From Actinomycetes bacterium (lineage in GTDB: Bacteria > Actinomycetota > Acidimicrobiia > Acidimicrobiales > Microtrichaceae): 64,000 nucleotides of DNA. Numbering within the stretch: the stretch's first letter is position 1; each line of letters begins with the position of its first letter. The DNA lies in NCBI GenBank assembly GCA_024222295.1, contig JAAEPF010000017.1, forward strand, positions 1 through 64,000. The letters are read 5' to 3'. Positions 1 through 64,000 of this stretch are shown here, piece after piece. Below the pieces are notes generated by a model. That model was not told where the DNA came from. It made no database searches and saw only the letters and a program-made list of their open reading frames with translations. The translations under genes and the position numbers were made by a program.

Positions 1-2
1 CT

Positions 3-143
3 GAGATGTGCATGCCTGGTGACAACACCGAGATGACGGTGGAGTTGATTGCTCCGATCGCGATGGATGACGGTTTGCGTTTCGCGATTCGTGAGGGTGG
101 CCGCACCGTGGGTGCTGGCCGCGTCACCAAGATCCTCAACTGA
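3..143 (+). CDS. tuf: Elongation factor Tu, C-terminal fragment (cut by window edge)
   Basis: The last 46 codons of EF-Tu are present; the 5' part lies outside the window. The reading frame gives the domain III ending with the family motifs [18 protein letters not shown] and RTVGAG, closing with KILN and TGA. EF-Tu is the GTPase that carries aminoacyl-tRNA to the ribosome. The position just upstream of rpsJ is the usual str/S10 arrangement. A strong hairpin follows 33 nt after the stop, so tuf transcription probably ends there. Confidence 0.95.
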
Positions 144-176
144 ACTGACCGGGAGCGATGCTCCCGACCGACCTGC

Positions 177-205
177 GAGAAGGGCGCCTTCCGGGCGCCC
201 TTCTC
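177..205 (+). terminator. Hairpin terminator after tuf
   Basis: A perfect 12-bp GC-rich stem (177-188 pairing with 194-205) encloses a 5-nt loop. It sits 33 nt after the tuf stop. No clear T-run follows, as is common in high-GC actinobacteria. Confidence 0.7.
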
Positions 206-249
206 CGCGTCATGGATGCCGGTCCCTGCGCCGTGGTGGACATGGGAAC

Positions 250-624
250 ATGAGGACCGTGGAATCGGTGCGGGTGGACAGGTGGTTACACGCGGTGCGG
301 GCCTGCAAGACGCGCACCGCCGCCGCTGACGCATGCCGGGGAGGGCATGTGCGGGTCAACGGCAAGTCTGCGCGTCCGTCGACGTCGGTGAAGGTGGGTG
401 ACCGGGTGGTGCTGAGAGGCAAGCGCGAGCTGGACTACGAGGTCGTGCGGCTCATCGAGAAGCGCGTGGGTGCGGCCGTGGCAGCAGGATGCTTCGTCGA
501 CCACACGCCACCACCGGAGCCACGGCGGGCGGCCGCTCCGGAGCCGTTCCGGCGCGACAAGGGCTCCGGCCGACCGACCAAGCGAGACCGTCGCCGCCTC
601 GACCGGCTCCGGGGACGAGGCTGA
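250..624 (+). CDS. S4-domain RNA-binding protein (Hsp15-like)
   Basis: A 124-aa basic protein. Residues ~5-65 form an S4 RNA-binding domain, with the typical opening VRVDRWLHAVRACKTR and the GHVRVNGK turn, followed by a VKVGD segment. The C-terminus (~85-124) is an Arg/Lys/Pro-rich tail, as in Hsp15-type proteins that bind free 50S subunits carrying nascent chains. ATG 250 is chosen because the S4 fold begins at once; the frame stays open upstream only through the tuf terminator. It lies between tuf and rpsJ with hairpins on both sides, so it is probably a separate transcription unit. The exact target is inferred from the family. Confidence 0.8.
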   Translation: MRTVESVRVDRWLHAVRACKTRTAAADACRGGHVRVNGKSARPSTSVKVGDRVVLRGKRELDYEVVRLIEKRVGAAVAAGCFVDHTPPPEPRRAAAPEPFRRDKGSGRPTKRDRRRLDRLRGRG

Positions 625-636
625 GGGTCAGCCCCT

Positions 637-661
637 GTCGACGGTGAAGAGCACCGTCGAC
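637..661 (+). terminator. Hairpin after the S4-domain gene
   Basis: A perfect 10-bp inverted repeat (637-646 / 652-661) with a 5-nt loop starts 13 nt after the stop codon. It is probably a terminator. The rest of the gap (662-884) holds the rpsJ upstream region: a TTGACA hexamer at 797-802, but no convincing -10 at the right distance. Confidence 0.55.
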
Positions 662-884
662 ACCTGGAAGCCACCTAGCAACGGCGACGGACTACAGCGG
701 GAGAGGGTGGATCCCTGCATCGAGACCGACCGATCTGGTGGCGGTCGGCCAACCCAGTTACAGTGGTCAGCCGTGCCGGTAACCGGCATTCGTTGTTTGA
801 CAGTCGATGAAACCGGAGTGCGGCCCCCGGCCTGCGCCCATCAGTGCCGGCGGTGGCCGCCGGCGAGAGAGAACAGGTAACGCA

Positions 885-1205
885 GTGGCATCAGCACAGA
901 AGATCCGGATCCGGCTCAAGGCCTACGACCATGAGGTCATCGACCAGTCCACCAAGAAGATCGTCGAGACGGTCAACCGCACCCAGGCCAACGTCCGCGG
1001 CCCGGTGCCCCTGCCGACCGAGAAGCACCGCTTCACCGTCATCCGAGGCCCGTTCAAGGACAAGGACTCCCGCGAGCACTTCGAGATGCGCATCCACAAG
1101 CGCCTCATCGACATCGTTGACCCCAACCCCAAGACCGTCGATTCGCTGCAGCGCCTCGACCTCCCCGCGGGCGTCGACATCGAGATCAAGATCCAGGACG
1201 CCTAG
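885..1205 (+). CDS. rpsJ: 30S ribosomal protein S10
   Basis: A 106-aa protein with the S10 signature [16 protein letters not shown] at the start, [15 protein letters not shown] in the middle and the terminal [16 protein letters not shown] 885 is chosen by homology and by a GAGAGAGAA purine run about 12 nt upstream. S10 is a 30S head protein and, as NusE, a partner in antitermination. It is normally followed directly by rplC; here rplC lies 5.6 kb away beyond the hyp genes, so rpsJ is split from its operon. Confidence 0.97.
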
Positions 1206-1248
1206 TCAGCGCTGGCAAGGTCCGCGTCGCCGCCAGGCGACGGGCCAG

Positions 1249-1323
1249 GCGACTGCTTGTTTGACTTCAGTCGCCCAGCTGCCCCATACGCGCCCGCCGA
1301 CTGAACAACCGTCGAGCAGTCGT
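1249..1323 (+). repeat. Hyp-flanking dyad element, copy A
   Basis: A ~75-nt element beginning 44 nt after the rpsJ stop. It contains GCGACTG and CAGTCGC arms (1249-1255 / 1268-1274) and a second pair (GACTG 1299-1303 / CAGTC 1318-1322). The outermost arms can also pair with each other (CGACTGCT with AGCAGTCG). About 52-55 of 75 positions match copy B at 6387-6460, on the other side of the hyp block. The core CCAGCTGCCC is identical. Confidence 0.65.
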
Positions 1324-1365
1324 CAGGCGCGACGCTGACGCCGACGCCGTCCAGCGGCGCGGGGG

Positions 1366-1371
1366 TACTGT
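1366..1371 (+). promoter_or_regulatory. -10 box for leaderless hypF
   Basis: TACTGT lies 8 nt before GTG 1380, placing the transcription start at or next to the start codon. No good -35 hexamer is visible. Confidence 0.4.
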
Positions 1372-1379
1372 CACGCCTG

Positions 1380-3845
1380 GTGGTAGCTACCCGGGCTGAC
1401 GACGAACACGCGCTCGGCGAAAGCGCGCCCGGGCTGGTCGACTCGGCTGAGCGGATCGTCGTGACCGGAGTGGTGCAGGGCGTCGGATTCCGGCCCTTCG
1501 TGCACCACCTCGCCAACGAGCTCGGCCTGAGCGGGCATGTTGGCAACGACTCGGCCGGTGTGTTCATCGTTGCGGCGGGCCGCCGGCCGGCTCTCGACGA
1601 GTTCGCCGAACGGCTGGCCAACGAGGCGCCGCCGCTTGCGTACGTGGACCGGATCGAGCGCACGACCGTCGCTTCACCGCCCAGCGGAGTGCCGGAGTCC
1701 GCCGCCGCATCGAGCGGTGACTTCTCAATCGTCGGCAGCGCTCCGACGGCCGCTCCCGGCGCACAGGTGCCTGCAGACACAGCAGTATGCGCGGACTGCC
1801 TGGCAGAGATGCGTGACCCACAAGACCGTCGACACGGCCACCCCTTCATCACCTGTACCAACTGCGGGCCGCGGTTCACCATCGTCGAGGCGCTGCCCTA
1901 TGACCGGCCGGCTACGACGATGGCCGACTTCGCCATGTGCGATCGCTGCGCGTCCGAGTACGCAAGCCCGGCTGACCGCCGCCACCACGCCCAGCCGATC
2001 TGTTGCCCCGACTGCGGCCCACGGCTCGCCTTCGAGAACCACACCGGCGATGGCCAGCCGGGAGGTGGGCAGTCAACCCGGTGTCAGAGCGCGCTCGATT
2101 CAGCTATCGGGGCGCTGAGCGGCGGGCTGATAGTGGCGGTGAAGGGACTGGGCGGGTACCACCTCGCAGTCGACGCGACCGATCCGGCCGCGGTGGACCG
2201 ACTGCGGAGGCGCAAACACCGCCCCGACAAGCCGCTCGCCGTGATGGTCGCCGACCTCGAAGCGGCCGATCGACTCGCACACCTGGGCGATGCAGAACAC
2301 CGACTGGTCACCTCGGCCGCGCGCCCGATAGTGCTGGCACCCGCCAGGCGTTCGAGCGAGCTTGCCGATCCTGTGCAACAAGGCAGTCCGGTGGTGGGCC
2401 TGATGCTGCCTTACACGCCGGTGCATCACCTGCTGTTCGACGCGGGGCTGCCGCCACTCGTGATGACATCGGCCAATGTGTCGGGCGAACCGCTCGCCCA
2501 CACCGACGGCCAGCTCCAACCGCTGCTCGGAACGGTTGCCGACGCGGCACTCACCCACGACCGACCGGTCGCATCACCGTGTGACGACTCTGTGGTGCGC
2601 GTTGTCAGCACTGCTGGGGACGGTGGCGGAAGCAACACCTTGTTGCCGGTGCGGCGGGCGCGCGGGTACGTGCCGTTGCCGGTGAGGCTCCCCGGGTCGC
2701 GACGGAGTGTGCTCGCCACGGGCGGCGAGTTGAAGAACGCCTTCTGCCTCGCGTCGGCCGACGGCCCGAGCGGCCCCGGCCAGGCGTGGATTGGCCCCCA
2801 CGTAGGTGACATGGGGTCGCTTCGCACGCTCGAGGCATTCGAGGCGGGGATCGGCCGGTTCGCAGAGATGTACGACGTCGACGTCGAGTGCGTCGCGACA
2901 GACCGCCATCGCGGCTACACCATCAACCGTTGGGCCCACCGAACCGCTCTGCCCGTATTGGAGGTGCAGCACCACCACGCCCACGTTGCGTCGGTGATGG
3001 CCGAACACGGACTCCCCCCCGATGTGCCTGTGCTCGGATTCGCCTTCGACGGCACTGGATACGGCACCGACGGCACGATCTGGGGCGGGGAGGTGCTGTT
3101 GGCGGACGCACATGGCTTCGAGCGCCTCGCTCACCTGGCGGAGGTGCCGATGCCGGGAGGCGATGCGGCGATCACGTCGCCATGGCGAGCGGCACTGGCG
3201 CACCTGCAGGCGGCGGGCATCGAATGGTCGGAGGCGCTGGCGCCGGTTGAGGCGGCGGGGGAGCAACTGGCATTGCTGGCCGACCAGGTCGAGTCGGGCC
3301 TCGGGTGCGTCGGCACCACCAGCATGGGCCGGTTGTTCGACGCGGTCGCGTCGCTGCTCGGCCTGCGCCACGAGATCACCTACGAGGCCCAGGCCGCCAT
3401 CGAGCTGGAGAGCGCTGCGCTGTCCAACACGGACGCGCCGGCCAGCTATGCGTTCTCTGTCTCCGGCTCGACCATCGAGGCCGCACCCGTGGTGGAGGGC
3501 GTTGTGGCCGACGTTCTCGACGGTCGGCCCGTCCCCGGGATCGCGGCCGGGTTCCATGAGGCGGTCGCCCAGCTCGTGGTTGACCTGGCTGACGGCGACG
3601 ACGACCGGAACCGTCCGGTCGCGTTGACCGGAGGAGTGTTCCAGAACGCGTCGCTGGTGGCCGGCGCCCGGTCGAAGCTCGTGCGGTCGGGCCACAAAGT
3701 GCTGACCAACTCGATCGTGCCACCGAATGACGGCGGGCTCGCCCTCGGGCAGGCGTACATTGCGTGCCATGGCAACGTGGCGAGTGCGACCGAGGCGACC
3801 TGTGGTGACACAGTCGTGACCAGCGCCGGCGCGGCAGGGACCTGA
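1380..3845 (+). CDS. hypF: Carbamoyltransferase HypF (hydrogenase maturation)
   Basis: HypF uses carbamoyl phosphate and ATP to make a thiocarboxamide on the HypE C-terminal cysteine, the source of the CN ligands of the [NiFe] site. The 821 aa show an acylphosphatase domain (~24-110, motif VQGVGFRPFVHH) and four CxxC zinc-finger pairs (first at C137/C140, last CCPDCG at ~210). A YrdC-like domain (~235-420) and a Kae1-like C-terminal domain with the HHHAH metal motif at ~535 follow. The protein is slightly longer than usual (~750-770 aa). GTG 1380 is preferred because TACTGT lies 8 nt upstream; a start nearer the acylphosphatase domain (e.g. ~1461) is possible. First gene of the hypFCDE block. 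Confidence 0.93.
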   Translation: MVATRADDEHALGESAPGLVDSAERIVVTGVVQGVGFRPFVHHLANELGLSGHVGNDSAGVFIVAAGRRPALDEFAERLANEAPPLAYVDRIERTTVASPPSGVPESAAASSGDFSIVGSAPTAAPGAQVPADTAVCADCLAEMRDPQDRRHGHPFITCTNCGPRFTIVEALPYDRPATTMADFAMCDRCASEYASPADRRHHAQPICCPDCGPRLAFENHTGDGQPGGGQSTRCQSALDSAIGALSGGLIVAVKGLGGYHLAVDATDPAAVDRLRRRKHRPDKPLAVMVADLEAADRLAHLGDAEHRLVTSAARPIVLAPARRSSELADPVQQGSPVVGLMLPYTPVHHLLFDAGLPPLVMTSANVSGEPLAHTDGQLQPLLGTVADAALTHDRPVASPCDDSVVRVVSTAGDGGGSNTLLPVRRARGYVPLPVRLPGSRRSVLATGGELKNAFCLASADGPSGPGQAWIGPHVGDMGSLRTLEAFEAGIGRFAEMYDVDVECVATDRHRGYTINRWAHRTALPVLEVQHHHAHVASVMAEHGLPPDVPVLGFAFDGTGYGTDGTIWGGEVLLADAHGFERLAHLAEVPMPGGDAAITSPWRAALAHLQAAGIEWSEALAPVEAAGEQLALLADQVESGLGCVGTTSMGRLFDAVASLLGLRHEITYEAQAAIELESAALSNTDAPASYAFSVSGSTIEAAPVVEGVVADVLDGRPVPGIAAGFHEAVAQLVVDLADGDDDRNRPVALTGGVFQNASLVAGARSKLVRSGHKVLTNSIVPPNDGGLALGQAYIACHGNVASATEATCGDTVVTSAGAAGT

Positions 3846-3846
3846 C

Positions 3847-4134
3847 GTGTGCCTCGCGATCCCCGGAAGGGTCACAGACGTGCGCACCGACAACGGGGTG
3901 CTCATGGCCACCGTCGACTTCGACGGTGTCACCAAGGATGTTTGCCTCGAATACGTGCCCGAGGTGGCGGTTGCCGACTACGTGATCGTGCATGTGGGCT
4001 TCGCCATCTCGCGACTCGACGAGGAGTCCGCCCTCGAAACCCTGGCCATGATCCGCGAGATGGGCGTGCTCGAAGAGGAGCTCGGGGTATCGGACGATCG
4101 GCAGGCGGCTGGCGCGGAGTCCGAAAGCTCGTGA
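3847..4134 (+). CDS. hypC: Hydrogenase maturation chaperone HypC
   Basis: A 95-aa protein starting MCLAIPGRV; the cysteine right after the initiator Met is the conserved residue that binds the Fe(CN)2CO precursor and HypD. The GTG start lies one base after the hypF stop, so translation is probably coupled. The body ([17 protein letters not shown], then [15 protein letters not shown]) matches the HypC/HupF family. The last ~20 residues are an Ala/Ser/Glu-rich tail. It works with HypD as the scaffold on which the iron-diatomic ligand complex is built. Confidence 0.95.
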
Positions 4135-5237
4135 AGTACCTCGACGAGTTCCGCGACCCCGAACTCGCCCGTTCGCTGCTGGCCGAGGTCGAGGCGACCG
4201 TGACCCGTCCGTGGTCGATCATGGAGGTCTGCGGCGGCCAGACGCACTCGATCATCCGCAACGGCATTGACCAGGTGCTCGATGACCGCATCACCCTGTT
4301 GCATGGCCCCGGCTGCCCCGTGTGCGTGACTCCGCTGGGAATCATCGACAGCGCACTGGAGATCGCAGCGCGCCCGGAAGTGGTCTTCTGTTCTTTCGGC
4401 GACATGCTCCGGGTGCCGGGCAGCGACTGCGACCTGTTCTCCGTGAAGGCTCGCGGCGCCGACGTGCGGGTCGTCTACTCGCCCCTGGATGCGGTGCAGG
4501 TCGCGGCCGACAATCCGGACCGCGAAGTTGTGTTCTTCGCGGTGGGCTTCGAGACGACTGCCCCGGCCAACGCGATGTCGGTTCACATGGCACGCAAGCG
4601 GGGACTCACCAATTACACGGTGCTGGTCAGCCACGTACTCGTGCCACCCGCGATCGAGGCGATCGTGGAGTCCGAGGCCAGCCGTGTCGACGGCTTCCTG
4701 GCCGCCGGTCACGTGTGCTCGGTGATGGGAACTGGTCAGTACGAGCCATTGGCGGAGGAGCACGGCGTGCCCGTGGTGATCACGGGCTTCGAGCCACTCG
4801 ACATCCTCGACGGCATCCGCCGCACTGTGGCGCAGCTGGAGGCGGGGGAGGCCCGGGTGGAGAACGCCTACCCGCGGGTGGTCACATCACAGGGCAACCA
4901 GTCGGCGCAGGACATGCTGGCTGAGGTGTTCACGGAATGTGACCGGTCTTGGAGGGGAATCGGCGAGATCCCCTCCAGCGGCTGGCGCCTGGCCGATGAG
5001 TACCGTGCTTTCGATGCCGAGTTGCGTTTCGGCGTGGGCGACACGGCCGTGCCGGAGCCGGAGCGTTGCCGAAGCGGCGAGGTGCTCCAGGGCTTGATCC
5101 GCCCCGATGAGTGCGAGGCCTTCGGCAGGGACTGCACCCCGCGCTCCCCGCTGGGCGCAACCATGGTGTCGAGCGAGGGCGCGTGTGCCGCATACCACCA
5201 GTACCGCCGACTCGACGGTGTGGCGGTCTCCCCGTGA
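4131..5237 (+). CDS. hypD: Hydrogenase maturation Fe-S protein HypD
   Basis: A 368-aa protein, the normal HypD length. Visible motifs are [10 protein letters not shown] near the N-terminus, [23 protein letters not shown] and a C-terminal cysteine cluster ([26 protein letters not shown]) that holds the [4Fe-4S] cluster and thiol pair. GTG 4131 overlaps the hypC stop by 4 nt (GTGA); the frame is open further upstream but only inside hypC. HypD with HypC assembles Fe(CN)2CO using cyanide handed over by HypE. Confidence 0.95.
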
Positions 5238-5268
5238 TCCCCGCCCGCGATCACGCCCGGTACCGCAG

Positions 5269-6333
5269 ATGATCGATCCGGTCGACCCGGCGGCATGGGT
5301 GTGCCCGCTGCCGCTTCGCAACCACGACAGGATCGTGACCGGACATGGCGGGGGTGGGCAGATGTCAGGCGAACTCGTCGAGCACATCTTCCTGCCGGCG
5401 TTCGGCAGGTCTGCCGTAGCCGGCCTGCATGACTCCGCCACGATGGACCCTCCGGTCGATGGCGGGAGACTGGCCTTCAGTACTGACAGCTTCGTGGTGA
5501 GTCCGTTGTTCTTTGCCGGCGGTGACATCGGACGACTCGCGGTCAACGGCACGGTCAACGACCTCGCCATGAGCGGAGCGAGGCCGCTTGCGCTCAGCGC
5601 AGCTTTCATTCTGGGTGAGGGCCTGGAACTGGCGGTGCTTGCCGCGGTGGCCGAGTCGATGGGTCGCGCCGCACAGACGGCGGGCGTCAAGGTCGCTACC
5701 GGTGACACCAAGGTGGTGGAGTCCGCCGGTGACGAGGTCCTCTACATCAACTCTTCCGGCATCGGGGTCGTGCCGCCCAAGGTGGACATCCGGCCCGGCC
5801 GCGCAGCAGCCGGGGACGCCGTGCTGCTGAGTGGCCCCATCGGCGAGCACGGCATTGCGGTGATGTCCCAACGTTCCGGCCTCGAGTTCGGAACCGGTGT
5901 GCAGAGCGATACGGCTCCCCTTGCGGGGATGGTCGCGTCGATGCTCGGTGCCTGCGCCGACATCCACGTGCTGCGCGATCCGACCCGCGGCGGCCTGGCA
6001 GGGGCGCTGTGTGAGATCGCGGCCGGCGCCGGTGTCGGCATCGAGTTCGACGAGGACTCGGTGCCGGTTCCCGATGAGGTCGCGGCCGCGTGTGCGTTTC
6101 TCGGGCTCGACCCCACACATGTCGCCAACGAGGGCAAGCTCGTCGCCATCGTTCCCGCGGATGCCGCGGATGAGGTGCTCGCAGCGATGCGGTCGCAGCC
6201 CGAAGGCGAGGGGGCGGTGAGAATCGGCCATGTCGTGGCTGACCACCCGGGCGTGGTGGCTGCGTACACCCCCCTGGGCGCCCTGCGCGTGGTCGACCAA
6301 CCCCTGGGCGAGCAGCTACCCCGCATCTGCTGA
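5269..6333 (+). CDS. hypE: Carbamoyl dehydratase HypE
   Basis: A 354-aa member of the PurM/ThiL-like ATP-binding fold. It dehydrates the thiocarboxamide placed on its own C-terminal cysteine by HypF to a thiocyanate. The essential C-terminal tetrapeptide PRIC is intact. The N-terminal part carries GHGGGGQMSGELVEH, then FSTDSFVVSPLFF and NGTVNDLAMSGARPLA; RDPTRGGLAG follows later. ATG 5269 lies 31 nt after the hypD stop and gives a typical N-terminus; the open frame upstream overlaps hypD. Last gene of the hyp block; hypA and hypB are not in the window. Confidence 0.95.
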   Translation: MIDPVDPAAWVCPLPLRNHDRIVTGHGGGGQMSGELVEHIFLPAFGRSAVAGLHDSATMDPPVDGGRLAFSTDSFVVSPLFFAGGDIGRLAVNGTVNDLAMSGARPLALSAAFILGEGLELAVLAAVAESMGRAAQTAGVKVATGDTKVVESAGDEVLYINSSGIGVVPPKVDIRPGRAAAGDAVLLSGPIGEHGIAVMSQRSGLEFGTGVQSDTAPLAGMVASMLGACADIHVLRDPTRGGLAGALCEIAAGAGVGIEFDEDSVPVPDEVAAACAFLGLDPTHVANEGKLVAIVPADAADEVLAAMRSQPEGEGAVRIGHVVADHPGVVAAYTPLGALRVVDQPLGEQLPRIC

Positions 6334-6386
6334 CCTCGGCGCCTGCCCGACCTGTGGCCCCGGACTTGGCCACAGCGGCGCGCCAT

Positions 6387-6460
6387 GCGACTGTTTGTTC
6401 TTCTCCAGTCGGCCAGCTGCCCTATGCGCGACTGGTGACTGCAGTGCAGGAAGCAGTCGT
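6387..6460 (+). repeat. Hyp-flanking dyad element, copy B
   Basis: This element begins 54 nt after the hypE stop and mirrors copy A at 1249-1323. The arms are CGACTG 6388-6393 / CAGTCG 6406-6411 and GACTGC 6437-6442 / GCAGTC 6453-6458. The outer arms CGACTGTTT and AAGCAGTCG can pair over 9 bp with one G-U. Several differences from copy A keep pairing, for example a GC to GU change. Confidence 0.65.
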
Positions 6461-6499
6461 GTGGCGCGGCGGCAGGCCTGCCGGAAGCCGGGCCGGAAT

Positions 6500-6521
6500 C
6501 CCCATTTGGCCTCAAATGGGG
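6500..6521 (+). promoter_or_regulatory. Inverted repeat overlapping the rplC promoter
   Basis: A perfect 8-bp palindrome, CCCCATTT (6500-6507) and AAATGGGG (6514-6521) with a 6-nt centre, covers the -35 hexamer and half of the spacer. Its position suits a protein operator; the binding factor is unknown. Confidence 0.4.
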
Positions 6522-6534
6522 CCACTGGTAGAGT
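6506..6534 (+). promoter_or_regulatory. Promoter for the rplC-led ribosomal operon
   Basis: TTGGCC (6506-6511) and TAGAGT (6529-6534) are separated by 17 bp. It lies downstream of the hyp genes and copy B and about 260 nt before rplC, so the main operon seems to have its own promoter. The layout resembles the infA promoter at 18250 (TTGCCC-17-TAGAGT). Confidence 0.55.
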
Positions 6535-6790
6535 CGATGAGTCGCCTGAACGCATCCGCGCTCAGGATCAGTCCGAAGCTCCACCCCCGAGGCCCGACAC
6601 AGAGTCGGTGACCGAGGTGGAGGACCACCGTGCAACCGACGTCCACCGAGGCCCGCGCAAGCGGGAACCGGGTGGCAAAACCGAATCGTCGCTCCGCCGG
6701 GCCTGCCCGAGCGGAGCGTTTGCGTGAAGTGGGCCGAACTCCCCGGAGCCAGGCCAGCGAAGCGCTGGGATTGTCGAGAAGGACAAGCCG
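6535..6790 (+). promoter_or_regulatory. rplC: Long structured leader upstream of rplC
   Basis: About 250 nt without a gene. It contains pairing arms CTCCACC (6579-6585) / GGTGGAG (6616-6622). A strong hairpin lies at 6690-6718, with stem CGCTCCGC / GCGGAGCG, an inner CGGG / CCCG pair and a short T-run at 6719-6721. This hairpin, ~70 nt before the ATG, looks like an attenuator. The GAGAAGGA ribosome-binding site is at about 6776-6783. In E. coli the S10 leader is the target of L4 control; a parallel here is inference. Confidence 0.45.
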
Positions 6791-7447
6791 ATGGCGAGCA
6801 AAGCAATCGTTGGAGAAAAACTCGGGATGACCCAGGTCTGGGACGACGACAACAAGGTCGTGCCCGTGACCGTGCTTCGGGTCGCACCCGCACGGATCGT
6901 CCAGGTTCGCACCCCTGAGCGCGACGGCTACAGCGCCGTTCAGGTCACGTGGGGCAACAAGGACGCCCGCAAGCTGCCTCAGGGCCTCGCGGGGCATTAC
7001 GAGGCTGCGGGTGTCGAGCCCGGCGTGAAGCTCGTGGAGCTGCGCCTGGACGACACCGGGGAGTACGAGGTCGGCCAGGAGATCGCGGCCGACACCTTCG
7101 AGCCGGGTGACGCAATCGATGTCACCGCAGTCTCGAAGGGCAAGGGCTTCGCAGGCACGATGAAGCGCCATGGCTTCTCGGGTCAGCCCGCCTCCCACGG
7201 CGCACACCGCGTGCACCGCAAGCCCGGCGCGATCGGCCAGTGCGCCACGCCGTCGAGGGTCTTCAAGGGAGTCCGCATGGCGGGCCGCATGGGTGGCACC
7301 AAGGTGACCACCCTCAACCTCGAGGTCGTGCGCAGCGACCCCGACCAGCAGGTCGTGCTGGTCAAGGGTGCCGTTCCCGGCCCCAAGGGCGGCGTGGTCG
7401 TCGTCCGCAATGCCATCAAGGGTTCCAGCCAGGAAGGTGACAGCTGA
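6791..7447 (+). CDS. rplC: 50S ribosomal protein L3
   Basis: A 218-aa protein starting [16 protein letters not shown], with [22 protein letters not shown] and MAGRMGG in the C-terminal half, all diagnostic for bacterial L3. L3 binds 23S rRNA early and reaches the peptidyl-transferase centre. It is the first gene of the continuous ribosomal operon after the hyp insertion, preceded by a GAGAAGGA ribosome-binding site. Its stop overlaps the rplD start by one base (TGATG). Confidence 0.98.
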
Positions 7448-8082
7448 TGCCCACCGTGACCGTACAGACCGCATCGGGCGGCTCCTCGGGCACCGTCGAG
7501 CTGGCAGAGGAGATCTTCGGCATCGAGCCCAACGTGGCCGTGATGCACCAGGTCGTCACCGCCCAGCTGGCAGCCCGCCGTTCCGGCACCCAGTCCACCA
7601 AGACCCGCCGCGAGGTCGCCGGTGGTGGTGCCAAGCCGTTCCGCCAGAAAGGCACCGGCAACGCCCGCCAGGGTTCGATCACTGCCCCGCACTACCGCGG
7701 CGGTGGCGTGGCGCTGGGCCCCAAGCCCCGCAGCTACGCCCAGAAGACCCCCAAGAAGATGAAGGCACTCGCGCTTCGCTCGGCGCTGTCCGACCGTGCG
7801 TCCGACGACAAGGTAATCGTCGTCGACGACTTCGGCTTCGACACACCCAGCACCAAGGGCGCCATCAAGTTGCTCTCCGAGATAGGTGTCGAGGGCAAGG
7901 CACTCGTGGTCGTCCCCGATGCCGACGAGAACACGTGGCTGTCGTTCCGCAACCTGCCCGACGTGCACCTGATCACCCAGGGCGAGCTCAACTCCTACGA
8001 CGTGCTGGTCTCCGACTACGTCGTGTTCTGCTCCGCCACCCTGCCGGGCACCACCGCCGCCGAGACGGAGGCCTCGTCATGA
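7447..8082 (+). CDS. rplD: 50S ribosomal protein L4
   Basis: A 211-aa protein. The central basic loop with [25 protein letters not shown] is the L4 exit-tunnel extension and rRNA-binding region. The C-terminal ~90 residues form the globular domain, with [13 protein letters not shown]. It overlaps rplC by one base and rplW by four (ATGA). In several bacteria L4 also represses its own operon, which makes the structured rplC leader relevant. Confidence 0.98.
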
Positions 8083-8372
8083 AGGACCCACGCGACGTAA
8101 TCATCCGCCCCGTGGTGAGCGAGAAGTCCTACGAGCTGCTCGACAACAACGTCTACACGTTCATCGTGCACCCCGAGGCCTCCAAGCCGGAGATCCGTGA
8201 CGCCATCCAGGCCATCTGGCCCGGGGTCAAGGTGCTCAAGGTCAACACGCTCAACCGCAAGGGCAAGAAGATGCGCAACCGACGCAACTTCACCTACGGC
8301 AAGCGCCCCGACCAGAAGCGGGCGATCGTCACGCTGGCCGATGGGTCCATCGACCTCTTCGAGGGGAACTGA
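8079..8372 (+). CDS. rplW: 50S ribosomal protein L23
   Basis: A 97-aa protein with the L23 pattern [32 protein letters not shown] and [13 protein letters not shown]23 lies at the tunnel exit and is the docking site for trigger factor and SRP. ATG 8079 overlaps the rplD stop (ATGA), and rplB follows after two bases. Confidence 0.98.
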
Positions 8373-8374
8373 TC

Positions 8375-9211
8375 ATGGGTGTACGCAAGCGCAAGCCGAC
8401 AAGCCCCGGCCGCCGGTTCCAGACCGTCTCGGACTTCGCCGAGCTCACTACGGACCGCCCAGAGAAGTCGCTGCTGGCCAAGAAGTCCAAGACCGGTGGC
8501 CGCAACAACTACGGCCGCAAGACCTCGCGCCACCGCGGTGGCGGCCACAAGCAGCAGTACCGGGTCATCGACTTCAAGCGTCGCAAGGACGGCGTGCCGG
8601 CCAAGGTCGCCTCGATCGAGTACGACCCCAACCGCACATGCCGCATCGCGCTGCTCCACTACGTGGACGGCGAGAAGCGCTACATCCTCGCCCCGCGCGA
8701 CCTGAGCGTCGGCGACACCGTGCAATCCGGCCATGGGTCCGAGATCCGTGTCGGCAACGCCCTTCCGCTGCGCTACATCCCGGTGGGCACCGTGCTGCAC
8801 AACATCGAGCTCCAGCCCGGCGCCGGCGGCAAGATGGCCCGTTCGGCCGGAGCCAGCGTCCAGCTGGTCGCGAAAGAAGGTGACTTCGCCACGCTGCGCC
8901 TGCCGTCGAGCGAGATGCGGCGCATCTCCATCGACTGCCGTGCGACCGTCGGTGAGGTCGGCAACTCCGAGCATGACCTCGTGAAGATCGGAAAGGCGGG
9001 CCGCAACCGCTGGAAGGGCGTGCGCCCCCAGACCCGCGGCGTTGCCATGAACCCTGTCGACCACCCCCACGGTGGTGGTGAGGGCAAGACCTCCGGTGGT
9101 CGCCACCCCGTATCGCCCTGGGGCAAGCCCGAGGGTCGTACCCGCAACACCAACAAGCCGTCCCAGAAGATGATCGTCCGACGCCGCCGCACCCGCGGCT
9201 CGCGCCGATAG
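8375..9211 (+). CDS. rplB: 50S ribosomal protein L2
   Basis: A 278-aa protein of normal L2 length. The OB-fold region carries [20 protein letters not shown], and the SH3-like region ends with [21 protein letters not shown]; its GGGEG loop approaches the peptidyl-transferase centre. L2 is needed for subunit joining and peptide-bond formation. It lies two bases after rplW. Confidence 0.98.
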
Positions 9212-9222
9212 GAGAAGACAGG

Positions 9223-9501
9223 ATGCCTCGCAGCCTGAAGAAGGGTCCGTTCGTGGACGAGCACCTGCTCGCCAAGGTCGATTCCCTCAACGAATCCGGA
9301 CAGAAGAACGTGATCAAGACCTGGTCGCGTCGTTCCACGATCATCCCCGACATGGTCGGGCACACGATCGCGGTCCACGACGGGCGCAAGCACGTGCCTG
9401 TCTACGTGACCGAGTCGATGGTCGGCCACAAGCTCGGCGAGTTCGCTCCCACGCGGACATTCAAGTTCCACGCCGGCCAGGAGCGAGGAGCTCGCCGATG
9501 A
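9223..9501 (+). CDS. rpsS: 30S ribosomal protein S19
   Basis: A 92-aa protein starting [15 protein letters not shown], with [21 protein letters not shown] and [14 protein letters not shown]; a textbook S19. It sits in the 30S head with S13 near the A-site tRNA. An AGGAGA ribosome-binding site precedes it and the stop overlaps the rplV start (ATGA). Confidence 0.98.
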
Positions 9502-10190
9502 GCACCCGCACCAACGAGCGTCCCGGCGTGCGCGCCAAGCTCAGCCACGCACGCTTCTCCGCATGGAAGGCCCGTGAGGTCCTCGACCTCGTGCGCGGTG
9601 AGAGTGTGGGTGATGCCCGCAACATCCTGGAGCTGTGCGACCGTGCAGCTGCCGAGCCGATCGCCAAGCTGCTCGACTCCGCAGTCTCCAATGCAGGCAA
9701 CAACAACGACATCCCGCCCGAAGAGCTCTACGTGGGCGCCTGCTACGCAGACGAGGGGCCGACCCTCAAGCGCTGGCGGCCCCGTGCACGTGGCCGCGCC
9801 ACCCGCATCAACAAGCGCACCTGCCACATCACGATGATCGTGAGCCGCTTCAGCGGCGAAGAGATGGACGAGCGCCGTTCCCGCGACGAGCTGCGTGGCC
9901 GCGCCGGTAGTGATGCCACCGCCGAGCGTGCACGCCGTGTGGCCAGGTCCAAGGCGGCCGAGGTCGACGAGACGGTCGAGCAAGACGAGCTGGCTGCGGA
10001 TGAGGCCGAGATCGAAGACATCGCCGAGGCAACCGCAGAAGCCGGTACCGAGGACGCCGTCGTGGAGGAAGCAGCCGAGGAGGCTGCCGCGGAGGCAGAA
10101 GAGGCAGAGGAAGCTGAAGCTTCCACCGACGACGAGGCAGAGGCAGTGGCTGACGACGACGGTGCCGACGAGACCGAGGAGAAGAACTGA
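9498..10190 (+). CDS. rplV: 50S ribosomal protein L22 with long acidic tail
   Basis: A 230-aa protein, about twice the usual L22 length. Residues ~8-116 are the normal L22 domain ([39 protein letters not shown]), which lines the exit tunnel with its beta hairpin. Residues ~117-230 begin with a basic Arg-rich patch and then become a low-complexity Glu/Ala/Asp chain with repeated EEA and EAE units. The tail is in frame and ends where rpsC begins (TGATG), so it is not a sequencing artefact. Its role is unknown; such tails would project from the ribosome surface. Confidence 0.96.
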
Positions 10191-11134
10191 TGGGCCAGAA
10201 GGTCAACCCCTACGGGTTCCGCCTCGGTGTCACCACCGACTGGAAGTCCCGCTGGTTCGCGGACCGCGAGGAGTACGTGGACTACCTCCTCGAGGACTGG
10301 AAGATCCGCGACTACCTGATGAACAAGCTCCCGAATGCGGCGATCAGCCGCATCGAGGTGGAGCGCACCCGCGACAAGCTGCGCATCGACGTACACACCG
10401 CCCGTCCGGGCATCGTGATCGGCCGTCGAGGCGCCCAGGCGGATGAGCTGCGGGCGGACCTGTCGAAGATGACGGGCAACCCGAAGGTGCAGCTCAACAT
10501 CCAGGAGATCAAGCAGCCCGAGCTCGACGCTGCACTGATCGCCCAGGGTGTCGCTGACCAGTTGGTCAACCGAATCGCCTTCCGTCGTGCGATGAAGCGT
10601 GCCGTGCAGAACGCCCAGAAGGCCGGTGCCCTCGGCATCCGCGTGCAGTGCTCCGGCCGCCTCGGTGGCGCCGAGATGAGCCGCACCGAGTGGTACCGCG
10701 AGGGCCGCGTGCCGCTGCACACCCTGCGTGCCGACATCGACTACGGCTTCCGCGAGGCCCGCACCACCGCCGGCCGCGTCGGAGTGAAGGTCTGGATCTA
10801 CAAGGGCGACATACTGCCCTACAAGGCCGTCAGCGACGACAAGATCTCCAAGGAAGCAGCCATGGCCGTCGGCGAGACCGCCGGCAAGGAGCGCCCGAAG
10901 GTCGTTTCGACCCGCAAGGCCCCCACGCCGGCTGCCGAGGGCGCTCCGGCCGCCGAGCCAGCTCCCGCTGCCGAGGAAGCCCCGGCCGCCGAGTCCGGCG
11001 ACGAGGAGCTCGCTCCGCTCGTCGGCGAGGCCGATCCCGAATTCGAGAAGCTCCTCGACGAAGAGGCGGCCATCGAGGCGTCCACCAAGGAGCACAGCGA
11101 GACGCCCCATTTCAGGCCAGGGGATGGTGACTGA
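10190..11134 (+). CDS. rpsC: 30S ribosomal protein S3 with Ala/Glu-rich tail
   Basis: A 314-aa S3. The N-terminal KH domain ([26 protein letters not shown]) and the C-terminal domain ([30 protein letters not shown]) end near residue 213. About 100 further residues follow, rich in Ala, Pro and Glu with AAE/PAAE repeats. S3 forms the mRNA entry site and has helicase activity with S4. The tail is much longer than the short extensions usual in actinobacteria and parallels that of L22 next door. Confidence 0.97.
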
Positions 11135-11136
11135 CG

Positions 11137-11553
11137 ATGTTGATGCCGAAGAAGGTCAAGCACCGCAAGCAGCACCGCGGTCGCCTCAAGGGAAATGCCA
11201 AGGGCGGCACCAGGGTCACCCAGGGCCAGTACGGGATCATGGCACTCGAGCCGGGTTGGGTCACCGCCCGCCAGATCGAGGCTGCACGTATCGCGATGAC
11301 CCGCCACATCAAGCGTGGCGGCAAGGTCTGGATCAACGTGTTCCCGGACAAGCCGGTCACCCAGAAGCCTGCCGAGACCCGCATGGGTTCGGGCAAGGGC
11401 AACCCGGAACTCTGGGTCGCCGTGGTCAAGCCGGGTCGGGTGCTCTTCGAGCTCTCCTACCCCGAGGACGACGTCGCCAAGGAAGCGCTCAACCGTGCGA
11501 TCCAGAAACTGCCGATCAAGGCCGGGATAGTCGACCGCGAGGAGGGTTTCTGA
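11137..11553 (+). CDS. rplP: 50S ribosomal protein L16
   Basis: A 138-aa protein with [34 protein letters not shown] and [11 protein letters not shown], diagnostic for L16. L16 contacts the elbow of A-site tRNA. It starts two bases after rpsC, and its stop overlaps the rpmC start by one base (TGATG). Confidence 0.98.
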
Positions 11554-11774
11554 TGGCGAAGGAGATCCTCGCCGAGGTGGGTGACGAAGAACTCGTCTCC
11601 CGTCTGGCCGACGAAAAGGAGCGCCTGTTCAAGCTGAGGTTCCAGCTCGCCACCGGCCAGCTGGAGAACTCCGCGCGCATCAAGGCGACAAAGAAGGACA
11701 TCGCCCGACTGCTCACCGAGCTGCGGGCCCGAGAGATCGCTGCCGCCGAGGCAGCTGCCGGAGGTGCGCAGTGA
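11553..11774 (+). CDS. rpmC: 50S ribosomal protein L29
   Basis: A 73-aa helical protein with [20 protein letters not shown] and [18 protein letters not shown], the antiparallel helix pair of L29. It lies next to L23 at the tunnel exit. An Ala-rich stretch closes the chain. The last four bases overlap the GTG start of rpsQ (GTGA). Confidence 0.97.
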
Positions 11775-12058
11775 GCGACACAGGCGAGCCCCAGGCGGAC
11801 GAGGCTGCACGCAACGCACGCAAGGTGCGTGAAGGCGTCGTGACGTCGGACAAGATGGACCGCACCGCGGTGGTCACCGTGACCGAGCGCGTGCGTCATC
11901 CCCGCTACAACAAGACGCTTCGTCAGGACAGCAAGATGTACGTCCACGACGAGGACAACGATCTGAACACGGGTGACCGGGTTCGGATCATGGAGACCCG
12001 GCCGCTGTCGAAGACCAAGCGCTGGCGGGTTGTCGAGGTCCTGGAGCGTGCCCGATGA
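11771..12058 (+). CDS. rpsQ: 30S ribosomal protein S17
   Basis: A 95-aa protein. After a ~20-residue acidic N-terminal extension comes the OB fold, with [37 protein letters not shown] and [16 protein letters not shown]17 binds 16S rRNA early in assembly. GTG 11771 overlaps rpmC and the stop overlaps rplN (ATGA). Confidence 0.97.
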
Positions 12059-12423
12059 TCCAGCAGGAGAGCCGCCTCCGGGTGGCTGACAACTCCGGTG
12101 CGCGCGAGGTGCTCGTGATCAAGGTGCTCGGTGGCAGCCGCCGCCGCTACGCCTCGATCGGCGACGTCGTCGTGGCCACCGTGAAGGACGCCCTTCCGGG
12201 CGCCGCGGTGAAGAAGGGCGAAGTCGTCCGCTGCGTCGTGGTGCGAACCAAGAAGGAAAAGCGCCGTCCCGACGGCAGCTACATCCGCTTCGACGAGAAC
12301 GCGGCAGTGCTCATCAACGAGCAGCGCCAGCCGCGTGGCACCCGCATCTTCGGCCCGGTCGGGCGCGAGCTGCGGGACCAGAAGTTCATGCGCATCGTGT
12401 CGCTCGCCCCGGAGGTGATCTGA
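12055..12423 (+). CDS. rplN: 50S ribosomal protein L14
   Basis: A 122-aa protein, the standard L14 length, with [36 protein letters not shown] and [20 protein letters not shown]. It forms part of an intersubunit bridge. The start overlaps the rpsQ stop and rplX begins immediately after its stop. Confidence 0.98.
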
Positions 12424-12726
12424 ATGAGGATCCGCAAGGGAGACAAGGTGGTCGTGCTGAAGGGCAAGGACCGCGGCAAGGAGGGTGAGGTCATCACGGC
12501 CATGCCCGACACCAACAAGGTCATCGTCGAGGGTGTCAACGTCGCCAAGCGCCACCAGAAGCCGACCCGCTCGATGCAGCAGGGCGGAATCATCGACAAG
12601 GCGATGCCGATCGATGCGTCCAACGTGGCGCTCGTCGAGGATGGCAAGCCGACCCGCACAGGGACCCGGGTGGCCGACGACGGCTCCAAGACCAGGGTCT
12701 CGCGCCGTACAGGAGGTGAGCTGTGA
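12424..12726 (+). CDS. rplX: 50S ribosomal protein L24
   Basis: A 100-aa protein with the KOW motif [20 protein letters not shown]-like opening, then [11 protein letters not shown] and [18 protein letters not shown]24 initiates 50S assembly. It abuts the rplN stop directly and overlaps rplE by four bases (GTGA). Confidence 0.98.
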
Positions 12727-13283
12727 GTACCACTACGACGCCGCGGCTCAAGACCCGATACAACGACGAGATCCGCGACCAGCTTCGCTCCGCGCTCGGG
12801 TGCAACCCGATGGAGGTACCGAGGTTGGAGAAGATCGTGCTCAACGTGGGCGCCGGAGCTGCGGTCGACAACAAGGGCTTGATCGACAAGATCATCACCG
12901 ACATGACCGCCATCTCCGGCCAGAAGCCGGTGGTGACTCGGGCGAAGAAGTCGATTGCCGGCTTCAAGCTCCGCGAGGGCAACCCCATCGGGGTGAAGGT
13001 CACCCTTCGCTCCAACCAGATGTGGGAGTTCTTCGACCGGCTGGTCACCCTGGCGATTCCCCGGGTGCGCGACTTCCGCGGGCTCAGCCCGCGGTCGTTC
13101 GACGGCCGGGGCAACTACACCTTCGGGGTTACCGAACAATTGATCTTCCCCGAGATCGACTACGACAAGATCGATGCCACCCGAGGGATGGACATCACGA
13201 TCGTGACAACCGCACGCAACGACGCCGAGGGCAGGGCTTTGCTTGATGCCTTCGGCTTCCCTTTCCGGAACGAGGGGAACTGA
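12723..13283 (+). CDS. rplE: 50S ribosomal protein L5
   Basis: A 186-aa protein with [40 protein letters not shown] and [18 protein letters not shown], typical for L5. L5 binds 5S rRNA in the central protuberance. GTG 12723 overlaps the rplX stop. A Thr-rich leader of nine residues precedes the conserved region. Confidence 0.98.
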
Positions 13284-13284
13284 G

Positions 13285-13470
13285 ATGGCGAAGACAGGCC
13301 TCAAGAACAAGCAGCAGCGCACACCGAAGTTCAAGGTGCGCGGCTACACCAGGTGCAAGCGCTGTGGGCGCCCACGCTCGGTCTACCGCAAGTTCGGACT
13401 CTGCCGTGTGTGCCTACGGGAACTCGCCCATGCCGGCGAGATCCCGGGTGTCACCAAGGCGAGCTGGTGA
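13285..13470 (+). CDS. rpsN: 30S ribosomal protein S14, zinc-binding type (S14Z)
   Basis: A 61-aa protein, the short zinc-ribbon form of S14. CxxC pairs are visible (CKRC and CRVC), with [22 protein letters not shown] 13285 is one base after the rplE stop; the open frame extends upstream only inside rplE. Actinobacteria often also carry a zinc-free S14 under Zur control elsewhere; none is in this window. Confidence 0.97.
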
Positions 13471-13482
13471 GGAGGGACTGAC

Positions 13483-13887
13483 ATGGCAATGACAGATCCG
13501 ATCGCCGACATGCTGACCCGCACCCGCAACGCGAATGTGGCGATGCACGATGAGGTGCGCATGCCCTCCTCGAAGCAGAAGGAAGCGCTTGCCCAGGTGC
13601 TGAAGAAGGAGGGGTACATCGTGGACTTCAACGTCTTCGACAACCCCGACAGCCCGGGCAGGCTCCTCAACATCGACATGAAGTACTCGCCTGAGCGTCG
13701 CCGGGTCATCTCCGGGCTCAAGCGCGTGTCCAAGCCGGGCCTGCGGGTCTACAAGAAGCACTCCGAGGTCGAACGCGTCCTCGGTGGCCTCGGCGTCGCC
13801 GTCCTGTCCACCTCCAAGGGTCTCATGACCGACCGCGAGGCTCGCCGCCAGCGCGTCGGCGGTGAGGTCCTGTGTCACGTGTGGTGA
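13483..13887 (+). CDS. rpsH: 30S ribosomal protein S8
   Basis: A 134-aa protein starting [19 protein letters not shown] and ending with [28 protein letters not shown], both diagnostic for S8. S8 binds the central domain of 16S rRNA. In E. coli it is the spc operon repressor, acting at the L5 start; no obvious equivalent site was found here. AGGAGGGA precedes the ATG. Confidence 0.98.
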
Positions 13888-13897
13888 GGAGAACCTG

Positions 13898-14434
13898 ATG
13901 TCACGCATCGGAAAAGCCCCCGTGTCCGTTCCCAGTGGAGTCGACGTGTCGATCTCCGCCGGGTCCGTCACGGTCAAGGGTCCCAAGGGCGAGCTGTCGC
14001 AGCCGCTTCCCGAAGAGGTCTCGCTACGCCAGGACGGCGACGAGATCATCGTGGAGCGCGTCGACGACGAGCGCGAGTCACGTGCGAGGCACGGCCTCAC
14101 CCGTGCGCTCGTGGCCAACATGGTCACCGGTGTCACCGAGGGCTATGTGAAGAACCTCGAGATCGTCGGCGTCGGCTACCGCGCCACCGCAAAGGGCGAC
14201 AAGGCACTCGAGTTGGCGCTCGGCTTCTCGCACCCCGTGAAGGTCGAGGCACCCGAGGGCATCACCTTCAACGTGCCCGAACCCACCCAGATCGAAGTCC
14301 ACGGCATCGACAAGCAGCTCGTGGGCCAGGTTGCAGCCAACATCCGTCGCTGGCGCGAGCCGGAGCCCTACAAGGGCAAGGGTGTGCGTTACGCCGGCGA
14401 GCACGTACGCCGCAAGGCCGGCAAGGCAGGTTGA
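13898..14434 (+). CDS. rplF: 50S ribosomal protein L6
   Basis: A 178-aa protein with [37 protein letters not shown] and the C-terminal [21 protein letters not shown], typical of L6. ATG 13898 follows a GAGGAGAA ribosome-binding site; the upstream open frame belongs to rpsH. L6 sits at the base of the L7/L12 stalk near the factor-binding site. The stop overlaps rplR (TGATG). Confidence 0.98.
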
Positions 14435-14799
14435 TGATGAGCGACAAGTCGAAGAAGAAGCGAGATCTGCGCAAGCGCCGTCACCAGAGGGTGCGCCACA
14501 ACGTGGTCGGCACCACAGGTCGTCCGCGGTTGGCGGTGTTCCGCTCCAACCGCCACATCATCGCCCAGGTGATCGACGACGGCGCGGGCGCAACGCTGGT
14601 GGCCGCGAGCTCACTCGAATCCGACCTGCGCAGCGCAGGCAACGGGACCGAAACCGCCGCCAAGGTCGGCACGCTCGTGGCCGAGCGGGCCAAGGACGCC
14701 GGTGTGAGCACCGTCGTGTTTGACCGCGGGGGCAACCGCTACCACGGGCGCATCGCTGCGCTGGCAGACGCTGCCCGCGAAGCAGGACTGGAGTTCTGA
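14434..14799 (+). CDS. rplR: 50S ribosomal protein L18
   Basis: A 121-aa protein with [20 protein letters not shown] and a C-terminal [22 protein letters not shown], typical L18. It carries 5S rRNA to the central protuberance. Two ATG codons (14434 and 14437) are in tandem; the first overlaps the rplF stop and either could be used. The stop overlaps rpsE (TGATG). Confidence 0.97.
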
Positions 14800-15374
14800 T
14801 GGCCAACAATCGCAACGACGACCTTCAGCTGCGCGAGTCGCGGGTCATCAACATCAACCGTGTCGCCAAGGTGGTGAAGGGTGGCCGCAGGTTCTCCTTC
14901 ACGGCCCTGGTCGTGATCGGCGACGGCAACGGCCGGGTCGGTCTCGGCTACGGCAAGGCCAAGGAGGTGCCCCTCGCGATCCAGAAGGGCACCGAGGAGG
15001 CCAAGCGCAACATGTTCTCCGTGCCGCTCGCCGGTGGCACGATCGTGCATCCCATCGTGGGTGAGTGCGGCGCCGGTCGCGTCATGCTCAAGCCCGCGGC
15101 ACCCGGTACCGGTGTGATCGCCGGTGGCGCTGCGCGAGCCATCCTCGAAGAGGCCGGCATCTCCGACGTGCTCTGCAAGTCGATGGGCTCGGCCAACTAC
15201 ATCAACGTTGCCAAGGCGACGGTGAACGGCCTGCAGGAGCTGAAGCGCCCCGAGGAGATCGCGGCGCTGCGCGGCCTGCCGGTCGACGAGATCATTCCTG
15301 CCGGCCTGCTCAAGGCCTACCAGCAGACCCAGCGCGGCGGGTCCGAGCCCGCCGAGGAGACCGAGGAGGACTGA
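14799..15374 (+). CDS. rpsE: 30S ribosomal protein S5
   Basis: A 191-aa protein with [39 protein letters not shown] and [18 protein letters not shown]5 is involved in decoding accuracy and helicase activity at the mRNA entry. The C-terminus is a short acidic tail (EPAEETEED). It overlaps rplR by one base and rpmD by one base (TGATG). Confidence 0.98.
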
Positions 15375-15556
15375 TGGCACAGATCAAGGTCACCCAGGTC
15401 CGCTCCGCCATCGGCATCAAGCCGCCCCAGCGCGGCACGCTGCGGGCCCTCGGGCTCGGCCGCATCGGCAAGAGCCACGTGCTGCCTGACACCCCCGACG
15501 TGCGCGGCCAGATTTCCCGGGTCCCGCACCTCATCACCGTCGAAGAGGTCGACTGA
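15374..15556 (+). CDS. rpmD: 50S ribosomal protein L30
   Basis: A 60-aa protein with QIKVTQVRSAIGIKPPQR and LRALGLGRIGKSHVLPDTP, the whole L30 fold. It is joined to both neighbours by one-base overlaps (TGATG). It binds 23S rRNA domain II near helix 38. Confidence 0.97.
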   Translation: MAQIKVTQVRSAIGIKPPQRGTLRALGLGRIGKSHVLPDTPDVRGQISRVPHLITVEEVD

Positions 15557-16041
15557 TGAAGATCCATGACCTGAAGCCCGCTGAGGGTTCCCGCAAGCGC
15601 GCCAAGCGCGTCGGCCGCGGCATCTCCGGAAAGGGAGGCAAGACCGCAGGCCGCGGGATGAAGGGCCAGCGGGCCCGTGGCACCGTGCCTGTGGGCTTCG
15701 AGGGCGGCCAGCTGCCGCTGTACATGCGGGTACCGAAGCTGCGCGGGTTCAACAACCCGTTCCGCGTCGAGTACCAGGCGATCAACCTCGACACGATCGA
15801 GGAATCGGGCCTCGACGAGGTCACTCCCGAGACGCTGCTCGCCAAGGGCCTCGTCTCCAAGGGCAACCTCGTGAAGGTGCTGGGCCGTGGCGAGCTGAAG
15901 CGTGGCGTTACCGTCAAGGTGCACGCGGCGTCCAAGTCGGCCGAGGCCGCGATCACAGCTGCCGGCGGATCCTTCGAGTCGATCCCGCTGCCGTTCGAGG
16001 TTCGACCCGCATTCAAGGGAAGCGCCCACACCAACCGCTGA
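15556..16041 (+). CDS. rplO: 50S ribosomal protein L15
   Basis: A 161-aa protein. The basic Gly-rich N-terminal extension (KRAKRVGRGISGKGGKTAGRG, QRARGTVPVGFEGGQLPLYM) and the C-terminal globular part are typical of L15, a late-assembly 50S protein. It is the last ribosomal gene before secY. A 125-bp gap with a hairpin and a possible promoter separates them. Confidence 0.97.
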   Translation: MKIHDLKPAEGSRKRAKRVGRGISGKGGKTAGRGMKGQRARGTVPVGFEGGQLPLYMRVPKLRGFNNPFRVEYQAINLDTIEESGLDEVTPETLLAKGLVSKGNLVKVLGRGELKRGVTVKVHAASKSAEAAITAAGGSFESIPLPFEVRPAFKGSAHTNR

Positions 16042-16070
16042 CGGACTATCCGGTCCATCGTCGGCCCGGC

Positions 16071-16091
16071 GGTGCGTGCGTTGCGCGCACC
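16071..16091 (+). terminator. Hairpin between rplO and secY
   Basis: An 8-bp stem (16071-16078 / 16084-16091, one G-T pair) with a 5-nt loop, 29 nt after the rplO stop and without a T-run. It could partly terminate or set mRNA levels between the ribosomal genes and secY. Confidence 0.4.
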
Positions 16092-16111
16092 ACCCCGTCC
16101 TCGGGTACCGT
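16081..16111 (+). promoter_or_regulatory. Possible secY promoter
   Basis: TTGCGC (16081-16086) and TACCGT (16106-16111) lie 19 bp apart, slightly longer than optimal. It is about 55 nt before the GTG of secY and overlaps the hairpin at 16071-16091. Confidence 0.3.
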
Positions 16112-16166
16112 CTGCACACCAGCCCCCGGGCTGTAGAACCCGCAACACCAGCGTCCAGGAGCGCCA

Positions 16167-17498
16167 GTGTCCCGAATCGGCAACATCATCAAGGTTCCGG
16201 ACCTGCGCAACAAGGTCCTGTTCACACTGGCAATGCTGGTGCTCTACAGGTTCGGCTCGTTCCTGCCGGTACCCGGAGTCGACCAGAACGCAGTGCGGGC
16301 GATCGAGGACCAGGCCCGCGAGGGCGGCGTGCTCGCCTACCTGCAGTTGTTCTCCGGCCGGGCGCTCACGAGCTTCTCGTTGTTCGCGCTCGGGATCATG
16401 CCCTACATCACCAGCTCGATCATCATGCAGATCCTGACCGTGGTGATCCCGAAGCTGCAGGAATGGCAGCAACAGGGTGCCGTCGGCCAGCGCAAGATCA
16501 CCCAGTGGACCCGTTACCTGACCATCGGCATCTCTGTGCTGCAGGCCACGGGCTTCACGTTCCTGTTCGCCAATGGTGGCGGCGGGCTCACCGGCAACAA
16601 CTCGATCAATCTCGTCACCGTGTGGAGCCCGCAGCGGGTGATGCTGATCGTTGTGTCACTCACCGCGGGCACGGCGCTGCTCATGTGGATGGGCGAGCTC
16701 ATCACCAACCGGGGGATCGGCAACGGCATGTCGCTGATCATCATGGCCTCAGTCGTGTCCGGCATGCCATCCGCTTTCGCTGCCGTCTATGGCGCCGAAA
16801 ACGGTACAGCGAAGATGGTGGTCTTCCTGGGCTTCTTCGTGGTCATGCTCGGCTTCATCGTGTTCATCGAGCAGGGCCAGCGACGGATACCCGTGCAGTT
16901 CGCGAAGCGCGTCGTGGGCCGCAAGCAGTACGCCGGCCAGTCCACCTACATCCCGCTCAAGGTCAACCAGGCCGGTGTGATCCCGATCATCTTCGCAAGC
17001 GCCGTGCTCAACCTGCCGGTGCTGTTGTCCCAGGTGCTTCCTTCCGAAGGCTGGGGCGCGAGCGTGTCCAGTTGGATCAACGACAACCTGCTCAACACAG
17101 TCAACCCGCTGTACCTGACCTTCCTCGGCTTGCTGATCGTGGGCTTCGCCTACTTCTACACGGCGATCTCGTTCGACCCGGTCCAACAGGCCGACAACCT
17201 GCGCAAGCAGGGTGGCTTCATCCCCGGGATCCGCCCCGGCCCCCAGACCGAGACATACCTCACCAAGGTGCTCAACCGCATCACGCTTCCGGGCGCGCTG
17301 TTCATCGCATTGCTGGCCATCTTCCCGACCGTTCTGGTGTCATTGCTCGTGGGCGGCGGCGGTGCCAATGCGGCCGCCACCTCAATCGGTGGTGTTTCGT
17401 TGTTGATCGCAGTGGGTGTGACCCTCGAGACCATGAAGCAGGTGGACAGCCAGCTCATGATGCGCAACTACGAGGGATTCCTCTCCAAGAGCCAGTGA
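16167..17498 (+). CDS. secY: Protein translocase subunit SecY
   Basis: A 443-aa polytopic membrane protein, the channel of the Sec translocon. The chain starts SRIGNIIKVPDLRNKVLFTLAML and shows SecY landmarks: a plug-region FSGRALTSFSLFALGIMPYI, LLMWMGELITNRGIGNGMS and GQRRIPVQFAKRVVG in the C4 loop, with about ten hydrophobic segments. GTG 16167 is preceded by AGGAG (16157-16161). It sits in the normal spc position before adk. Confidence 0.97.
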   Translation: MSRIGNIIKVPDLRNKVLFTLAMLVLYRFGSFLPVPGVDQNAVRAIEDQAREGGVLAYLQLFSGRALTSFSLFALGIMPYITSSIIMQILTVVIPKLQEWQQQGAVGQRKITQWTRYLTIGISVLQATGFTFLFANGGGGLTGNNSINLVTVWSPQRVMLIVVSLTAGTALLMWMGELITNRGIGNGMSLIIMASVVSGMPSAFAAVYGAENGTAKMVVFLGFFVVMLGFIVFIEQGQRRIPVQFAKRVVGRKQYAGQSTYIPLKVNQAGVIPIIFASAVLNLPVLLSQVLPSEGWGASVSSWINDNLLNTVNPLYLTFLGLLIVGFAYFYTAISFDPVQQADNLRKQGGFIPGIRPGPQTETYLTKVLNRITLPGALFIALLAIFPTVLVSLLVGGGGANAAATSIGGVSLLIAVGVTLETMKQVDSQLMMRNYEGFLSKSQ

Positions 17499-17507
17499 GG
17501 TGGGGAC

Positions 17508-18176
17508 ATGAGCGGAGCTGACAAGGCCCCTGTGCGGCTGATCGTCTTCGGACGCCAGGGCGCGGGCAAGGGAACCCAGGCGACCCGGCTGGCCGAGCGC
17601 CACGGGATCCCCCACATCTCCACCGGCGACATGCTCCGTGCGGCCGTCAAGGACGGCACCGAGTTCGGCCTCAAGGCCAAGGAGTACATGGACGCCGGCC
17701 AGTTGTTGCCGGACGACGTGATGCTCGGCCTGGTGTCGGAGCGACTCGGTGAGCCCGATGCCCAACCAGGTTGGCTACTCGACGGCTTCCCGCGCACCGC
17801 CCAGCAGGCCGAGGACCTCCAGGGTCTAGTGGCCGAAGGTGGCATCACCGCCGCGATCAACCTCGAGGTGCCTGAGTCCGTTGTGGTGGAGCGCATCTCC
17901 TCCAGGCGGGTGTGCACCAACTGCGGCACGATCTACTCCGCCACCGACGAGTCGGGTTCCACCGGCAAGTGTGAGAAGTGCGGGGGCCAGGTCGTGCAGC
18001 GCGACGACGACACCGAGGAGGCCGTACGCAAGCGCCTGGCCACCTACAACGAGCAGACCGCACCGTTGCTGGCCTGGTTCGAGGCCGAGGGCCTGCTCGA
18101 GACGGTCGACGGGGTGGGCGACCCCGACGACATCGCGACTGTGGTCGCCGGCGTGGTCGACGAACGCATTGCCTGA
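17508..18176 (+). CDS. adk: Adenylate kinase, long-lid zinc type
   Basis: A 222-aa protein catalysing ATP + AMP to 2 ADP. The P-loop is GRQGAGKGTQ near residue 15; GFPRT and an AMP-binding region follow. The LID carries four cysteines (C136, C139, C155 and C158) in a CxxC-x15-CxxC zinc arrangement, as in Gram-positive and many actinobacterial kinases. GAGGTGGGG just before ATG 17508 is the ribosome-binding site. The map gene usually found next is absent, and a 183-bp gap leads to infA. Confidence 0.97.
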   Translation: MSGADKAPVRLIVFGRQGAGKGTQATRLAERHGIPHISTGDMLRAAVKDGTEFGLKAKEYMDAGQLLPDDVMLGLVSERLGEPDAQPGWLLDGFPRTAQQAEDLQGLVAEGGITAAINLEVPESVVVERISSRRVCTNCGTIYSATDESGSTGKCEKCGGQVVQRDDDTEEAVRKRLATYNEQTAPLLAWFEAEGLLETVDGVGDPDDIATVVAGVVDERIA

Positions 18177-18249
18177 TCGCTGCCCGTTCGTCGAACCCAC
18201 CAGGTTTGCCACGAGGCGGGTGTCACATTGCGGGCGGCCGTCCCCGCCT

Positions 18250-18278
18250 TTGCCCCAAGAGGCGTGAACCTCTAGAGT
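18250..18278 (+). promoter_or_regulatory. infA promoter
   Basis: TTGCCC (18250-18255) and TAGAGT (18273-18278) are separated by 17 bp in the adk-infA gap, about 80 nt before the infA start. The arrangement is nearly the same as at 6506-6534 before rplC. Confidence 0.55.
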
Positions 18279-18359
18279 TGTTCGTCGGCCCAGTCCGCGC
18301 CCCAGCGCTGGCGCGCCATGTCCGAAGCCCCTGCACGGGGCCCGACAGGAGGAATTGTT

Positions 18360-18584
18360 CTGCCCAAGCCCAAGGAAGACGCCATCGTCCTCGAAGGAAC
18401 GGTGACCGAGTCGCTCCCGAACGCCATGTTCAGGGTCGAACTCGAAAACGGCCACGAGGTCCTGGCGCACATCTCCGGAAAGATGCGCATGCACTACATC
18501 CGCATCCTGCCCGGAGACAAGGTGCAGGTGGAGCTGACCCCCTACGACCTCTCCCGGGGTCGGATCACGTACCGCTACAAGTGA
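18360..18584 (+). CDS. infA: Translation initiation factor IF-1, apparent CTG start
   Basis: A 74-aa IF-1 with [20 protein letters not shown] and [19 protein letters not shown], a single S1-like OB fold that blocks the A site during initiation. A perfect AGGAGG (18347-18352) lies 7 nt before a CTG at 18360, which gives the family N-terminus (xPKPKEDAI). The only ATG in frame (18318) has no ribosome-binding site and would add 14 unconserved residues. CTG is therefore the likelier start, an unusual choice. rpmJ follows after 26 nt. Confidence 0.9.
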
Positions 18585-18610
18585 CCGGCCAACGAGCGAA
18601 CTGAGTACCA

Positions 18611-18724
18611 ATGAAGGTCCGAACCAGCGTCAAGAAGATGTGTGACAACTGCAGGGTCATCCGGCGCAACCGCCGCGTCATGGTGATCTGCGACAACCCG
18701 CGCCACAAGCAGCGTCAGGGCTGA
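18611..18724 (+). CDS. rpmJ: 50S ribosomal protein L36
   Basis: A 37-aa protein too short for most gene finders: [14 protein letters not shown], then [22 protein letters not shown]. The C-x2-C-x12-C-x4-H pattern is the L36 zinc ribbon. It stands in the classic infA-rpmJ-rpsM order. Confidence 0.97.
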
Positions 18725-18743
18725 GGAACAGGAACAACTACAG

Positions 18744-19121
18744 ATGGCACGAATCGCCGGAATCGACATCCCGAGGGAAAAGAGGCTCGTCGTCTCTCTC
18801 ACCTACCTATACGGGATCGGCAACACCAAGGCTGCGGAAATCTGCGAAGCCACCAACATCGACCCGACCACGCGTGTGAAGGACCTCACCGACGCCGAGA
18901 TCGCCGAACTGCGCAGCTACATCGAGGACAACTTCAAGATCGAGGGTGACCTGCGCCGCGAGGTCAACCAGAACATCAAGCGCAAGATGGAGATCGGCTG
19001 CTACCAGGGCCTGCGTCACCGCCGCGGCCTGCCCGTGCGTGGCCAGCGCACCCACACCAACGCCCGTACCCGCAAGGGACCCAAGAAGACCGTCGCCGGA
19101 AAGAAGAAGGTCCGCAAGTAA
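18744..19121 (+). CDS. rpsM: 30S ribosomal protein S13
   Basis: A 125-aa protein with [31 protein letters not shown] and the C-terminal [21 protein letters not shown]13 contacts the P-site tRNA and the L5 bridge. It overlaps rpsK by one base (TAATG). Confidence 0.98.
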
Positions 19122-19519
19122 TGGCAAATCCAGCCGCAGGGGGCCGTCGTCCCCGTCGCAAGGAGCGCCGCAACGTCACCCATGGCGTGGTGCACATCAA
19201 GAGCTCCTTCAACAACACGATCGTCTCGATCACCGACCAGGAAGGCAACGTGCTGTCCTGGGCCTCTGCCGGCAATGCCGGATTCAAGGGCTCTCGCAAG
19301 AGCACGCCCTTCGCCGCCCAGCTGGCTGCCGAGCAGGCCGCCCGCAAGGCCATGGAGCACGGCGTGCGCAAGGTCGACGTCGTGGTCAAGGGCCCCGGTT
19401 CGGGCCGTGAGACCGCCATCCGCTCGATCCAGAACGCAGGCATCGAGGTGACCGGAATCAAGGACGTCACCCCGATCCCCCACAACGGTTGCCGCCCTCC
19501 GAAGCGGCGGAGGCAGTAG
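19121..19519 (+). CDS. rpsK: 30S ribosomal protein S11
   Basis: A 132-aa protein with [35 protein letters not shown] and [16 protein letters not shown]-like ending ([17 protein letters not shown]). S11 lies in the 30S platform and shapes the mRNA exit. rpsD starts three bases after the stop. Confidence 0.98.
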
Positions 19520-19522
19520 GTC

Positions 19523-20140
19523 ATGGCTCGTTACACCGGCCCGAAGGCGCGCGTCTCGCGCCGCCTCGGCACCAACATCTGGGGCACCAACGGCGAGAAC
19601 ATCGCCATGGAGAAGCGCCCCTACCCTCCGGGCGAGCACGGTCGCACACGCCGCCGCGGCAACGTGAGCGAGTACCTGCTCCAGCTCCAGGAGAAGCAGA
19701 AGGCCCGCTACACCTACGGCCTCAACGAAAAGCAGTTCCGCAACCTCTACGCCGAGGCCAACCGCCGCCAGGGCGTCACGGGCGAGAACCTGCTCCAGTT
19801 CTGCGAGATGCGCCTCGACAACGTGGTGTACCGCGCTGGCTGGGCCGCCACGCGCCCACAGGCCCGCCAGTTCGTCGGACACGGCCACGTCGAGGTCAAC
19901 GGTCGCCGGGTCAACATCCCGAGCTACCGGGTCCGCAAGGGTGACGTCGTTCGGCTTCGCGACAAGTCACGCAACATGGTCGCTGTCCAGTGGAACGTCG
20001 AGCACTACGGCCGCACACCGCCGCCGTGGCTCGACTCCGCCGACGGCGGCCAGGAAGTCACGGTGCGGGAGCTCCCGCTGCGCGAGCACATCGATGTGCC
20101 CGTCAAGGAATCCCTCATCGTCGAGCTCTACTCCAAGTAA
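19523..20140 (+). CDS. rpsD: 30S ribosomal protein S4
   Basis: A 205-aa protein. The N-terminal part lacks a zinc CxxC set (zinc-free form), and an S4 RNA-binding domain (MRLDNVVYRAGWAATRPQARQ, VNGRRVNIPSYRV) lies around residues 95-160. S4 nucleates assembly of the 16S 5' domain and in E. coli represses the alpha operon. It is followed by a 48-bp gap and rpoA. Confidence 0.98.
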   Translation: MARYTGPKARVSRRLGTNIWGTNGENIAMEKRPYPPGEHGRTRRRGNVSEYLLQLQEKQKARYTYGLNEKQFRNLYAEANRRQGVTGENLLQFCEMRLDNVVYRAGWAATRPQARQFVGHGHVEVNGRRVNIPSYRVRKGDVVRLRDKSRNMVAVQWNVEHYGRTPPPWLDSADGGQEVTVRELPLREHIDVPVKESLIVELYSK

Positions 20141-20188
20141 GCCAAGCCCAACAGCCCTCGCCAACTGCCACCCAGAGGTACGCAACAA

Positions 20189-21124
20189 ATGCTCGTCATC
20201 CCTCGCCCGACCGTCGAAGCAATCGATGAGGAACTCGACAACCGCCAGCGGTTCGCGATTTCCCCGCTCGAGCCCGGCTTCGGTCACACGCTCGGCAACT
20301 CCCTGCGCCGCACACTGCTGTCCTCGATCCCCGGCACCGCCGTGACCGAGGTGCACTTCGACGCCGCCCTGCACGAGTTCGACACGATCGAAGGTGTCGT
20401 CGAAGACGTCACCGACGTGATCCTCAACCTCAAGGACGTCGTGTTCACCTCGGAGCTCGACGAGCCCGTGACGGTACGCCTCGAGGAGTCGGGTTCCAAG
20501 GAAGTCACCGCATCCGACATCCAGGTGGTGGACAGCATCGAGATCCTCAACGGTGACCAGCACATCGCCACGGTCAACGGCAAGGGCAAGATCGCGATCG
20601 ACCTCACCATCGACCGCGGCAAGGGCTACCTGTCCTCCTCGGATCGTTCCAACTCGACCATCGGCGTGATCCCGGTGGACGCGATCTTCGCTCCGGTGCG
20701 CCGAGTGTCCTTCAGCGTCGAGCCCACCCGCGTCGAGCAGTCGACGGAGTTCGACAAGCTCGTCATGGAGATCGAGACCGACGGTTCGATCACGCCGCGC
20801 GATGCCATGGCGTCAGCCGGCAAGACGCTTCGCACGCTCCTCGACGAGGTCGAGAACATGTCAGAGGAGGCCGAGGGCCTCACCCTGTCCGAGGCAGTCA
20901 CAACGGTGGCCACCTCGCCCGACCTCGAGTTGGCAATCGAGGACCTCGACCTCTCCGAGCGGCCCCGCAACTGCCTCAAGCGTGCCCAGGTCAACACCGT
21001 GGGCGAACTCCTCACCAAGTCCGAGGACGACCTCCTGGCCATCACCAACTTCGGCCAGAAGTCGCTCGACGAGATCATCGAGAAGCTGGACAGCCGAGGC
21101 CTGTCGCTGCGCGGCAGCGAGTGA
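20189..21124 (+). CDS. rpoA: RNA polymerase alpha subunit
   Basis: A 311-aa protein. The N-terminal domain shows LEPGFGHTLGNSLRRTLLSSIPG, the dimer-assembly signature. The C-terminal domain (~245-305) shows a helix-hairpin-helix DNA-contact region, with RAQVNTVGELL and NFGQKSLDEI. It dimerises to nucleate RNA polymerase and binds UP elements and activators. ATG 20189 follows AGAGGTACGC. The position between rpsD and rplQ is canonical. Confidence 0.98.
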   Translation: MLVIPRPTVEAIDEELDNRQRFAISPLEPGFGHTLGNSLRRTLLSSIPGTAVTEVHFDAALHEFDTIEGVVEDVTDVILNLKDVVFTSELDEPVTVRLEESGSKEVTASDIQVVDSIEILNGDQHIATVNGKGKIAIDLTIDRGKGYLSSSDRSNSTIGVIPVDAIFAPVRRVSFSVEPTRVEQSTEFDKLVMEIETDGSITPRDAMASAGKTLRTLLDEVENMSEEAEGLTLSEAVTTVATSPDLELAIEDLDLSERPRNCLKRAQVNTVGELLTKSEDDLLAITNFGQKSLDEIIEKLDSRGLSLRGSE

Positions 21125-21180
21125 CCCGTAGCTGAGTCCGGTACCGGCACCACACCAAGACGTAGACCAGGAACAGACCA

Positions 21181-21537
21181 ATGCCTGCAACTCCCAAGAA
21201 GGGCCATCGATTCGGTGGCAGCCCGAAGCACCAGCGCCTCATGATGGCCAACCTGGTCAGCTCCCTCGTCGCGTCACCCACCGGCATCGTCACGACCGAG
21301 GCGAAGGCCAAGGCCGTCCGCCCGATCGCCGAGAAGCTGATCACCAAGGCGAAGAAGGGCGGGCTTCACAACCACCGCCAGATCCTCGCCTACATCGGTG
21401 ACCAGGAGATCGCTGCGATCCTCATGGACGACATCGGACCGCGTTACGCGGACCGCCCGGGTGGCTACACCCGCATCCTGAAGCTCGGCCCGCGCACCGG
21501 TGACAAGGCGCCGATGGCCAAGCTGGAACTCGTCTGA
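21181..21537 (+). CDS. rplQ: 50S ribosomal protein L17
   Basis: A 118-aa protein with KKGHRFGGSPKHQRLMMANL and the C-terminal YTRILKLGPRTGDKAPMAKLEL, typical of L17 at the tunnel exit. It closes the alpha operon; truA follows 14 nt downstream and is probably cotranscribed. Confidence 0.98.
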   Translation: MPATPKKGHRFGGSPKHQRLMMANLVSSLVASPTGIVTTEAKAKAVRPIAEKLITKAKKGGLHNHRQILAYIGDQEIAAILMDDIGPRYADRPGGYTRILKLGPRTGDKAPMAKLELV

Positions 21538-21551
21538 CCGACGGGGATCAG

Positions 21552-22400
21552 GTGCCGCCGCCCGCAGACCAGCAGGCCGGCGACGCCGCCCGAGGTGCCC
21601 ACGCGGGCCCCGCTGACATCGAGGTTGAACCACCCGGGCCCGGCCTCGCCCGGTACCGCCTGCTGGTTTCCTACGACGGGTCTGCCTTCCGCGGCTTCGC
21701 GGAGAACGATGGCGTCCGCACAGTTGGCGCAGACCTGCGTGGCGCGCTCGAACAGGTACTGGGCTGTGATCTGGTGCTGGCCGTGGCAGGGCGCACCGAT
21801 GCCGGCGTGCATGCACGGGGCCAGGTTGTGTCATTCGACGCCGACCCGGCGGCCCTGGACGCTGCGAGTCTGCGGCGGTCGGTCAACTCGATGCTGGCAC
21901 CACATGTCGTGGTCCGCGAGGTCACGCGGGTCGCGGGTGACTTCCACGCCCGATTCTCGGCGCAGTGGCGGCGCTACCGCTACCGGTTGCTCGCCTCGGA
22001 GGTGCCCGACCCGTTCCTGGCGGGCACGACGTGGTGGATGCCGGCCGCTCTCGACCGACACCGCATGTCCGACGCGGCCCACCAACTGGTCGGCACCCAC
22101 GACTTCAGTTCGTTCTGTCGTCAGCCGAAGGACCGCCCGGATGCCTCGATGGTGCGACGGGTGACCGATGCCCGATGGTCTGGCGAGCTCAATGACGATC
22201 CCGGGGTGCTGACCTTCGAGATCACCGCATCGGCGTTCTGTCACCAGATGGTGCGCAGCATCGTGGGCACCCTGGTCGACATCGGCCGTGGTCGGCGTCC
22301 GGTCGACTCGGTTTCCGCGGCCCTCGCGGGCAAGGACCGTTCGCTGGCTGGCCAACTGGCCCCGCCAGATGGCCTGTTCCTCTGGGAAGTCGGCTACTGA
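21552..22400 (+). CDS. truA: tRNA pseudouridine(38-40) synthase
   Basis: A 282-aa protein that isomerises U38-U40 in the tRNA anticodon arm. The catalytic aspartate sits in AGRTDAGVHARGQV at about residue 83. Other family motifs are SYDGSAFRGFAEN and FCHQMVRSIVGTLVDIGRG. GTG 21552 gives a ~25-residue Pro/Ala-rich N-terminal extension before the conserved domain; a later start is possible. The rplQ-truA-rplM order is the usual one. Confidence 0.95.
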   Translation: MPPPADQQAGDAARGAHAGPADIEVEPPGPGLARYRLLVSYDGSAFRGFAENDGVRTVGADLRGALEQVLGCDLVLAVAGRTDAGVHARGQVVSFDADPAALDAASLRRSVNSMLAPHVVVREVTRVAGDFHARFSAQWRRYRYRLLASEVPDPFLAGTTWWMPAALDRHRMSDAAHQLVGTHDFSSFCRQPKDRPDASMVRRVTDARWSGELNDDPGVLTFEITASAFCHQMVRSIVGTLVDIGRGRRPVDSVSAALAGKDRSLAGQLAPPDGLFLWEVGY

Positions 22401-22423
22401 CCGGCACGCTGGCCTCCCGGGCT

Positions 22424-22453
22424 TGCTGCTGAATCGGAGCGGCCGGTAGTCTG
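22424..22453 (+). promoter_or_regulatory. rplM-rpsI promoter
   Basis: TTGCTG (22424-22429) and TAGTCT (22448-22453) with an 18-bp spacer, in the 194-bp truA-rplM gap. Confidence 0.45.
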
Positions 22454-22499
22454 ACCTGTCGGCATTTCCCCGGTTTCGGCGTGGCTCCGCTGTCCTGTG

Positions 22500-22594
22500 A
22501 CAGGTTGTCGCTCGCCGGAAGTGCCGGTCCCGGTTTGCGGGACTGCGGACCCCACGGGTCCACAGACACCAACTGTTCCAAGGAAGTGAGCGCG
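22500..22594 (+). promoter_or_regulatory. Hairpin-containing leader of rplM
   Basis: Between the promoter and the GTG are two adjacent hairpins: GTCCCG / CGGGAC with a 5-nt loop and GGACCC / GGGTCC with a CAC loop, followed by AAGGAA. E. coli L13 represses its own leader; a similar role here is inferred only from position. Confidence 0.35.
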
Positions 22595-23044
22595 GTGCGC
22601 ACCTACACCCCCAAGGCCTCTGAAATCGAGCGTGAATGGTATGTCGTCGACGCCGACGGCCTGACGCTCGGCCGCATGGCGACCGAGGTCGCCCGCGTGC
22701 TGCGCGGCAAGCACAAGCCGACCTTCACGCCCCACATGGACACCGGCGACCACGTCGTCATCATCAACGCCGACAAGGTCGTGCTCACCGCCAACAAGGC
22801 AGAGAGCAAGCAGGTCTGGCGCCACTCCGGGTACCCGGGCGGCATCAAGTCCGAGACCTACGCCGACATGCTCGAGCGGGTGCCCGCAGAGGCGGTGCGC
22901 CGCAGCGTGCGCGGAATGCTCCCCAAGAACCGCCTGGGTCGCCAGATGCTGCGCAAGCTGAAGGTCTACGCCGGAGCGGAGCATCCCCACGAGGCCCAGA
23001 AGCCCAAGACACTCGAGATTCCCGGCGCAGCGGCCCGCGCCTGA
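22595..23044 (+). CDS. rplM: 50S ribosomal protein L13
   Basis: A 149-aa protein with MRTYTPKASEIEREWYVVDA, LGRMATEVARVLRGKHKP and the C-terminal KVYAGAEHPHEAQKP. GTG 22595 lies 9 nt after an AAGGAA ribosome-binding site; the nearer GTG 22586 would sit against that site. L13 is an early 50S assembly protein, paired with rpsI as usual. Confidence 0.97.
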   Translation: MRTYTPKASEIEREWYVVDADGLTLGRMATEVARVLRGKHKPTFTPHMDTGDHVVIINADKVVLTANKAESKQVWRHSGYPGGIKSETYADMLERVPAEAVRRSVRGMLPKNRLGRQMLRKLKVYAGAEHPHEAQKPKTLEIPGAAARA

Positions 23045-23075
23045 CTGACAAGACCTTTACCGGAGACGACGAACG

Positions 23076-23468
23076 ATGACCCAGCCGCTCACACAGACCA
23101 CTGGCCGACGCAAGCGAGCAGTCGCTCGGGTCCGCCTCGCCGACGGCGAAGGCAAGATCACGATCAACGGCCGCGACGTCGAGGTGTTCTTCCCCAACGC
23201 GACGCACCGGATGATCCTCACCGAGCCACTGCGCATCACCGAGACGGCCGATCGCTACGACGTCGAGGTCACCCTCCACGGTGGTGGCACGAGTGGCCAG
23301 GCCGGTGCCGTGCGCATGGGTATCGCCCGCAGCCTCATCGACGTCGATCCGGAATTGCGCACGACCCTGAAGCAGGCCGGGTTCCTCACCCGCGACTCCC
23401 GCGAGAAGGAATCCAAGAAGTACGGCCTCAAGAAGGCCCGCAAGGCTCCGCAGTACTCGAAGCGCTGA
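23076..23468 (+). CDS. rpsI: 30S ribosomal protein S9
   Basis: A 130-aa protein with [34 protein letters not shown] and the C-terminal RKAPQYSKR. The terminal Arg of this tail contacts the P-site tRNA anticodon. It lies 31 nt after rplM, with glmM 7 nt downstream. Confidence 0.98.
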
Positions 23469-23475
23469 TACAGCG

Positions 23476-24825
23476 GTGCACGCCAGCTTCGGCACCGACG
23501 GAGTCCGCGGAACTGCAAACGTGGCGGTGACCGCAGAGTTGGCGCTCGCCCTCGGGCGCGCCGCCACACGGGTGTTCGGTGCAGAGGTCGTGGTCGTGGG
23601 CCGCGACACGCGGATCTCGGGGCCGATGCTCGAAGCCGCCGTCTGTGCGGGCGCCTGCGCAGAGGGCGCAGAGGCCACCGCAATCGGGGTGGCTCCCACA
23701 CCGGCGGTGGCGCATGCATGTGCCGAGCCGCTCGATGGCCGGGTGACCGCCGGGGTGATGATCTCGGCCTCGCACAACCCGTTTGCCGACAACGGCCTGA
23801 AGATCTTCGGCCCGGGCGGGCGAAAGCTCACCGATGCACAACAAGGGCGCGTAGCCGCCGAGCTGGCGACGCTGCTCGACGGTGAGGCGCACGCCGGTCC
23901 CGCGGATGCGGCCGTGGGGGCGACCGTGCCGCCAGCGGGGCAGGTGGATGGCTACGCGGAGTTCGTGCAGGCATCGATCGAGGGCCGCAGCCTCGGCGGG
24001 ATCAGGGTCGTGCTCGACTGCGCCAACGGGGCCAACTGGAAGATCGGGCCGCGCGTGCTCCGTGCGCTCGGCGCCGAGGTCGAGGTCATCGGCGCCCACC
24101 CCGACGGCGTGAACATCAACGACGGTTGCGGGTCCAACCACCCGCACGGCCTCGCATCGGCGGTGACAGGGCGATCAGCCGACATCGGCATCGCGTTCGA
24201 CGGGGATGCCGATCGCGTCGTGGCCGTAGACCACCTGGGCCGGGTTGCCGACGGTGACCAGCTGATGGCGATTCTCGCCGGCGACATGCGGTCGCGTGGC
24301 CTGCTGGCAGGCGACACGGTCGTCGTGACCGTGATGTCCAACCTCGGCTTCCGCCGGGCAATGGACGCCGCCGGCATCACCGTGGTCGACACCTCGGTCG
24401 GTGACCGGTACGTCCTAGAGGCTCTTGAGGAGGGTGGGTTCAGCCTCGGTGGTGAACAGTCGGGCCACCTCGTGTTCCGCGACATCACCACCACGGGCGA
24501 TGGCCTCCTGAGTGCCGTTCTGCTGCTTGACCTCATTGCCCGCACCGGGCGACCACTAGCGGACCTGGTCGACGGTGCGATGCAGCGATTGCCCCAGGTG
24601 CTCGTGAACGTGCCGATCGAGTCCCCAATGAAGGATGTGGCGCAGCGACTGAGCGCCGAGATCGCCGCTGTCGAATCAGACCTGGGAGATGCCGGTCGTG
24701 TCTTGCTACGACCTTCGGGCACCGAGCCGGTCGTGAGGGTCATGGCCGAGGCGGACACCGAACAGCTTGCATCCGCGGCGGCGCAGACACTCGTCGAGGC
24801 GGTACGCGGCCTCAGCAGTGCCTGA
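23476..24825 (+). CDS. glmM: Phosphoglucosamine mutase
   Basis: A 449-aa enzyme that converts glucosamine-6-P to glucosamine-1-P for UDP-GlcNAc. It opens with ASFGTDGVRGTANVAVT. The phosphoserine loop GVMISASHNPFADNG places the catalytic Ser near residue 99. The magnesium loop DGDADR is at about 240 and the sugar-specificity loop GGEQSGHLVF at ~330. The C-terminal phosphate site is RPSGTEPVVRVMAEA. GTG 23476 directly precedes the conserved start. It leads into the GlmS-like gene, giving two successive steps of amino-sugar synthesis. Confidence 0.97.
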   Translation: MHASFGTDGVRGTANVAVTAELALALGRAATRVFGAEVVVVGRDTRISGPMLEAAVCAGACAEGAEATAIGVAPTPAVAHACAEPLDGRVTAGVMISASHNPFADNGLKIFGPGGRKLTDAQQGRVAAELATLLDGEAHAGPADAAVGATVPPAGQVDGYAEFVQASIEGRSLGGIRVVLDCANGANWKIGPRVLRALGAEVEVIGAHPDGVNINDGCGSNHPHGLASAVTGRSADIGIAFDGDADRVVAVDHLGRVADGDQLMAILAGDMRSRGLLAGDTVVVTVMSNLGFRRAMDAAGITVVDTSVGDRYVLEALEEGGFSLGGEQSGHLVFRDITTTGDGLLSAVLLLDLIARTGRPLADLVDGAMQRLPQVLVNVPIESPMKDVAQRLSAEIAAVESDLGDAGRVLLRPSGTEPVVRVMAEADTEQLASAAAQTLVEAVRGLSSA

Positions 24826-24908
24826 GCTGCGACCCGGTAGAGTTTTCTGACCATCGGCCCCGCTGCGGCGGCGGCCCGGCCTTGCCCTAAGGACTCCGGT
24901 AACCCCAA

Positions 24909-27900
24909 ATGTGCGGCATCATCGCCATAGTCAGGTCACCCAACACCGACCCTGCAGTCGACGTCGCGTCCGTGCTCGAGTCGATCGAGGGCCTCGACGC
25001 CCTGCTTTCATCGAGTACGTCCCAATGGCCTGCCCCTCTGGAGACCGCAGCCGACGCGCTCCGGCGGGTCAATGACGAGCTGCTGGGTGAGCCGGGCGTC
25101 GCAGGGCTACTGGCTGCTCCTCCGGCCACCGAGGACCTCCGGGTGCGGTGCAGGGAGCTGTCAGCCCTCGTCGAGTCCGCTGAGGCCCTGCTCGACAACC
25201 CGTCACACGGTGTTGCCGCCGAGGCCCTGGAAGCGACCAACGCGGCGCTGATCCGGTGCAAGGACGCCCTCTGGGCCATCGAACGTGACCGCTTGCGAGC
25301 GGCTGACGGTGTCAGGGCGCTCACGCCCGACCTTCCGGGCCGTGCCGGCACTGCGGTGCTGCTCAGCCTGCACCAGGCCCTCTCGGCTCTCGACCGCCTC
25401 GAAGTGCGCGGCCGCGACAGCGCCGGCGTCGAGGTCCAACTGACCGGCCACGGCCTCGACCCGGCAGATCCCGAGGTGGCCGACGCGATCGGTAGCCGGA
25501 TGGACGGTGTGTTCACAGCGGGCGCCGTGCGGTTCGTCGACGAAGCCCTCGTGATCGTGTTCAAGACTGCTGCCGAGATCGGCGAACTCGGTGACAACAC
25601 AGCGCAGCTCCGCGCAGCGATCCTCGGCGACGGGCTGCTGCACCGCGCGCTCGCCGCGGCTGACGTTGCGGGTCTCGTGCTCGGGCACACCCGTTGGGCA
25701 TCCATCGGCATCGTGTCGGAGCCCAACGCACATCCCCAGGGTTCGGACGAAACGGTCGTGTCCGACGGCCCGTTCGCAACGGCCGTGCTCAACGGCGATG
25801 TCGACAACTACGCGGAGCTTGCCGCGGACGCGTCGCTCCAGCTGCCCAACGAGGTCACCACCGACGCAAAGGTCATCCCGACGCTGCTGCGGCGCACCCT
25901 CCTGTCGAGCTCGGCCGTAGGGGTCGAGGCGTTCCGCGACACCGTGGCGCCGATGGAGGGATCGGTGGCCATCGCCGCCACCACGACGGCATCACCCGGG
26001 GAGCTCTACCTTGCGCTGCGCGGGTCGGGCCAGGCCCTCTACGTCGGACTGGCCGAGGACGCCTTCGTGGTCGCCAGTGAGCCCTACGGGGTCGTGGAGG
26101 AAACGTCGCGCTACCTGCGTATGGACGGTGAGACGCCATCGGATCCGGACAATCCCACGGGTTCGCGTGGCCAGATCGTGTCGCTGGACGCTACGGCCGC
26201 AGGCCGGCTGGAGGGCGTGCGCCGGTTCTCCTACGACGGCACCGAGCTGGCGGTGGACGAGTCCGACCTGTCAGGCACCGAGATAACCACCCGCGACATC
26301 GACCGTGGCGACTTCCCGCACTTCCTTCTCAAGGAGGTGACCGATTCGCCGCACTCGTTCCGCACGACCCTGCGCGGACGCCTGGTCGACCACGATGGCG
26401 CCCTGGATGTGCGAATCGGTCCTGCGTCGATGCCAACCGAGGTGGTCGACAGGCTCGCCTCGGGCCAGGTCGCACGGGTGCTGGTGATCGGCCAGGGGAC
26501 GGCCGCCGTGGCCGGCCAGAGCCTTGCCCAGTTCCTGTCCACCCTGCTGGCCGAGACCGATGTGCGTTGCGAGGCGCTCCCCGCCACGGAGCTGTCGGGC
26601 TTCGCGATGCGTGCCGACATGTCGGACACGCTGGTGGTGGCGATCAGCCAGTCGGGCACCACGACCGACACGAATCGCACTGTGGACCTGGTGCGCAGCC
26701 GGGGTGCCTCCGTGCTGGCAATCGTCAACCGTCGTGGCAGTGACCTCACCGACAAGGCCGACGGGGTGCTGTACACAGCCGACGGCCGCGACGTGGAGAT
26801 GAGCGTCGCGTCGACCAAGGCGTTCTACTCCCAGGTCGCTGCGGGCATGTTGCTCGCCTACGGAATCGCTGCGGCGGTACCCGGAGCACGCCACTATTCG
26901 GAGCCCTCCGAGCAGGAAGTCCTCGCAGCGATGCGGGAACTCCCGGAGCGGATGCTCCAGACGCTTGCCACCAGACCTGCGATCGCCGAGGCGGCCGCAA
27001 CCGCCCCGGGGCGTCGCTACTGGGCGCTGGTGGGCAACGGCGTCAACCAGATCGCCGCGCGGGAGCTTCGAATCAAGCTGTCCGAGCTCTGCTACAAGTC
27101 CATCGCGTGCGATGCCACCGAGGACAAGAAGCACATCGACTTGTCGGCCGAGCCGATGATCCTCGTGTGTGCCGCCGGCCTCGTGGGGTCGACCGCGGAC
27201 GACGTGGCCAAGGAGGTGGCGATCTTCGCGGCGCACAAGGCGGCCCCGATCGTGATCGCCAGCCAGGGCGCCCGCGGATTCGATGCGGCAGTGGCCGTGC
27301 TCGAGGTCCCCGAGACCCATGAGCGGCTCGCGTTCGTGCTCGCCACCATGGTCGGGCACCTGTTCGGCTACGAGGCGGCCCTTGCCATCGACTCGCAGGC
27401 GCAGCCGCTCCGCGAGGCTCGTGCCGCGATCGACGAGGTGGTCGGTGAGTCCGGCATCGACCACGGCGACGCAGTCGACGGCGCGAGGATCCTTCGCCGG
27501 CTGCGGCCGGTGCTGCGGGACCACGCAGCCGCGTGGCTCCAGGGCATGCGCACGGGTGCCTACAACGGGCAACTCGAGGCCGACACGGCGGTCCGCCTGG
27601 CCGGGCAGTTCCGCTACGCCACGGGCCTGTCCGCCCTCGATGGCTACGAACTCGAGTTCGGCAAGCCGGGCACGCCGGGTGTCGTGGTGGATGACATCGG
27701 TGACTCCCTGAGTGCCGCCATCGATGAGCTCACGCGCCCGGTGGATGCCATCAAGCACCAGGCCAAGACGGTCACGGTCGGCATATCGCGTAGCGATGAG
27801 TCGCTCATGCAGGTGCCGCTGGTGCAGGCAGCGGTGCAGACCGGTGCCGGCCGCGAGTCGATTCCGTACTCTGCGCTGCGCACTCTGGCCGAACTGGATC

Positions 27901-28364
27901 CGGCGGTGGAGAGGGTCACCGGCTGGACGCGCTACTCGCTTTCGGGCGCGGAGTCCCTGGCCACCGCCACCATCACAGCCACCGACCGCTCGGGTGTCGG
28001 CGCGGAGATCCGCTCGCGCACCGAAGAGGATCCGCGCCTTCGTGGCACAAAGGCCCTGGTGGCCCGTGAACGCGAGTTGATGGTCGCCTCCGGCCGCAGC
28101 GACGGGCGCAACGTGATCATCGTGCCGGAGATCCGCGGTGGTGAGGCTGTGGGACTGGTGCTGCTGCACGTGGAGGTTGTCGACAGGTTGCCTGCCGCGT
28201 CGGCACGTTCGGTACTGCAGGGCTACCGCCGCCGCTACCAGGCCCTGCGTGACGCAGTTACCGAGACAGAGGACGACCTCGACGAACAGATCCTCGGCGA
28301 CCAGCCGGTGATCGACCTGCTGGTCGTTCCGATCCTCGACCTGGCGGATCGCTGGAGGTCATGA
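24909..28364 (+). CDS. Giant GlmS-like aminotransferase (glutaminase + double SIS + extra domains)
   Basis: A 1151-aa relative of glucosamine-6-P synthase (usually ~610 aa). The N-terminal nucleophile Cys2 is present (MCGIIAIVR). The glutaminase domain is interrupted: ~135 residues, rich in Leu/Ala/Glu and probably helical, come before LEVRGRDSAGV (~163). About 45 extra residues precede GHTRWASIG (~258). NGDVDNYAEL is at ~294. SIS1 carries ISQSGTTTDTNRTV (~578) and SVASTKAF (~632). SIS2 keeps the isomerase pattern E719-x3-K723-x2-E726 and K741-H742. About 300 further residues after SIS2 match no domain I recognise. No other glmS is in the window, and it follows glmM, so it may be the working enzyme. 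acpS overlaps its stop (ATGA). Confidence 0.8.
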   Translation: MCGIIAIVRSPNTDPAVDVASVLESIEGLDALLSSSTSQWPAPLETAADALRRVNDELLGEPGVAGLLAAPPATEDLRVRCRELSALVESAEALLDNPSHGVAAEALEATNAALIRCKDALWAIERDRLRAADGVRALTPDLPGRAGTAVLLSLHQALSALDRLEVRGRDSAGVEVQLTGHGLDPADPEVADAIGSRMDGVFTAGAVRFVDEALVIVFKTAAEIGELGDNTAQLRAAILGDGLLHRALAAADVAGLVLGHTRWASIGIVSEPNAHPQGSDETVVSDGPFATAVLNGDVDNYAELAADASLQLPNEVTTDAKVIPTLLRRTLLSSSAVGVEAFRDTVAPMEGSVAIAATTTASPGELYLALRGSGQALYVGLAEDAFVVASEPYGVVEETSRYLRMDGETPSDPDNPTGSRGQIVSLDATAAGRLEGVRRFSYDGTELAVDESDLSGTEITTRDIDRGDFPHFLLKEVTDSPHSFRTTLRGRLVDHDGALDVRIGPASMPTEVVDRLASGQVARVLVIGQGTAAVAGQSLAQFLSTLLAETDVRCEALPATELSGFAMRADMSDTLVVAISQSGTTTDTNRTVDLVRSRGASVLAIVNRRGSDLTDKADGVLYTADGRDVEMSVASTKAFYSQVAAGMLLAYGIAAAVPGARHYSEPSEQEVLAAMRELPERMLQTLATRPAIAEAAATAPGRRYWALVGNGVNQIAARELRIKLSELCYKSIACDATEDKKHIDLSAEPMILVCAAGLVGSTADDVAKEVAIFAAHKAAPIVIASQGARGFDAAVAVLEVPETHERLAFVLATMVGHLFGYEAALAIDSQAQPLREARAAIDEVVGESGIDHGDAVDGARILRRLRPVLRDHAAAWLQGMRTGAYNGQLEADTAVRLAGQFRYATGLSALDGYELEFGKPGTPGVVVDDIGDSLSAAIDELTRPVDAIKHQAKTVTVGISRSDESLMQVPLVQAAVQTGAGRESIPYSALRTLAELDPAVERVTGWTRYSLSGAESLATATITATDRSGVGAEIRSRTEEDPRLRGTKALVARERELMVASGRSDGRNVIIVPEIRGGEAVGLVLLHVEVVDRLPAASARSVLQGYRRRYQALRDAVTETEDDLDEQILGDQPVIDLLVVPILDLADRWRS

Positions 28365-28801
28365 CCACCGACGGGTCCCTCGTGGGAGTGGGCGTCGACC
28401 TGGCCGGTGTCGACCGCCTCATGGCAGCACTGCAGCGCCGGGCCGCACTGGCCTCGAGGTTGTTCACCGAGACGGAACTGGTCGCTGTGGCCGAGGAGCA
28501 ACCGCTGCAGGTGGCACAGCGTTTCGCTGCCAAGGAGGCAGTGATGAAGGCCCTCGGTGTGGGCATCGACTCCGTGCGGTTCACCGACGTCGAGGTGGCC
28601 GGAGACCTCGGTTCGGTACGCCTGCGCGGGTCGGCCGCGGACAGGGCGGCCCATCTCGGTGCGACTTCGGTGACCCTGGAGGTGGACGCGACCACCGGCC
28701 CGGACGGTGAGGTCGCAGTGGCCCGCGCCGAGGCCCGCGGCCGACCATCTCGGTCCGCATCCGTCACGACACGGACCCAGCGGCCAGAATTGCGACAGTG
28801 A
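28361..28801 (+). CDS. acpS: Holo-[acyl-carrier-protein] synthase
   Basis: A 146-aa enzyme that transfers 4'-phosphopantetheine from CoA to acyl carrier protein. The magnesium-binding GVGVDLAGVDR (Asp13) and RFAAKEAVMKALG (Glu of KEA) motifs are intact. The family is usually ~120-130 aa; here the last ~20 residues after the conserved core form an Arg/Ser-rich tail. The start overlaps the upstream stop (ATGA) and the stop overlaps nnr (GTGA), so the three genes are probably translated in a coupled way. Confidence 0.93.
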   Translation: MTTDGSLVGVGVDLAGVDRLMAALQRRAALASRLFTETELVAVAEEQPLQVAQRFAAKEAVMKALGVGIDSVRFTDVEVAGDLGSVRLRGSAADRAAHLGATSVTLEVDATTGPDGEVAVARAEARGRPSRSASVTTRTQRPELRQ

Positions 28802-30168
28802 TACCGATCGTGACCCCAACCGAGATGGCCGCGGTTGACGCTGCCGCCACCGAACCGGTCGACGTCCTGATCCGCAGGGCCGCCGGTGCGGTGGCTGCCG
28901 AGGCCGTCTCCATGCTCGGCGGCACCTATGGGCGTCGTGTCGTCGTGGTTGCGGGCAAGGGCAACAACGGCAACGACGGACGGGTCGCCGCTCGCCTGTT
29001 GGCACGCGATGGCGTGCGGGCCGTGGTTCTCGACGCCGGCGAACTCCCACCGGCCATGCCCCAGGCCGACCTCTACCTCGATGCCGCCTTCGGCACCGGC
29101 TTTCGAGGCACATGGGATCCTCCGCCGCAACCGATGGCGCCCGTACTGGCGGTCGACATTCCCTCCGGCATCTCCGGGCTGACCGGCGACGCAGCGGGCA
29201 GCCCATGGCACGCCGCGCGTACCGTGACCTTCGCCGCCCTCAAGCCCGGCCTGGTGCAGGCCGACGGCCCCGGCCACAGCGGCGAGGTCGTGGTGGCCGA
29301 TATCGGCCTCGACGTTTCGGTGGCCTCGGGCTGGCTGGTCGAGAGCGGCGATGTGGCCGCATGGGTGCCCTCGCGTGCCGCCGATGACCACAAGTGGCGC
29401 CATGCGGTATGGGTTGTGGCGGGCTCTGCGGGTATGCAAGGCGCAGGGTGGCTGTGTGCGCGTTCGGCGGGCAGGGCCGACGCGTCGTATGTCCGCGCGT
29501 CGAGTCCGGGCCTCGAGCATCCCGACGCTCCCCGCGAGGCGGTCGGCACCGGGTTGCCCGCGTCGGGCTGGGGCCGGGAGGTAGCCGACGGGGCAGCGCG
29601 CTTCGGTGCAGTTGTGGTGGGCCCGGGCATCGGGCTCGCGTCCCACGTGCGCGACGAGTTGGAAGCCGTTGTTCGCAGCGGCGTGCCCGTGGTCCTCGAT
29701 GCCGATGCCCTGCGGGCCGTGGGGCAGGAGCCGCTGGCCGCCACGACATCCGCAGGCGACACCCCGACTGTCGTGATGACGCCACACGACGGCGAGTACG
29801 AGTCGCTGATGGGTCGTGAGCCAGGTGCAGACCGCTTCGCGGCCGCCCGGGCCGCCGCTGCACACCATGGCTGCATCGTGCTGCTGAAGGGGCCGACCAC
29901 GGTTGTCGCAGATCCCGGCGGGTCTGTATACGCAGTGCGCTCCGGTGACGCCCGCCTGGCGACCGCCGGATCCGGTGACGTGCTCAGCGGGATCATCGGG
30001 GCCCACCTGGCGGCAGGAGCGCAACCGCTGCGCGGGGCGGCCGCGGCGGCATACCTGCACGGGGTGGCGGGCCGAGTCGCAGGTGAGCACGGCGTGCTGG
30101 CAGGTGACATCGCGGAGGTCATTGGCGATGCCCGCTCCCTTCTGGCTGACCCGGCTGCGCCCGGCTGA
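28798..30168 (+). CDS. nnr: Bifunctional NAD(P)H-hydrate repair enzyme (epimerase + ADP-dependent dehydratase)
   Basis: A 456-aa fusion that repairs hydrated NAD(P)H. The N-terminal epimerase domain (~1-190) shows VVAGKGNNGNDGRVAARLL and VDIPSGISG; it is on the short side. The C-terminal dehydratase domain shows GPGIG, VLDADALRAVG, MTPHDGEYESLMG, LLKGPTTVVADPGG and the catalytic TAGSGDVLSGIIGAHLA. GTG 28798 overlaps the acpS stop. The acpS-nnr-alr order is common in bacteria. Function is well supported by family motifs. Confidence 0.93.
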   Translation: MIPIVTPTEMAAVDAAATEPVDVLIRRAAGAVAAEAVSMLGGTYGRRVVVVAGKGNNGNDGRVAARLLARDGVRAVVLDAGELPPAMPQADLYLDAAFGTGFRGTWDPPPQPMAPVLAVDIPSGISGLTGDAAGSPWHAARTVTFAALKPGLVQADGPGHSGEVVVADIGLDVSVASGWLVESGDVAAWVPSRAADDHKWRHAVWVVAGSAGMQGAGWLCARSAGRADASYVRASSPGLEHPDAPREAVGTGLPASGWGREVADGAARFGAVVVGPGIGLASHVRDELEAVVRSGVPVVLDADALRAVGQEPLAATTSAGDTPTVVMTPHDGEYESLMGREPGADRFAAARAAAAHHGCIVLLKGPTTVVADPGGSVYAVRSGDARLATAGSGDVLSGIIGAHLAAGAQPLRGAAAAAYLHGVAGRVAGEHGVLAGDIAEVIGDARSLLADPAAPG

Positions 30169-30200
30169 ACCGATTGGCCGGCACCCCTGCCGGCGCGCCG

Positions 30201-30206
30201 TAGCCT
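30201..30206 (+). promoter_or_regulatory. -10 box for leaderless alr
   Basis: TAGCCT lies 6 nt before GTG 30213. A TTGGCC at 30174-30179 is 21 bp upstream, which is too far for a standard -35. No ribosome-binding site fits between them, which points to a leaderless mRNA. Confidence 0.5.
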
Positions 30207-30212
30207 GTCGGG

Positions 30213-31358
30213 GTGCCCAGACACGCCGAAGTCCGCGTCGACATGTCCGCCATCGGGCACAACGTCGCGGAGCTGGCTCGCCTCGCCGGGTCCAGCGAGC
30301 TGTGCGTCGTGGTGAAGGCCGATGGCTACGGCCATGGTGCTGTGCAGGTCGCGCGGGCTGCGCTGGGCAGCGGCGCGACGCGGCTGGCGGTTGCGTTGGT
30401 GGAGGAGGGCGTCGAGTTGCGCGAGGCCGGCATCGATGCACCGATTCTGCTGTTGTCGGAGCCGCCCCTGGACGCCTTCGAGGACGCGTGGGCGCATCAC
30501 CTGACACCCACGATCTACCACGAGGAGGCGGTGGCGCGGGCCTCTGAAACGGTGGGGCGCAACGCCCGCTGGGGTGTGCACCTGAAGGTCGACACCGGCA
30601 TGCACCGCGTCGGCGCCACGCCGCGTGACGCCGTCGACCTGGCAGCCAGGGTGTTGCTGGCGGACAACCTCCTGCTCGAGGGCGTGTTCACCCACCTGGC
30701 TGTGGCAGACACACCGCAACGTAGCGAGACCGACGAGCAACTGCGCCGCTTCGGGGCGGTGCTGGCCGATCTCGACGCAGCCGGCATCGATCCGGGCGTC
30801 GTGCACGCAGCCAACTCCGCGGGTCTGCTCGCCCACCCCGGGTCGCACTTCGCAATGGTGCGCGCAGGCATCGCCGCTTACGGGATCCCGCCGTCGCCGC
30901 ACACGGCCGGCCAGGTCGAGCTCAGACCCGCGATGTCGGTGCACGCCGAAGTGACCCATGTGCACACCGTTCCGGCCGGCGAAGGGGTCAGCTACGGGCT
31001 CGCCCACGTCTTCGACGTGGACACGATCGTGGCGGTGGTCCCGGTGGGCTACGCCGACGGCATTCCGCGCAACTTCGGTGCGGTGGGTGGTGCGTTTCTG
31101 GTCGGCGGGATCCCGAGGCCGGTTCGAGGAGTCGTCACCATGGACCAGACAGTGATCGAAGTGGGACCGGTCGGCCACCCCTCGGTGGTGCCGGTACACG
31201 TGGGCGACGAGGTGGTGCTGCTGGGCAGCCAGCTCGGTCCCGATGGCCCCGTGGAGGTCTCGGCGGTGCATTGGGCCACGATTCTCGACACGATCCCCTA
31301 CGAGGTCGTCTGCAGGTTCTCGGCGAGGCTGCCCCGCCGGCACCTCCGAGGGCGGTAG
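30213..31358 (+). CDS. alr: Alanine racemase
   Basis: A 381-aa PLP enzyme that makes D-alanine for peptidoglycan. The PLP lysine is K35 in VVVKADGYGHGA; the catalytic tyrosine of the C-terminal barrel is near Y261 (GVSYG). Further motifs are HLKVDTGMHRVG, HAANSAGLL and PVGYADGIPRNF. GTG 30213 gives the family N-terminus directly and sits 6 nt after a -10-like TAGCCT. The stop TAG is followed immediately by the GTG of the next gene. Confidence 0.96.
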   Translation: MPRHAEVRVDMSAIGHNVAELARLAGSSELCVVVKADGYGHGAVQVARAALGSGATRLAVALVEEGVELREAGIDAPILLLSEPPLDAFEDAWAHHLTPTIYHEEAVARASETVGRNARWGVHLKVDTGMHRVGATPRDAVDLAARVLLADNLLLEGVFTHLAVADTPQRSETDEQLRRFGAVLADLDAAGIDPGVVHAANSAGLLAHPGSHFAMVRAGIAAYGIPPSPHTAGQVELRPAMSVHAEVTHVHTVPAGEGVSYGLAHVFDVDTIVAVVPVGYADGIPRNFGAVGGAFLVGGIPRPVRGVVTMDQTVIEVGPVGHPSVVPVHVGDEVVLLGSQLGPDGPVEVSAVHWATILDTIPYEVVCRFSARLPRRHLRGR

Positions 31359-32522
31359 GTGGCGCCCGAGTCCCTCGGGGTGCTTCTCGTCGAGCCGTGG
31401 CTCGGCGGTTCCCATGAGGCGTGGGCCGCGGGTTGGATGCGGCACAGCAGTCACGACATCCACCTGGTCTCGCTGCCGGCAGACCACTGGCAACAGCGCA
31501 TGGTTTCCTCCACGGCGAGCCTCGCCGAGCAGGTGTCCCGCCACCTCGAGGCGCACGGTCGACCCGACGTGGTCGTGGCCACCGACATGGTCGACCTGGC
31601 GTCGCTGCTCGGACTCTGCCGCCGGGAGCTGGCCGGTTGCGTAACGGTGCTCTACATGCATGAGAACCAGTTGACGCAGCCGGTCAGCGCCAATGGCGTG
31701 GGTGACGGCAGGGGCCGCCACCTGGCATGGACGAACTGGCGCAGCGTCCTGGCTGCCGACTCGGTGTGGTTCAACTCCCGGTGGCAGCTCGATTCCATGG
31801 CGGCAGCCCTTCCCGCCCTGTTCGACACCTCGCCGGAACCGGCGGCCCACCTCGAGCTGGTGGCCGGCTTCCTCGAGCGAAGTTGCGTGATGGCGTGCGG
31901 ATGCGACCTGGCGAGGATGGCCGCCCCGGGGCGGGAGCCGAGCCTGCGGCCGGATAGGTCGTGTCCAGTGGTGCTGTGGAACCACCGTTGGTCGAACGAC
32001 AAGGGCCTCGACCGCGCGGTGAAGTCGATGGCCACCCTCTCGCGTGAGGGCGTCGCGTTCGACGTGGTGGTGCTCGGCAGCGACGACCACCACGACCCGG
32101 CGATGGGTGATGCGCTGCTCGAGCCGATCTCTGGCCGCGTCGTGCACAGGGGCCACGTCGCGGATCGGCACTACCCAAGCGCCGTCCGCGGGTGCGATGT
32201 GGTCGTGGCGGCGGCCCGCCAGGAGAACTTCGGCATCTCGGTGGTGGAGGCCGTCGCCGCCGGCTGTGTACCTGTCGTGCCGGATGCGCTCGCATTCCGC
32301 GAGACGGTGGACGACCCCGCATTCCGCTACCCGGAGGGTCGCCTCACCACCCATCTGCGCAACGTGTTGGTCGACCTGCCCACCTGGCGGCAGAGGGCGG
32401 GCACGATGGCTCAAGCGGTCAGGCGATACGACTGGCCGGTGATGGCCGCTGAATACGACGACGCGGTTGGCAGACTCGTTGAGACACGAGGCGGCCGGAG
32501 CCGTCGGACGGAGGACCGATGA
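31359..32522 (+). CDS. Glycosyltransferase related to tRNA-queuosine mannosyltransferase (GTDC1/QTMAN, DUF3524)
   Basis: A 387-aa GT-B-type glycosyltransferase. The N-terminal half shows the hallmarks of the GTDC1/DUF3524 family: LLVEPWLGGSHEAWAAGW at the start and LYMHENQLTQPV near residue 100. The C-terminal half has WNHRWSNDKG and the donor-site EX7E-like region ARQENFGISVVEAVAAGCVPV. In animals GTDC1 mannosylates queuosine in tRNA-Asp; that this homologue acts on tRNA is inference. Its GTG starts directly after the alr stop and its own stop overlaps the peptidase gene (ATGA), so it belongs to the alr unit. Confidence 0.75.
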   Translation: MAPESLGVLLVEPWLGGSHEAWAAGWMRHSSHDIHLVSLPADHWQQRMVSSTASLAEQVSRHLEAHGRPDVVVATDMVDLASLLGLCRRELAGCVTVLYMHENQLTQPVSANGVGDGRGRHLAWTNWRSVLAADSVWFNSRWQLDSMAAALPALFDTSPEPAAHLELVAGFLERSCVMACGCDLARMAAPGREPSLRPDRSCPVVLWNHRWSNDKGLDRAVKSMATLSREGVAFDVVVLGSDDHHDPAMGDALLEPISGRVVHRGHVADRHYPSAVRGCDVVVAAARQENFGISVVEAVAAGCVPVVPDALAFRETVDDPAFRYPEGRLTTHLRNVLVDLPTWRQRAGTMAQAVRRYDWPVMAAEYDDAVGRLVETRGGRSRRTEDR

Positions 32523-33403
32523 TCACCGAGGTACCGGGCCTGCATGTGGGCCATCGCAGCGACGCCGCGGCCCGCACGGGCTGCACCGTCGTCGTGGGTG
32601 ATGAGCCGTTCACGGCATCGGGGGAGGTGCGCGGCAGCGCTCCCGCCACACGCGAGTTCGCACTGCTCGACCCGAGCGCAACGGTGCAGAGCATCGACTC
32701 GGTGGTGCTGTCGGGTGGATCGGCCTTCGGTCTGGCCGCAGGTGATGGCGTGATGGCCGCCCTCGACCAGCGCGGCCGCGGGTTCCCCACGCCCTGGGGA
32801 AGGGTCCCGATCGTGGTGGGGATGTCGCTGTTCGACCTTCCCGTGGGCGACCCGACCGTTCGTCCGACCGCGGCCGACGGAGCCGCAGCGCTCGAGGACG
32901 CATTCGCCTCACCGGGGTGCGAGCTCGGTCTGGTGGGTGCCGGCACGGGGGCCACGGTGTCGAAGTGGCGCGGCGAGGAAGCGACACGTGCTGGCGGTCT
33001 CGTGGGCGTGGCCATCCGCGACGGCGACCTCGTTGTCGCCTGTCTCGTGGCCGTCAACGCATGGGGAGACCTGGTCGGCTCACCCGAGGCCGGCCTTGCT
33101 GAGCCGGAGATACCGGACCCCTCCCGAGGCGACGATGACGGCGGTGGGTCCTTCGGCGGCTCCCGGGTCGCCAACACGACGATCGGGGTCGTGGCCACCA
33201 ACGCGGAGGTGTCGAAGATGGGCTGCATGCACATGGCCCGTGGCGCACACGACGGCCTGGCCAGGGCGATCTCACCGCCGCACGCATCGGTGGACGGCGA
33301 CGCGTTCGTGGCCATCTCGGTCGGAGGTGTCGCGGCGCCACAGGACAAGGTGCGGTGGTTGGCGGTGCAAGCCGTCCAGCAGGCGATCGCCACGGCAGCC
33401 TGA
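32519..33403 (+). CDS. P1 family peptidase (DmpA/BapA-like Ntn hydrolase)
   Basis: A 294-aa protein of the P1 (S58) family of self-cleaving N-terminal-nucleophile aminopeptidases. Motifs are EVPGLHVGH at the start, VVLSGGSAFGLAAGDGVM, and the processing site VANTTIGVVATNAEV around residue 220, where the Thr would become the new N-terminus. MGCMHMARGAHDGLARAI follows. Substrate is unknown; relatives cleave D-amino-acid or beta-peptides. It overlaps the glycosyltransferase by four bases. Confidence 0.88.
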   Translation: MITEVPGLHVGHRSDAAARTGCTVVVGDEPFTASGEVRGSAPATREFALLDPSATVQSIDSVVLSGGSAFGLAAGDGVMAALDQRGRGFPTPWGRVPIVVGMSLFDLPVGDPTVRPTAADGAAALEDAFASPGCELGLVGAGTGATVSKWRGEEATRAGGLVGVAIRDGDLVVACLVAVNAWGDLVGSPEAGLAEPEIPDPSRGDDDGGGSFGGSRVANTTIGVVATNAEVSKMGCMHMARGAHDGLARAISPPHASVDGDAFVAISVGGVAAPQDKVRWLAVQAVQQAIATAA

Positions 33404-33417
33404 GCCCCGAGCGTCGA

Positions 33418-33423
33418 TACACT
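33418..33423 (+). promoter_or_regulatory. -10 box for the leaderless UDG gene
   Basis: TACACT lies 7 nt before ATG 33431. The GGAG between them is only 2-3 nt from the ATG, too close for a ribosome-binding site. Confidence 0.45.
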
Positions 33424-33430
33424 CGGAGCG

Positions 33431-34045
33431 ATGTCCGACATGGGCTCCCCCCTCGCAGAGTTCGATGAGTTGCGCACCGACGCACTTGGCTGCACCGCGT
33501 GCCGGCTCTGTGAGCAACGCACCCAGGTGGTGTTCGGCATGGGAGACCCGACGGCGGACCTGATGTTCGTGGGCGAGGGCCCCGGGGCCGAGGAGGACCG
33601 TCAGGGCCTTCCCTTCGTTGGCCGCTCCGGCAAGCTCCTCGACCGGCTCATGGCCGAGGAGATGGAACTCACCCGTGAGACCGCGTACATCGCCAATGTG
33701 GTGAAGTGCCGCCCACCCGACAACCGCGATCCCAAGCCCGACGAGATCGCGGCGTGCAGGCCGTACCTGCAACGCCAGATCGAGCTCATCGACCCCACGG
33801 TGATCGTGACTCTGGGCAACTTTGCCTCCAGGCTCCTGCTCGACACGAAGACGGGCATCACGAAGCTGCGCGGACGTGCCTACTCGTGGGGTGGCCGCGT
33901 GCTCGTGCCGACCCTGCACCCCGCAGCGGTGCTCCGCGGTGGCGGGTCGGCGATGTCCGATGTGCGTGCAGACCTGGTGCGGGCCAAGGCGGCAGCGTCG
34001 GGCGGGATGATCGAACTCACGGCCTCGAGCGTGGTCGCCCAGTGA
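33431..34045 (+). CDS. Uracil-DNA glycosylase, family 4 (Fe-S)
   Basis: A 204-aa DNA-repair enzyme removing uracil from DNA. Iron-sulfur ligands are visible as C21-TA-C24 plus later cysteines in KCRPPDNRDP and AACRPYL. The active-site loop GEGPGAEEDRQGLPFVGRSG and the C-terminal PTLHPAAVLRGG fit family 4. A TACACT box 7 nt upstream suggests its own leaderless promoter inside the cluster. Its stop is close to the tsaE start (GTGA-type overlap at 34042). Confidence 0.93.
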   Translation: MSDMGSPLAEFDELRTDALGCTACRLCEQRTQVVFGMGDPTADLMFVGEGPGAEEDRQGLPFVGRSGKLLDRLMAEEMELTRETAYIANVVKCRPPDNRDPKPDEIAACRPYLQRQIELIDPTVIVTLGNFASRLLLDTKTGITKLRGRAYSWGGRVLVPTLHPAAVLRGGGSAMSDVRADLVRAKAAASGGMIELTASSVVAQ

Positions 34046-34539
34046 GTTCACGGATCGAGGCACACACCGAAGGTGTCGACCAGACCCGGTCACTGGCGGC
34101 GGCCCTCGGCGAACTGGTGCGCCCCGGAGACCTGATCGTCCTGGTGGGCGGACTCGGCGCGGGCAAGACCGCTTTCGTCCAGGGACTCGGAGCCGGTCTG
34201 GGTGTGCAGGGCAATATCACGAGCCCCACTTTCGCCCTTGTGCAGAGCTACTCGGGACGGCTCGACCTGCACCATCTCGACGTGTACCGACTCAACCAGG
34301 TCAACGAGGCACTCGACCTGGGGCTCGCGGAGATCCTCGACGACGACGCGGTGGTGGTCATCGAGTGGGGAGACACGATCGCTCCGGTGCTACCGCATGA
34401 CTACCTGGAGGTCCGCCTCGACAATGGCGCTTCACCGGACTCGCGCAGCATCGGCTTCTCTCCCATCGGCTCGCGCTGGTCGGCACGCATGAACGCGTTG
34501 GCGACCGTCATCGAACGGACCAGCGGCGGCGGTGCCTGA
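34042..34539 (+). CDS. tsaE: tRNA t6A biosynthesis ATPase TsaE
   Basis: A 165-aa P-loop ATPase. The Walker A GGLGAGKTAFVQGLG is at ~38-52, then ITSPTFALVQSY, the LHHLDVYRL strand and VVVIEWGD. GTG 34042 overlaps the UDG stop (GTGA); the upstream open frame runs inside the UDG gene. TsaE supports TsaB/TsaD turnover in making threonylcarbamoyl-adenosine at tRNA position 37. It is immediately followed by tsaB (TGATG). Confidence 0.95.
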   Translation: MSSRIEAHTEGVDQTRSLAAALGELVRPGDLIVLVGGLGAGKTAFVQGLGAGLGVQGNITSPTFALVQSYSGRLDLHHLDVYRLNQVNEALDLGLAEILDDDAVVVIEWGDTIAPVLPHDYLEVRLDNGASPDSRSIGFSPIGSRWSARMNALATVIERTSGGGA

Positions 34540-35234
34540 TGCTGATTCTCGGGATAGAGACCGCGACCGAGCAGGTGGGGTGTGCCATCGGAGGTCACGA
34601 GGGGGTGTTGGCGAGCGCCCACTGCGCCAAGGGTCGTCGCCACGCGGAGAACCTCACGCCCGCGATCGAGTTCATCTGTGGGCAGGCCGACATCGAACTC
34701 GACGACGTCGGTCTGGTCGCCGTCGACGTGGGGCCGGGCCTGTTCACCGGGCTGCGGGTTGGAGTGGCCACCGCAAAGGCGATCGCGTTCGCCCTCCGGG
34801 TGCCGATGATCGGGGTCTCGAGCCTGGACCTCCTGGCCTTTCCGGTTCGCTTCACCCAGCGCCTGATAGTGGCCACGGTCGACGCCCGTCGCGGTGAGAT
34901 CTACCACGCGTTCTACCGCCAGGTGCCCGGTGGTGTGCAGCGGGTGACCGAGGCCCAGGTCGGCACGGCGGATGACCTCGCCTCGGAGCTGCTCGCAGTC
35001 GGCGAAGAGGTCCTCTTGGTGGGTGACGGGGCGCGTCGCTACCGGGAGGTGTTCGACGGCATGGCGCGTGTCGAGCACGCGGAGGTGGGCAACGCCTACC
35101 CGTCGGCGTCGTCGTTGGTGCAGTTGGCCCACCCCCAGGCGCTTCGCGAGGAGTTCGAGCAACCGGAGTCGATCGCGCCCCTCTATCTCCGCCGCCCCGA
35201 TGCCGAGATCAACTGGTCCACAAGGGACGCCTGA
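34539..35234 (+). CDS. tsaB: tRNA t6A biosynthesis scaffold TsaB
   Basis: A 231-aa inactive paralogue of TsaD with the actin-like ATPase fold. It starts LILGIETATEQVGCAIGG and contains VAVDVGPGLFTGLRVGVATAKAIA, diagnostic for TsaB. It dimerises with TsaD and recruits TsaE. It overlaps tsaE by one base, and rimI starts 13 nt after its stop. Confidence 0.95.
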   Translation: MLILGIETATEQVGCAIGGHEGVLASAHCAKGRRHAENLTPAIEFICGQADIELDDVGLVAVDVGPGLFTGLRVGVATAKAIAFALRVPMIGVSSLDLLAFPVRFTQRLIVATVDARRGEIYHAFYRQVPGGVQRVTEAQVGTADDLASELLAVGEEVLLVGDGARRYREVFDGMARVEHAEVGNAYPSASSLVQLAHPQALREEFEQPESIAPLYLRRPDAEINWSTRDA

Positions 35235-35247
35235 GGTGGGTGCAGCC

Positions 35248-35835
35248 ATGGCCGAGGGAACGCTCGAGCGTCCCACCCCGGATGGGTCCGAGCCGTTCGA
35301 CGGAGTGGTGATCGCGCCGATGCGCAAGCGCCACCTGCGCTCGGTCGTGGCGATCGAGAAGCGCGCCAATCCACATCCGTGGTCGCATTCGCTGTTCGCC
35401 GGCGAACTGTCGATGCCCACCAGCAGGAACTGGGTGGTGGCCCGCGAGGCGCGCCACGTGCTCGGCTACGCCGGGTTGATGGTCACCCTCGACGACGGCC
35501 ACATCACCAACTTCGCGGTCCACGAGGACCATCGCCGGCGCCACATCGCGGACCGGATGCTGCTGGTGCAGTTCGAGGAAGCGGCACGCCGCGGGGTACG
35601 CAGCATCACCCTCGAGGTGAGGGTGTCCAACGACGCGGCGCGCGGCCTCTACCGCCGGTTCGGCTTCGCCCCCGGTGGAATCCGCGCCGGCTACTACAAC
35701 GACAACGGCGAGGACGCGCTCGTGATGTGGTGCCACGACATACTCGATGATGAACAGGTCGAGCGGCGCCGGCTCATCGAGGCCGGCCTGCCCTCTCCCC
35801 TGCGCACCGAGGGAATCGGAGAGGACGAGCGATGA
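35248..35835 (+). CDS. rimI: GNAT acetyltransferase RimI
   Basis: A 195-aa GNAT enzyme; relatives acetylate the N-terminus of ribosomal protein S18 and other proteins. Conserved parts are MRKRHLRSVVAIEKRANPHPWS, FAVHEDHRRRHIADRML (acetyl-CoA loop) and LEVRVSNDAARGLYRRFGF. ATG 35248 is chosen because GAGGTGGG lies 7 nt upstream; GTG 35236 is an alternative. A ~20-residue N-terminal and ~25-residue C-terminal extension flank the core. tsaB-rimI-tsaD is a classic triplet; tsaD overlaps by four bases (ATGA). Confidence 0.92.
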   Translation: MAEGTLERPTPDGSEPFDGVVIAPMRKRHLRSVVAIEKRANPHPWSHSLFAGELSMPTSRNWVVAREARHVLGYAGLMVTLDDGHITNFAVHEDHRRRHIADRMLLVQFEEAARRGVRSITLEVRVSNDAARGLYRRFGFAPGGIRAGYYNDNGEDALVMWCHDILDDEQVERRRLIEAGLPSPLRTEGIGEDER

Positions 35836-36872
35836 GCGATGCTCCTGTGGCCGCTGGTGGCCCGGCGCCGGGCCAGGTTGTGCTCGGGGTGGAGACGAGC
35901 TGTGACGAGACCGCGGCGGCCGTTGTCCGCGACGGCACCGAGGTGCTGTCCTCGGTCGTGTCGTCCCAGGTCGACCTGCATGCCCGGTACGGCGGCGTGG
36001 TGCCCGAGATAGCTAGCCGTGCCCACACCGAACTGCTCATTCCGGTCACCGCCCAGTCAATGGTGGAGGCGGGGGTGCACGGCAGCGATGTGTCGGCGGT
36101 GGCCGCCACCAACGGCCCCGGGCTGATCGGGGCGCTGCTCGTGGGCGTGTCAGCGGCAAAGGCCCTGGCGCTCACCTGGGGCGTGCCGTTCGTGGCGGTC
36201 AACCACCTCGAGGCCCACCTGTACGCGGCGCTGCTCGAGGAGCCCGAGCTCGAGTTCCCAATGGTGGTGCTGCTGGTCTCGGGCGGCCACACGATGCTGA
36301 TCCAGATGAACGGCCATGGTGACTACGCGCTGCTCGGCGAGACACTCGACGATGCCGCGGGCGAGGCGTTCGACAAGGTGGCCCGGTTCCTCGGGCTCGG
36401 CTACCCCGGCGGCCCCGCCATCGACACCGCGGCGTTGTCGGGTGACCCCGAGGCGATCGACTTTCCGCGGGCGATGATCGGCGACGGCCTGGACTTCTCC
36501 TTCAGCGGGCTCAAGACCGCAGTCGTGAACCATGTGCGTGACAACCCGTCGGCGGCCACCGAGGACGTCGCTGCCAGCTTCCAGGCCGCCGTGGTCGACG
36601 TGCTTGTGGACAAGTCCCGCCGCGCGGCCGGGCAGTTCGGAGCCAAGGCGCTGGCGCTGGGAGGGGGAGTGGCCGCCAACACCCTGTTGCGCGAGCAGTT
36701 CCTCGGGGCGTGCGCCGATGACGGCATCCAGGGGTTCCTGCCCAGCCGTTCGATGTGCACCGACAACGCGGCGATGGTGGCTTCGGCCGGTTGGTACCGC
36801 CTCCACCGGCTCGGGCCCTCGGGTCTGGATGTGGGCGCAGACCCCCGCGACCGTCTGTTCCACGGTCCCTGA
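35832..36872 (+). CDS. tsaD: tRNA N6-adenosine threonylcarbamoyltransferase TsaD
   Basis: A 346-aa enzyme that transfers threonylcarbamoyl from its AMP ester to A37 of ANN-decoding tRNAs. The actin-like fold shows [15 protein letters not shown]. Metal ligands are in [11 protein letters not shown] (HxxxH), then [11 protein letters not shown] and [24 protein letters not shown] ~15-residue Ala/Pro-rich extension precedes the core. It ends the t6A block; the CIRCE-groESL region follows 125 nt later. Confidence 0.96.
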
Positions 36873-36996
36873 CCCGGCTGGCAACCCGAGATCGCCCACC
36901 TTGGTCATCTCTCGGCTGGGACCGTGCCGCGATTTCGGGGTTCTGGGGCCGTGTCAGGCTGATTTCTCAGGCTTCGGGGGCCGTTCGCGGGGGCGG

Positions 36997-37023
36997 TTAG
37001 CAGTCTCGGGTGGAGAGTGCTAC
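36997..37023 (+). promoter_or_regulatory. CIRCE operator 1 (HrcA site)
   Basis: TTAGCAGTC, 9-nt spacer, GAGTGCTAC. It differs from the consensus TTAGCACTC-N9-GAGTGCTAA at two positions, one in each arm. It lies 97 nt before the groES start. Confidence 0.85.
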
Positions 37024-37025
37024 CT

Positions 37026-37052
37026 TTGGCACTCGCCCTTGGGGAGTGCCAA
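37026..37052 (+). promoter_or_regulatory. CIRCE operator 2 (HrcA site)
   Basis: TTGGCACTC, 9-nt spacer, GAGTGCCAA: a perfect 9-bp inverted repeat with symmetrical A-to-G and T-to-C changes from the consensus. It lies 2 bp after operator 1, giving a tandem pair. The symmetry suggests that it is a functional HrcA site. Confidence 0.9.
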
Positions 37053-37119
37053 CTGCCCGGGCAATACCCCTACCCACCACGAGACTCGCAGCCAGAACTG
37101 TGGGCATCCGGAGGATTGC

Positions 37120-39104
<1,985 letters not shown>

Positions 39105-39148
39105 TCCCTTCGGGGACACACCAGCCGACTGGCTGAATTACGAACAGG

Positions 39149-39184
39149 ATGGGGGTCGGCATCGCCGGCCCCCATCCGTCGTTT
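39149..39184 (+). terminator. groESL rho-independent terminator
   Basis: A 12-bp stem (39149-39160 / 39164-39175, one G-T pair) with a 3-nt loop, followed within a few bases by a T-run ending at 39184. Confidence 0.8.
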
Positions 39185-39199
39185 TCGCACGCCCCACGG

Positions 39200-39248
39200 G
39201 TTTCGTTGGTGCTGGATCACGTAAGGCGTGATCCAGCACCAACAGAGC
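39200..39248 (+). repeat. REP-like hairpin repeat, copy 1
   Basis: A 49-nt unit. GTTTCGTTGG leads into a hairpin whose 16-bp perfect stem spans 39206-39221 and 39227-39242 with a 5-nt loop, then ACAGAGC. Copy 2 at 58915-58963 has the same length and 37 of 49 identical bases. Two stem pairs have changed on both sides (GG/CC to CA/TG), so the hairpin itself is conserved. Confidence 0.7.
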
Positions 39249-39318
39249 TTCAGGACCATCCAGCACCGCCTGGGGACGACGAAGCGTCGGCGCCGACAGG
39301 TGGCATGCGGACCGCCGG

Positions 39319-39324
39319 TAGGCT
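39319..39324 (+). promoter_or_regulatory. -10 box for the leaderless 55-aa gene
   Basis: TAGGCT lies 6 nt before ATG 39331, with no ribosome-binding site between. Confidence 0.45.
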
Positions 39325-39330
39325 CAGGGC

Positions 39331-39498
39331 ATGGAAGACCTCCCGCCTCCGGACCCCTCGAAGCTGCTCGCCGACTGGATGGAATGGGAGCGCGGTGAGG
39401 AATCGCCGGGTCGGGTGCTGAGCAACCTCAAGACCCACGGCCTGCGCGAGGTGCTCGAGGCCATGGTGGGTGAGTCCCCGCCCGGCGGCGACGGGTGA
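39331..39498 (+). CDS. Small acidic protein of unknown function (55 aa)
   Basis: MEDLPPPDPSKLLADWMEWE, then RGEESPGRVLSNLKTHGL and REVLEAMVGESPPGGDG. The middle is amphipathic and probably helical, with Trp16 and Trp19; both ends are Pro/Gly-rich. A -10-like TAGGCT 6 nt upstream and a four-base overlap with the Nudix gene (GTGA) support it as a real gene cotranscribed with the hydrolase. I do not recognise the family and assign no function. Confidence 0.75.
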   Translation: MEDLPPPDPSKLLADWMEWERGEESPGRVLSNLKTHGLREVLEAMVGESPPGGDG

Positions 39499-40316
39499 GT
39501 GAGCGCGGCGGACCCCAGTTCATTCCCCGCCCGGAGCAGTGGCTCGAGGGCAGGCCGGCGCCGTGGTCACCGGACTTCGAGCCGGGCGACGGCGCCGGCA
39601 GCGCATCCGGGCGAGCCACACCGCTGGACGCATCCGAACTCGGCATCGCCAGGGTGCGCGAGGTGTTCCCGCGCTCGCGACGGGGAGTCCCGTCACCCGT
39701 GGAGAACACAGGCGCGGCTCCGTCCGCGGTGCTGGTGCCCTTTTTCGACGATGAATCCGGCGAGCTGACCGAAGGCGGGGGACTGCATGTGCTGCTGACA
39801 CGCCGCTCCTGGGGGCTTCGCACCCACCGCGGCGAGGTCAGCTTCCCCGGCGGCCGCTGCGAGCTCGAAGAGACCCCGGCCGAGGCCGCGGTTCGAGAGG
39901 CGTTCGAGGAAACCGATCTCGACCCGGACAGCGTCGAGGTCCTGGGGGAGCTGGATCACCTGACGACGGTCACGCGACGCGCCTACATCGTGCCCGTGGT
40001 CGCACTGCTGAGCGGCGTGCCCGATGTGACCGCCAACCCCGATGAGGTCGACAAGGTGCTGTTCGTGCCGGTGGCCGAACTGCTGTCCGCCGAGGTGTTC
40101 CGCGAGGAGCGGTGGGGCAGTGACGAGCTGCACCGACCCGTCTACTTCTTCGAGTTGTTCGGCGATTCGGTGTGGGGGGCGACCGCGGCGATGCTGCGCC
40201 AGGCCCTCGCGTTGTTGGTAGGAGTCGACCCCGGTCCGCTCGAGGACCTCGACCCGGCGCGCGGCGTGGCCACAGCGTTCCGGCTCACCGATGAACAGGC
40301 TCGTGGCGTGGTCTGA
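39495..40316 (+). CDS. Nudix hydrolase, CoA pyrophosphatase type
   Basis: A 273-aa protein. The NuCoA motif LLTRRSWGLRTHRGEVSFPGG (in two parts: LLTRRS and HRGEVSFPGG) precedes a complete Nudix box, GGRCELEETPAEAAVREAFEETDL, with the REAxEE core near residue 130. This pairing marks enzymes that hydrolyse CoA to phosphopantetheine and 3',5'-ADP. The first ~75 residues are a Pro/Gly-rich extension not typical of the family. GTG 39495 overlaps the 55-aa gene, and the downstream gene is convergent. Confidence 0.88.
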   Translation: MSERGGPQFIPRPEQWLEGRPAPWSPDFEPGDGAGSASGRATPLDASELGIARVREVFPRSRRGVPSPVENTGAAPSAVLVPFFDDESGELTEGGGLHVLLTRRSWGLRTHRGEVSFPGGRCELEETPAEAAVREAFEETDLDPDSVEVLGELDHLTTVTRRAYIVPVVALLSGVPDVTANPDEVDKVLFVPVAELLSAEVFREERWGSDELHRPVYFFELFGDSVWGATAAMLRQALALLVGVDPGPLEDLDPARGVATAFRLTDEQARGVV

Positions 40317-40348
40317 GCGACCAGGCCGCCGGGCGGGCGCGTGCGGCG

Positions 40349-40867
40349 CTACGGCCCCGAGGTGGAAGTGGCCCCGGACGTACTGGGCGTCGTGGGAGCG
40401 GTCGTCGGGCTGGTCGTCGGCGACGTCGTGGGAGACGTGGTGGGAGACGTGGTGGGCCGGTCGCCGGTCGTCGGCACGAGGGTCGGCTGGTTGGGCGCGG
40501 TGGTCGTGGTGTCGTTGGAGTCGCCGGAGTCGCGCACGAGCATGAACACGATCACGAGCGCAGCGACGATCAGCAAGGTGCCGAGCACCCACGGCACCGG
40601 AGAACTCGCGCCGCCCTTCTTGTCGCCGGCGGGAGGTGGGTAACCCCCGGCGGGAGGCTGACCCTGTGGCTGGTAGCCCTGGCCCTGCTGGGGGTAGCCC
40701 TGCTGTTGGGGCGGATACCCCGGCTGAGGTTGGCCCGGTTGCTGTTGGTAGCCGCCCTGCTGGGGCTGGCCGGGCTGCTGGGGGAAGCCGCCCTGCTGTG
40801 GCTGCTGGCCCTGACCGGGGCTCTGGGGCATGGGCTGGGTCGGATCAGATGGCGGTACGTCGCTCAT
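40349..40867 (-). CDS. Single-pass membrane protein with Pro/Gln-rich and Thr/Pro-repeat regions
   Basis: A 172-aa protein of three parts. Residues ~1-80 are Pro/Gln/Gly-rich with repeated QPQQGGY and QPGYPPQQ units. Residues ~92-112 are one membrane segment ([20 protein letters not shown]). The C-terminal ~60 residues are a Thr/Ser/Pro chain with TTSP repeats, encoded by a 12-nt tandem repeat near 40410-40460. The likely orientation has the Gln-rich part in the cytoplasm and the Thr-rich stalk outside. I do not recognise a function. The amidase gene lies upstream on the same strand. Confidence 0.75.
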
Positions 40868-40916
40868 TGCCCCAGCCTAGGTAGGCAGCAGCTGTTTCGG
40901 ACGTCACTCGGCCGAA

Positions 40917-42110
40917 TCAGGACCGGTCGTCGCCGTGGTCGTGGCTGCTGAGCCGCGCCAGAAGGTCGACCAGGGCATCGTCGGAACCGGGGCGCGCCAG
41001 CAGTCCCACCGCGCCACCTGGACTCTGCAAGCGCGCCGGTGACCATGTGAGTTGGGGCCACCCGGACAGGCTGGCCGGGGCCATGAGCGCGACGGTCGAA
41101 CGCCTGAACCCGCCCAGGTCCTCGAGCGGCGAGTCGATGCGGGGCAAGGGCACACCCAGGGTGGGCGTCACCAACACGGTGTCCGGTGGGACCACCTGGG
41201 CGAGCAGTTCGGTGAACAGCCGCCGATCGGTGAGGTCGACCTCCACGGTTGCGTCGTCTTCCTCGGCGAACCCGCGGCATGCGGAGAGGCGCCGTGCCAC
41301 GTCTGCGTCGAGCGCGTCGGCGTTGCGTGTCGCCCAGTCGCCGAGGGTCTGCCAGACCTCCCGACCCTGGACTCGGCTGAGCAGGGCGCCCACGTCGTGG
41401 TTGACCAGATGGGCGACGGACACGGTCTCGAGTGTGGCGCCGACGACCTGGGCGACGACCCGGGCCCCTTCCACAAGCGGGGTGGCGTCGGGCGCGGCCA
41501 GGCTGGGGTCGACCATGACCCGGCGGATCGGCGCACTCGATGCGGGCCGCGGCGCCAGGACCTGCAGAGCCCGAGCCATGACGAGCGGATTCGCGGCCAA
41601 CAGTCCGCAGGTGTCGAAGCTCGGCGCCAGCGGGAGGCAGCCGGCCATGTCTATGGATCCCCACGTGGGCCGCAGCCCGTGGATCCCGCACAGCGCGGCC
41701 GGCACCCGCACCGAACCCGCCGTGTCGGTGCCGACGCCGAGCGCTGCGCGGCCGCCGGCCACCGCTGCCGCCGAGCCGGAGGATGAGCCGCCGGTGTACA
41801 GGTCCGGGTGACGAGGGTTGCGGGGAGCAGGGCCCTCAGAAGCGTTTCCCACGAGCGAGAACGCGAGCTGGTCGAGCTTGGCGAGGCCCACGATCTGGGC
41901 GCCGGCGCCACTGAGGCGAGTGACGACAGACGAGTTGGAGGTGGCCGGGTCGTGGGTTTCGCGCCAGCGACCGATCCCGAACGATGAGGTGTGACCCCTG
42001 AACGCGAAGCAGTCTTTCACCGCCGCGTCCACGCCGCTGAGCGGGCCGTCACCTGTGGGAGGCCCGACCGGCGAGTCGGTCACGAAGGCACCGAGGTCGT
42101 CATTGGCCAC
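40917..42110 (-). CDS. Amidase signature family hydrolase
   Basis: A 397-aa amidase. The Ser-cisSer-Lys triad is visible: Lys32 in AVKDCFAF, the cis-Ser in YTGGSSSGSAAAVAGG (~109-111) and the nucleophile Ser133 in GVGTDTAGSVRVPAAL. GTG 42110 is preferred because AGAGGA lies 6 nt upstream; GTG 42158 would add 16 residues overlapping the divergent gene. The substrate is not predictable from sequence; GatA is less likely because no gatB or gatC is nearby and the chain is short. Confidence 0.88.
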   Translation of the reverse strand: MANDDLGAFVTDSPVGPPTGDGPLSGVDAAVKDCFAFRGHTSSFGIGRWRETHDPATSNSSVVTRLSGAGAQIVGLAKLDQLAFSLVGNASEGPAPRNPRHPDLYTGGSSSGSAAAVAGGRAALGVGTDTAGSVRVPAALCGIHGLRPTWGSIDMAGCLPLAPSFDTCGLLAANPLVMARALQVLAPRPASSAPIRRVMVDPSLAAPDATPLVEGARVVAQVVGATLETVSVAHLVNHDVGALLSRVQGREVWQTLGDWATRNADALDADVARRLSACRGFAEEDDATVEVDLTDRRLFTELLAQVVPPDTVLVTPTLGVPLPRIDSPLEDLGGFRRSTVALMAPASLSGWPQLTWSPARLQSPGGAVGLLARPGSDDALVDLLARLSSHDHGDDRS

Positions 42111-42142
42111 GTTGTTCCTCTCGTGTGTGCGAGCCTGCGCCG

Positions 42143-43591
42143 GTGAGCGATCGTCCACAACCCGTCCCCCGCGAAGCTAGCGGTTCGCCCCTCGGCGCGG
42201 CCAAGGCCGCGGATGCCTGGGAACAGTGGGGTCCGGTTGCCTCGGGCATCCTCGCCGGTTACGCCCGGGGGCTGCGCGATCACCCGGTCGGCGCGTCCGT
42301 GGAGCCCGGCTGGTTGCTCGACAGGCTGCCGGCGGATGCGCCCGCTGAAGCAGAGGACTTCGCGCTGGTGCTGGCCGACATCGGGGAGCTGATCCTTCCC
42401 GCGATGGTCCACTGGCAGTCGCCGGGGTTCCATGGGTACTTTCCGGCCAACACGTCCTGGCCGGCAGCCCTGGCCGACTACCTGGCGGCCGGACTCGCCC
42501 AGCAGGGCATGTTGTGGGCCACCTCTCCGGCCTCGACCGAGCTCGAGATGCGCATGCTCGACTGGGTGGCCGCCTTGTCCGGGCTACCTGCGCGGTTCCG
42601 CCACGATGACCCCGGCCCGGGCGGAGGTGTGATCCAGGACTCGGCATCATCGGCAACGCTGGTGGCCCTGGTGGCGGCGCGCGAACGGGCGGGCGGCCGG
42701 GACCTCCTCGACCGCATGGTGGTGTACGCCTCGACCGAGGCGCACAGCTCGGTGATCAAGGGCGCCCGGGTCGCCGGGTTCCGCGAGGCGCACATCCGGT
42801 CGGTGGCCACCGACGACTCCCTGGCGATGCGGACCTCGGCGCTCTCGGAGCTGATGGCCGCGGATGTGGCCGCGGGGCTCATCCCGGCTGCGGTGGTGGC
42901 CACCGTGGGCACCACATCGACCATGGCCGTGGATCCCGTCGAGGACATCGCGGCGCTGGCGTCGACTGCCGGGGCATGGGTGCATGTCGACGCTGCGATG
43001 GCAGGGGCCGCGACCATCTGCGAAGAGTACCGCGACCTGCTCGCCGGCTCGGATGCTGTGGACTCGTGGGTGTTCAACCCCCACAAGTGGTGGGGGATCA
43101 CGTTCGACTGCTCACTGATGTGGCTTGCAGACCGCGGCCCCGTGCTCGACGCCCTGGCGATCACGCCGCCTTACCTGGAGCGGGACGCAGCCGCCGGCTC
43201 CGTGGTCGACTTCCGCGACTGGCAGGTGCCGCTGGGGCGCAGGTTCCGTTCCCTCAAGGTGTGGTTCGTGCTGCGGGCGATGGGTGCCGACGCGATCGCG
43301 GCGATGGTCCGCGAACACGTGGCGGAGGGCGAGTGGCTGGCCGGCAAGGTCGCCGAGTCGTCCACATGGGAGCTGGTGGCGCCTGCCAACCTGACCCTGG
43401 TGTGCGTGCGCCACGCCGCGGGCGACGACGCCACGAGGGCAGTGCTCGAATCGGTCAACAGCTCCGGCGAGGCGCTGCTGACCCTGACCGAGGTTGGTGG
43501 GCGGCCCGCCATCAGGCTCTCGGTGGGAAGCCCCAACACGACCCATGAGGATGTGGAGGCACTGTGGGGGCTGCTGCAACGAGAGCCGTGA
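42143..43591 (+). CDS. PLP-dependent decarboxylase, aromatic-L-amino-acid decarboxylase family
   Basis: About 482 aa from GTG 42143 (GTG 42125 is an alternative). It matches group II decarboxylases: FHGYFPANTSWPAALADYLA, GGGVIQDSASSATLVALVAAR, EAHSSVIKGARVAG, then VHVDAAMAGAA and the PLP lysine K315 in FNPHKWWG. Relatives decarboxylate tryptophan, tyrosine or DOPA; the substrate here is not predictable. It is divergent from the amidase, with only 32 bp between the starts, and convergent with guaB. Confidence 0.9.
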   Translation: MSDRPQPVPREASGSPLGAAKAADAWEQWGPVASGILAGYARGLRDHPVGASVEPGWLLDRLPADAPAEAEDFALVLADIGELILPAMVHWQSPGFHGYFPANTSWPAALADYLAAGLAQQGMLWATSPASTELEMRMLDWVAALSGLPARFRHDDPGPGGGVIQDSASSATLVALVAARERAGGRDLLDRMVVYASTEAHSSVIKGARVAGFREAHIRSVATDDSLAMRTSALSELMAADVAAGLIPAAVVATVGTTSTMAVDPVEDIAALASTAGAWVHVDAAMAGAATICEEYRDLLAGSDAVDSWVFNPHKWWGITFDCSLMWLADRGPVLDALAITPPYLERDAAAGSVVDFRDWQVPLGRRFRSLKVWFVLRAMGADAIAAMVREHVAEGEWLAGKVAESSTWELVAPANLTLVCVRHAAGDDATRAVLESVNSSGEALLTLTEVGGRPAIRLSVGSPNTTHEDVEALWGLLQREP

Positions 43592-43596
43592 GCATC

Positions 43597-43613
43597 GGGC
43601 CCCGGCGGGGCCC
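43597..43613. terminator. Bidirectional hairpin between decarboxylase and guaB
   Basis: A perfect 7-bp stem GGGCCCC / GGGGCCC with a GGC loop fills the 22-bp gap between the two convergent stop codons. Confidence 0.6.
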
Positions 43614-45819
<2,206 letters not shown>

Positions 45820-45828
45820 CGTTTCGGT

Positions 45829-46218
45829 ATGCCCACGTTGAGTTTCGACGGCGAGACACACGCCGAGATCGTTGTGAAGGTCCGCCGCTGGCTGGCCTCC
45901 CAGGATGGCCAGGAAGAGGCCTCGCCCACCGTTGCCGACACGGTCAGCCAGGGTGCCGAGGTGACCAAGGACGCGCTGAAGATCATTGCCTCGGCGGCGC
46001 CCGACCCGGTTGCACAGTCAGATGTGGTGAAGGGACTGACGAACATGGGATACAAGGCCACCGACGCAACAAAGGATGCGGTGATCACCGGGCTCGACTC
46101 GATCGAGGAGGCCACGGGCGGCAGCGTCGTGCGCCAGGTCACCGATGCCGGGCGCAAGGCCGTCTACGAGATGAACTCCCAGATCGCCAAGCAGCTGCTG
46201 AAGAACATCGTGCCCTGA
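45829..46218 (+). CDS. Hypothetical protein, soluble helical (129 aa)
   Basis: I do not recognise this family. The N-terminus (PTLSFDGETHAEIVVKVRRWLAS) looks like a small beta-helix unit. Residues ~40-95 are Ala/Asp/Thr-rich and probably helical, with VVKGLTNMGYKATDATKDAV. The C-terminus (AVYEMNSQIAKQLLKNIVP) is amphipathic. There is no signal peptide or membrane segment. A -10-like box 6 nt upstream and normal codon use support it as expressed. It is convergent with bioD, with a shared hairpin. Confidence 0.75.
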   Translation: MPTLSFDGETHAEIVVKVRRWLASQDGQEEASPTVADTVSQGAEVTKDALKIIASAAPDPVAQSDVVKGLTNMGYKATDATKDAVITGLDSIEEATGGSVVRQVTDAGRKAVYEMNSQIAKQLLKNIVP

Positions 46219-46257
46219 CGGGTCGCCCGTTCGAACGGCAGCACGACCGGGTCAGGG
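46213..46257. terminator. Bidirectional hairpin between 129-aa gene and bioD
   Basis: Outer arms CCCTGAC (46213-46219) and GTCAGGG (46251-46257) and a central palindrome CCGTTCGAACGG overlap the two convergent gene ends. Confidence 0.45.
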
Positions 46258-46947
46258 CAGGTCCGCCAGTCCGCCCAACCGGCGCGTGAGGTCATCGACC
46301 GACGTGAGCACCGGCCGTCCGGTCAGCTCCTCGAGCCACGCCCGGTTGCGCCGGTGCAGCTCGTCTGATTCGTCCCACCGGTTGAGGTAGGGCGTGATGT
46401 CGCCATCTGCGACATCCTCGGACTCGAGCGAATCGATCGCAGACCGCACGGCGCTGATGGTCCCGAGTCCCGCGTCGGCCACCAGCACGACTTCGTCGAC
46501 CTCCAGTTCGGAGACGAACCGGGCGCAGTCGCCGTCGTGCGCAATCGGCGAGCGAACGCCACCGGCGGTCTCCACCAGCGCAAGGTCGACCTGTCGGTCC
46601 GGCCAGGAGGTCCTGGTCTCGCCGACCAGCTGTTCGAGGCGGACAGGAGGCAGGTCGAGTGCATCGGCAGCCATGGGAGGCGCCATCGCCACCGGGTAGT
46701 AGCGGTTCCGGGGGCACACGGCCTCGATGGCCTCGCCGGTCGCGGCCGCCAGCACGTCGGCGTCGGTGGGCACGCCGGAGCTGGCGTCCGCCGGGTCGAA
46801 TGACTGGGCGGGCTTGCGGGCGCACACGGTGAGCCCTCGCTCGGCGAGGCCACGCAGCACCGCGGCCGAGACCCAGGTCTTGCCCACCTCGGTGCCGGTT
46901 CCGGCGATGGCGACCACGGCACGCGGGCGCTGTGGCGACTCACCCAT
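46252..46947 (-). CDS. bioD: Dethiobiotin synthetase
   Basis: A 231-aa ATP-dependent enzyme that closes the ureido ring of dethiobiotin from DAPA and CO2. The P-loop is AGTGTEVGKTWVSA near residue 16; ARKPAQSFDP, RYYPVAMAPPMAA and LALVETAGGVRSPI are typical. ATG 46947 is preferred because GGAGAGG lies 9 nt upstream; ATG 46956 would sit against that site. The gene overlaps the end of bioF by 8 nt and is third in bioA-bioF-bioD. Confidence 0.93.
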   Translation of the reverse strand: MGESPQRPRAVVAIAGTGTEVGKTWVSAAVLRGLAERGLTVCARKPAQSFDPADASSGVPTDADVLAAATGEAIEAVCPRNRYYPVAMAPPMAADALDLPPVRLEQLVGETRTSWPDRQVDLALVETAGGVRSPIAHDGDCARFVSELEVDEVVLVADAGLGTISAVRSAIDSLESEDVADGDITPYLNRWDESDELHRRNRAWLEELTGRPVLTSVDDLTRRLGGLADLP

Positions 46948-48109
46948 CGCGGTCATCCTCTCCGGAGAGCGGGTGACCCAGCTCTGTGCAGGCAGCCGTG
47001 AGCAGGTCGAGCTGGCTGCGCGTGTGCAACGAGGACAGCGCGACGCGCAGCCGACTGGTGCCCTGGGGGACTGTGGGAGGGCGGATGGCCGGCACCAGTA
47101 GCTGGCGTTCGAGCAGCGCCGCTGACACGGCCATCGCCTCTCTGTCATCGCCGATGACGAGCGGAATGATCGGCGAGGCGTGGCCGTGGCGAAGCCGATC
47201 GATGTTGTTGCGCAGCCTCGAGCGCAGGCGCTCACCCTCAGCGGAGGTTTCGATCCGCAGCGCCTCCAGGGCAGCGGCGGCGGCCGGCGGGGGAGGGGCG
47301 GTGCTGAAGATGAACGACCTCGCGGTGCTGACCGCGAGGTCGACCACGTGTCGGCTCGCCACGATGTACCCGCCGAGTGATCCCAGGGACTTCGACAGCG
47401 TGCCCACCAGTACCACGGATGCCTCGGGTGTGGCCGCCGCCGCAGCGTCGAACACGTCGTGAGCCACGTCGAGCACCAGCACGGCGTCGTACTGCGCGCA
47501 GAGGCGCGACAGCCGTGCCACGTCGACGACGTCGCCGTCCATCGAGAACACGACGTCGGAGACCACCACGGCGTGGCGCGCATCGCGCGAGGCGAGCCGG
47601 CTCTCGAGGTCCACCAGGTCGAGGTGTGCGTAGACCTCGGTGGGTATCCGCGAAAGCCGGGTGCCGTCGATGATCGATGCGTGGTTGAGCTCGTCGGAAT
47701 AGACCACTGAGTCGCCATGTGGAGCCGCTGCGGCGATGGCGCCGAGCGTGCCCAGGTTGGCTGCGTAGCCGGTGGGGAACAGGAGCGCCGCGGCATCGTC
47801 GAGGTCGGGCCGCTTCCACGCGGCGAGTGCGTCCTCCAACTCGTCGTGGACGGGCCGGCTGCCCACGACCAGCCGGCTTGCACCGCTGCCGGAGCCGAAT
47901 TCGTGTGCCGCATCCGCGGCGGCGGTGGCGACGGCCGGATGAGTTGCCAGGCCGAGGTAGTCGTTGGAGGCGAACTGCACCACCGGTTCACCCGTCGCGG
48001 TGACTGTGGTGGTGGTCCCCCCTGCACGAAGGGAGCGGATGGTGCGGCGCCGGCCACTGCGCTCGATCCCGTCGTTTGCGCGCTTGGCGGCCTCGTCGAA
48101 CCAGCCCAT
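46940..48109 (-). CDS. bioF: 8-amino-7-oxononanoate synthase (KAPA synthase)
   Basis: A 389-aa PLP enzyme condensing pimeloyl thioester with alanine. The PLP lysine is K240 in VGTLSKSLGSLGGY; FASNDYLGLATHP, GSGSGASRLVVGS and NHASIIDGTRLS are conserved. The usual DEAH at the PLP ring reads DVAH, keeping Asp and His but losing Glu. The gene starts two bases after the bioA stop. bioB and genes making pimeloyl are not in the window. Confidence 0.94.
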   Translation of the reverse strand: MGWFDEAAKRANDGIERSGRRRTIRSLRAGGTTTTVTATGEPVVQFASNDYLGLATHPAVATAAADAAHEFGSGSGASRLVVGSRPVHDELEDALAAWKRPDLDDAAALLFPTGYAANLGTLGAIAAAAPHGDSVVYSDELNHASIIDGTRLSRIPTEVYAHLDLVDLESRLASRDARHAVVVSDVVFSMDGDVVDVARLSRLCAQYDAVLVLDVAHDVFDAAAAATPEASVVLVGTLSKSLGSLGGYIVASRHVVDLAVSTARSFIFSTAPPPPAAAAALEALRIETSAEGERLRSRLRNNIDRLRHGHASPIIPLVIGDDREAMAVSAALLERQLLVPAIRPPTVPQGTSRLRVALSSLHTRSQLDLLTAACTELGHPLSGEDDRDG

Positions 48110-48111
48110 GT

Positions 48112-49509
48112 TCAGCCGCCCGGGCCGGATCCGGCGTTGGAGCGCCTGCTGTCGTGGTGAACCTCGGAGCCTGCGCCAGGCTGGAGCTGTGGCTCGTCGG
48201 TGGCCGCCTCGGCAATGGCCTCCGCGAGCGTGCGCACGATCAGGTCGACCTCCTCAGCGGTGGTGGTCAGGTGCGGCACAACCACCACGACGTCACCCAG
48301 CGGTCGGATGAGCACCCCGCGGCTGGTGCAGGCCGCGCTGACGCGCCGACCCCAGCGGAGCTTGTAGCCGCCCTCGGATCCGTCCGCTGCCTGTGCGGGC
48401 GGCGCCATCTCGATTCCGATCATCAGGCCCTGTTGGCGCACTTCAGCGACCTGTGGGAGACCGGCTATGTGTTCCTCGAGAAGCGGGGCGAACTGCTCGG
48501 CGCGGGCCCGCACGTTGGCCAGCACGTCATCGCGCTCGATCAACTCGAGGTGCTCCAGCGCCACCGCGGCCGCTAGGGCGTTACCGCCATAGGAATGCCC
48601 GTGGTAGAAGGTGCGCTCGCCCAGGTCGGCCCCGAGGAACGCCTGCCACACGTTGCCGGCAGCAGCGGTGGCGGCCATGGGCAGGTAGCCGCCGGTGATG
48701 CCCTTGCCGAGCGACATCAGGTCCGGCTGGATGCCACACAGCTCGGAGGCGAACAGCCGGCCTGTGCGCCCGAAGCCCACCGCCACCTCGTCACACACGA
48801 GAAGCACATCGTGTTCGCGGCAGGCCTCTGCCAGCGGCCCGAATGCTCCGGGTGGCATCGTGCGGATGCCGGCGGCTCCCTGCACGATCGGCTCCACGAC
48901 GACCGCCGCGAGTTCGTGGGCGTGATCGCCGAGCATCTCGATGGCAACGTCGATCGCGTCGGCGCGGTCGTAGCCGGGCGCACGCAGGGGCGAGAAGGTG
49001 AGCGGGTCGAACTGGTCGGTGCCGAAGCCCCCGTCGCCGACCGAAAGCGACCCCACGGTGTCACCGTGGTAGGCGCCGCCGAGCGCCAGGTAGCGGGTGC
49101 GCCCTTCGACGCCGAGGTTCTTCCAGTACTGGAAGGCGATCTTGATGGCCTGTTCGACCGCTGCGGCCCCATCGGAAGCGAAGAGGAGCCGGGGGTCGTC
49201 CATCGGAAGCAGAGCCTTGAGCCGCTCGGCGAACCGGATCGCCGTCGAGTTGCCGTTGCCGAGCATCGTGGTGTGCGCCACCTTGGCGGCCTGCTGGGCG
49301 AGAGCCGCATCGAGCTCCGGCACCCTGTGCCCGAGGGTCGTGACCCACAGCGACGAGATCGCGTCGAGGTAGCGGTTGCCGTCGACGTCGGTGATCCAGT
49401 GGCCCTCGGCCGAGTCGGCGATGAGCGGCGAGTTCTCCTCGTACGCGGCCATCTGGGTGAATCCGTGCCACACCGTGGCCTTGTCGCGTTGGATCCAGTC
49501 TCCGTCCAT
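48112..49509 (-). CDS. bioA: Adenosylmethionine-8-amino-7-oxononanoate aminotransferase
   Basis: A 465-aa class III aminotransferase that converts KAPA to DAPA with S-adenosylmethionine. The PLP lysine is K269 in SLGKGITGGYLPMAA; DVDGNRYLDAISSLWVTTLGH, YHGDTVGSLSVG and CDEVAVGFGRTG are present. The last ~30 residues are a Gly/Ser-rich extension. A TAGCCT box 9 nt upstream suggests an almost leaderless mRNA. First gene of bioAFD, divergent from guaB3. Confidence 0.94.
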   Translation of the reverse strand: MDGDWIQRDKATVWHGFTQMAAYEENSPLIADSAEGHWITDVDGNRYLDAISSLWVTTLGHRVPELDAALAQQAAKVAHTTMLGNGNSTAIRFAERLKALLPMDDPRLLFASDGAAAVEQAIKIAFQYWKNLGVEGRTRYLALGGAYHGDTVGSLSVGDGGFGTDQFDPLTFSPLRAPGYDRADAIDVAIEMLGDHAHELAAVVVEPIVQGAAGIRTMPPGAFGPLAEACREHDVLLVCDEVAVGFGRTGRLFASELCGIQPDLMSLGKGITGGYLPMAATAAAGNVWQAFLGADLGERTFYHGHSYGGNALAAAVALEHLELIERDDVLANVRARAEQFAPLLEEHIAGLPQVAEVRQQGLMIGIEMAPPAQAADGSEGGYKLRWGRRVSAACTSRGVLIRPLGDVVVVVPHLTTTAEEVDLIVRTLAEAIAEAATDEPQLQPGAGSEVHHDSRRSNAGSGPGG

Positions 49510-49518
49510 GTGCGATCG

Positions 49519-49524
49519 AGGCTA
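49519..49524 (-). promoter_or_regulatory. -10 box of the bioAFD operon
   Basis: TAGCCT on the minus strand, 9 nt before the bioA ATG, in the 77-bp divergent gap with guaB3. Confidence 0.45.
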
Positions 49525-49549
49525 CGGCGTTGGGTGTCGGCGGACCGAA

Positions 49550-49555
49550 TAGACT
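49550..49555 (+). promoter_or_regulatory. -10 box of the guaB3-guaA operon
   Basis: TAGACT, about 31 nt before the TTG of guaB3. This leader keeps a ribosome-binding site (GGAG, 49577-49580). Confidence 0.4.
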
Positions 49556-49586
49556 CGGACCTTCCCCAAAGGGACTGGAGCGTTCG

Positions 49587-50711
49587 TTGGCAGACATCGA
49601 CATTGGTATGGGCAAGCAGGCGAGGGCGGGCTACAACCTCGACGAGCTTCGGATCCTGCCCAGCCGCCGCACCCGCAACGCGGACGACGTCGACGTGAGC
49701 TGGCAGGTCGACGCCTACCAGCTCGACATCCCGATCCTGTCCGCACCGCTCGATGGCGTCACGAGCCCTGCCACCGTCATCGAGATGGACCGCCTCGGCG
49801 GCCTCGGCGTGCTGCACGCCGAGGGTCTATGGACACGCCACCGCGATCCGGCACCTGTGCTGGCCAAGCTCGCTGCGGCCGACCCGGCCGACTCGGTGGA
49901 CCTGCTGCGCGAGGCATACGCACCTCCGGTGGATCCGGAGCTCATCGGTCAGCGCGTCTCGGAAGTGAAGGACGCCGGCGCCATGGCGGCGGTCGCGGTC
50001 AGCCCTGCGCACACCGAGGCTCTCCTGCCCCATATCACCGCGGCAGAGCCGCACATGCTGGTGATCCACGGCACCGTCACCTCTGCCGAGCACGTCGGCG
50101 GGGGCGAGGGTGAACCACTCGACCTGAAGTACCTGGTCCGTCGCCTCGACGTGCCGGTGCTCGTGGGCGGCTGCGCCAGCTACCAGGCGGCCCTGCACCT
50201 GATGCGCACCGGCGCCGCAGGAGTGCTCGTGGGCGTGGGCGCAGGCGTCAGCTCCAGGACCACGCCCGTGCTAGGCGTCGGCAATCCGCAGGCGACCGCC
50301 GTGGCCGATGCCCGCGCCGCGCGCATGCGCCACCTCGACGAGACCGGCGTCTACTGCCAGGTGATCGCCGACGGAGGCATGGCGACCAGTGGCGACATCG
50401 CGCGGGCGATCGTGTGCGGTGCCGATGCCGTGATGCTCGGCGGTCCGCTGGCGGCAGCGTCGGACGCACCTGCGGGCGGTGCGCTGTGGTCGATGGCGGC
50501 GTTCCACTCCGAGCTGCCGCGCGGAGAGCTCGTGCGCATCGAACAGCGCGGCACCCTCGAGATGGTCCTGGGTGGCCCGGCGGACCGTGCCGATGGCCAG
50601 ACCAACCTGGTGGGCGGCCTCCGCAAGGCGATGGCGGTGGCCGGCCACGAGACCCTCAAGGAACTGCAGAAGGCCGACCTCGTGGTGAGCCATCGACGGG
50701 CGACGCCATGA
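49587..50711 (+). CDS. guaB3: GuaB3 family IMP dehydrogenase-related protein
   Basis: A 374-aa single-barrel relative of IMPDH without CBS domains. TTG 49587 gives the family start ([20 protein letters not shown]) and has GGAG 6 nt upstream. [20 protein letters not shown] is the GuaB3 signature. Where IMPDH has its catalytic Cys loop, this protein reads [15 protein letters not shown], so the usual nucleophile is missing; [17 protein letters not shown] and [11 protein letters not shown] (phosphate site) remain. The biochemical role in actinobacteria is unsettled. It overlaps guaA (ATGA), linking it to GMP metabolism. Confidence 0.9.
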
Positions 50712-52279
50712 ACGATGAGCACGTGCTCTCGGTGCACACTCCCGACGAGAAGGTGCTCGTCGTGGACTTCGGCGCCCAGTACGCGCAGCTGATCGCCCGC
50801 CGGGTGCGCGAGGCCAACGTCTACTCCGAGATCGTGCCCCACACGATCACTGCAGAGGAGCTGGCGGATCGCAAGCCGGCCGCGATCGTGTTCTCCGGCG
50901 GCCCCAAGTCGGTGCACGTCGAGGGCGCACCGGCCATCGATCCCGGCGTGTACGACCTCGGGGTACCGATCCTCGGCATCTGCTACGGCGCGCAGCTGAT
51001 CGCCCAGCAGCTGGGCGGCACCGTGGCCCGCGGGGGTTCGGGTGAGTACGGCCGCACGGTGATGCACCTCGACACCGATTCGGCGCCCGAGGGCCTGCTG
51101 GCCGGCCTACCGTCCAACCAGACGGTGTGGATGAGCCACTTCGACGCGGTCACCGAACCGCCCGAGGGCTTCGTGGCGACCGCGAGCACCGATGGCGCCC
51201 CCGTGGCGACCCTGGAGAACGCGCAGCGCCGGATCTGGGGCGTGCAGTTCCACCCCGAGGTGATCCACACCCCCCATGGGCAGGACGTGATCCAGCGGTT
51301 CCTGCACGACCTCGCCGACCTCCGCGCCGACTGGACCATGGAGCACTTCATCTCTGATGCGGTGGCCGACATCCGCTCCCAGGTCGGTGACGGCCGTGCG
51401 ATCTGCGGACTGTCCGGCGGGGTTGACTCGGCAGTGGCCGCCGCGCTGGTGCACAAGGCGGTCGGCGCGCAGCTCACCTGCGTGTTCGTCGACACGGGCC
51501 TGATGCGCAAGGACGAGGGCGACCAGGTCGTGGAGACCTTCCGCCGCCACCAGGGCATCGAGCTGATCCATGTGCGCGCGGCGGACCGGTTCTTCGAGCG
51601 GCTGGCCGGGATCACCGAGCCCGAGGAGAAGCGCAAGGCCATCGGCGAGCTCTTCATCCGGGTGTTCGAGGACGCGAAGGGCGGTGTCGAGGACGCCGCG
51701 TACCTGGTGCAGGGCACCCTGTACCCCGATGTGATCGAGTCGGGCACAGCTCACGCCTCCACGATCAAGAGCCACCACAACGTCGGCGGGCTTCCCGACG
51801 ACCTCGACTTCGACCTGGTCGAGCCACTGCGCACGCTCTTCAAGGACGAGGTGCGTTCGGTCGGCCACGAGCTGGGGCTCCCCGACGAGATCGTGTGGCG
51901 CCAGCCGTTCCCGGGCCCTGGCCTCGGGGTGCGCATCATCGGCGAGGTGACCCCGGACAAGGTCGCCCTGTTGCAGGAGGCCGATGCAGTCGTGCGCGAG
52001 GAGCTGCACATCGCGGGGCTCGATCGCGAGATCTGGCAGGCCTTCGCGGTTCTGCCCGACATCCGCACCGTCGGCGTGCAGGGCGACGAGCGCACCTACG
52101 GCCATCCGGTGATCGTGAGGGCGGTTACCAGCGAGGACGCGATGACCGCCGACTGGGCCCGGATCCCCTACGACGTGCTGGAGACGATCGCCTCGCGCAT
52201 CATCAACGAGGTTCCCGGCATCAACCGCGTGGCCTACGACATCACGTCGAAGCCTCCGGGCACCATCGAGTGGGAGTAG
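50708..52279 (+). CDS. guaA: GMP synthase (glutamine-hydrolysing)
   Basis: A 523-aa enzyme that aminates XMP to GMP. The class I amidotransferase domain (~15-205) has [20 protein letters not shown] and the nucleophile loop [15 protein letters not shown]. The PP-loop ATPase domain has [18 protein letters not shown]; the C-terminal dimer domain ends [12 protein letters not shown] 50708 overlaps the guaB3 stop by four bases; the open frame further upstream lies within guaB3. Confidence 0.97.
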
Positions 52280-52394
52280 CAGGGCCCTGGCGGGGCGGGC
52301 GGGACGTGCGCCCATCGCCCGGGGTCCCGCACCGGCAGGGCGTGCAGTCCTAGAGTGGTCGGCAATCGTTACATGGCGAATCCAACACGGGATC

Positions 52395-52410
52395 GTCATG
52401 ATCTTGTAAC
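52395..52410 (+). promoter_or_regulatory. GTnAC direct repeat upstream of the first NlpC/P60 gene
   Basis: GTCAT, 6-nt spacer, GTAAC, ending 30 nt before the ATG. It resembles the two other repeats upstream of the NlpC/P60 genes and the GTAAC-N6-GTAAC layout reported for the actinobacterial regulator MtrA. Confidence 0.4.
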
Positions 52411-52440
52411 AGAGTGCTGAATCTGGAAGAATCTCCAGCG

Positions 52441-53670
52441 ATGTCGATGGCCCTCTCCCCGCGCCGACTGCCGCGATTCATCGTGGCCGTGCTCTGTGCC
52501 GGCCTCGTCGCGTCCATGATCGGCCCCGCACCGGCACAGGCGCAGGACATCGACGACCTGCGCTCGCGTGCAGCGGCGCTGGCAGACAAGCTCGAGGACC
52601 TCGAGCGTGAAGCCTCGATAGCCGATGAGGAGTACCTCGGCACCCTCGAGCAGCTCGAGCAGCTCTACACCGAGATCAACACCACCAAGGAAGGCATCGC
52701 AGAGGCCCAGGGCCGTGTGGATGCTGCCGAGACGGAGGCCAGCACGTTCCTGGTGGCGGCCTACATGGACGCCGGCAGCTCGGCTGCGCTGGCGACCCTC
52801 AAGACCGAGGACCTCGACGACTCACTCAACCAGCAGGTTCTGCTCGATTCGCTGCGCGGTGACCGGGTCCAGCTGGCCGACGAGCTGTCGGCGAGCCGAG
52901 CCGACCTCGATGACCGCCAGGCCGATCTGGAGGCCCAGCAGAGCGATGTGAAGGCCGTGGAGGCCGAGCAGGTCGCTGCCAAGGATCGACTCGAAGCGGC
53001 AGTGGCGGAGGGTCAGGCCCTCTACGACGAGGCCAACGGCGAACTGCAGGCTGCCCTCGAAGAGGAGCGCCGCCGCCGTGAGGAGGAAGCAGCCCGCCGT
53101 GCAGCAGCAGAGGCGGCAGCACGCGAGGCGGCCCAGGCCGAAGCAGCCGCTCGAGCCGCAGCAGCCCAGCCGGCCGCTGCGGCGCCTGCAGCGGCACCGG
53201 CAGCCGACAACGGCACCCAGGCAGCGCCGGCCCCGGCACAGGGCTCGTCGGGCTCCTCCGGTGGCTCGGCTCCCGCACCGGCGCCTCCACCGGTCGCTCC
53301 GCCACCCCCGCTCAGCGGTGGTGCCGCGGGTGCGATCCAGGCGGCCAAGACCCAGCTCGGACGCATGTACCGCTACGGCGGCTCCTCTCCGGCGACCGGG
53401 TTCGACTGCTCCGGTCTCATGATGTGGTCGTGGGCGCAGGTGGGCGTCAGCCTGCCGCGGACCTCGCGTTCGCAGTACGCATCCACGCAGCGGATCCCGA
53501 TGTCGCAGATCCAGCCAGGAGACCTGGTGTTCTACGGCTCACCCGTGTACCACGTCGGCATGTACGTCGGCGGCGGCATGATGATCGACTCGCCTCGCAC
53601 CGGCAAGCCGGTGCAGATCCGACCGGTCGGCATCACCGGCCGGGTGAGCGGCGTCGGCCGGGTTCGCTGA
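52441..53670 (+). CDS. Secreted NlpC/P60 peptidoglycan hydrolase with coiled-coil (RipA-like)
   Basis: About 409 aa. A signal peptide (~1-35, RRLPRFIVAVLCAGLVASM, cleavage near AQAQ) is followed by a long coiled coil (~36-230) rich in Glu/Ala/Arg. An Ala/Pro/Gly linker (~230-300) leads to the NlpC/P60 domain, with catalytic Cys in GFDCSGLMMW and His in VYHVGMYVGGGM. Such proteins cut peptidoglycan stem peptides at the division site, and the coiled coil may restrain the enzyme or bind an FtsEX-type complex. ATG 52441 gives a clean signal peptide; GTG 52414 is the upstream alternative. First of three tandem paralogues. Confidence 0.9.
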   Translation: MSMALSPRRLPRFIVAVLCAGLVASMIGPAPAQAQDIDDLRSRAAALADKLEDLEREASIADEEYLGTLEQLEQLYTEINTTKEGIAEAQGRVDAAETEASTFLVAAYMDAGSSAALATLKTEDLDDSLNQQVLLDSLRGDRVQLADELSASRADLDDRQADLEAQQSDVKAVEAEQVAAKDRLEAAVAEGQALYDEANGELQAALEEERRRREEEAARRAAAEAAAREAAQAEAAARAAAAQPAAAAPAAAPAADNGTQAAPAPAQGSSGSSGGSAPAPAPPPVAPPPPLSGGAAGAIQAAKTQLGRMYRYGGSSPATGFDCSGLMMWSWAQVGVSLPRTSRSQYASTQRIPMSQIQPGDLVFYGSPVYHVGMYVGGGMMIDSPRTGKPVQIRPVGITGRVSGVGRVR

Positions 53671-53834
53671 TCCGAACCGCCGCCTGACAGCCCGACGGGC
53701 ACTGCAGCGCGGCCCTGGCGACCGCAGTGGCGCCCTGACCGCCATCCCTCGCTGCACTTCGGTGTACGTGAACGCGTCCGTTACCCCCACAGTGCTCGAG
53801 ACGTTGCATCTATGTGTCGGGTAGTTTCACCTTC

Positions 53835-53870
53835 GTAACGCATTTGCAATAAAGGCAACGCATCCGTCAC
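53835..53870 (+). promoter_or_regulatory. Array of four GTnAC-like pentamers before the second NlpC/P60 gene
   Basis: GTAAC-N6-GCAAT, four bases, GCAAC-N6-GTCAC. The array ends 10 nt before the ATG. The rest of the 210-bp gap shows a GTTAC at 53780-53784 and possible -10 hexamers, but no clear promoter. Confidence 0.45.
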
Positions 53871-53880
53871 GCTTGAGTTC

Positions 53881-54393
53881 ATGAGATGTACCAAGACGAT
53901 CCGACGAGCAGCACTCGTTCCGGCGGCTGCCCTGGCCCTCGCCGGCGCCGCCACCACCTCGCCGACCCAGGTGGCCGCTGCGCCCTCCATCGCGGCCGCA
54001 CCGTTCGCCCCGACGGCTCCGGCAGCCCCTGTCGCCCCCAACGCCCACCTGTACCCGGCGATGATGGCTGCGGGATCGGTGATCGGGCACCCCTATCGAT
54101 GGGGCGGATCCTCTCCGGGCGGCTTCGACTGCTCCGGGCTGGTCATGTGGTCCTTCGCCCACGCAGGCAAGTCCCTGCCACACAGCTCTGCTGCCCAACG
54201 CGGCGCCACCATGGCGATATCGCGCGAAGAGGCACGAGCGGGCGACCTAGTCTTCTACGGCAGCCCCACCCACCACGTCGGCATCTACATGGGCGACGGG
54301 CTCATGGTGCACTCGCCCCGCCGGGGTGATGTCGTGAAGATCGCTCCTGTGGACCGGATGGGCGCAGCGCCGAACTTCGGCCGGGTCAAGTAG
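53881..54393 (+). CDS. Secreted minimal NlpC/P60 peptidase
   Basis: A 170-aa protein. The signal peptide is ~1-38 (KTIRRAALVPAAALALAGAA), an Ala/Pro linker reaches ~55, and the NlpC/P60 domain fills the rest. The catalytic Cys is in GGFDCSGLVMWSFA, the His in PTHHVGIYMGDGLMVHSP. It lacks the coiled coil of the upstream paralogue. ATG 53881 is supported by the signal peptide. It is separated from the next paralogue by 68 nt that again hold the pentamer repeat. Confidence 0.9.
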   Translation: MRCTKTIRRAALVPAAALALAGAATTSPTQVAAAPSIAAAPFAPTAPAAPVAPNAHLYPAMMAAGSVIGHPYRWGGSSPGGFDCSGLVMWSFAHAGKSLPHSSAAQRGATMAISREEARAGDLVFYGSPTHHVGIYMGDGLMVHSPRRGDVVKIAPVDRMGAAPNFGRVK

Positions 54394-54413
54394 CGCCAGT
54401 CGCAAAATTCTCC

Positions 54414-54429
54414 GTCACGCGGTTGCAAC
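54414..54429 (+). promoter_or_regulatory. GTnAC direct repeat upstream of the third NlpC/P60 gene
   Basis: GTCAC, 6-nt spacer, GCAAC, ending 32 nt before ATG 54462. The repeat also shares the wider sequence CCGTCACGC with the array at 53864-53872. Confidence 0.45.
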
Positions 54430-54461
54430 ATTCGCCGCGATCCAACAGACTTACCAACCAG

Positions 54462-54953
54462 ATGTTGGTGAACCCCCTCCGCAAGCTGATCACCGCCTCC
54501 GTTGCCGCAGTCGCGGCCCTCGGATTCGTGATCGGCAGCCCCGTGCAGGCAGCCGCCGCGGTCCCCACCACTGCCGGCACCTACGCCTGGACGACCGCCG
54601 CTCCCGAACACGTGGCCGCCATCAACGCCGCATATTCGGTGATCGGCACCCCGTACCTCGCCGGCGGCAACACACCCGCCGGCTACGACTGCTCGGGCCT
54701 CGTCCAGTGGGCATATGGCCAGGCCGGGATCACGCTTCCGCGCGACTCGCGCGGCCAGCAGGTGATGACCACCAACGTCGGTGCCGGTGCCGCCCGCCCC
54801 GGCGACCTCGTGTTCTGGGGATCGCCGGTGTACCACGCAGCCATCTACGTCGGCGACGGCATGGTCATCCACTCGCCCTCCTCCGGCAAGACCGTCAGCG
54901 TCGTGCCGATCACGTGGATGGGCACCCCCTCCTCCTACGGTCGCATCAAGTGA
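54462..54953 (+). CDS. Secreted minimal NlpC/P60 peptidase
   Basis: A 163-aa protein. The signal peptide is ~1-33 (NPLRKLITASVAAVAALGFV, cleavage near QAAA), then a short Thr/Ala region, then an NlpC/P60 domain with Cys in GYDCSGLVQWAYG and His in VYHAAIYVGDGMVIHSP. ATG 54462 matches the start of a proper signal peptide; the frame runs upstream to a TTG at 54423 without homology. It is the third of three consecutive paralogues and the one nearest pcrA. Confidence 0.9.
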   Translation: MLVNPLRKLITASVAAVAALGFVIGSPVQAAAAVPTTAGTYAWTTAAPEHVAAINAAYSVIGTPYLAGGNTPAGYDCSGLVQWAYGQAGITLPRDSRGQQVMTTNVGAGAARPGDLVFWGSPVYHAAIYVGDGMVIHSPSSGKTVSVVPITWMGTPSSYGRIK

Positions 54954-54988
54954 GCGCCGGGGCGAAAAGCCCCGTCTCAGCCCGCCGG

Positions 54989-54994
54989 TAGGGT
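54989..54994 (+). promoter_or_regulatory. -10 box for leaderless pcrA
   Basis: TAGGGT lies 6 nt before GTG 55001. Confidence 0.45.
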
Positions 54995-55000
54995 GGCCCG

Positions 55001-57289
55001 GTGACCGAGGATGACCTGCTGGAGGGCCTGAATCCGGCACAGCACGAGGCAGTTACCCACTCCGAGGGGCCGTTGCTGGTCGTCGCTGGAGCGGGATCGG
55101 GCAAGACGCGTGTGCTCACGCACCGCATAGCGCACCTGATCCGCGACCATCAGGTCTCGCCGTTCGAGATCCTCGCCATCACCTTCACCAACAAGGCCGC
55201 GGGCGAGATGCGCGACCGCGTCGCCAGGTTGGTCGGGCCGGTCGCCCAGAAGATGTGGGTCTCCACGTTCCACTCGGCGTGCGTGCGGATCCTGCGCCGG
55301 GATGCCCACCTGCTCGGCTACCCCTCGCAGTTCACGATCTACGACCAGGCCGACGCGGTCCGCCTCACCGGCTACGTGATCCGCGACCTCAACCTCAACC
55401 CGAAGCAGTTCCAGCCCCGATCGGTGCACGCGCGCATCTCCGCGCTGAAGAACGAGGGGATGTCGGTCGGCGAGTTCGCCGACTCGGCCTCGGTGATCAC
55501 GGAGCGCAAGATCGCGGACGTGTACGAGGAGTACCAGGCGCGTCTGCGCCGGGCCGGGGCAATGGACTTCGATGACCTGCTGGGCGTGACCGTCGAGTTG
55601 TTCCGGGTCCACCCCGAGGTGCTGCACCACTACCGCCAGCGGTTCCGCCACGTGCTGGTCGACGAGTACCAGGACACCAACCCGGTGCAGAACGACCTCG
55701 TGATGCTGCTGGGCGAGGAGCACCGCAACGTCTGCATCGTGGGCGACAGCGACCAGTCGGTGTACGCCTTCCGCGGGGCTGATTTCCGCAACCTCATGGA
55801 GTTCGAGAACACCTTCGCCGACGCCACCGTGATCGTGCTGGCGCAGAACTACCGCTCGACCCAGACGATCCTCGATGCGGCCAACGCTGTGATCTCCAAC
55901 AACGCCCACCGCAAGCCGAAGGACCTGTGGTCCGAGCAGGGGGCGGGCGACAGGATCGTGAGGTTCCAGGGGGAGGACGAGGGCGACGAGTCACAGTGGA
56001 TCGCCCACAAGCTGGCCTCGTTGCACAGCGATGGCGACGTCCGCTGGTCGGACATGGCGGTCTTCTACCGAACCAACGCCCAGAGCCGCGTGATCGAAGA
56101 GGCGATGATGCGCGCAGGCATCCCCTATCGGGTGGTCGGCGGCCCGCGGTTCTATGACCGCAAGGAGATCAAGGACGCCGTCGCGTACCTCAAGACGGTG
56201 GTCAATCCCACAGACGAAGTTAGCGCCAAGCGCGTCATCAACGTCCCGAAGCGGGGAGTGGGCGACCAGAGCGTCGGGCGGATCGAGTCGTTCGCCCGTA
56301 GCCACAACATCACGTTCCTCGATGCGCTCCGCCGATGGGAAGACGCGGGCGTGTCCGCCCGCTCCGCGAGGGGAATCGAGTGGTTCCTCGACTTCGTGGA
56401 CGACCTGTCCACCCGCGTCGGCGATGGGCCCGCCCGCCTGCTCGACGAGATCCTCGACCGCACCGGCTACCGCGCGGAGTTGGAGGCGGCCGACAACCTC
56501 GAGTCCGAGGGTCGCCTCGAGAACCTGTCCGAGCTGGTCGGCATGGCCGGCGACTTCGAGACCACCGACGAATTCCTCGAGTCGGTTTCGCTGGTGGCAG
56601 ACACCGACCAGCTGCCCGACGACGAGGACCCCGCTGACACAGGTGTGGTGCTGATGACGCTTCACGCCGCGAAGGGTCTCGAGTTCCCCGTGGTGTTCAT
56701 GGCCGGTTTCGAAGAGGGAGTGTTCCCGCACCAGCGGGCGCTCACCGAGCCGGCGGAGCTCGAGGAGGAACGGCGCCTCTGCTACGTGGGCATCACCCGT
56801 GCGGAGCGTCGCCTGTTCCTGTCCCATGCTTGGTGCCGCAGCCTCTACGGCGCCACGGCCTACAACCCACCCAGCCGTTTCCTGGGAGAGCTCCCGGAGG
56901 ACCTCGTTGAGGACGACCCGGCGAGCCGCAGTTCCGCCAGCCGTTCCTCGATGCGCTCCGGTGGCTGGGAGTCGACCTCGTGGCGGCCCCGCGGCCGCGA
57001 CACCGTCGAGGCCCGCGCCACCCGCCCCGCCGGGCCGAAGACTTCGGGCGCCCACCTGCTCGGCATCTCGATCGGCGACGATGTGCGCCATGCCAAGTGG
57101 GGTGACGGAGTGGTGCTGGACATCGAGGGCAGCGGCGACAAGGCCGAGGCTGTTGTCCGGTTCCCGGAGATGGGCGAGAAGCGGTTGCTGCTCGCCTGGG
57201 CACCGCTCGAGAAGGCCGGTGCTCCCACAGAGGCCCGGCCCGAGGGCGTTGCCGGGGTCGACGAAGAGGCCGGAGCACAAGATGGGTGA
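55001..57289 (+). CDS. pcrA: ATP-dependent DNA helicase PcrA/UvrD
   Basis: A 762-aa superfamily 1A helicase acting 3'-5' in repair and in clearing RecA or RNA polymerase. Motifs in order: LNPAQHEAVTHSEGPLLVVA (Q motif), AGAGSGKTRVLTHRIA (I), FTNKAAGEMRDRV (Ia), VLVDEYQDTNPVQ (II), VGDSDQSVYAFRGA (III), LAQNYRSTQTIL (IV) and LMTLHAAKGLEFPVVF (V), then YVGITRAERRLFL (VI). The C-terminal ~50 residues (DDVRHAKWGDGVV to LLLAWAPLEK) form the tudor-like RNA-polymerase-binding domain of PcrA. GTG 55001 sits 6 nt after a TAGGGT box. Confidence 0.96.
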   Translation: MTEDDLLEGLNPAQHEAVTHSEGPLLVVAGAGSGKTRVLTHRIAHLIRDHQVSPFEILAITFTNKAAGEMRDRVARLVGPVAQKMWVSTFHSACVRILRRDAHLLGYPSQFTIYDQADAVRLTGYVIRDLNLNPKQFQPRSVHARISALKNEGMSVGEFADSASVITERKIADVYEEYQARLRRAGAMDFDDLLGVTVELFRVHPEVLHHYRQRFRHVLVDEYQDTNPVQNDLVMLLGEEHRNVCIVGDSDQSVYAFRGADFRNLMEFENTFADATVIVLAQNYRSTQTILDAANAVISNNAHRKPKDLWSEQGAGDRIVRFQGEDEGDESQWIAHKLASLHSDGDVRWSDMAVFYRTNAQSRVIEEAMMRAGIPYRVVGGPRFYDRKEIKDAVAYLKTVVNPTDEVSAKRVINVPKRGVGDQSVGRIESFARSHNITFLDALRRWEDAGVSARSARGIEWFLDFVDDLSTRVGDGPARLLDEILDRTGYRAELEAADNLESEGRLENLSELVGMAGDFETTDEFLESVSLVADTDQLPDDEDPADTGVVLMTLHAAKGLEFPVVFMAGFEEGVFPHQRALTEPAELEEERRLCYVGITRAERRLFLSHAWCRSLYGATAYNPPSRFLGELPEDLVEDDPASRSSASRSSMRSGGWESTSWRPRGRDTVEARATRPAGPKTSGAHLLGISIGDDVRHAKWGDGVVLDIEGSGDKAEAVVRFPEMGEKRLLLAWAPLEKAGAPTEARPEGVAGVDEEAGAQDG

Positions 57290-57346
57290 CGTGTCGGTGC
57301 ATCGGGCCGAGTTGGCTCGGGCACTTCGCACGGCAAGGATGTGTCC

Positions 57347-58888
57347 GTGACCCTTCCAGTGTTCGGACGGATGGCCCGCAAGGTCGGGGTGGGCCTGCGC
57401 GGCGGGCTCGACCTCGCCTGCGTCGCCGATGAGCTCGCGCTGATGCACGGCAGCCACATCGCGGTAACGGAGGAACGCCCCGACGGCACGTTCAGGGAAC
57501 TGACCTACGAAACCCTCGCGACCACCGTTCAGCGCTGGTCAGCGGCGATAGTCGCCCGCAGCGCGCCGGGTGACCCGGTGGTGGTGGCCACCGACAACGG
57601 CATCGACCAGCTCCTCGTCTCGCTGGCCGCGGCCCGTGCGGGCCGCCTTCCCGCACCCGTCAACGCCCAGATGTCACCCGCCGAGGTCGAACACGTGGTG
57701 GCCGACTGCGGCGCGTCGTTGGTGGTGCGCAGCGGCGACGAACTCTCGAAGGGCAAGGGTGCCCGCTCGAAGGTTTCGGCGGTGCACAGGCCCCAGCCGG
57801 GCGATGTGGCTGCGCTGTTCTACACCTCTGGCACGACCGGCAAGCCCAAGGGCGCAGAGCTGACCCACGAGGGGCTCGTGGGACACCTGGCAGCCGGCGC
57901 GCTGCTTCCCCGGGTGCTCGGCAACCGCGAAGTTCTGATGGGACTGCCGGTGGCCCACATCATGGGGTTCGTCGCTCTGCTCGGACCCATGGTCATGGGC
58001 GTGCCGGTCTACTTCCTCGACCGCTTCGTCCCCACCAAGGCTCTGGAGCTGATCGAGAGCCGTCGGATCGTCGGGTTCATCGGCGTGCCTGCGATGTACC
58101 GCATGATGCTCGAGGCCGGAGCCGGAGAGTTCGACCTCTCCTCGGTGCGGTTCTGGGTGTCGGGCGCCGACGTCATGCCGGCGGAGCTCGCGCGCACCTT
58201 CAAGTCGTTCGGCGCCACCGCGTCGTTGCCCGTGATCGGCGCGGTGGGCGAGGCGTCGTTCCTCGAGGGCTACGGCATGGTCGAGGTGGCGGGCGGGGTG
58301 GCGGCCAAGGTGTCGCCGCCGTTCGTGCCGATCGGCCTCGGTGACTCGCTCGGCATCAAGCTTCCGGGCTGGCACTTCCGAGTCACCGACGAACGCGGCC
58401 AGGAGGTTCGCCAGGGCCAGATCGGCGAGCTGCAGGTCAAGGGGCCCGGCGTGCTGAAGGGCTACTGGGGCGATGCCGACAACAGCGCTGCGGTCCTCAC
58501 CGACGACGGCTGGGTGCGCACCGGCGATCTGGTCCGTTCGGGTCCGATGGGCACGGTCATGTTCCACGGGCGGGCCAAGAACGTCGTGATGTCCGGTGGC
58601 TACAGCGTGTACCCGGTGGAGGTCGAGGCGGACCTGGAGGAGCATCCCGACGTAGTGGAAGCGGCCGTGGTCGGAGTCCCCGATGACCGCTTCGGGGAGT
58701 CGGTCGTGGCGGCGGTGCGTCTCCGCAAGGGAGCGAAGGTCACCGAAGACGGGCTGCTGCGCTGGGCCGGTGAGCGGATGGCCCGCTACAAGGCCCCGCG
58801 GCGGATCGCCGTAGTCGACGACCTGCCGCGCACCGGCACCCGCAAGGTGCAGCGCGACAAGCTGCTCGACCTGTTCGAATCAGCCTGA
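57347..58888 (+). CDS. Class I adenylate-forming enzyme (acyl-CoA synthetase-like)
   Basis: A 513-aa AMP-binding protein. A3 is YTSGTTGKPKGAELTH; A5 is EGYGMVE; A7 is RTGDL; A8 is VVMSGGYSVYPVEVE. The A10 lysine is in RTGTRKVQRDKLL. These predict acyl-AMP formation and CoA transfer for a fatty or aromatic acid, with the chain on the short side. AAGGA lies 7 nt before GTG 57347; GTG 57341 is an alternative. The substrate is unknown. A REP-like hairpin follows 26 nt after the stop. Confidence 0.88.
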   Translation: MTLPVFGRMARKVGVGLRGGLDLACVADELALMHGSHIAVTEERPDGTFRELTYETLATTVQRWSAAIVARSAPGDPVVVATDNGIDQLLVSLAAARAGRLPAPVNAQMSPAEVEHVVADCGASLVVRSGDELSKGKGARSKVSAVHRPQPGDVAALFYTSGTTGKPKGAELTHEGLVGHLAAGALLPRVLGNREVLMGLPVAHIMGFVALLGPMVMGVPVYFLDRFVPTKALELIESRRIVGFIGVPAMYRMMLEAGAGEFDLSSVRFWVSGADVMPAELARTFKSFGATASLPVIGAVGEASFLEGYGMVEVAGGVAAKVSPPFVPIGLGDSLGIKLPGWHFRVTDERGQEVRQGQIGELQVKGPGVLKGYWGDADNSAAVLTDDGWVRTGDLVRSGPMGTVMFHGRAKNVVMSGGYSVYPVEVEADLEEHPDVVEAAVVGVPDDRFGESVVAAVRLRKGAKVTEDGLLRWAGERMARYKAPRRIAVVDDLPRTGTRKVQRDKLLDLFESA

Positions 58889-58914
58889 GTCGTCCGCCTC
58901 GAGCCTGCCGATGC

Positions 58915-58963
58915 GTTTCGTTGGCGCTCAATCACGCTCGGCGTGATTGAGCCTGAACAAAGC
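58915..58963 (+). repeat. REP-like hairpin repeat, copy 2
   Basis: A 49-nt unit homologous to 39200-39248, with stem GCTCAATCACG (58926-58936) / CGTGATTGAGC (58942-58952), a 5-nt loop, the same GTTTCGTTGG lead and an ACAAAGC tail. It lies between two convergent genes and could also end both transcripts. Confidence 0.7.
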
Positions 58964-58993
58964 CCGCAGCGGGACCTGCGAGCGCTGCCGAGT

Positions 58994-59530
58994 TCAGTCG
59001 GAGTCTTCGGACTCGTCGTCTTCGCGCAGGGTGATGATCAGGTTGTCATCCGCGTCGACCTTCCAGACCGCCTGATCGAGACCCTCGCCCGTGGCCGACC
59101 AGGTGAGGTCTCGGCAGATCTCGCCCGCTGCCTCGAAGTCGTCCTCGTTCGGCCGGCGCTCCTCGAAGAGGATCTCCTCGGAGCTCCACCACAGGAAGCA
59201 GCCCTGGGGTGCCCCCGGCGCCACCGCGTCGAACACGTACCAGCCGGCCTTGGGATCATCTCCGAAATGGGAGATCCAGATCGGGCGGTTCTGTCCCCGG
59301 CCCGATACGTCGGAATAGAGAACCGGGCCTTCCTCGGCGATCTGCGTGGCGAGGCGGTTGACCTGACCCGCGTCGAAATCCTCGTCGCCGAGCGCGATCT
59401 TCACCGGGCCGTCACCACCGCTGGCGAGGCTCAGCAGCCCCCAGGCAGCGGCCGCCGCGACGATGACTGTGATCACACCGATGCCGATGGCCACCAGCTG
59501 CGAGCTGCCGGATCGTTGTTCGACGGGCAT
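58994..59530 (-). CDS. Membrane-anchored protein of unknown function
   Basis: A 178-aa protein. One membrane segment near the N-terminus (~12-38, VAIGIGVITVIVAAAAAWG) is followed by an extracytoplasmic domain rich in Asp/Glu and Trp. Two cysteines stand in GCFLWWSSEE and GEICRDLTW and could form a disulfide. NRPIWISHFGDD and KAGWYVFDAVAPGAP are other fixed-looking pieces. The last ten residues are almost all acidic or Ser. I do not recognise the family. It is divergent from sucC. Confidence 0.75.
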   Translation of the reverse strand: MPVEQRSGSSQLVAIGIGVITVIVAAAAAWGLLSLASGGDGPVKIALGDEDFDAGQVNRLATQIAEEGPVLYSDVSGRGQNRPIWISHFGDDPKAGWYVFDAVAPGAPQGCFLWWSSEEILFEERRPNEDDFEAAGEICRDLTWSATGEGLDQAVWKVDADDNLIITLREDDESEDSD

Positions 59531-59614
59531 GGCTCAACGATCGCACAGGGCCATGCCGTGCCCTGAATCGCAACAGCGGGCCGTTTCGGGCGGTTTCGTC
59601 GCCCGACCACTGCT

Positions 59615-59644
59615 TTGGGCCGGACACTGGGCGGCTCTTAGTAT
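59615..59644 (+). promoter_or_regulatory. sucCD promoter
   Basis: TTGGGC (59615-59620) and TAGTAT (59639-59644), 18-bp spacer, 66 nt before the sucC GTG. The hexamers are among the best sigma70-like matches in the window. Confidence 0.6.
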
Positions 59645-59710
59645 CGCTCCGGCGTGTCAGTCACGCGTCGGTGCCGTGGAAGACGCGGTGCAGCACGAAA
59701 GGCCTAGCGA

Positions 59711-60850
59711 GTGGATCTCTTCGAGTACCAGGGCAAGCAGTTCTTTGCCTCCTTCGACATCCCGGTGTCCAAGGGCAAGGCGGTGACCACTGTCGACGAG
59801 GCAGTGGCAGCGGCTGACGAGATCGGCCAGTTCCCGGTCGTCGTGAAGGCACAGGTGCAGGTAGGCGGCCGCGGCAAGGCCGGCGGCATCAAGTTGGCCG
59901 ATTCGGCCGCCGAGGTGCGCACCCACGCGGAGAACATCCTCGGCATGGACATCAAGGGCCACACGGTCCATGTGGTGTGGGTCGAGGTCGCGAGCGACAT
60001 CGCCGAGGAGTACTACGCCAGCTTCACCCTCGACCGCTCTGCCAAGAAGCACCTCGGCATGCTCTCCGCCCAGGGTGGCGTGGAGATCGAGGCAGTCGCC
60101 GAGTCCGACCCCGACGCGATCGCAAAGATCTGGATCGACCCGGTCGAAGGCCTGTCCGAGGTCACGGCCCGCAGCTGGGTGGAGGCGGCCAAGCTCAACC
60201 CCGAGGCCAACGACGGCACAGTCGACATCCTGCTCAAGCTCTACCGGGCCTACACCGACGGCGACGCCGACCTCGTGGAGATCAACCCGCTGATCCTCAA
60301 GCCCACCGGCGAGGTGCACGCCCTCGACGCGAAGGTCACCCTCGACGCCAACGCCGCCTTCCGTCACGAATGGGCTGACTACGAGGCGACCCAGGAGCGC
60401 GACGACCGTGAGCAGGCAGCGCACGAGGCCGACCTGCAGTACGTCGGACTCGAGGGCTCGGTCGGCATCATCGCCAACGGCGCCGGCCTCGCGATGAGCA
60501 CGTTGGATGTCGTGAACCAGGTGGGCGGCTCGGCGGCCAACTTCCTCGACGTCGGAGGCGGCGCCGATGCCGACAAGTTCGTCAAGGCCCTCACGATCAT
60601 CGACAACGACCCCCGCGTGAAGTCGATCTTCATCAACATCTTCGGTGGGATCACTCGCGGTGAAGAAGTCGCCAACGGCATCGTGACCGCGCTCGGCCAG
60701 ATCGACATCACCGCCCCGATCGTGATCCGTCTCGACGGCACCAATGCCGATGAGGGCAGGGCGATCCTCGAACCGCACCTCGGCGACAAGCTGCGCATGG
60801 AGCCCACGATGCTCGACGCAGCCCGTACTGTCGTCGGTCTCGCCGGCTGA
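59711..60850 (+). CDS. sucC: Succinyl-CoA synthetase, beta subunit
   Basis: A 379-aa ATP-grasp subunit that binds the nucleotide and interconverts succinyl-CoA and succinate in the TCA cycle. DLFEYQGKQFFASFDIPVSK opens the chain; VKAQVQVGGRGKAGGIK, LVEINPLIL and the C-terminal FLDVGGGADADKF and NIFGGITRGEEVANGI are typical. AAAGG is upstream of GTG 59711. sucD follows after 69 nt. Confidence 0.97.
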   Translation: MDLFEYQGKQFFASFDIPVSKGKAVTTVDEAVAAADEIGQFPVVVKAQVQVGGRGKAGGIKLADSAAEVRTHAENILGMDIKGHTVHVVWVEVASDIAEEYYASFTLDRSAKKHLGMLSAQGGVEIEAVAESDPDAIAKIWIDPVEGLSEVTARSWVEAAKLNPEANDGTVDILLKLYRAYTDGDADLVEINPLILKPTGEVHALDAKVTLDANAAFRHEWADYEATQERDDREQAAHEADLQYVGLEGSVGIIANGAGLAMSTLDVVNQVGGSAANFLDVGGGADADKFVKALTIIDNDPRVKSIFINIFGGITRGEEVANGIVTALGQIDITAPIVIRLDGTNADEGRAILEPHLGDKLRMEPTMLDAARTVVGLAG

Positions 60851-60919
60851 CCCCGGCCACAGCCGCACAGCAACCACCAGCACAGACACGAAACCAACAG
60901 GACACAGGACCGATCAGCG

Positions 60920-61816
60920 ATGGCAATCTTCGTCGACGAGAACACAAAGGTGATCTACCAGGGGCTGACCGGCAGCCAGGGCCGCTACTACGGCCTGCTC
61001 AACCGTGACTACGGAACCCAGGTAGTCGGTGGCACCAATCCCAAGAAGGCCGGCACCGACGTGGACGGCGTGCCCGTGTTCGGCTCGGTTGCGGACGCGG
61101 TTGCCGAAACCGGTGCCGACGCCAGCTGCATCTTCATCCCCGCAGCCGGCGTGCGAAGCGCCGTGATGGAAGCCGCCGAGGGCGGCATCAAGTTCATCGT
61201 CTGCATCACCGAGGGCGTGCCCGCTCAGGACGAGGCACGGTTCTTCAACGAGCTGAAGGCCAACCACCCCGACGTGCAGCTCCTCGGCCCCAACTGCCCC
61301 GGCATCATCAGCCCCGGACGCTGCAACATCGGCATCACCGCGGGCCACATCGCCCAGTCGCCCGAGAACGGCAAGCCCAACGTGGGGATCGTGAGTCGTT
61401 CGGGCACCCTTACCTACCAGGCGCTCTACGAGCTGAAGCTCCAGGGCATCGGTGTGACCACCTGTGTCGGCATCGGCGGCGACCCCGTGCCCGGCACGAG
61501 CTTCATCGACTGCCTCGACCGGTTCGAGGCCGACGACGAGACGTCAGCAGTGATGATGATCGGTGAGATCGGTGGTTCGGCTGAGGAAGAGGCCGCGGAG
61601 TTCATCAAGGCGGAGATGTCGAAGCCGGTCACTGCCTACATCGCGGGCCAGACCGCGCCGGCCGGCAAGAAGATGGGCCACGCCGGCGCCATCGTGTCGG
61701 GTGGCAAGGGAACTGCCGCGGCGAAGATGGAAGCGCTCAACGACGCAGGCGTGAAGGTCGGGGCCAACCCCACCGAGGCCGGCGAGTTGATGGTGGAGAT
61801 CGTCAAGTCCCTCTGA
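60920..61816 (+). CDS. sucD: Succinyl-CoA synthetase, alpha subunit
   Basis: A 298-aa subunit carrying the phosphohistidine in [14 protein letters not shown] near residue 254. The N-terminal CoA-binding Rossmann domain shows [24 protein letters not shown] and [13 protein letters not shown]. It pairs with sucC in one operon. A hairpin overlapping the convergent downstream gene end (61826-61849) probably ends the transcript. Confidence 0.97.
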
Positions 61817-61825
61817 GGCCGGCCG

Positions 61826-61849
61826 GGGCCTGGCTGGTTCAGCCGGCCC
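61826..61849. terminator. Bidirectional hairpin after sucD
   Basis: GGGCC / GGCCC and GGCTG / CAGCC stack into a 10-bp stem with one bulged T and a GTT loop, between the convergent sucD and lipoprotein gene ends. Confidence 0.55.
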
Positions 61850-63740
61850 GGGTGACCGTCAGCTTCTCGCCCGGCGCCACATCGGTGAGCGTCTGTGTCT
61901 CCGCGCCGCCGGGCCAGTGGACCTCCACCAACTCGATCGGACCGTCCAGCTCACCGAGGCCGAGGTGCAGCACGGGCGGTCGCTGGGACTCATAGGAACC
62001 GCTGGTGCCCACCCAGCCGACGACCGGGTCGGACCCGGCGGTGGGAGTGACTTCGACACGGGCCGCGTCTCCCCAGCGGTTGCCCGCGCTGGTCGGGTCG
62101 ACGAGTTCCACGACGAGCGTGGCGTTGTCGCCGCGGTCTGAGTCGTTGCGGTAGAGCAACGGCGTGTCATTCGAGCGGGCTATGAGGAGGTCGAGGTCTC
62201 CGTCGCCGTCCATGTCGAAGGGCACCACTGCGTGGCTGATGCCGTCGTCTTCGATCCCGACCGCGTCCGCGACGTCGTGGTAGGCGCCGTCGGCCATGAC
62301 CCAGAACCTCGTGCGGTCGTCCTCGAAGGCACCCGTGAAACGGAACTCGACCTCGCTGTTCGATCCCGGTTCGCGGATCTGCATCCCGTTGGCCTGCACT
62401 ACCTCCCTGGTGCCGTCGCCATCGAAGTCCTCGATCGCGGCGCCCCAACCCCAGTCACCCTCGCGCAGGCCGAACTCGTCGGTGGCGTCGGTGAACGTGG
62501 CGTTGCCGTCGTTGAGGTAGAGCCGGTTGCCCGAGCAGCCGTTGAAGCCGGTCACCGGGCACTCCTCGCCTTCGTCCAGCGCATACGAGATGGAGGTGAC
62601 GAACAGGTCCGCGAAGCCGTCGCCGTTGACATCGGCGGCGACGGCACCCATGCCGTTCTCGTCGGTGCCGACCCCGGCGCTGAACGTGACGTCCTCGAAA
62701 CGGCTGCCCTCTACGTTGCGCAGCAGCATGCTCGTGCAGCCATCGCCCGCAATGGCCAGGTCCGGCCAGCCGTCGCCGTCGAAGTCGTTGAACACACCCG
62801 TGAAGGCGACCGTGCCGCCGAGCGGGAGCCCGAAGTCGGCTGTGGCGTCGGTGAAGGACCCCGTGCCGTCGTTGAGCAACAACGCCGAGCGGGTGGGAGC
62901 GGCATTCGGTTCGACCGGGAAGCCTGCGGCACGAAAGGCGATCGCCGACTCGCATGAGCTCGGGGCGTAGCCCTGCTGCCAGCCGTTCTGTGCCGACGCG
63001 ATCTCGAAGGCACGGCCGTTGTACACGTCGGAGTACCACTGCAGGACCAGCAGGTCGAGGAAGCCATCACCGTTGACGTCGGCCACGCTCGCGCCGTGGT
63101 GCCGCGAGCCGAGTTCCTCGTTGGCCACGGCCGGCCATTCGAGGCCCCGCTGAGCGGACTCCTCTGTGAAGCCGCCGTTGCCGTCGTTGACGTAGAGGGC
63201 GTTGGCGCGCATCGCGGTGCCGGTGACGAACAGGTCCATGTCGCCATCGCCCTCGATATCGAAGAACGCGCCCGCCGATGCCCCCTGGCCGTCATCAGGC
63301 CCACCGACGCCGGCGGACTCGCCCACGTCGGTGAACTGGCCCGACCCGTCGTTGATGTACAGGCCATTGGGCTTGCCGACCCGCGGCAGGAACACATCCA
63401 GATCGCCGTCGGAGTCCACGTCGGCCACGCTGGCACCCGCGGTCATGGCGGCCTCCCCGTAGAGGCCGAGGTCGGAATGGGTCTGGGTGAGCCCCGCCTC
63501 GGCGGACACGTCGGTGAACCGCATGCCCTTGATGGCCTCCTCGACGGCGGCGGGCAGGGCTGAATCGGCTTCGGGTGCATCCTCGCTGGCCTGGTTCTCG
63601 GCCCCGTCGGCGCGGGCCTCGGGGTCGGGTGAGGAGCAGGCCGCGAAGAGCACCGCGACAGCGCCGATGGCGGCCGCCGCGGCCCGCAGCACGGGGCGCG
63701 GGACGCCGCGGTCGCCAGTGCCCCGCTCAGCCATCGCCAT
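61839..63740 (-). CDS. CRTAC1-like FG-GAP/VCBS repeat lipoprotein with ASPIC/UnbV domain
   Basis: About 633 aa. A lipobox (VAVLFAACSS) near residue 40 predicts a surface lipoprotein. The body has repeated FG-GAP/VCBS units with calcium-binding DxDxDGxxD loops (DVDSDGDLDVF, DIEGDGDMDLF, DVNGDGFLDLL, DFDGDGWPDLA, DMDGDGDLDLL), forming a beta-propeller. The C-terminal ~100 residues (AGNRWGDAARVEV to LTDVAPGEKLTV) are ASPIC/UnbV. Family members are often extracellular binding or adhesion proteins. ATG 63740 is chosen because TACCGT lies 7 nt upstream; an earlier ATG (63794) lacks support. Confidence 0.88.
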   Translation of the reverse strand: MAMAERGTGDRGVPRPVLRAAAAAIGAVAVLFAACSSPDPEARADGAENQASEDAPEADSALPAAVEEAIKGMRFTDVSAEAGLTQTHSDLGLYGEAAMTAGASVADVDSDGDLDVFLPRVGKPNGLYINDGSGQFTDVGESAGVGGPDDGQGASAGAFFDIEGDGDMDLFVTGTAMRANALYVNDGNGGFTEESAQRGLEWPAVANEELGSRHHGASVADVNGDGFLDLLVLQWYSDVYNGRAFEIASAQNGWQQGYAPSSCESAIAFRAAGFPVEPNAAPTRSALLLNDGTGSFTDATADFGLPLGGTVAFTGVFNDFDGDGWPDLAIAGDGCTSMLLRNVEGSRFEDVTFSAGVGTDENGMGAVAADVNGDGFADLFVTSISYALDEGEECPVTGFNGCSGNRLYLNDGNATFTDATDEFGLREGDWGWGAAIEDFDGDGTREVVQANGMQIREPGSNSEVEFRFTGAFEDDRTRFWVMADGAYHDVADAVGIEDDGISHAVVPFDMDGDGDLDLLIARSNDTPLLYRNDSDRGDNATLVVELVDPTSAGNRWGDAARVEVTPTAGSDPVVGWVGTSGSYESQRPPVLHLGLGELDGPIELVEVHWPGGAETQTLTDVAPGEKLTVTRAG

Positions 63741-63747
63741 GACGACC

Positions 63748-63753
63748 ACGGTA
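63748..63753 (-). promoter_or_regulatory. -10 box for the leaderless lipoprotein gene
   Basis: TACCGT on the minus strand, 7 nt before ATG 63740. Confidence 0.4.
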
Positions 63754-63824
63754 GGCGTGCCGCGGGGCCTGCGCACAGCCCCATGAGCGGTCACACAGCG
63801 CCGGGAGGGGCTGCGGCGGGCTGG

Positions 63825-63830
63825 TAGGTT
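63825..63830 (+). promoter_or_regulatory. -10 box for leaderless purN
   Basis: TAGGTT lies 8 nt before GTG 63839. Confidence 0.4.
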
Positions 63831-63838
63831 CGGCGGCT

Positions 63839-64000
63839 GTGCGACTCGCGGTGCTGGCCTCAGGAAGCGGAACCCTTCTCGACGCCATGGCCACCTCCGG
63901 GCTGTCGATCAGCCTGGTGATGGTCGACCGCCCCTGCGCAGTGCAGGACGTGGCGGCGCGCCATGGCATTGCGTGTGAGGTGGTGGAGCGCACCGACTTC
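63839..64000 (+). CDS. purN: Phosphoribosylglycinamide formyltransferase, N-terminal fragment (cut by window edge)
   Basis: The first 54 codons are present. MRLAVLASGSGTLLDAMATS is the PurN opening, with the phosphate-binding SGSGT loop; LVMVDRPCAVQDVAARHGIA follows. PurN formylates GAR in purine synthesis. One departure from the usual GSGTNLQA is Leu in place of Asn. GTG 63839 sits 8 nt after TAGGTT. The remainder lies outside the window. Confidence 0.85.
   Translation, partial: MRLAVLASGSGTLLDAMATSGLSISLVMVDRPCAVQDVAARHGIACEVVERTDF

Follow-up and report, generated by a model that had tools for sequence, protein, structure and literature searches.

A six-copy palindromic repeat at gene ends, with two copies flanking a hyp gene block, in an Actinomycetes genome

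Two imperfect palindromes, copies A and B, lie on either side of a hyp gene block in the window (the whole 64,000-nt stretch analysed). They are probably two of six members of an old, low-copy, dispersed repeat of ~91 nt, REPIN/MITE-like in build, whose hairpins now stand at transcript ends. The finding overall is modest and largely ordinary. It weakens the impression that a special repeat carried the hyp block into a ribosomal operon, since the bracketing copies are part of a small genome-wide family.

The features of the region are as follows.
885..1205, + strand: rpsJ (ribosomal protein S10; Pfam PF00338; start codon inferred)
1241..1331, + strand: repeat copy A, a nested palindrome with arms CGACTG/CAGTCG twice and core CCAGCTGCCC, starting 35 nt past the rpsJ stop
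1380..3845, + strand: hypF (Pfam HypF domains; start codon inferred)
3847..4134, + strand: hypC (PF01455)
4131..5237, + strand: hypD (PF01924)
5269..6333, + strand: hypE (PF00586/PF02769), named from its AIRS domains and place after hypD
6379..6468, + strand: repeat copy B, starting 45 nt past the hypE stop
6505..6534, + strand: promoter-like motif TTTGGC-N18-TAGAGT (inferred promoter) upstream of rplC
6639..6725, + strand: leader upstream of rplC, structured and covarying, separate from the repeat
6791..7447, + strand: rplC (ribosomal protein L3; PF00297)

Copies A and B

A preliminary description had placed two similar 75-nt elements here, and its coordinates and the likeness are borne out, with 55/75 alignment columns identical over that span. 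The homology outreaches those limits, to 1241-1331 and 6379-6468 and no further, and the two sharp-ended nested palindromes share 67/90 positions (74%). Their Smith-Waterman score of 89 is not matched by the shuffled controls that the same description had proposed (2000 dinucleotide-shuffled pairs; mean 18.8, maximum 35); the likeness is far above chance. The core CCAGCTGCCC is common to both copies, as first described. All four CGACTG/CAGTCG arms are exact in A, but the third arm of B is TGACTG. Differences that keep pairing also exist between A and B (one both-sided, three one-sided), but across the six copies they are no commoner than in shuffles. Both copies are inverted doublets foldable as one long hairpin, with half-against-half identity of 28/41 in A and 27/39 in B; copies C-F have decayed to 21-25 of 39-44. 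The family carries terminal inverted repeats (CGCGCC...GGCGCG, imperfect in some copies), as MITEs do.

As RNA, the 75-nt spans of A and B fold at -31 and -32.4 kcal/mol (z = -4.98 and -2.81), and 0/200 shuffles were as good for either copy. Over wider spans, z is -2.91 for A (115 nt; 4/200 shuffles as good) and -3.81 for B (114 nt; 0/200). Past the stems in A and B the sequence is GC-rich and has no T-run, and an intrinsic-terminator scan flagged nothing but one short stem, at 1246-1259 within A. Rfam gave no match at gathering scores in the whole window. At E up to 1, the loci of A, C, D, E and F yielded two tRNAs beside D and nothing else, and in the stretch 6334-6800, which includes B, the one match was to a miRNA, below threshold, at 6687-6751 and so beyond B.

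The flanks were read by eye. GCGG stands directly on each side of B, with nothing comparable at the other copies, and no consistent target-site duplication was found across the six. Around the A-hyp-B segment no duplication was convincing, including a shared CAGGC 2-4 nt outside both ends. Integron attC sites have the core-site motif GTTRRRY; it was not seen by eye at the element ends, and attC was rejected as an identity for the repeat.

A small family in one genome

The genome-wide covariance-model search proposed in the preliminary description turned up more copies behind other genes, an outcome that points to a REP-like or terminator family rather than an insertion scar. With a model built from A and B, and every one of the 27 first-look candidates scored, four more copies (C-F) were detected in the same genome at 42.5, 37.8, 36.3 and 28.6 bits, F being the weakest member; no hyp genes lie beside them. 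A six-sequence model returned the same six loci and one other place at 17.4 bits (E 8.3; 150 of 1968 first-look candidates scored). The identity of A and B does not exceed that of B and E (68/89, 76%). No pair among the six is near-identical, although such copies could be lost from the assembly, a draft in 115 contigs (97% complete).

The distance to a stop codon is 6-45 nt for all six copies; three of them are between convergent genes and none in divergent spacers. Copy E runs antisense to its preceding gene, and C and D are 28 kb apart. A gene-end position is not specific, because stem-loops in general favour spacers between convergent genes and the first 50 bp downstream of stop codons, according to an excerpt of PMC1590033.

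Pattern searches of the genome added no member. The core pattern with up to three mismatches occurred at 99 + 113 places against 103 + 135 in a reversed control, and exactly at A and B only. The arm pattern gave 60 + 51 = 111 matches against 24 + 21 = 45 in its control, an unexplained excess. Scanning 21 of these places with the full-length model revealed no further copy (best 15.3 bits), and no single unit was recognised with that model, which is insensitive to single units; six arm-pattern loci not belonging to the family were inspected by eye. Among the arm-pattern matches listed, no pair of the same ends was recognised around a larger element. A search with PF01797, the only transposase family used, found no Y1 (RAYT-type) transposase in this genome (0/1), while matching 5/14 control genomes.

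Searches beyond the genome gave no convincing copy in the relatives covered. The two-copy model, under stricter filters, listed no score above 21 bits in 118 other genomes; we take two weak matches there, and two in a further scan of relatives, as chance. With the six-copy model, the best of 394 other genomes of the class scored 29.2 bits, close to the 28.6 bits of F under the two-copy model. Five matches from this search (E per genome 0.01-0.9), read by eye and rescored at 24.8 to 29.2 bits, we also take as chance, and one of them looks like protein-coding sequence. Since 10 first-look candidates were scored per genome, the class search is weak evidence of absence. Low-scoring matches to the model are frequent. 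BLAST of copy A against 60 relatives returned short pieces only (E 0.001 or weaker), and neither phages searched with copy A nor plasmids searched with copy B (distant mode) gave a match. A pattern scan found 31 loci in genome contigs, about the chance number by our arithmetic (own-genome records were possibly left out), and three more in viral contigs; the best model score among these 34 was 22 bits under default filters. No literature title that we found describes the six-copy repeat, and we make no wider claim.

Conservation, origin and possible roles

Across the six copies, arms and core are conserved in sequence and loops poorly. Regional identity is 0.71-0.84 in arms and inner stems, 0.70 in the whole core and 0.92 in CAGCTGCCC, against 0.28-0.47 in loops and gaps and ~0.30 in the flanks (30 nt, mean ~30%). 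Arms exceed loops at p < 0.05 in 14/15 copy pairs, the exception being D-F (p 0.2). The pattern holds in a control for ascertainment: where A and B agree, C-F agree with them at 163/213 positions in arms and 94/114 in the core, but at 25/73 in loops. Paired stem cells amount to 86.1%, compared with 27.5-51.5% when the stems are slid and 85.6% in shuffles. Pairing thus equals the shuffled expectation, as expected for decay, and no compensatory evolution is seen. All five covariation measures for these six sequences lie within the shuffled range (167-271 of 500 shuffles as high). Folding z is -1.92 for C, -1.85 for D, -0.20 for E and -1.18 for F; for the last two, folding is barely, if at all, better than that of shuffles.

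The repeat is built of two inverted units of ~36 nt on either side of a short core, both units carrying a CGACTG...CAGTCG hairpin, and it can fold as one long hairpin or two. We propose that arms and core were held by a protein that bound them, a putative transposase, while the family was mobile; the copies would later have decayed in place, with insertions presumably tolerated at gene 3' ends. The hyp block would appear bracketed because rpsJ belongs to one transcription unit and hypFCDE forms another, and a copy stands at the 3' end of both, where the hairpins, judging by position, may help to end or protect mRNAs.

The same conservation could be read as an element kept in place, a hairpin recognised by a protein and selected at all six sites for ending or stabilising mRNAs, which we regard as unlikely. 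The closeness to stop codons, the convergent spacers, the contrast of arms and core with loops, and the loss of pairing on sliding are all consistent with it. So is folding after rpsJ, where the next 140 nt (in short-spacer genomes also including sequence just upstream of rplC) reach z <= -2 in 16/29 relatives (60 shuffles each; -2.2 in this genome). The transcript-end RNA suggested in the preliminary description fits these positions, but both forms of the idea are countered by the lack of compensatory change, the missing T-runs after A and B and the folding scores of C-F. Selection in place is further opposed by the antisense orientation of E, by a gene-end position shared with stem-loops generally, and by two genomes of the nearest other genus (G001 and G016) in which no copy was found despite RpsJ 95-96% identical. 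Improbable, too, is a lineage-specific, protein-recognised 3'-end module, a nested palindrome constrained in arms and core but free in its loops, that marks and insulates the transcript ends of unrelated genes and is maintained in place by a putative binding protein.

Another reading is that the hyp block entered the rpsJ-rplC spacer through mobilisation or recombination by the A-B pair, as a TIME-COMP-like composite of two miniature elements. The block does have two of the six copies at its sides, within 5.1 kb; by our arithmetic the number of pairs that close, for 15 pairs in 3.76 Mb, would be 0.04, so the bracketing is somewhat unlikely by chance. HypD had no match in three genomes of the nearest other genus, G001, G016 and the 55% complete G024, and in G001 and G016 the spacer carries a 2OG-Fe(II) oxygenase gene rather than hyp. 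Nevertheless, A and B are not clearly the nearest pair, four copies lack hyp, the A-hyp-B segment has no clear target duplication, C and D are likewise neighbours at 28 kb, and other genes fill the spacers of relatives with no repeat copy in the stretches scanned. An insertion mediated by the repeat, one option of the preliminary description, is accordingly a decidedly doubtful account. Chance similarity of unrelated hairpins, for which one could cite high G+C, frequent low-scoring matches and the 29.2-bit match under the other model, a score near that of F, is hardly credible given the shuffled-pair scores and the 36.3-42.5 bits of C, D and E against 21 in 118 genomes under the same model.

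We compared the mobile-repeat reading with excerpts of papers on known systems. Like REPINs, described there as inverted REP doublets (PMC3116915), the repeat has two inverted palindromic units with a spacer, a long- or two-hairpin fold, an extragenic position and conserved units; it differs in its ~36-nt units with ~10-13-nt loops, in having only six copies, and in the Y1 transposase and single units not found. With GTAG/CGTC REPs, as excerpted from PMC3733652, it shares extragenic palindromes, head-to-head dimers and a place downstream of genes, but it has far fewer copies than most families and other loop sizes than the CGTC type, and no unpaired GTAG or CGTC end tag is conserved in the six-copy alignment by eye (CGTC adjoins the 3' arm in A only). 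The REP-like option of the preliminary description thus survives in the dispersed, extragenic, nested palindromes, but the repeat is not a REP proper because no conserved tag, Y1 transposase or single units were found. ERIC/IRU and RU-3, the latter partly conserved and probably no longer mobile (excerpt of PMC2229807), are likewise repeats of ~100-130 bp forming long stem-loops in spacers; the likeness drawn here is one of length, fold and place, and conserved TA ends are absent from this repeat. TIME-COMP composites, as excerpted from PMC4133298, also have two miniature elements bracketing cargo genes, but here no 5-bp target duplication was recognised, the element is much shorter and the copies are 26% diverged. 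If protein recognition were shown, the repeat would add a small palindromic family for which no Y1-transposase partner was found in its genome.

The rpsJ-rplC spacer

The spacer between rpsJ and rplC is at least 1.4 kb long in 10/29 relatives' loci examined and probably separates two transcription units. It resembles a boundary between transcription units, occupied by various genes in several relatives. A sigma-70 consensus scan found no promoter-like site. G001 and G016 have a similar form of the promoter-like motif upstream of rplC, and similar motifs were seen by eye in several relatives' spacers. The covarying leader RNA upstream of rplC has no Rfam match and is a better candidate for follow-up than the repeats.

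A palindromic repeat with six copies in one genome

The two hairpin-forming repeats that bracket hypFCDE (copy A after rpsJ, copy B after hypE) are identical in 55 of 75 columns (MAFFT) over the spans first assigned to them, and their local alignment score of 89 compares with a maximum of 35 among 2000 dinucleotide-shuffled pairs. The resemblance claimed in the preliminary description is thus borne out, but the extent was drawn too narrowly: the full homologous unit covers 1241-1331 in A and 6379-6468 in B, and the 30-nt flanks beyond it average about 30% identity across copies. Over the original spans, RNA folding z-scores were strong for both A (-4.98) and B (-2.81). No Rfam family matched at gathering scores anywhere in the window. 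A covariance model built from A and B was run, as the preliminary description had proposed, against the whole 3.76-Mb genome (in 115 contigs and 97% complete; all 27 candidates scored) and revealed four additional copies, C to F.

Further copies of the repeat (contig:positions, strand, A+B model score, gene context)
C2:267395-267484, minus: copy C, 42.5 bits; flanked by a P450 and a Peptidase_M15 gene that converge on it, whose stops are 19 and 22 nt away, respectively
C2:238933-239023, minus: copy D, 37.8 bits; a GGDEF/EAL gene has its stop 22 nt away, and the copy faces a tRNA-Glu gene of the opposite strand
C34:102028-102118, plus: copy E, 36.3 bits; antisense to a glycosyl hydrolase family 3 gene whose stop is 10 nt away; the other neighbor is an open frame with no Pfam match
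C91:55918-56008, minus: copy F, 28.6 bits; 6 nt from the aconitase stop, and overlapping a convergent HAD-acyltransferase gene over that gene's final 20 nt

A model of all six sequences returned the same six loci from this genome plus a single additional hit, at E 8.3, with 150 of its 1968 candidates scored. The proposed search of relatives, all outside the genus, yielded only hits that we take as chance, with per-genome E-values of 0.72 and 0.9 in 2 of 118 other genomes (stricter filters), 0.56 and 0.77 in 2 of 32 other family genomes, and, across the class, 0.01-0.09 in 5 of 394 other genomes (again stricter filters, with scoring limited to 10 candidates in each), the class hits rescoring at 24.8-29.2 bits. 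Copies C, D and E score well above the relatives' hits; F is the weakest copy, and is retained as a member also because it is located between two gene ends. We judge the repeat to be a REPIN/MITE-like palindromic family of six copies, a known kind of element, of which no description was found in the literature surveyed.

Copy A begins 35 nt past rpsJ and copy B 45 nt past hypE. The placement of the copies fits the general stem-loop pattern reported in PMC1590033, so position alone is no proof of function. A putative function of the copies at transcript ends is plausible. At about 178-204, behind tuf (the window's first gene, identified by eye), there is a GC-rich hairpin lacking a T-run, which suggests that hairpins without a U-run are usual at gene ends in this genome. 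The left arm recurs imperfectly in 18 nt directly adjoining copy C (L042, G000:C2:267484-267501; 3 mismatches to the arm pattern), in the manner of a partial tandem duplication. Near-matches to the arm pattern GCGCCACNCGACTGYTCG are about 2.5 times as frequent in the genome as those to its reversed control, and the six copies explain only part of them.

Conservation and pairing of the element

The element consists of two inverted units of about 36 nt flanking a core. Mean pairwise identity is 0.71-0.84 in the arms and inner stems, 0.70 in the core overall (0.92 in CAGCTGCCC) and 0.28-0.47 in loops and gaps, and the longest run of invariant columns is CAGCTGCC, 8 long (column permutation p 0.0068). 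As C to F had been found with the A+B model, the comparison was also limited to columns where A equals B; there C to F agree in 163/213 arm, 94/114 core and 25/73 loop comparisons, so the contrast is not ascertainment alone. In 14 of the 15 copy pairs the arms were more alike than the loops (p < 0.05), the exception being D-F (p 0.2); about half of the loop positions still match in A-B (12/24) and B-E (14/24).

Across the six copies 86.1% of stem cells are paired, compared with 85.6% in partner shuffles and 27.5-51.5% in slid versions of the stems, and no measure of covariation rose above shuffles. Folding z-scores are -1.92, -1.85, -0.20 and -1.18 for C, D, E and F. The pair-keeping differences between A and B noted earlier are present, yet they stop short of compensatory evolution. 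We read this pattern, within the limited power of six sequences, as sequence recognition followed by decay rather than selection for pairing.

The hyp block in the rpsJ-rplC spacer

A match to rpsJ was found in 53 relatives, and the loci of 29 were examined. The rpsJ-rplC distance is ≤400 nt in 19 and 1.4-5.7 kb in nine; in G058, no rplC was seen within the ~7 kb inspected. Six of the nine longer spacers hold genes identified by Pfam, the remaining three being G004, G015 and G017.

Pfam-identified genes downstream of rpsJ in relatives
G001 and G016, spacer: 2OG-Fe(II) oxygenase
G007, spacer: GGDEF/EAL protein
G055, spacer: aminotransferase and HAD hydrolase
G054, spacer: PGA_cap protein
G044, spacer: AI-2E transporter
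G058, after rpsJ: GYF-domain protein and GGDEF/EAL protein

Spacer content (1206-6790 in the window; relatives' loci L131-L140) thus differs between relatives, as would the content of a cargo site that separates one transcription unit from the next. HypD was found in 14 of 61 genomes, this one included; among the 33 genomes of the family, only this one and G007 have it, with a fragment in G011. That the A-B pair had a role in mobilizing hyp is kept as a rival explanation because their bracketing of the block is somewhat unlikely by chance, with 0.04 pairs this close expected by our arithmetic; A and B are at the same time two of six copies of the palindromic family.

A TTTGGC-N18-TAGAGT motif stands upstream of rplC, and G001 and G016 carry a closely similar one; a simple sigma-70 scan returned no site. 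We infer a dedicated promoter for rplC, with rpsJ and hypFCDE forming separate units. A match to the NiFe hydrogenase large subunit (G000:C34:315132-316319; L181, L182) lies on a contig other than that of the hyp block, and this hydrogenase is a possible client of the block.

A structured leader upstream of rplC

A structured leader of about 87 nt (6639-6725) precedes rplC and was aligned in 22 sequences, our own and 21 from relatives of the family and order, picked from loci matched by BLAST with our leader; second loci of the same genome and eight matches (L094, L098-L102, L104 and L108) were left out. Rfam gave no match at E up to 0.5 for the leader loci of four relatives, and a single sub-threshold miRNA match for our own stretch. 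Stem cells are paired in 96.4% of cases (90.5% in shuffles), 35 cells are changed on both sides (13.1) and the covariation score is 0.206 (0.097), with none of 500 shuffles, which do not control for relatedness, reaching any of the three observed values. Slid controls were low (covariation 0.041-0.082). The element, with its strong covariation, is a candidate ribosomal-protein leader; in the available part of Table 1 of PMC7247131, the sole leader of an rplC operon is from Archaeoglobi.
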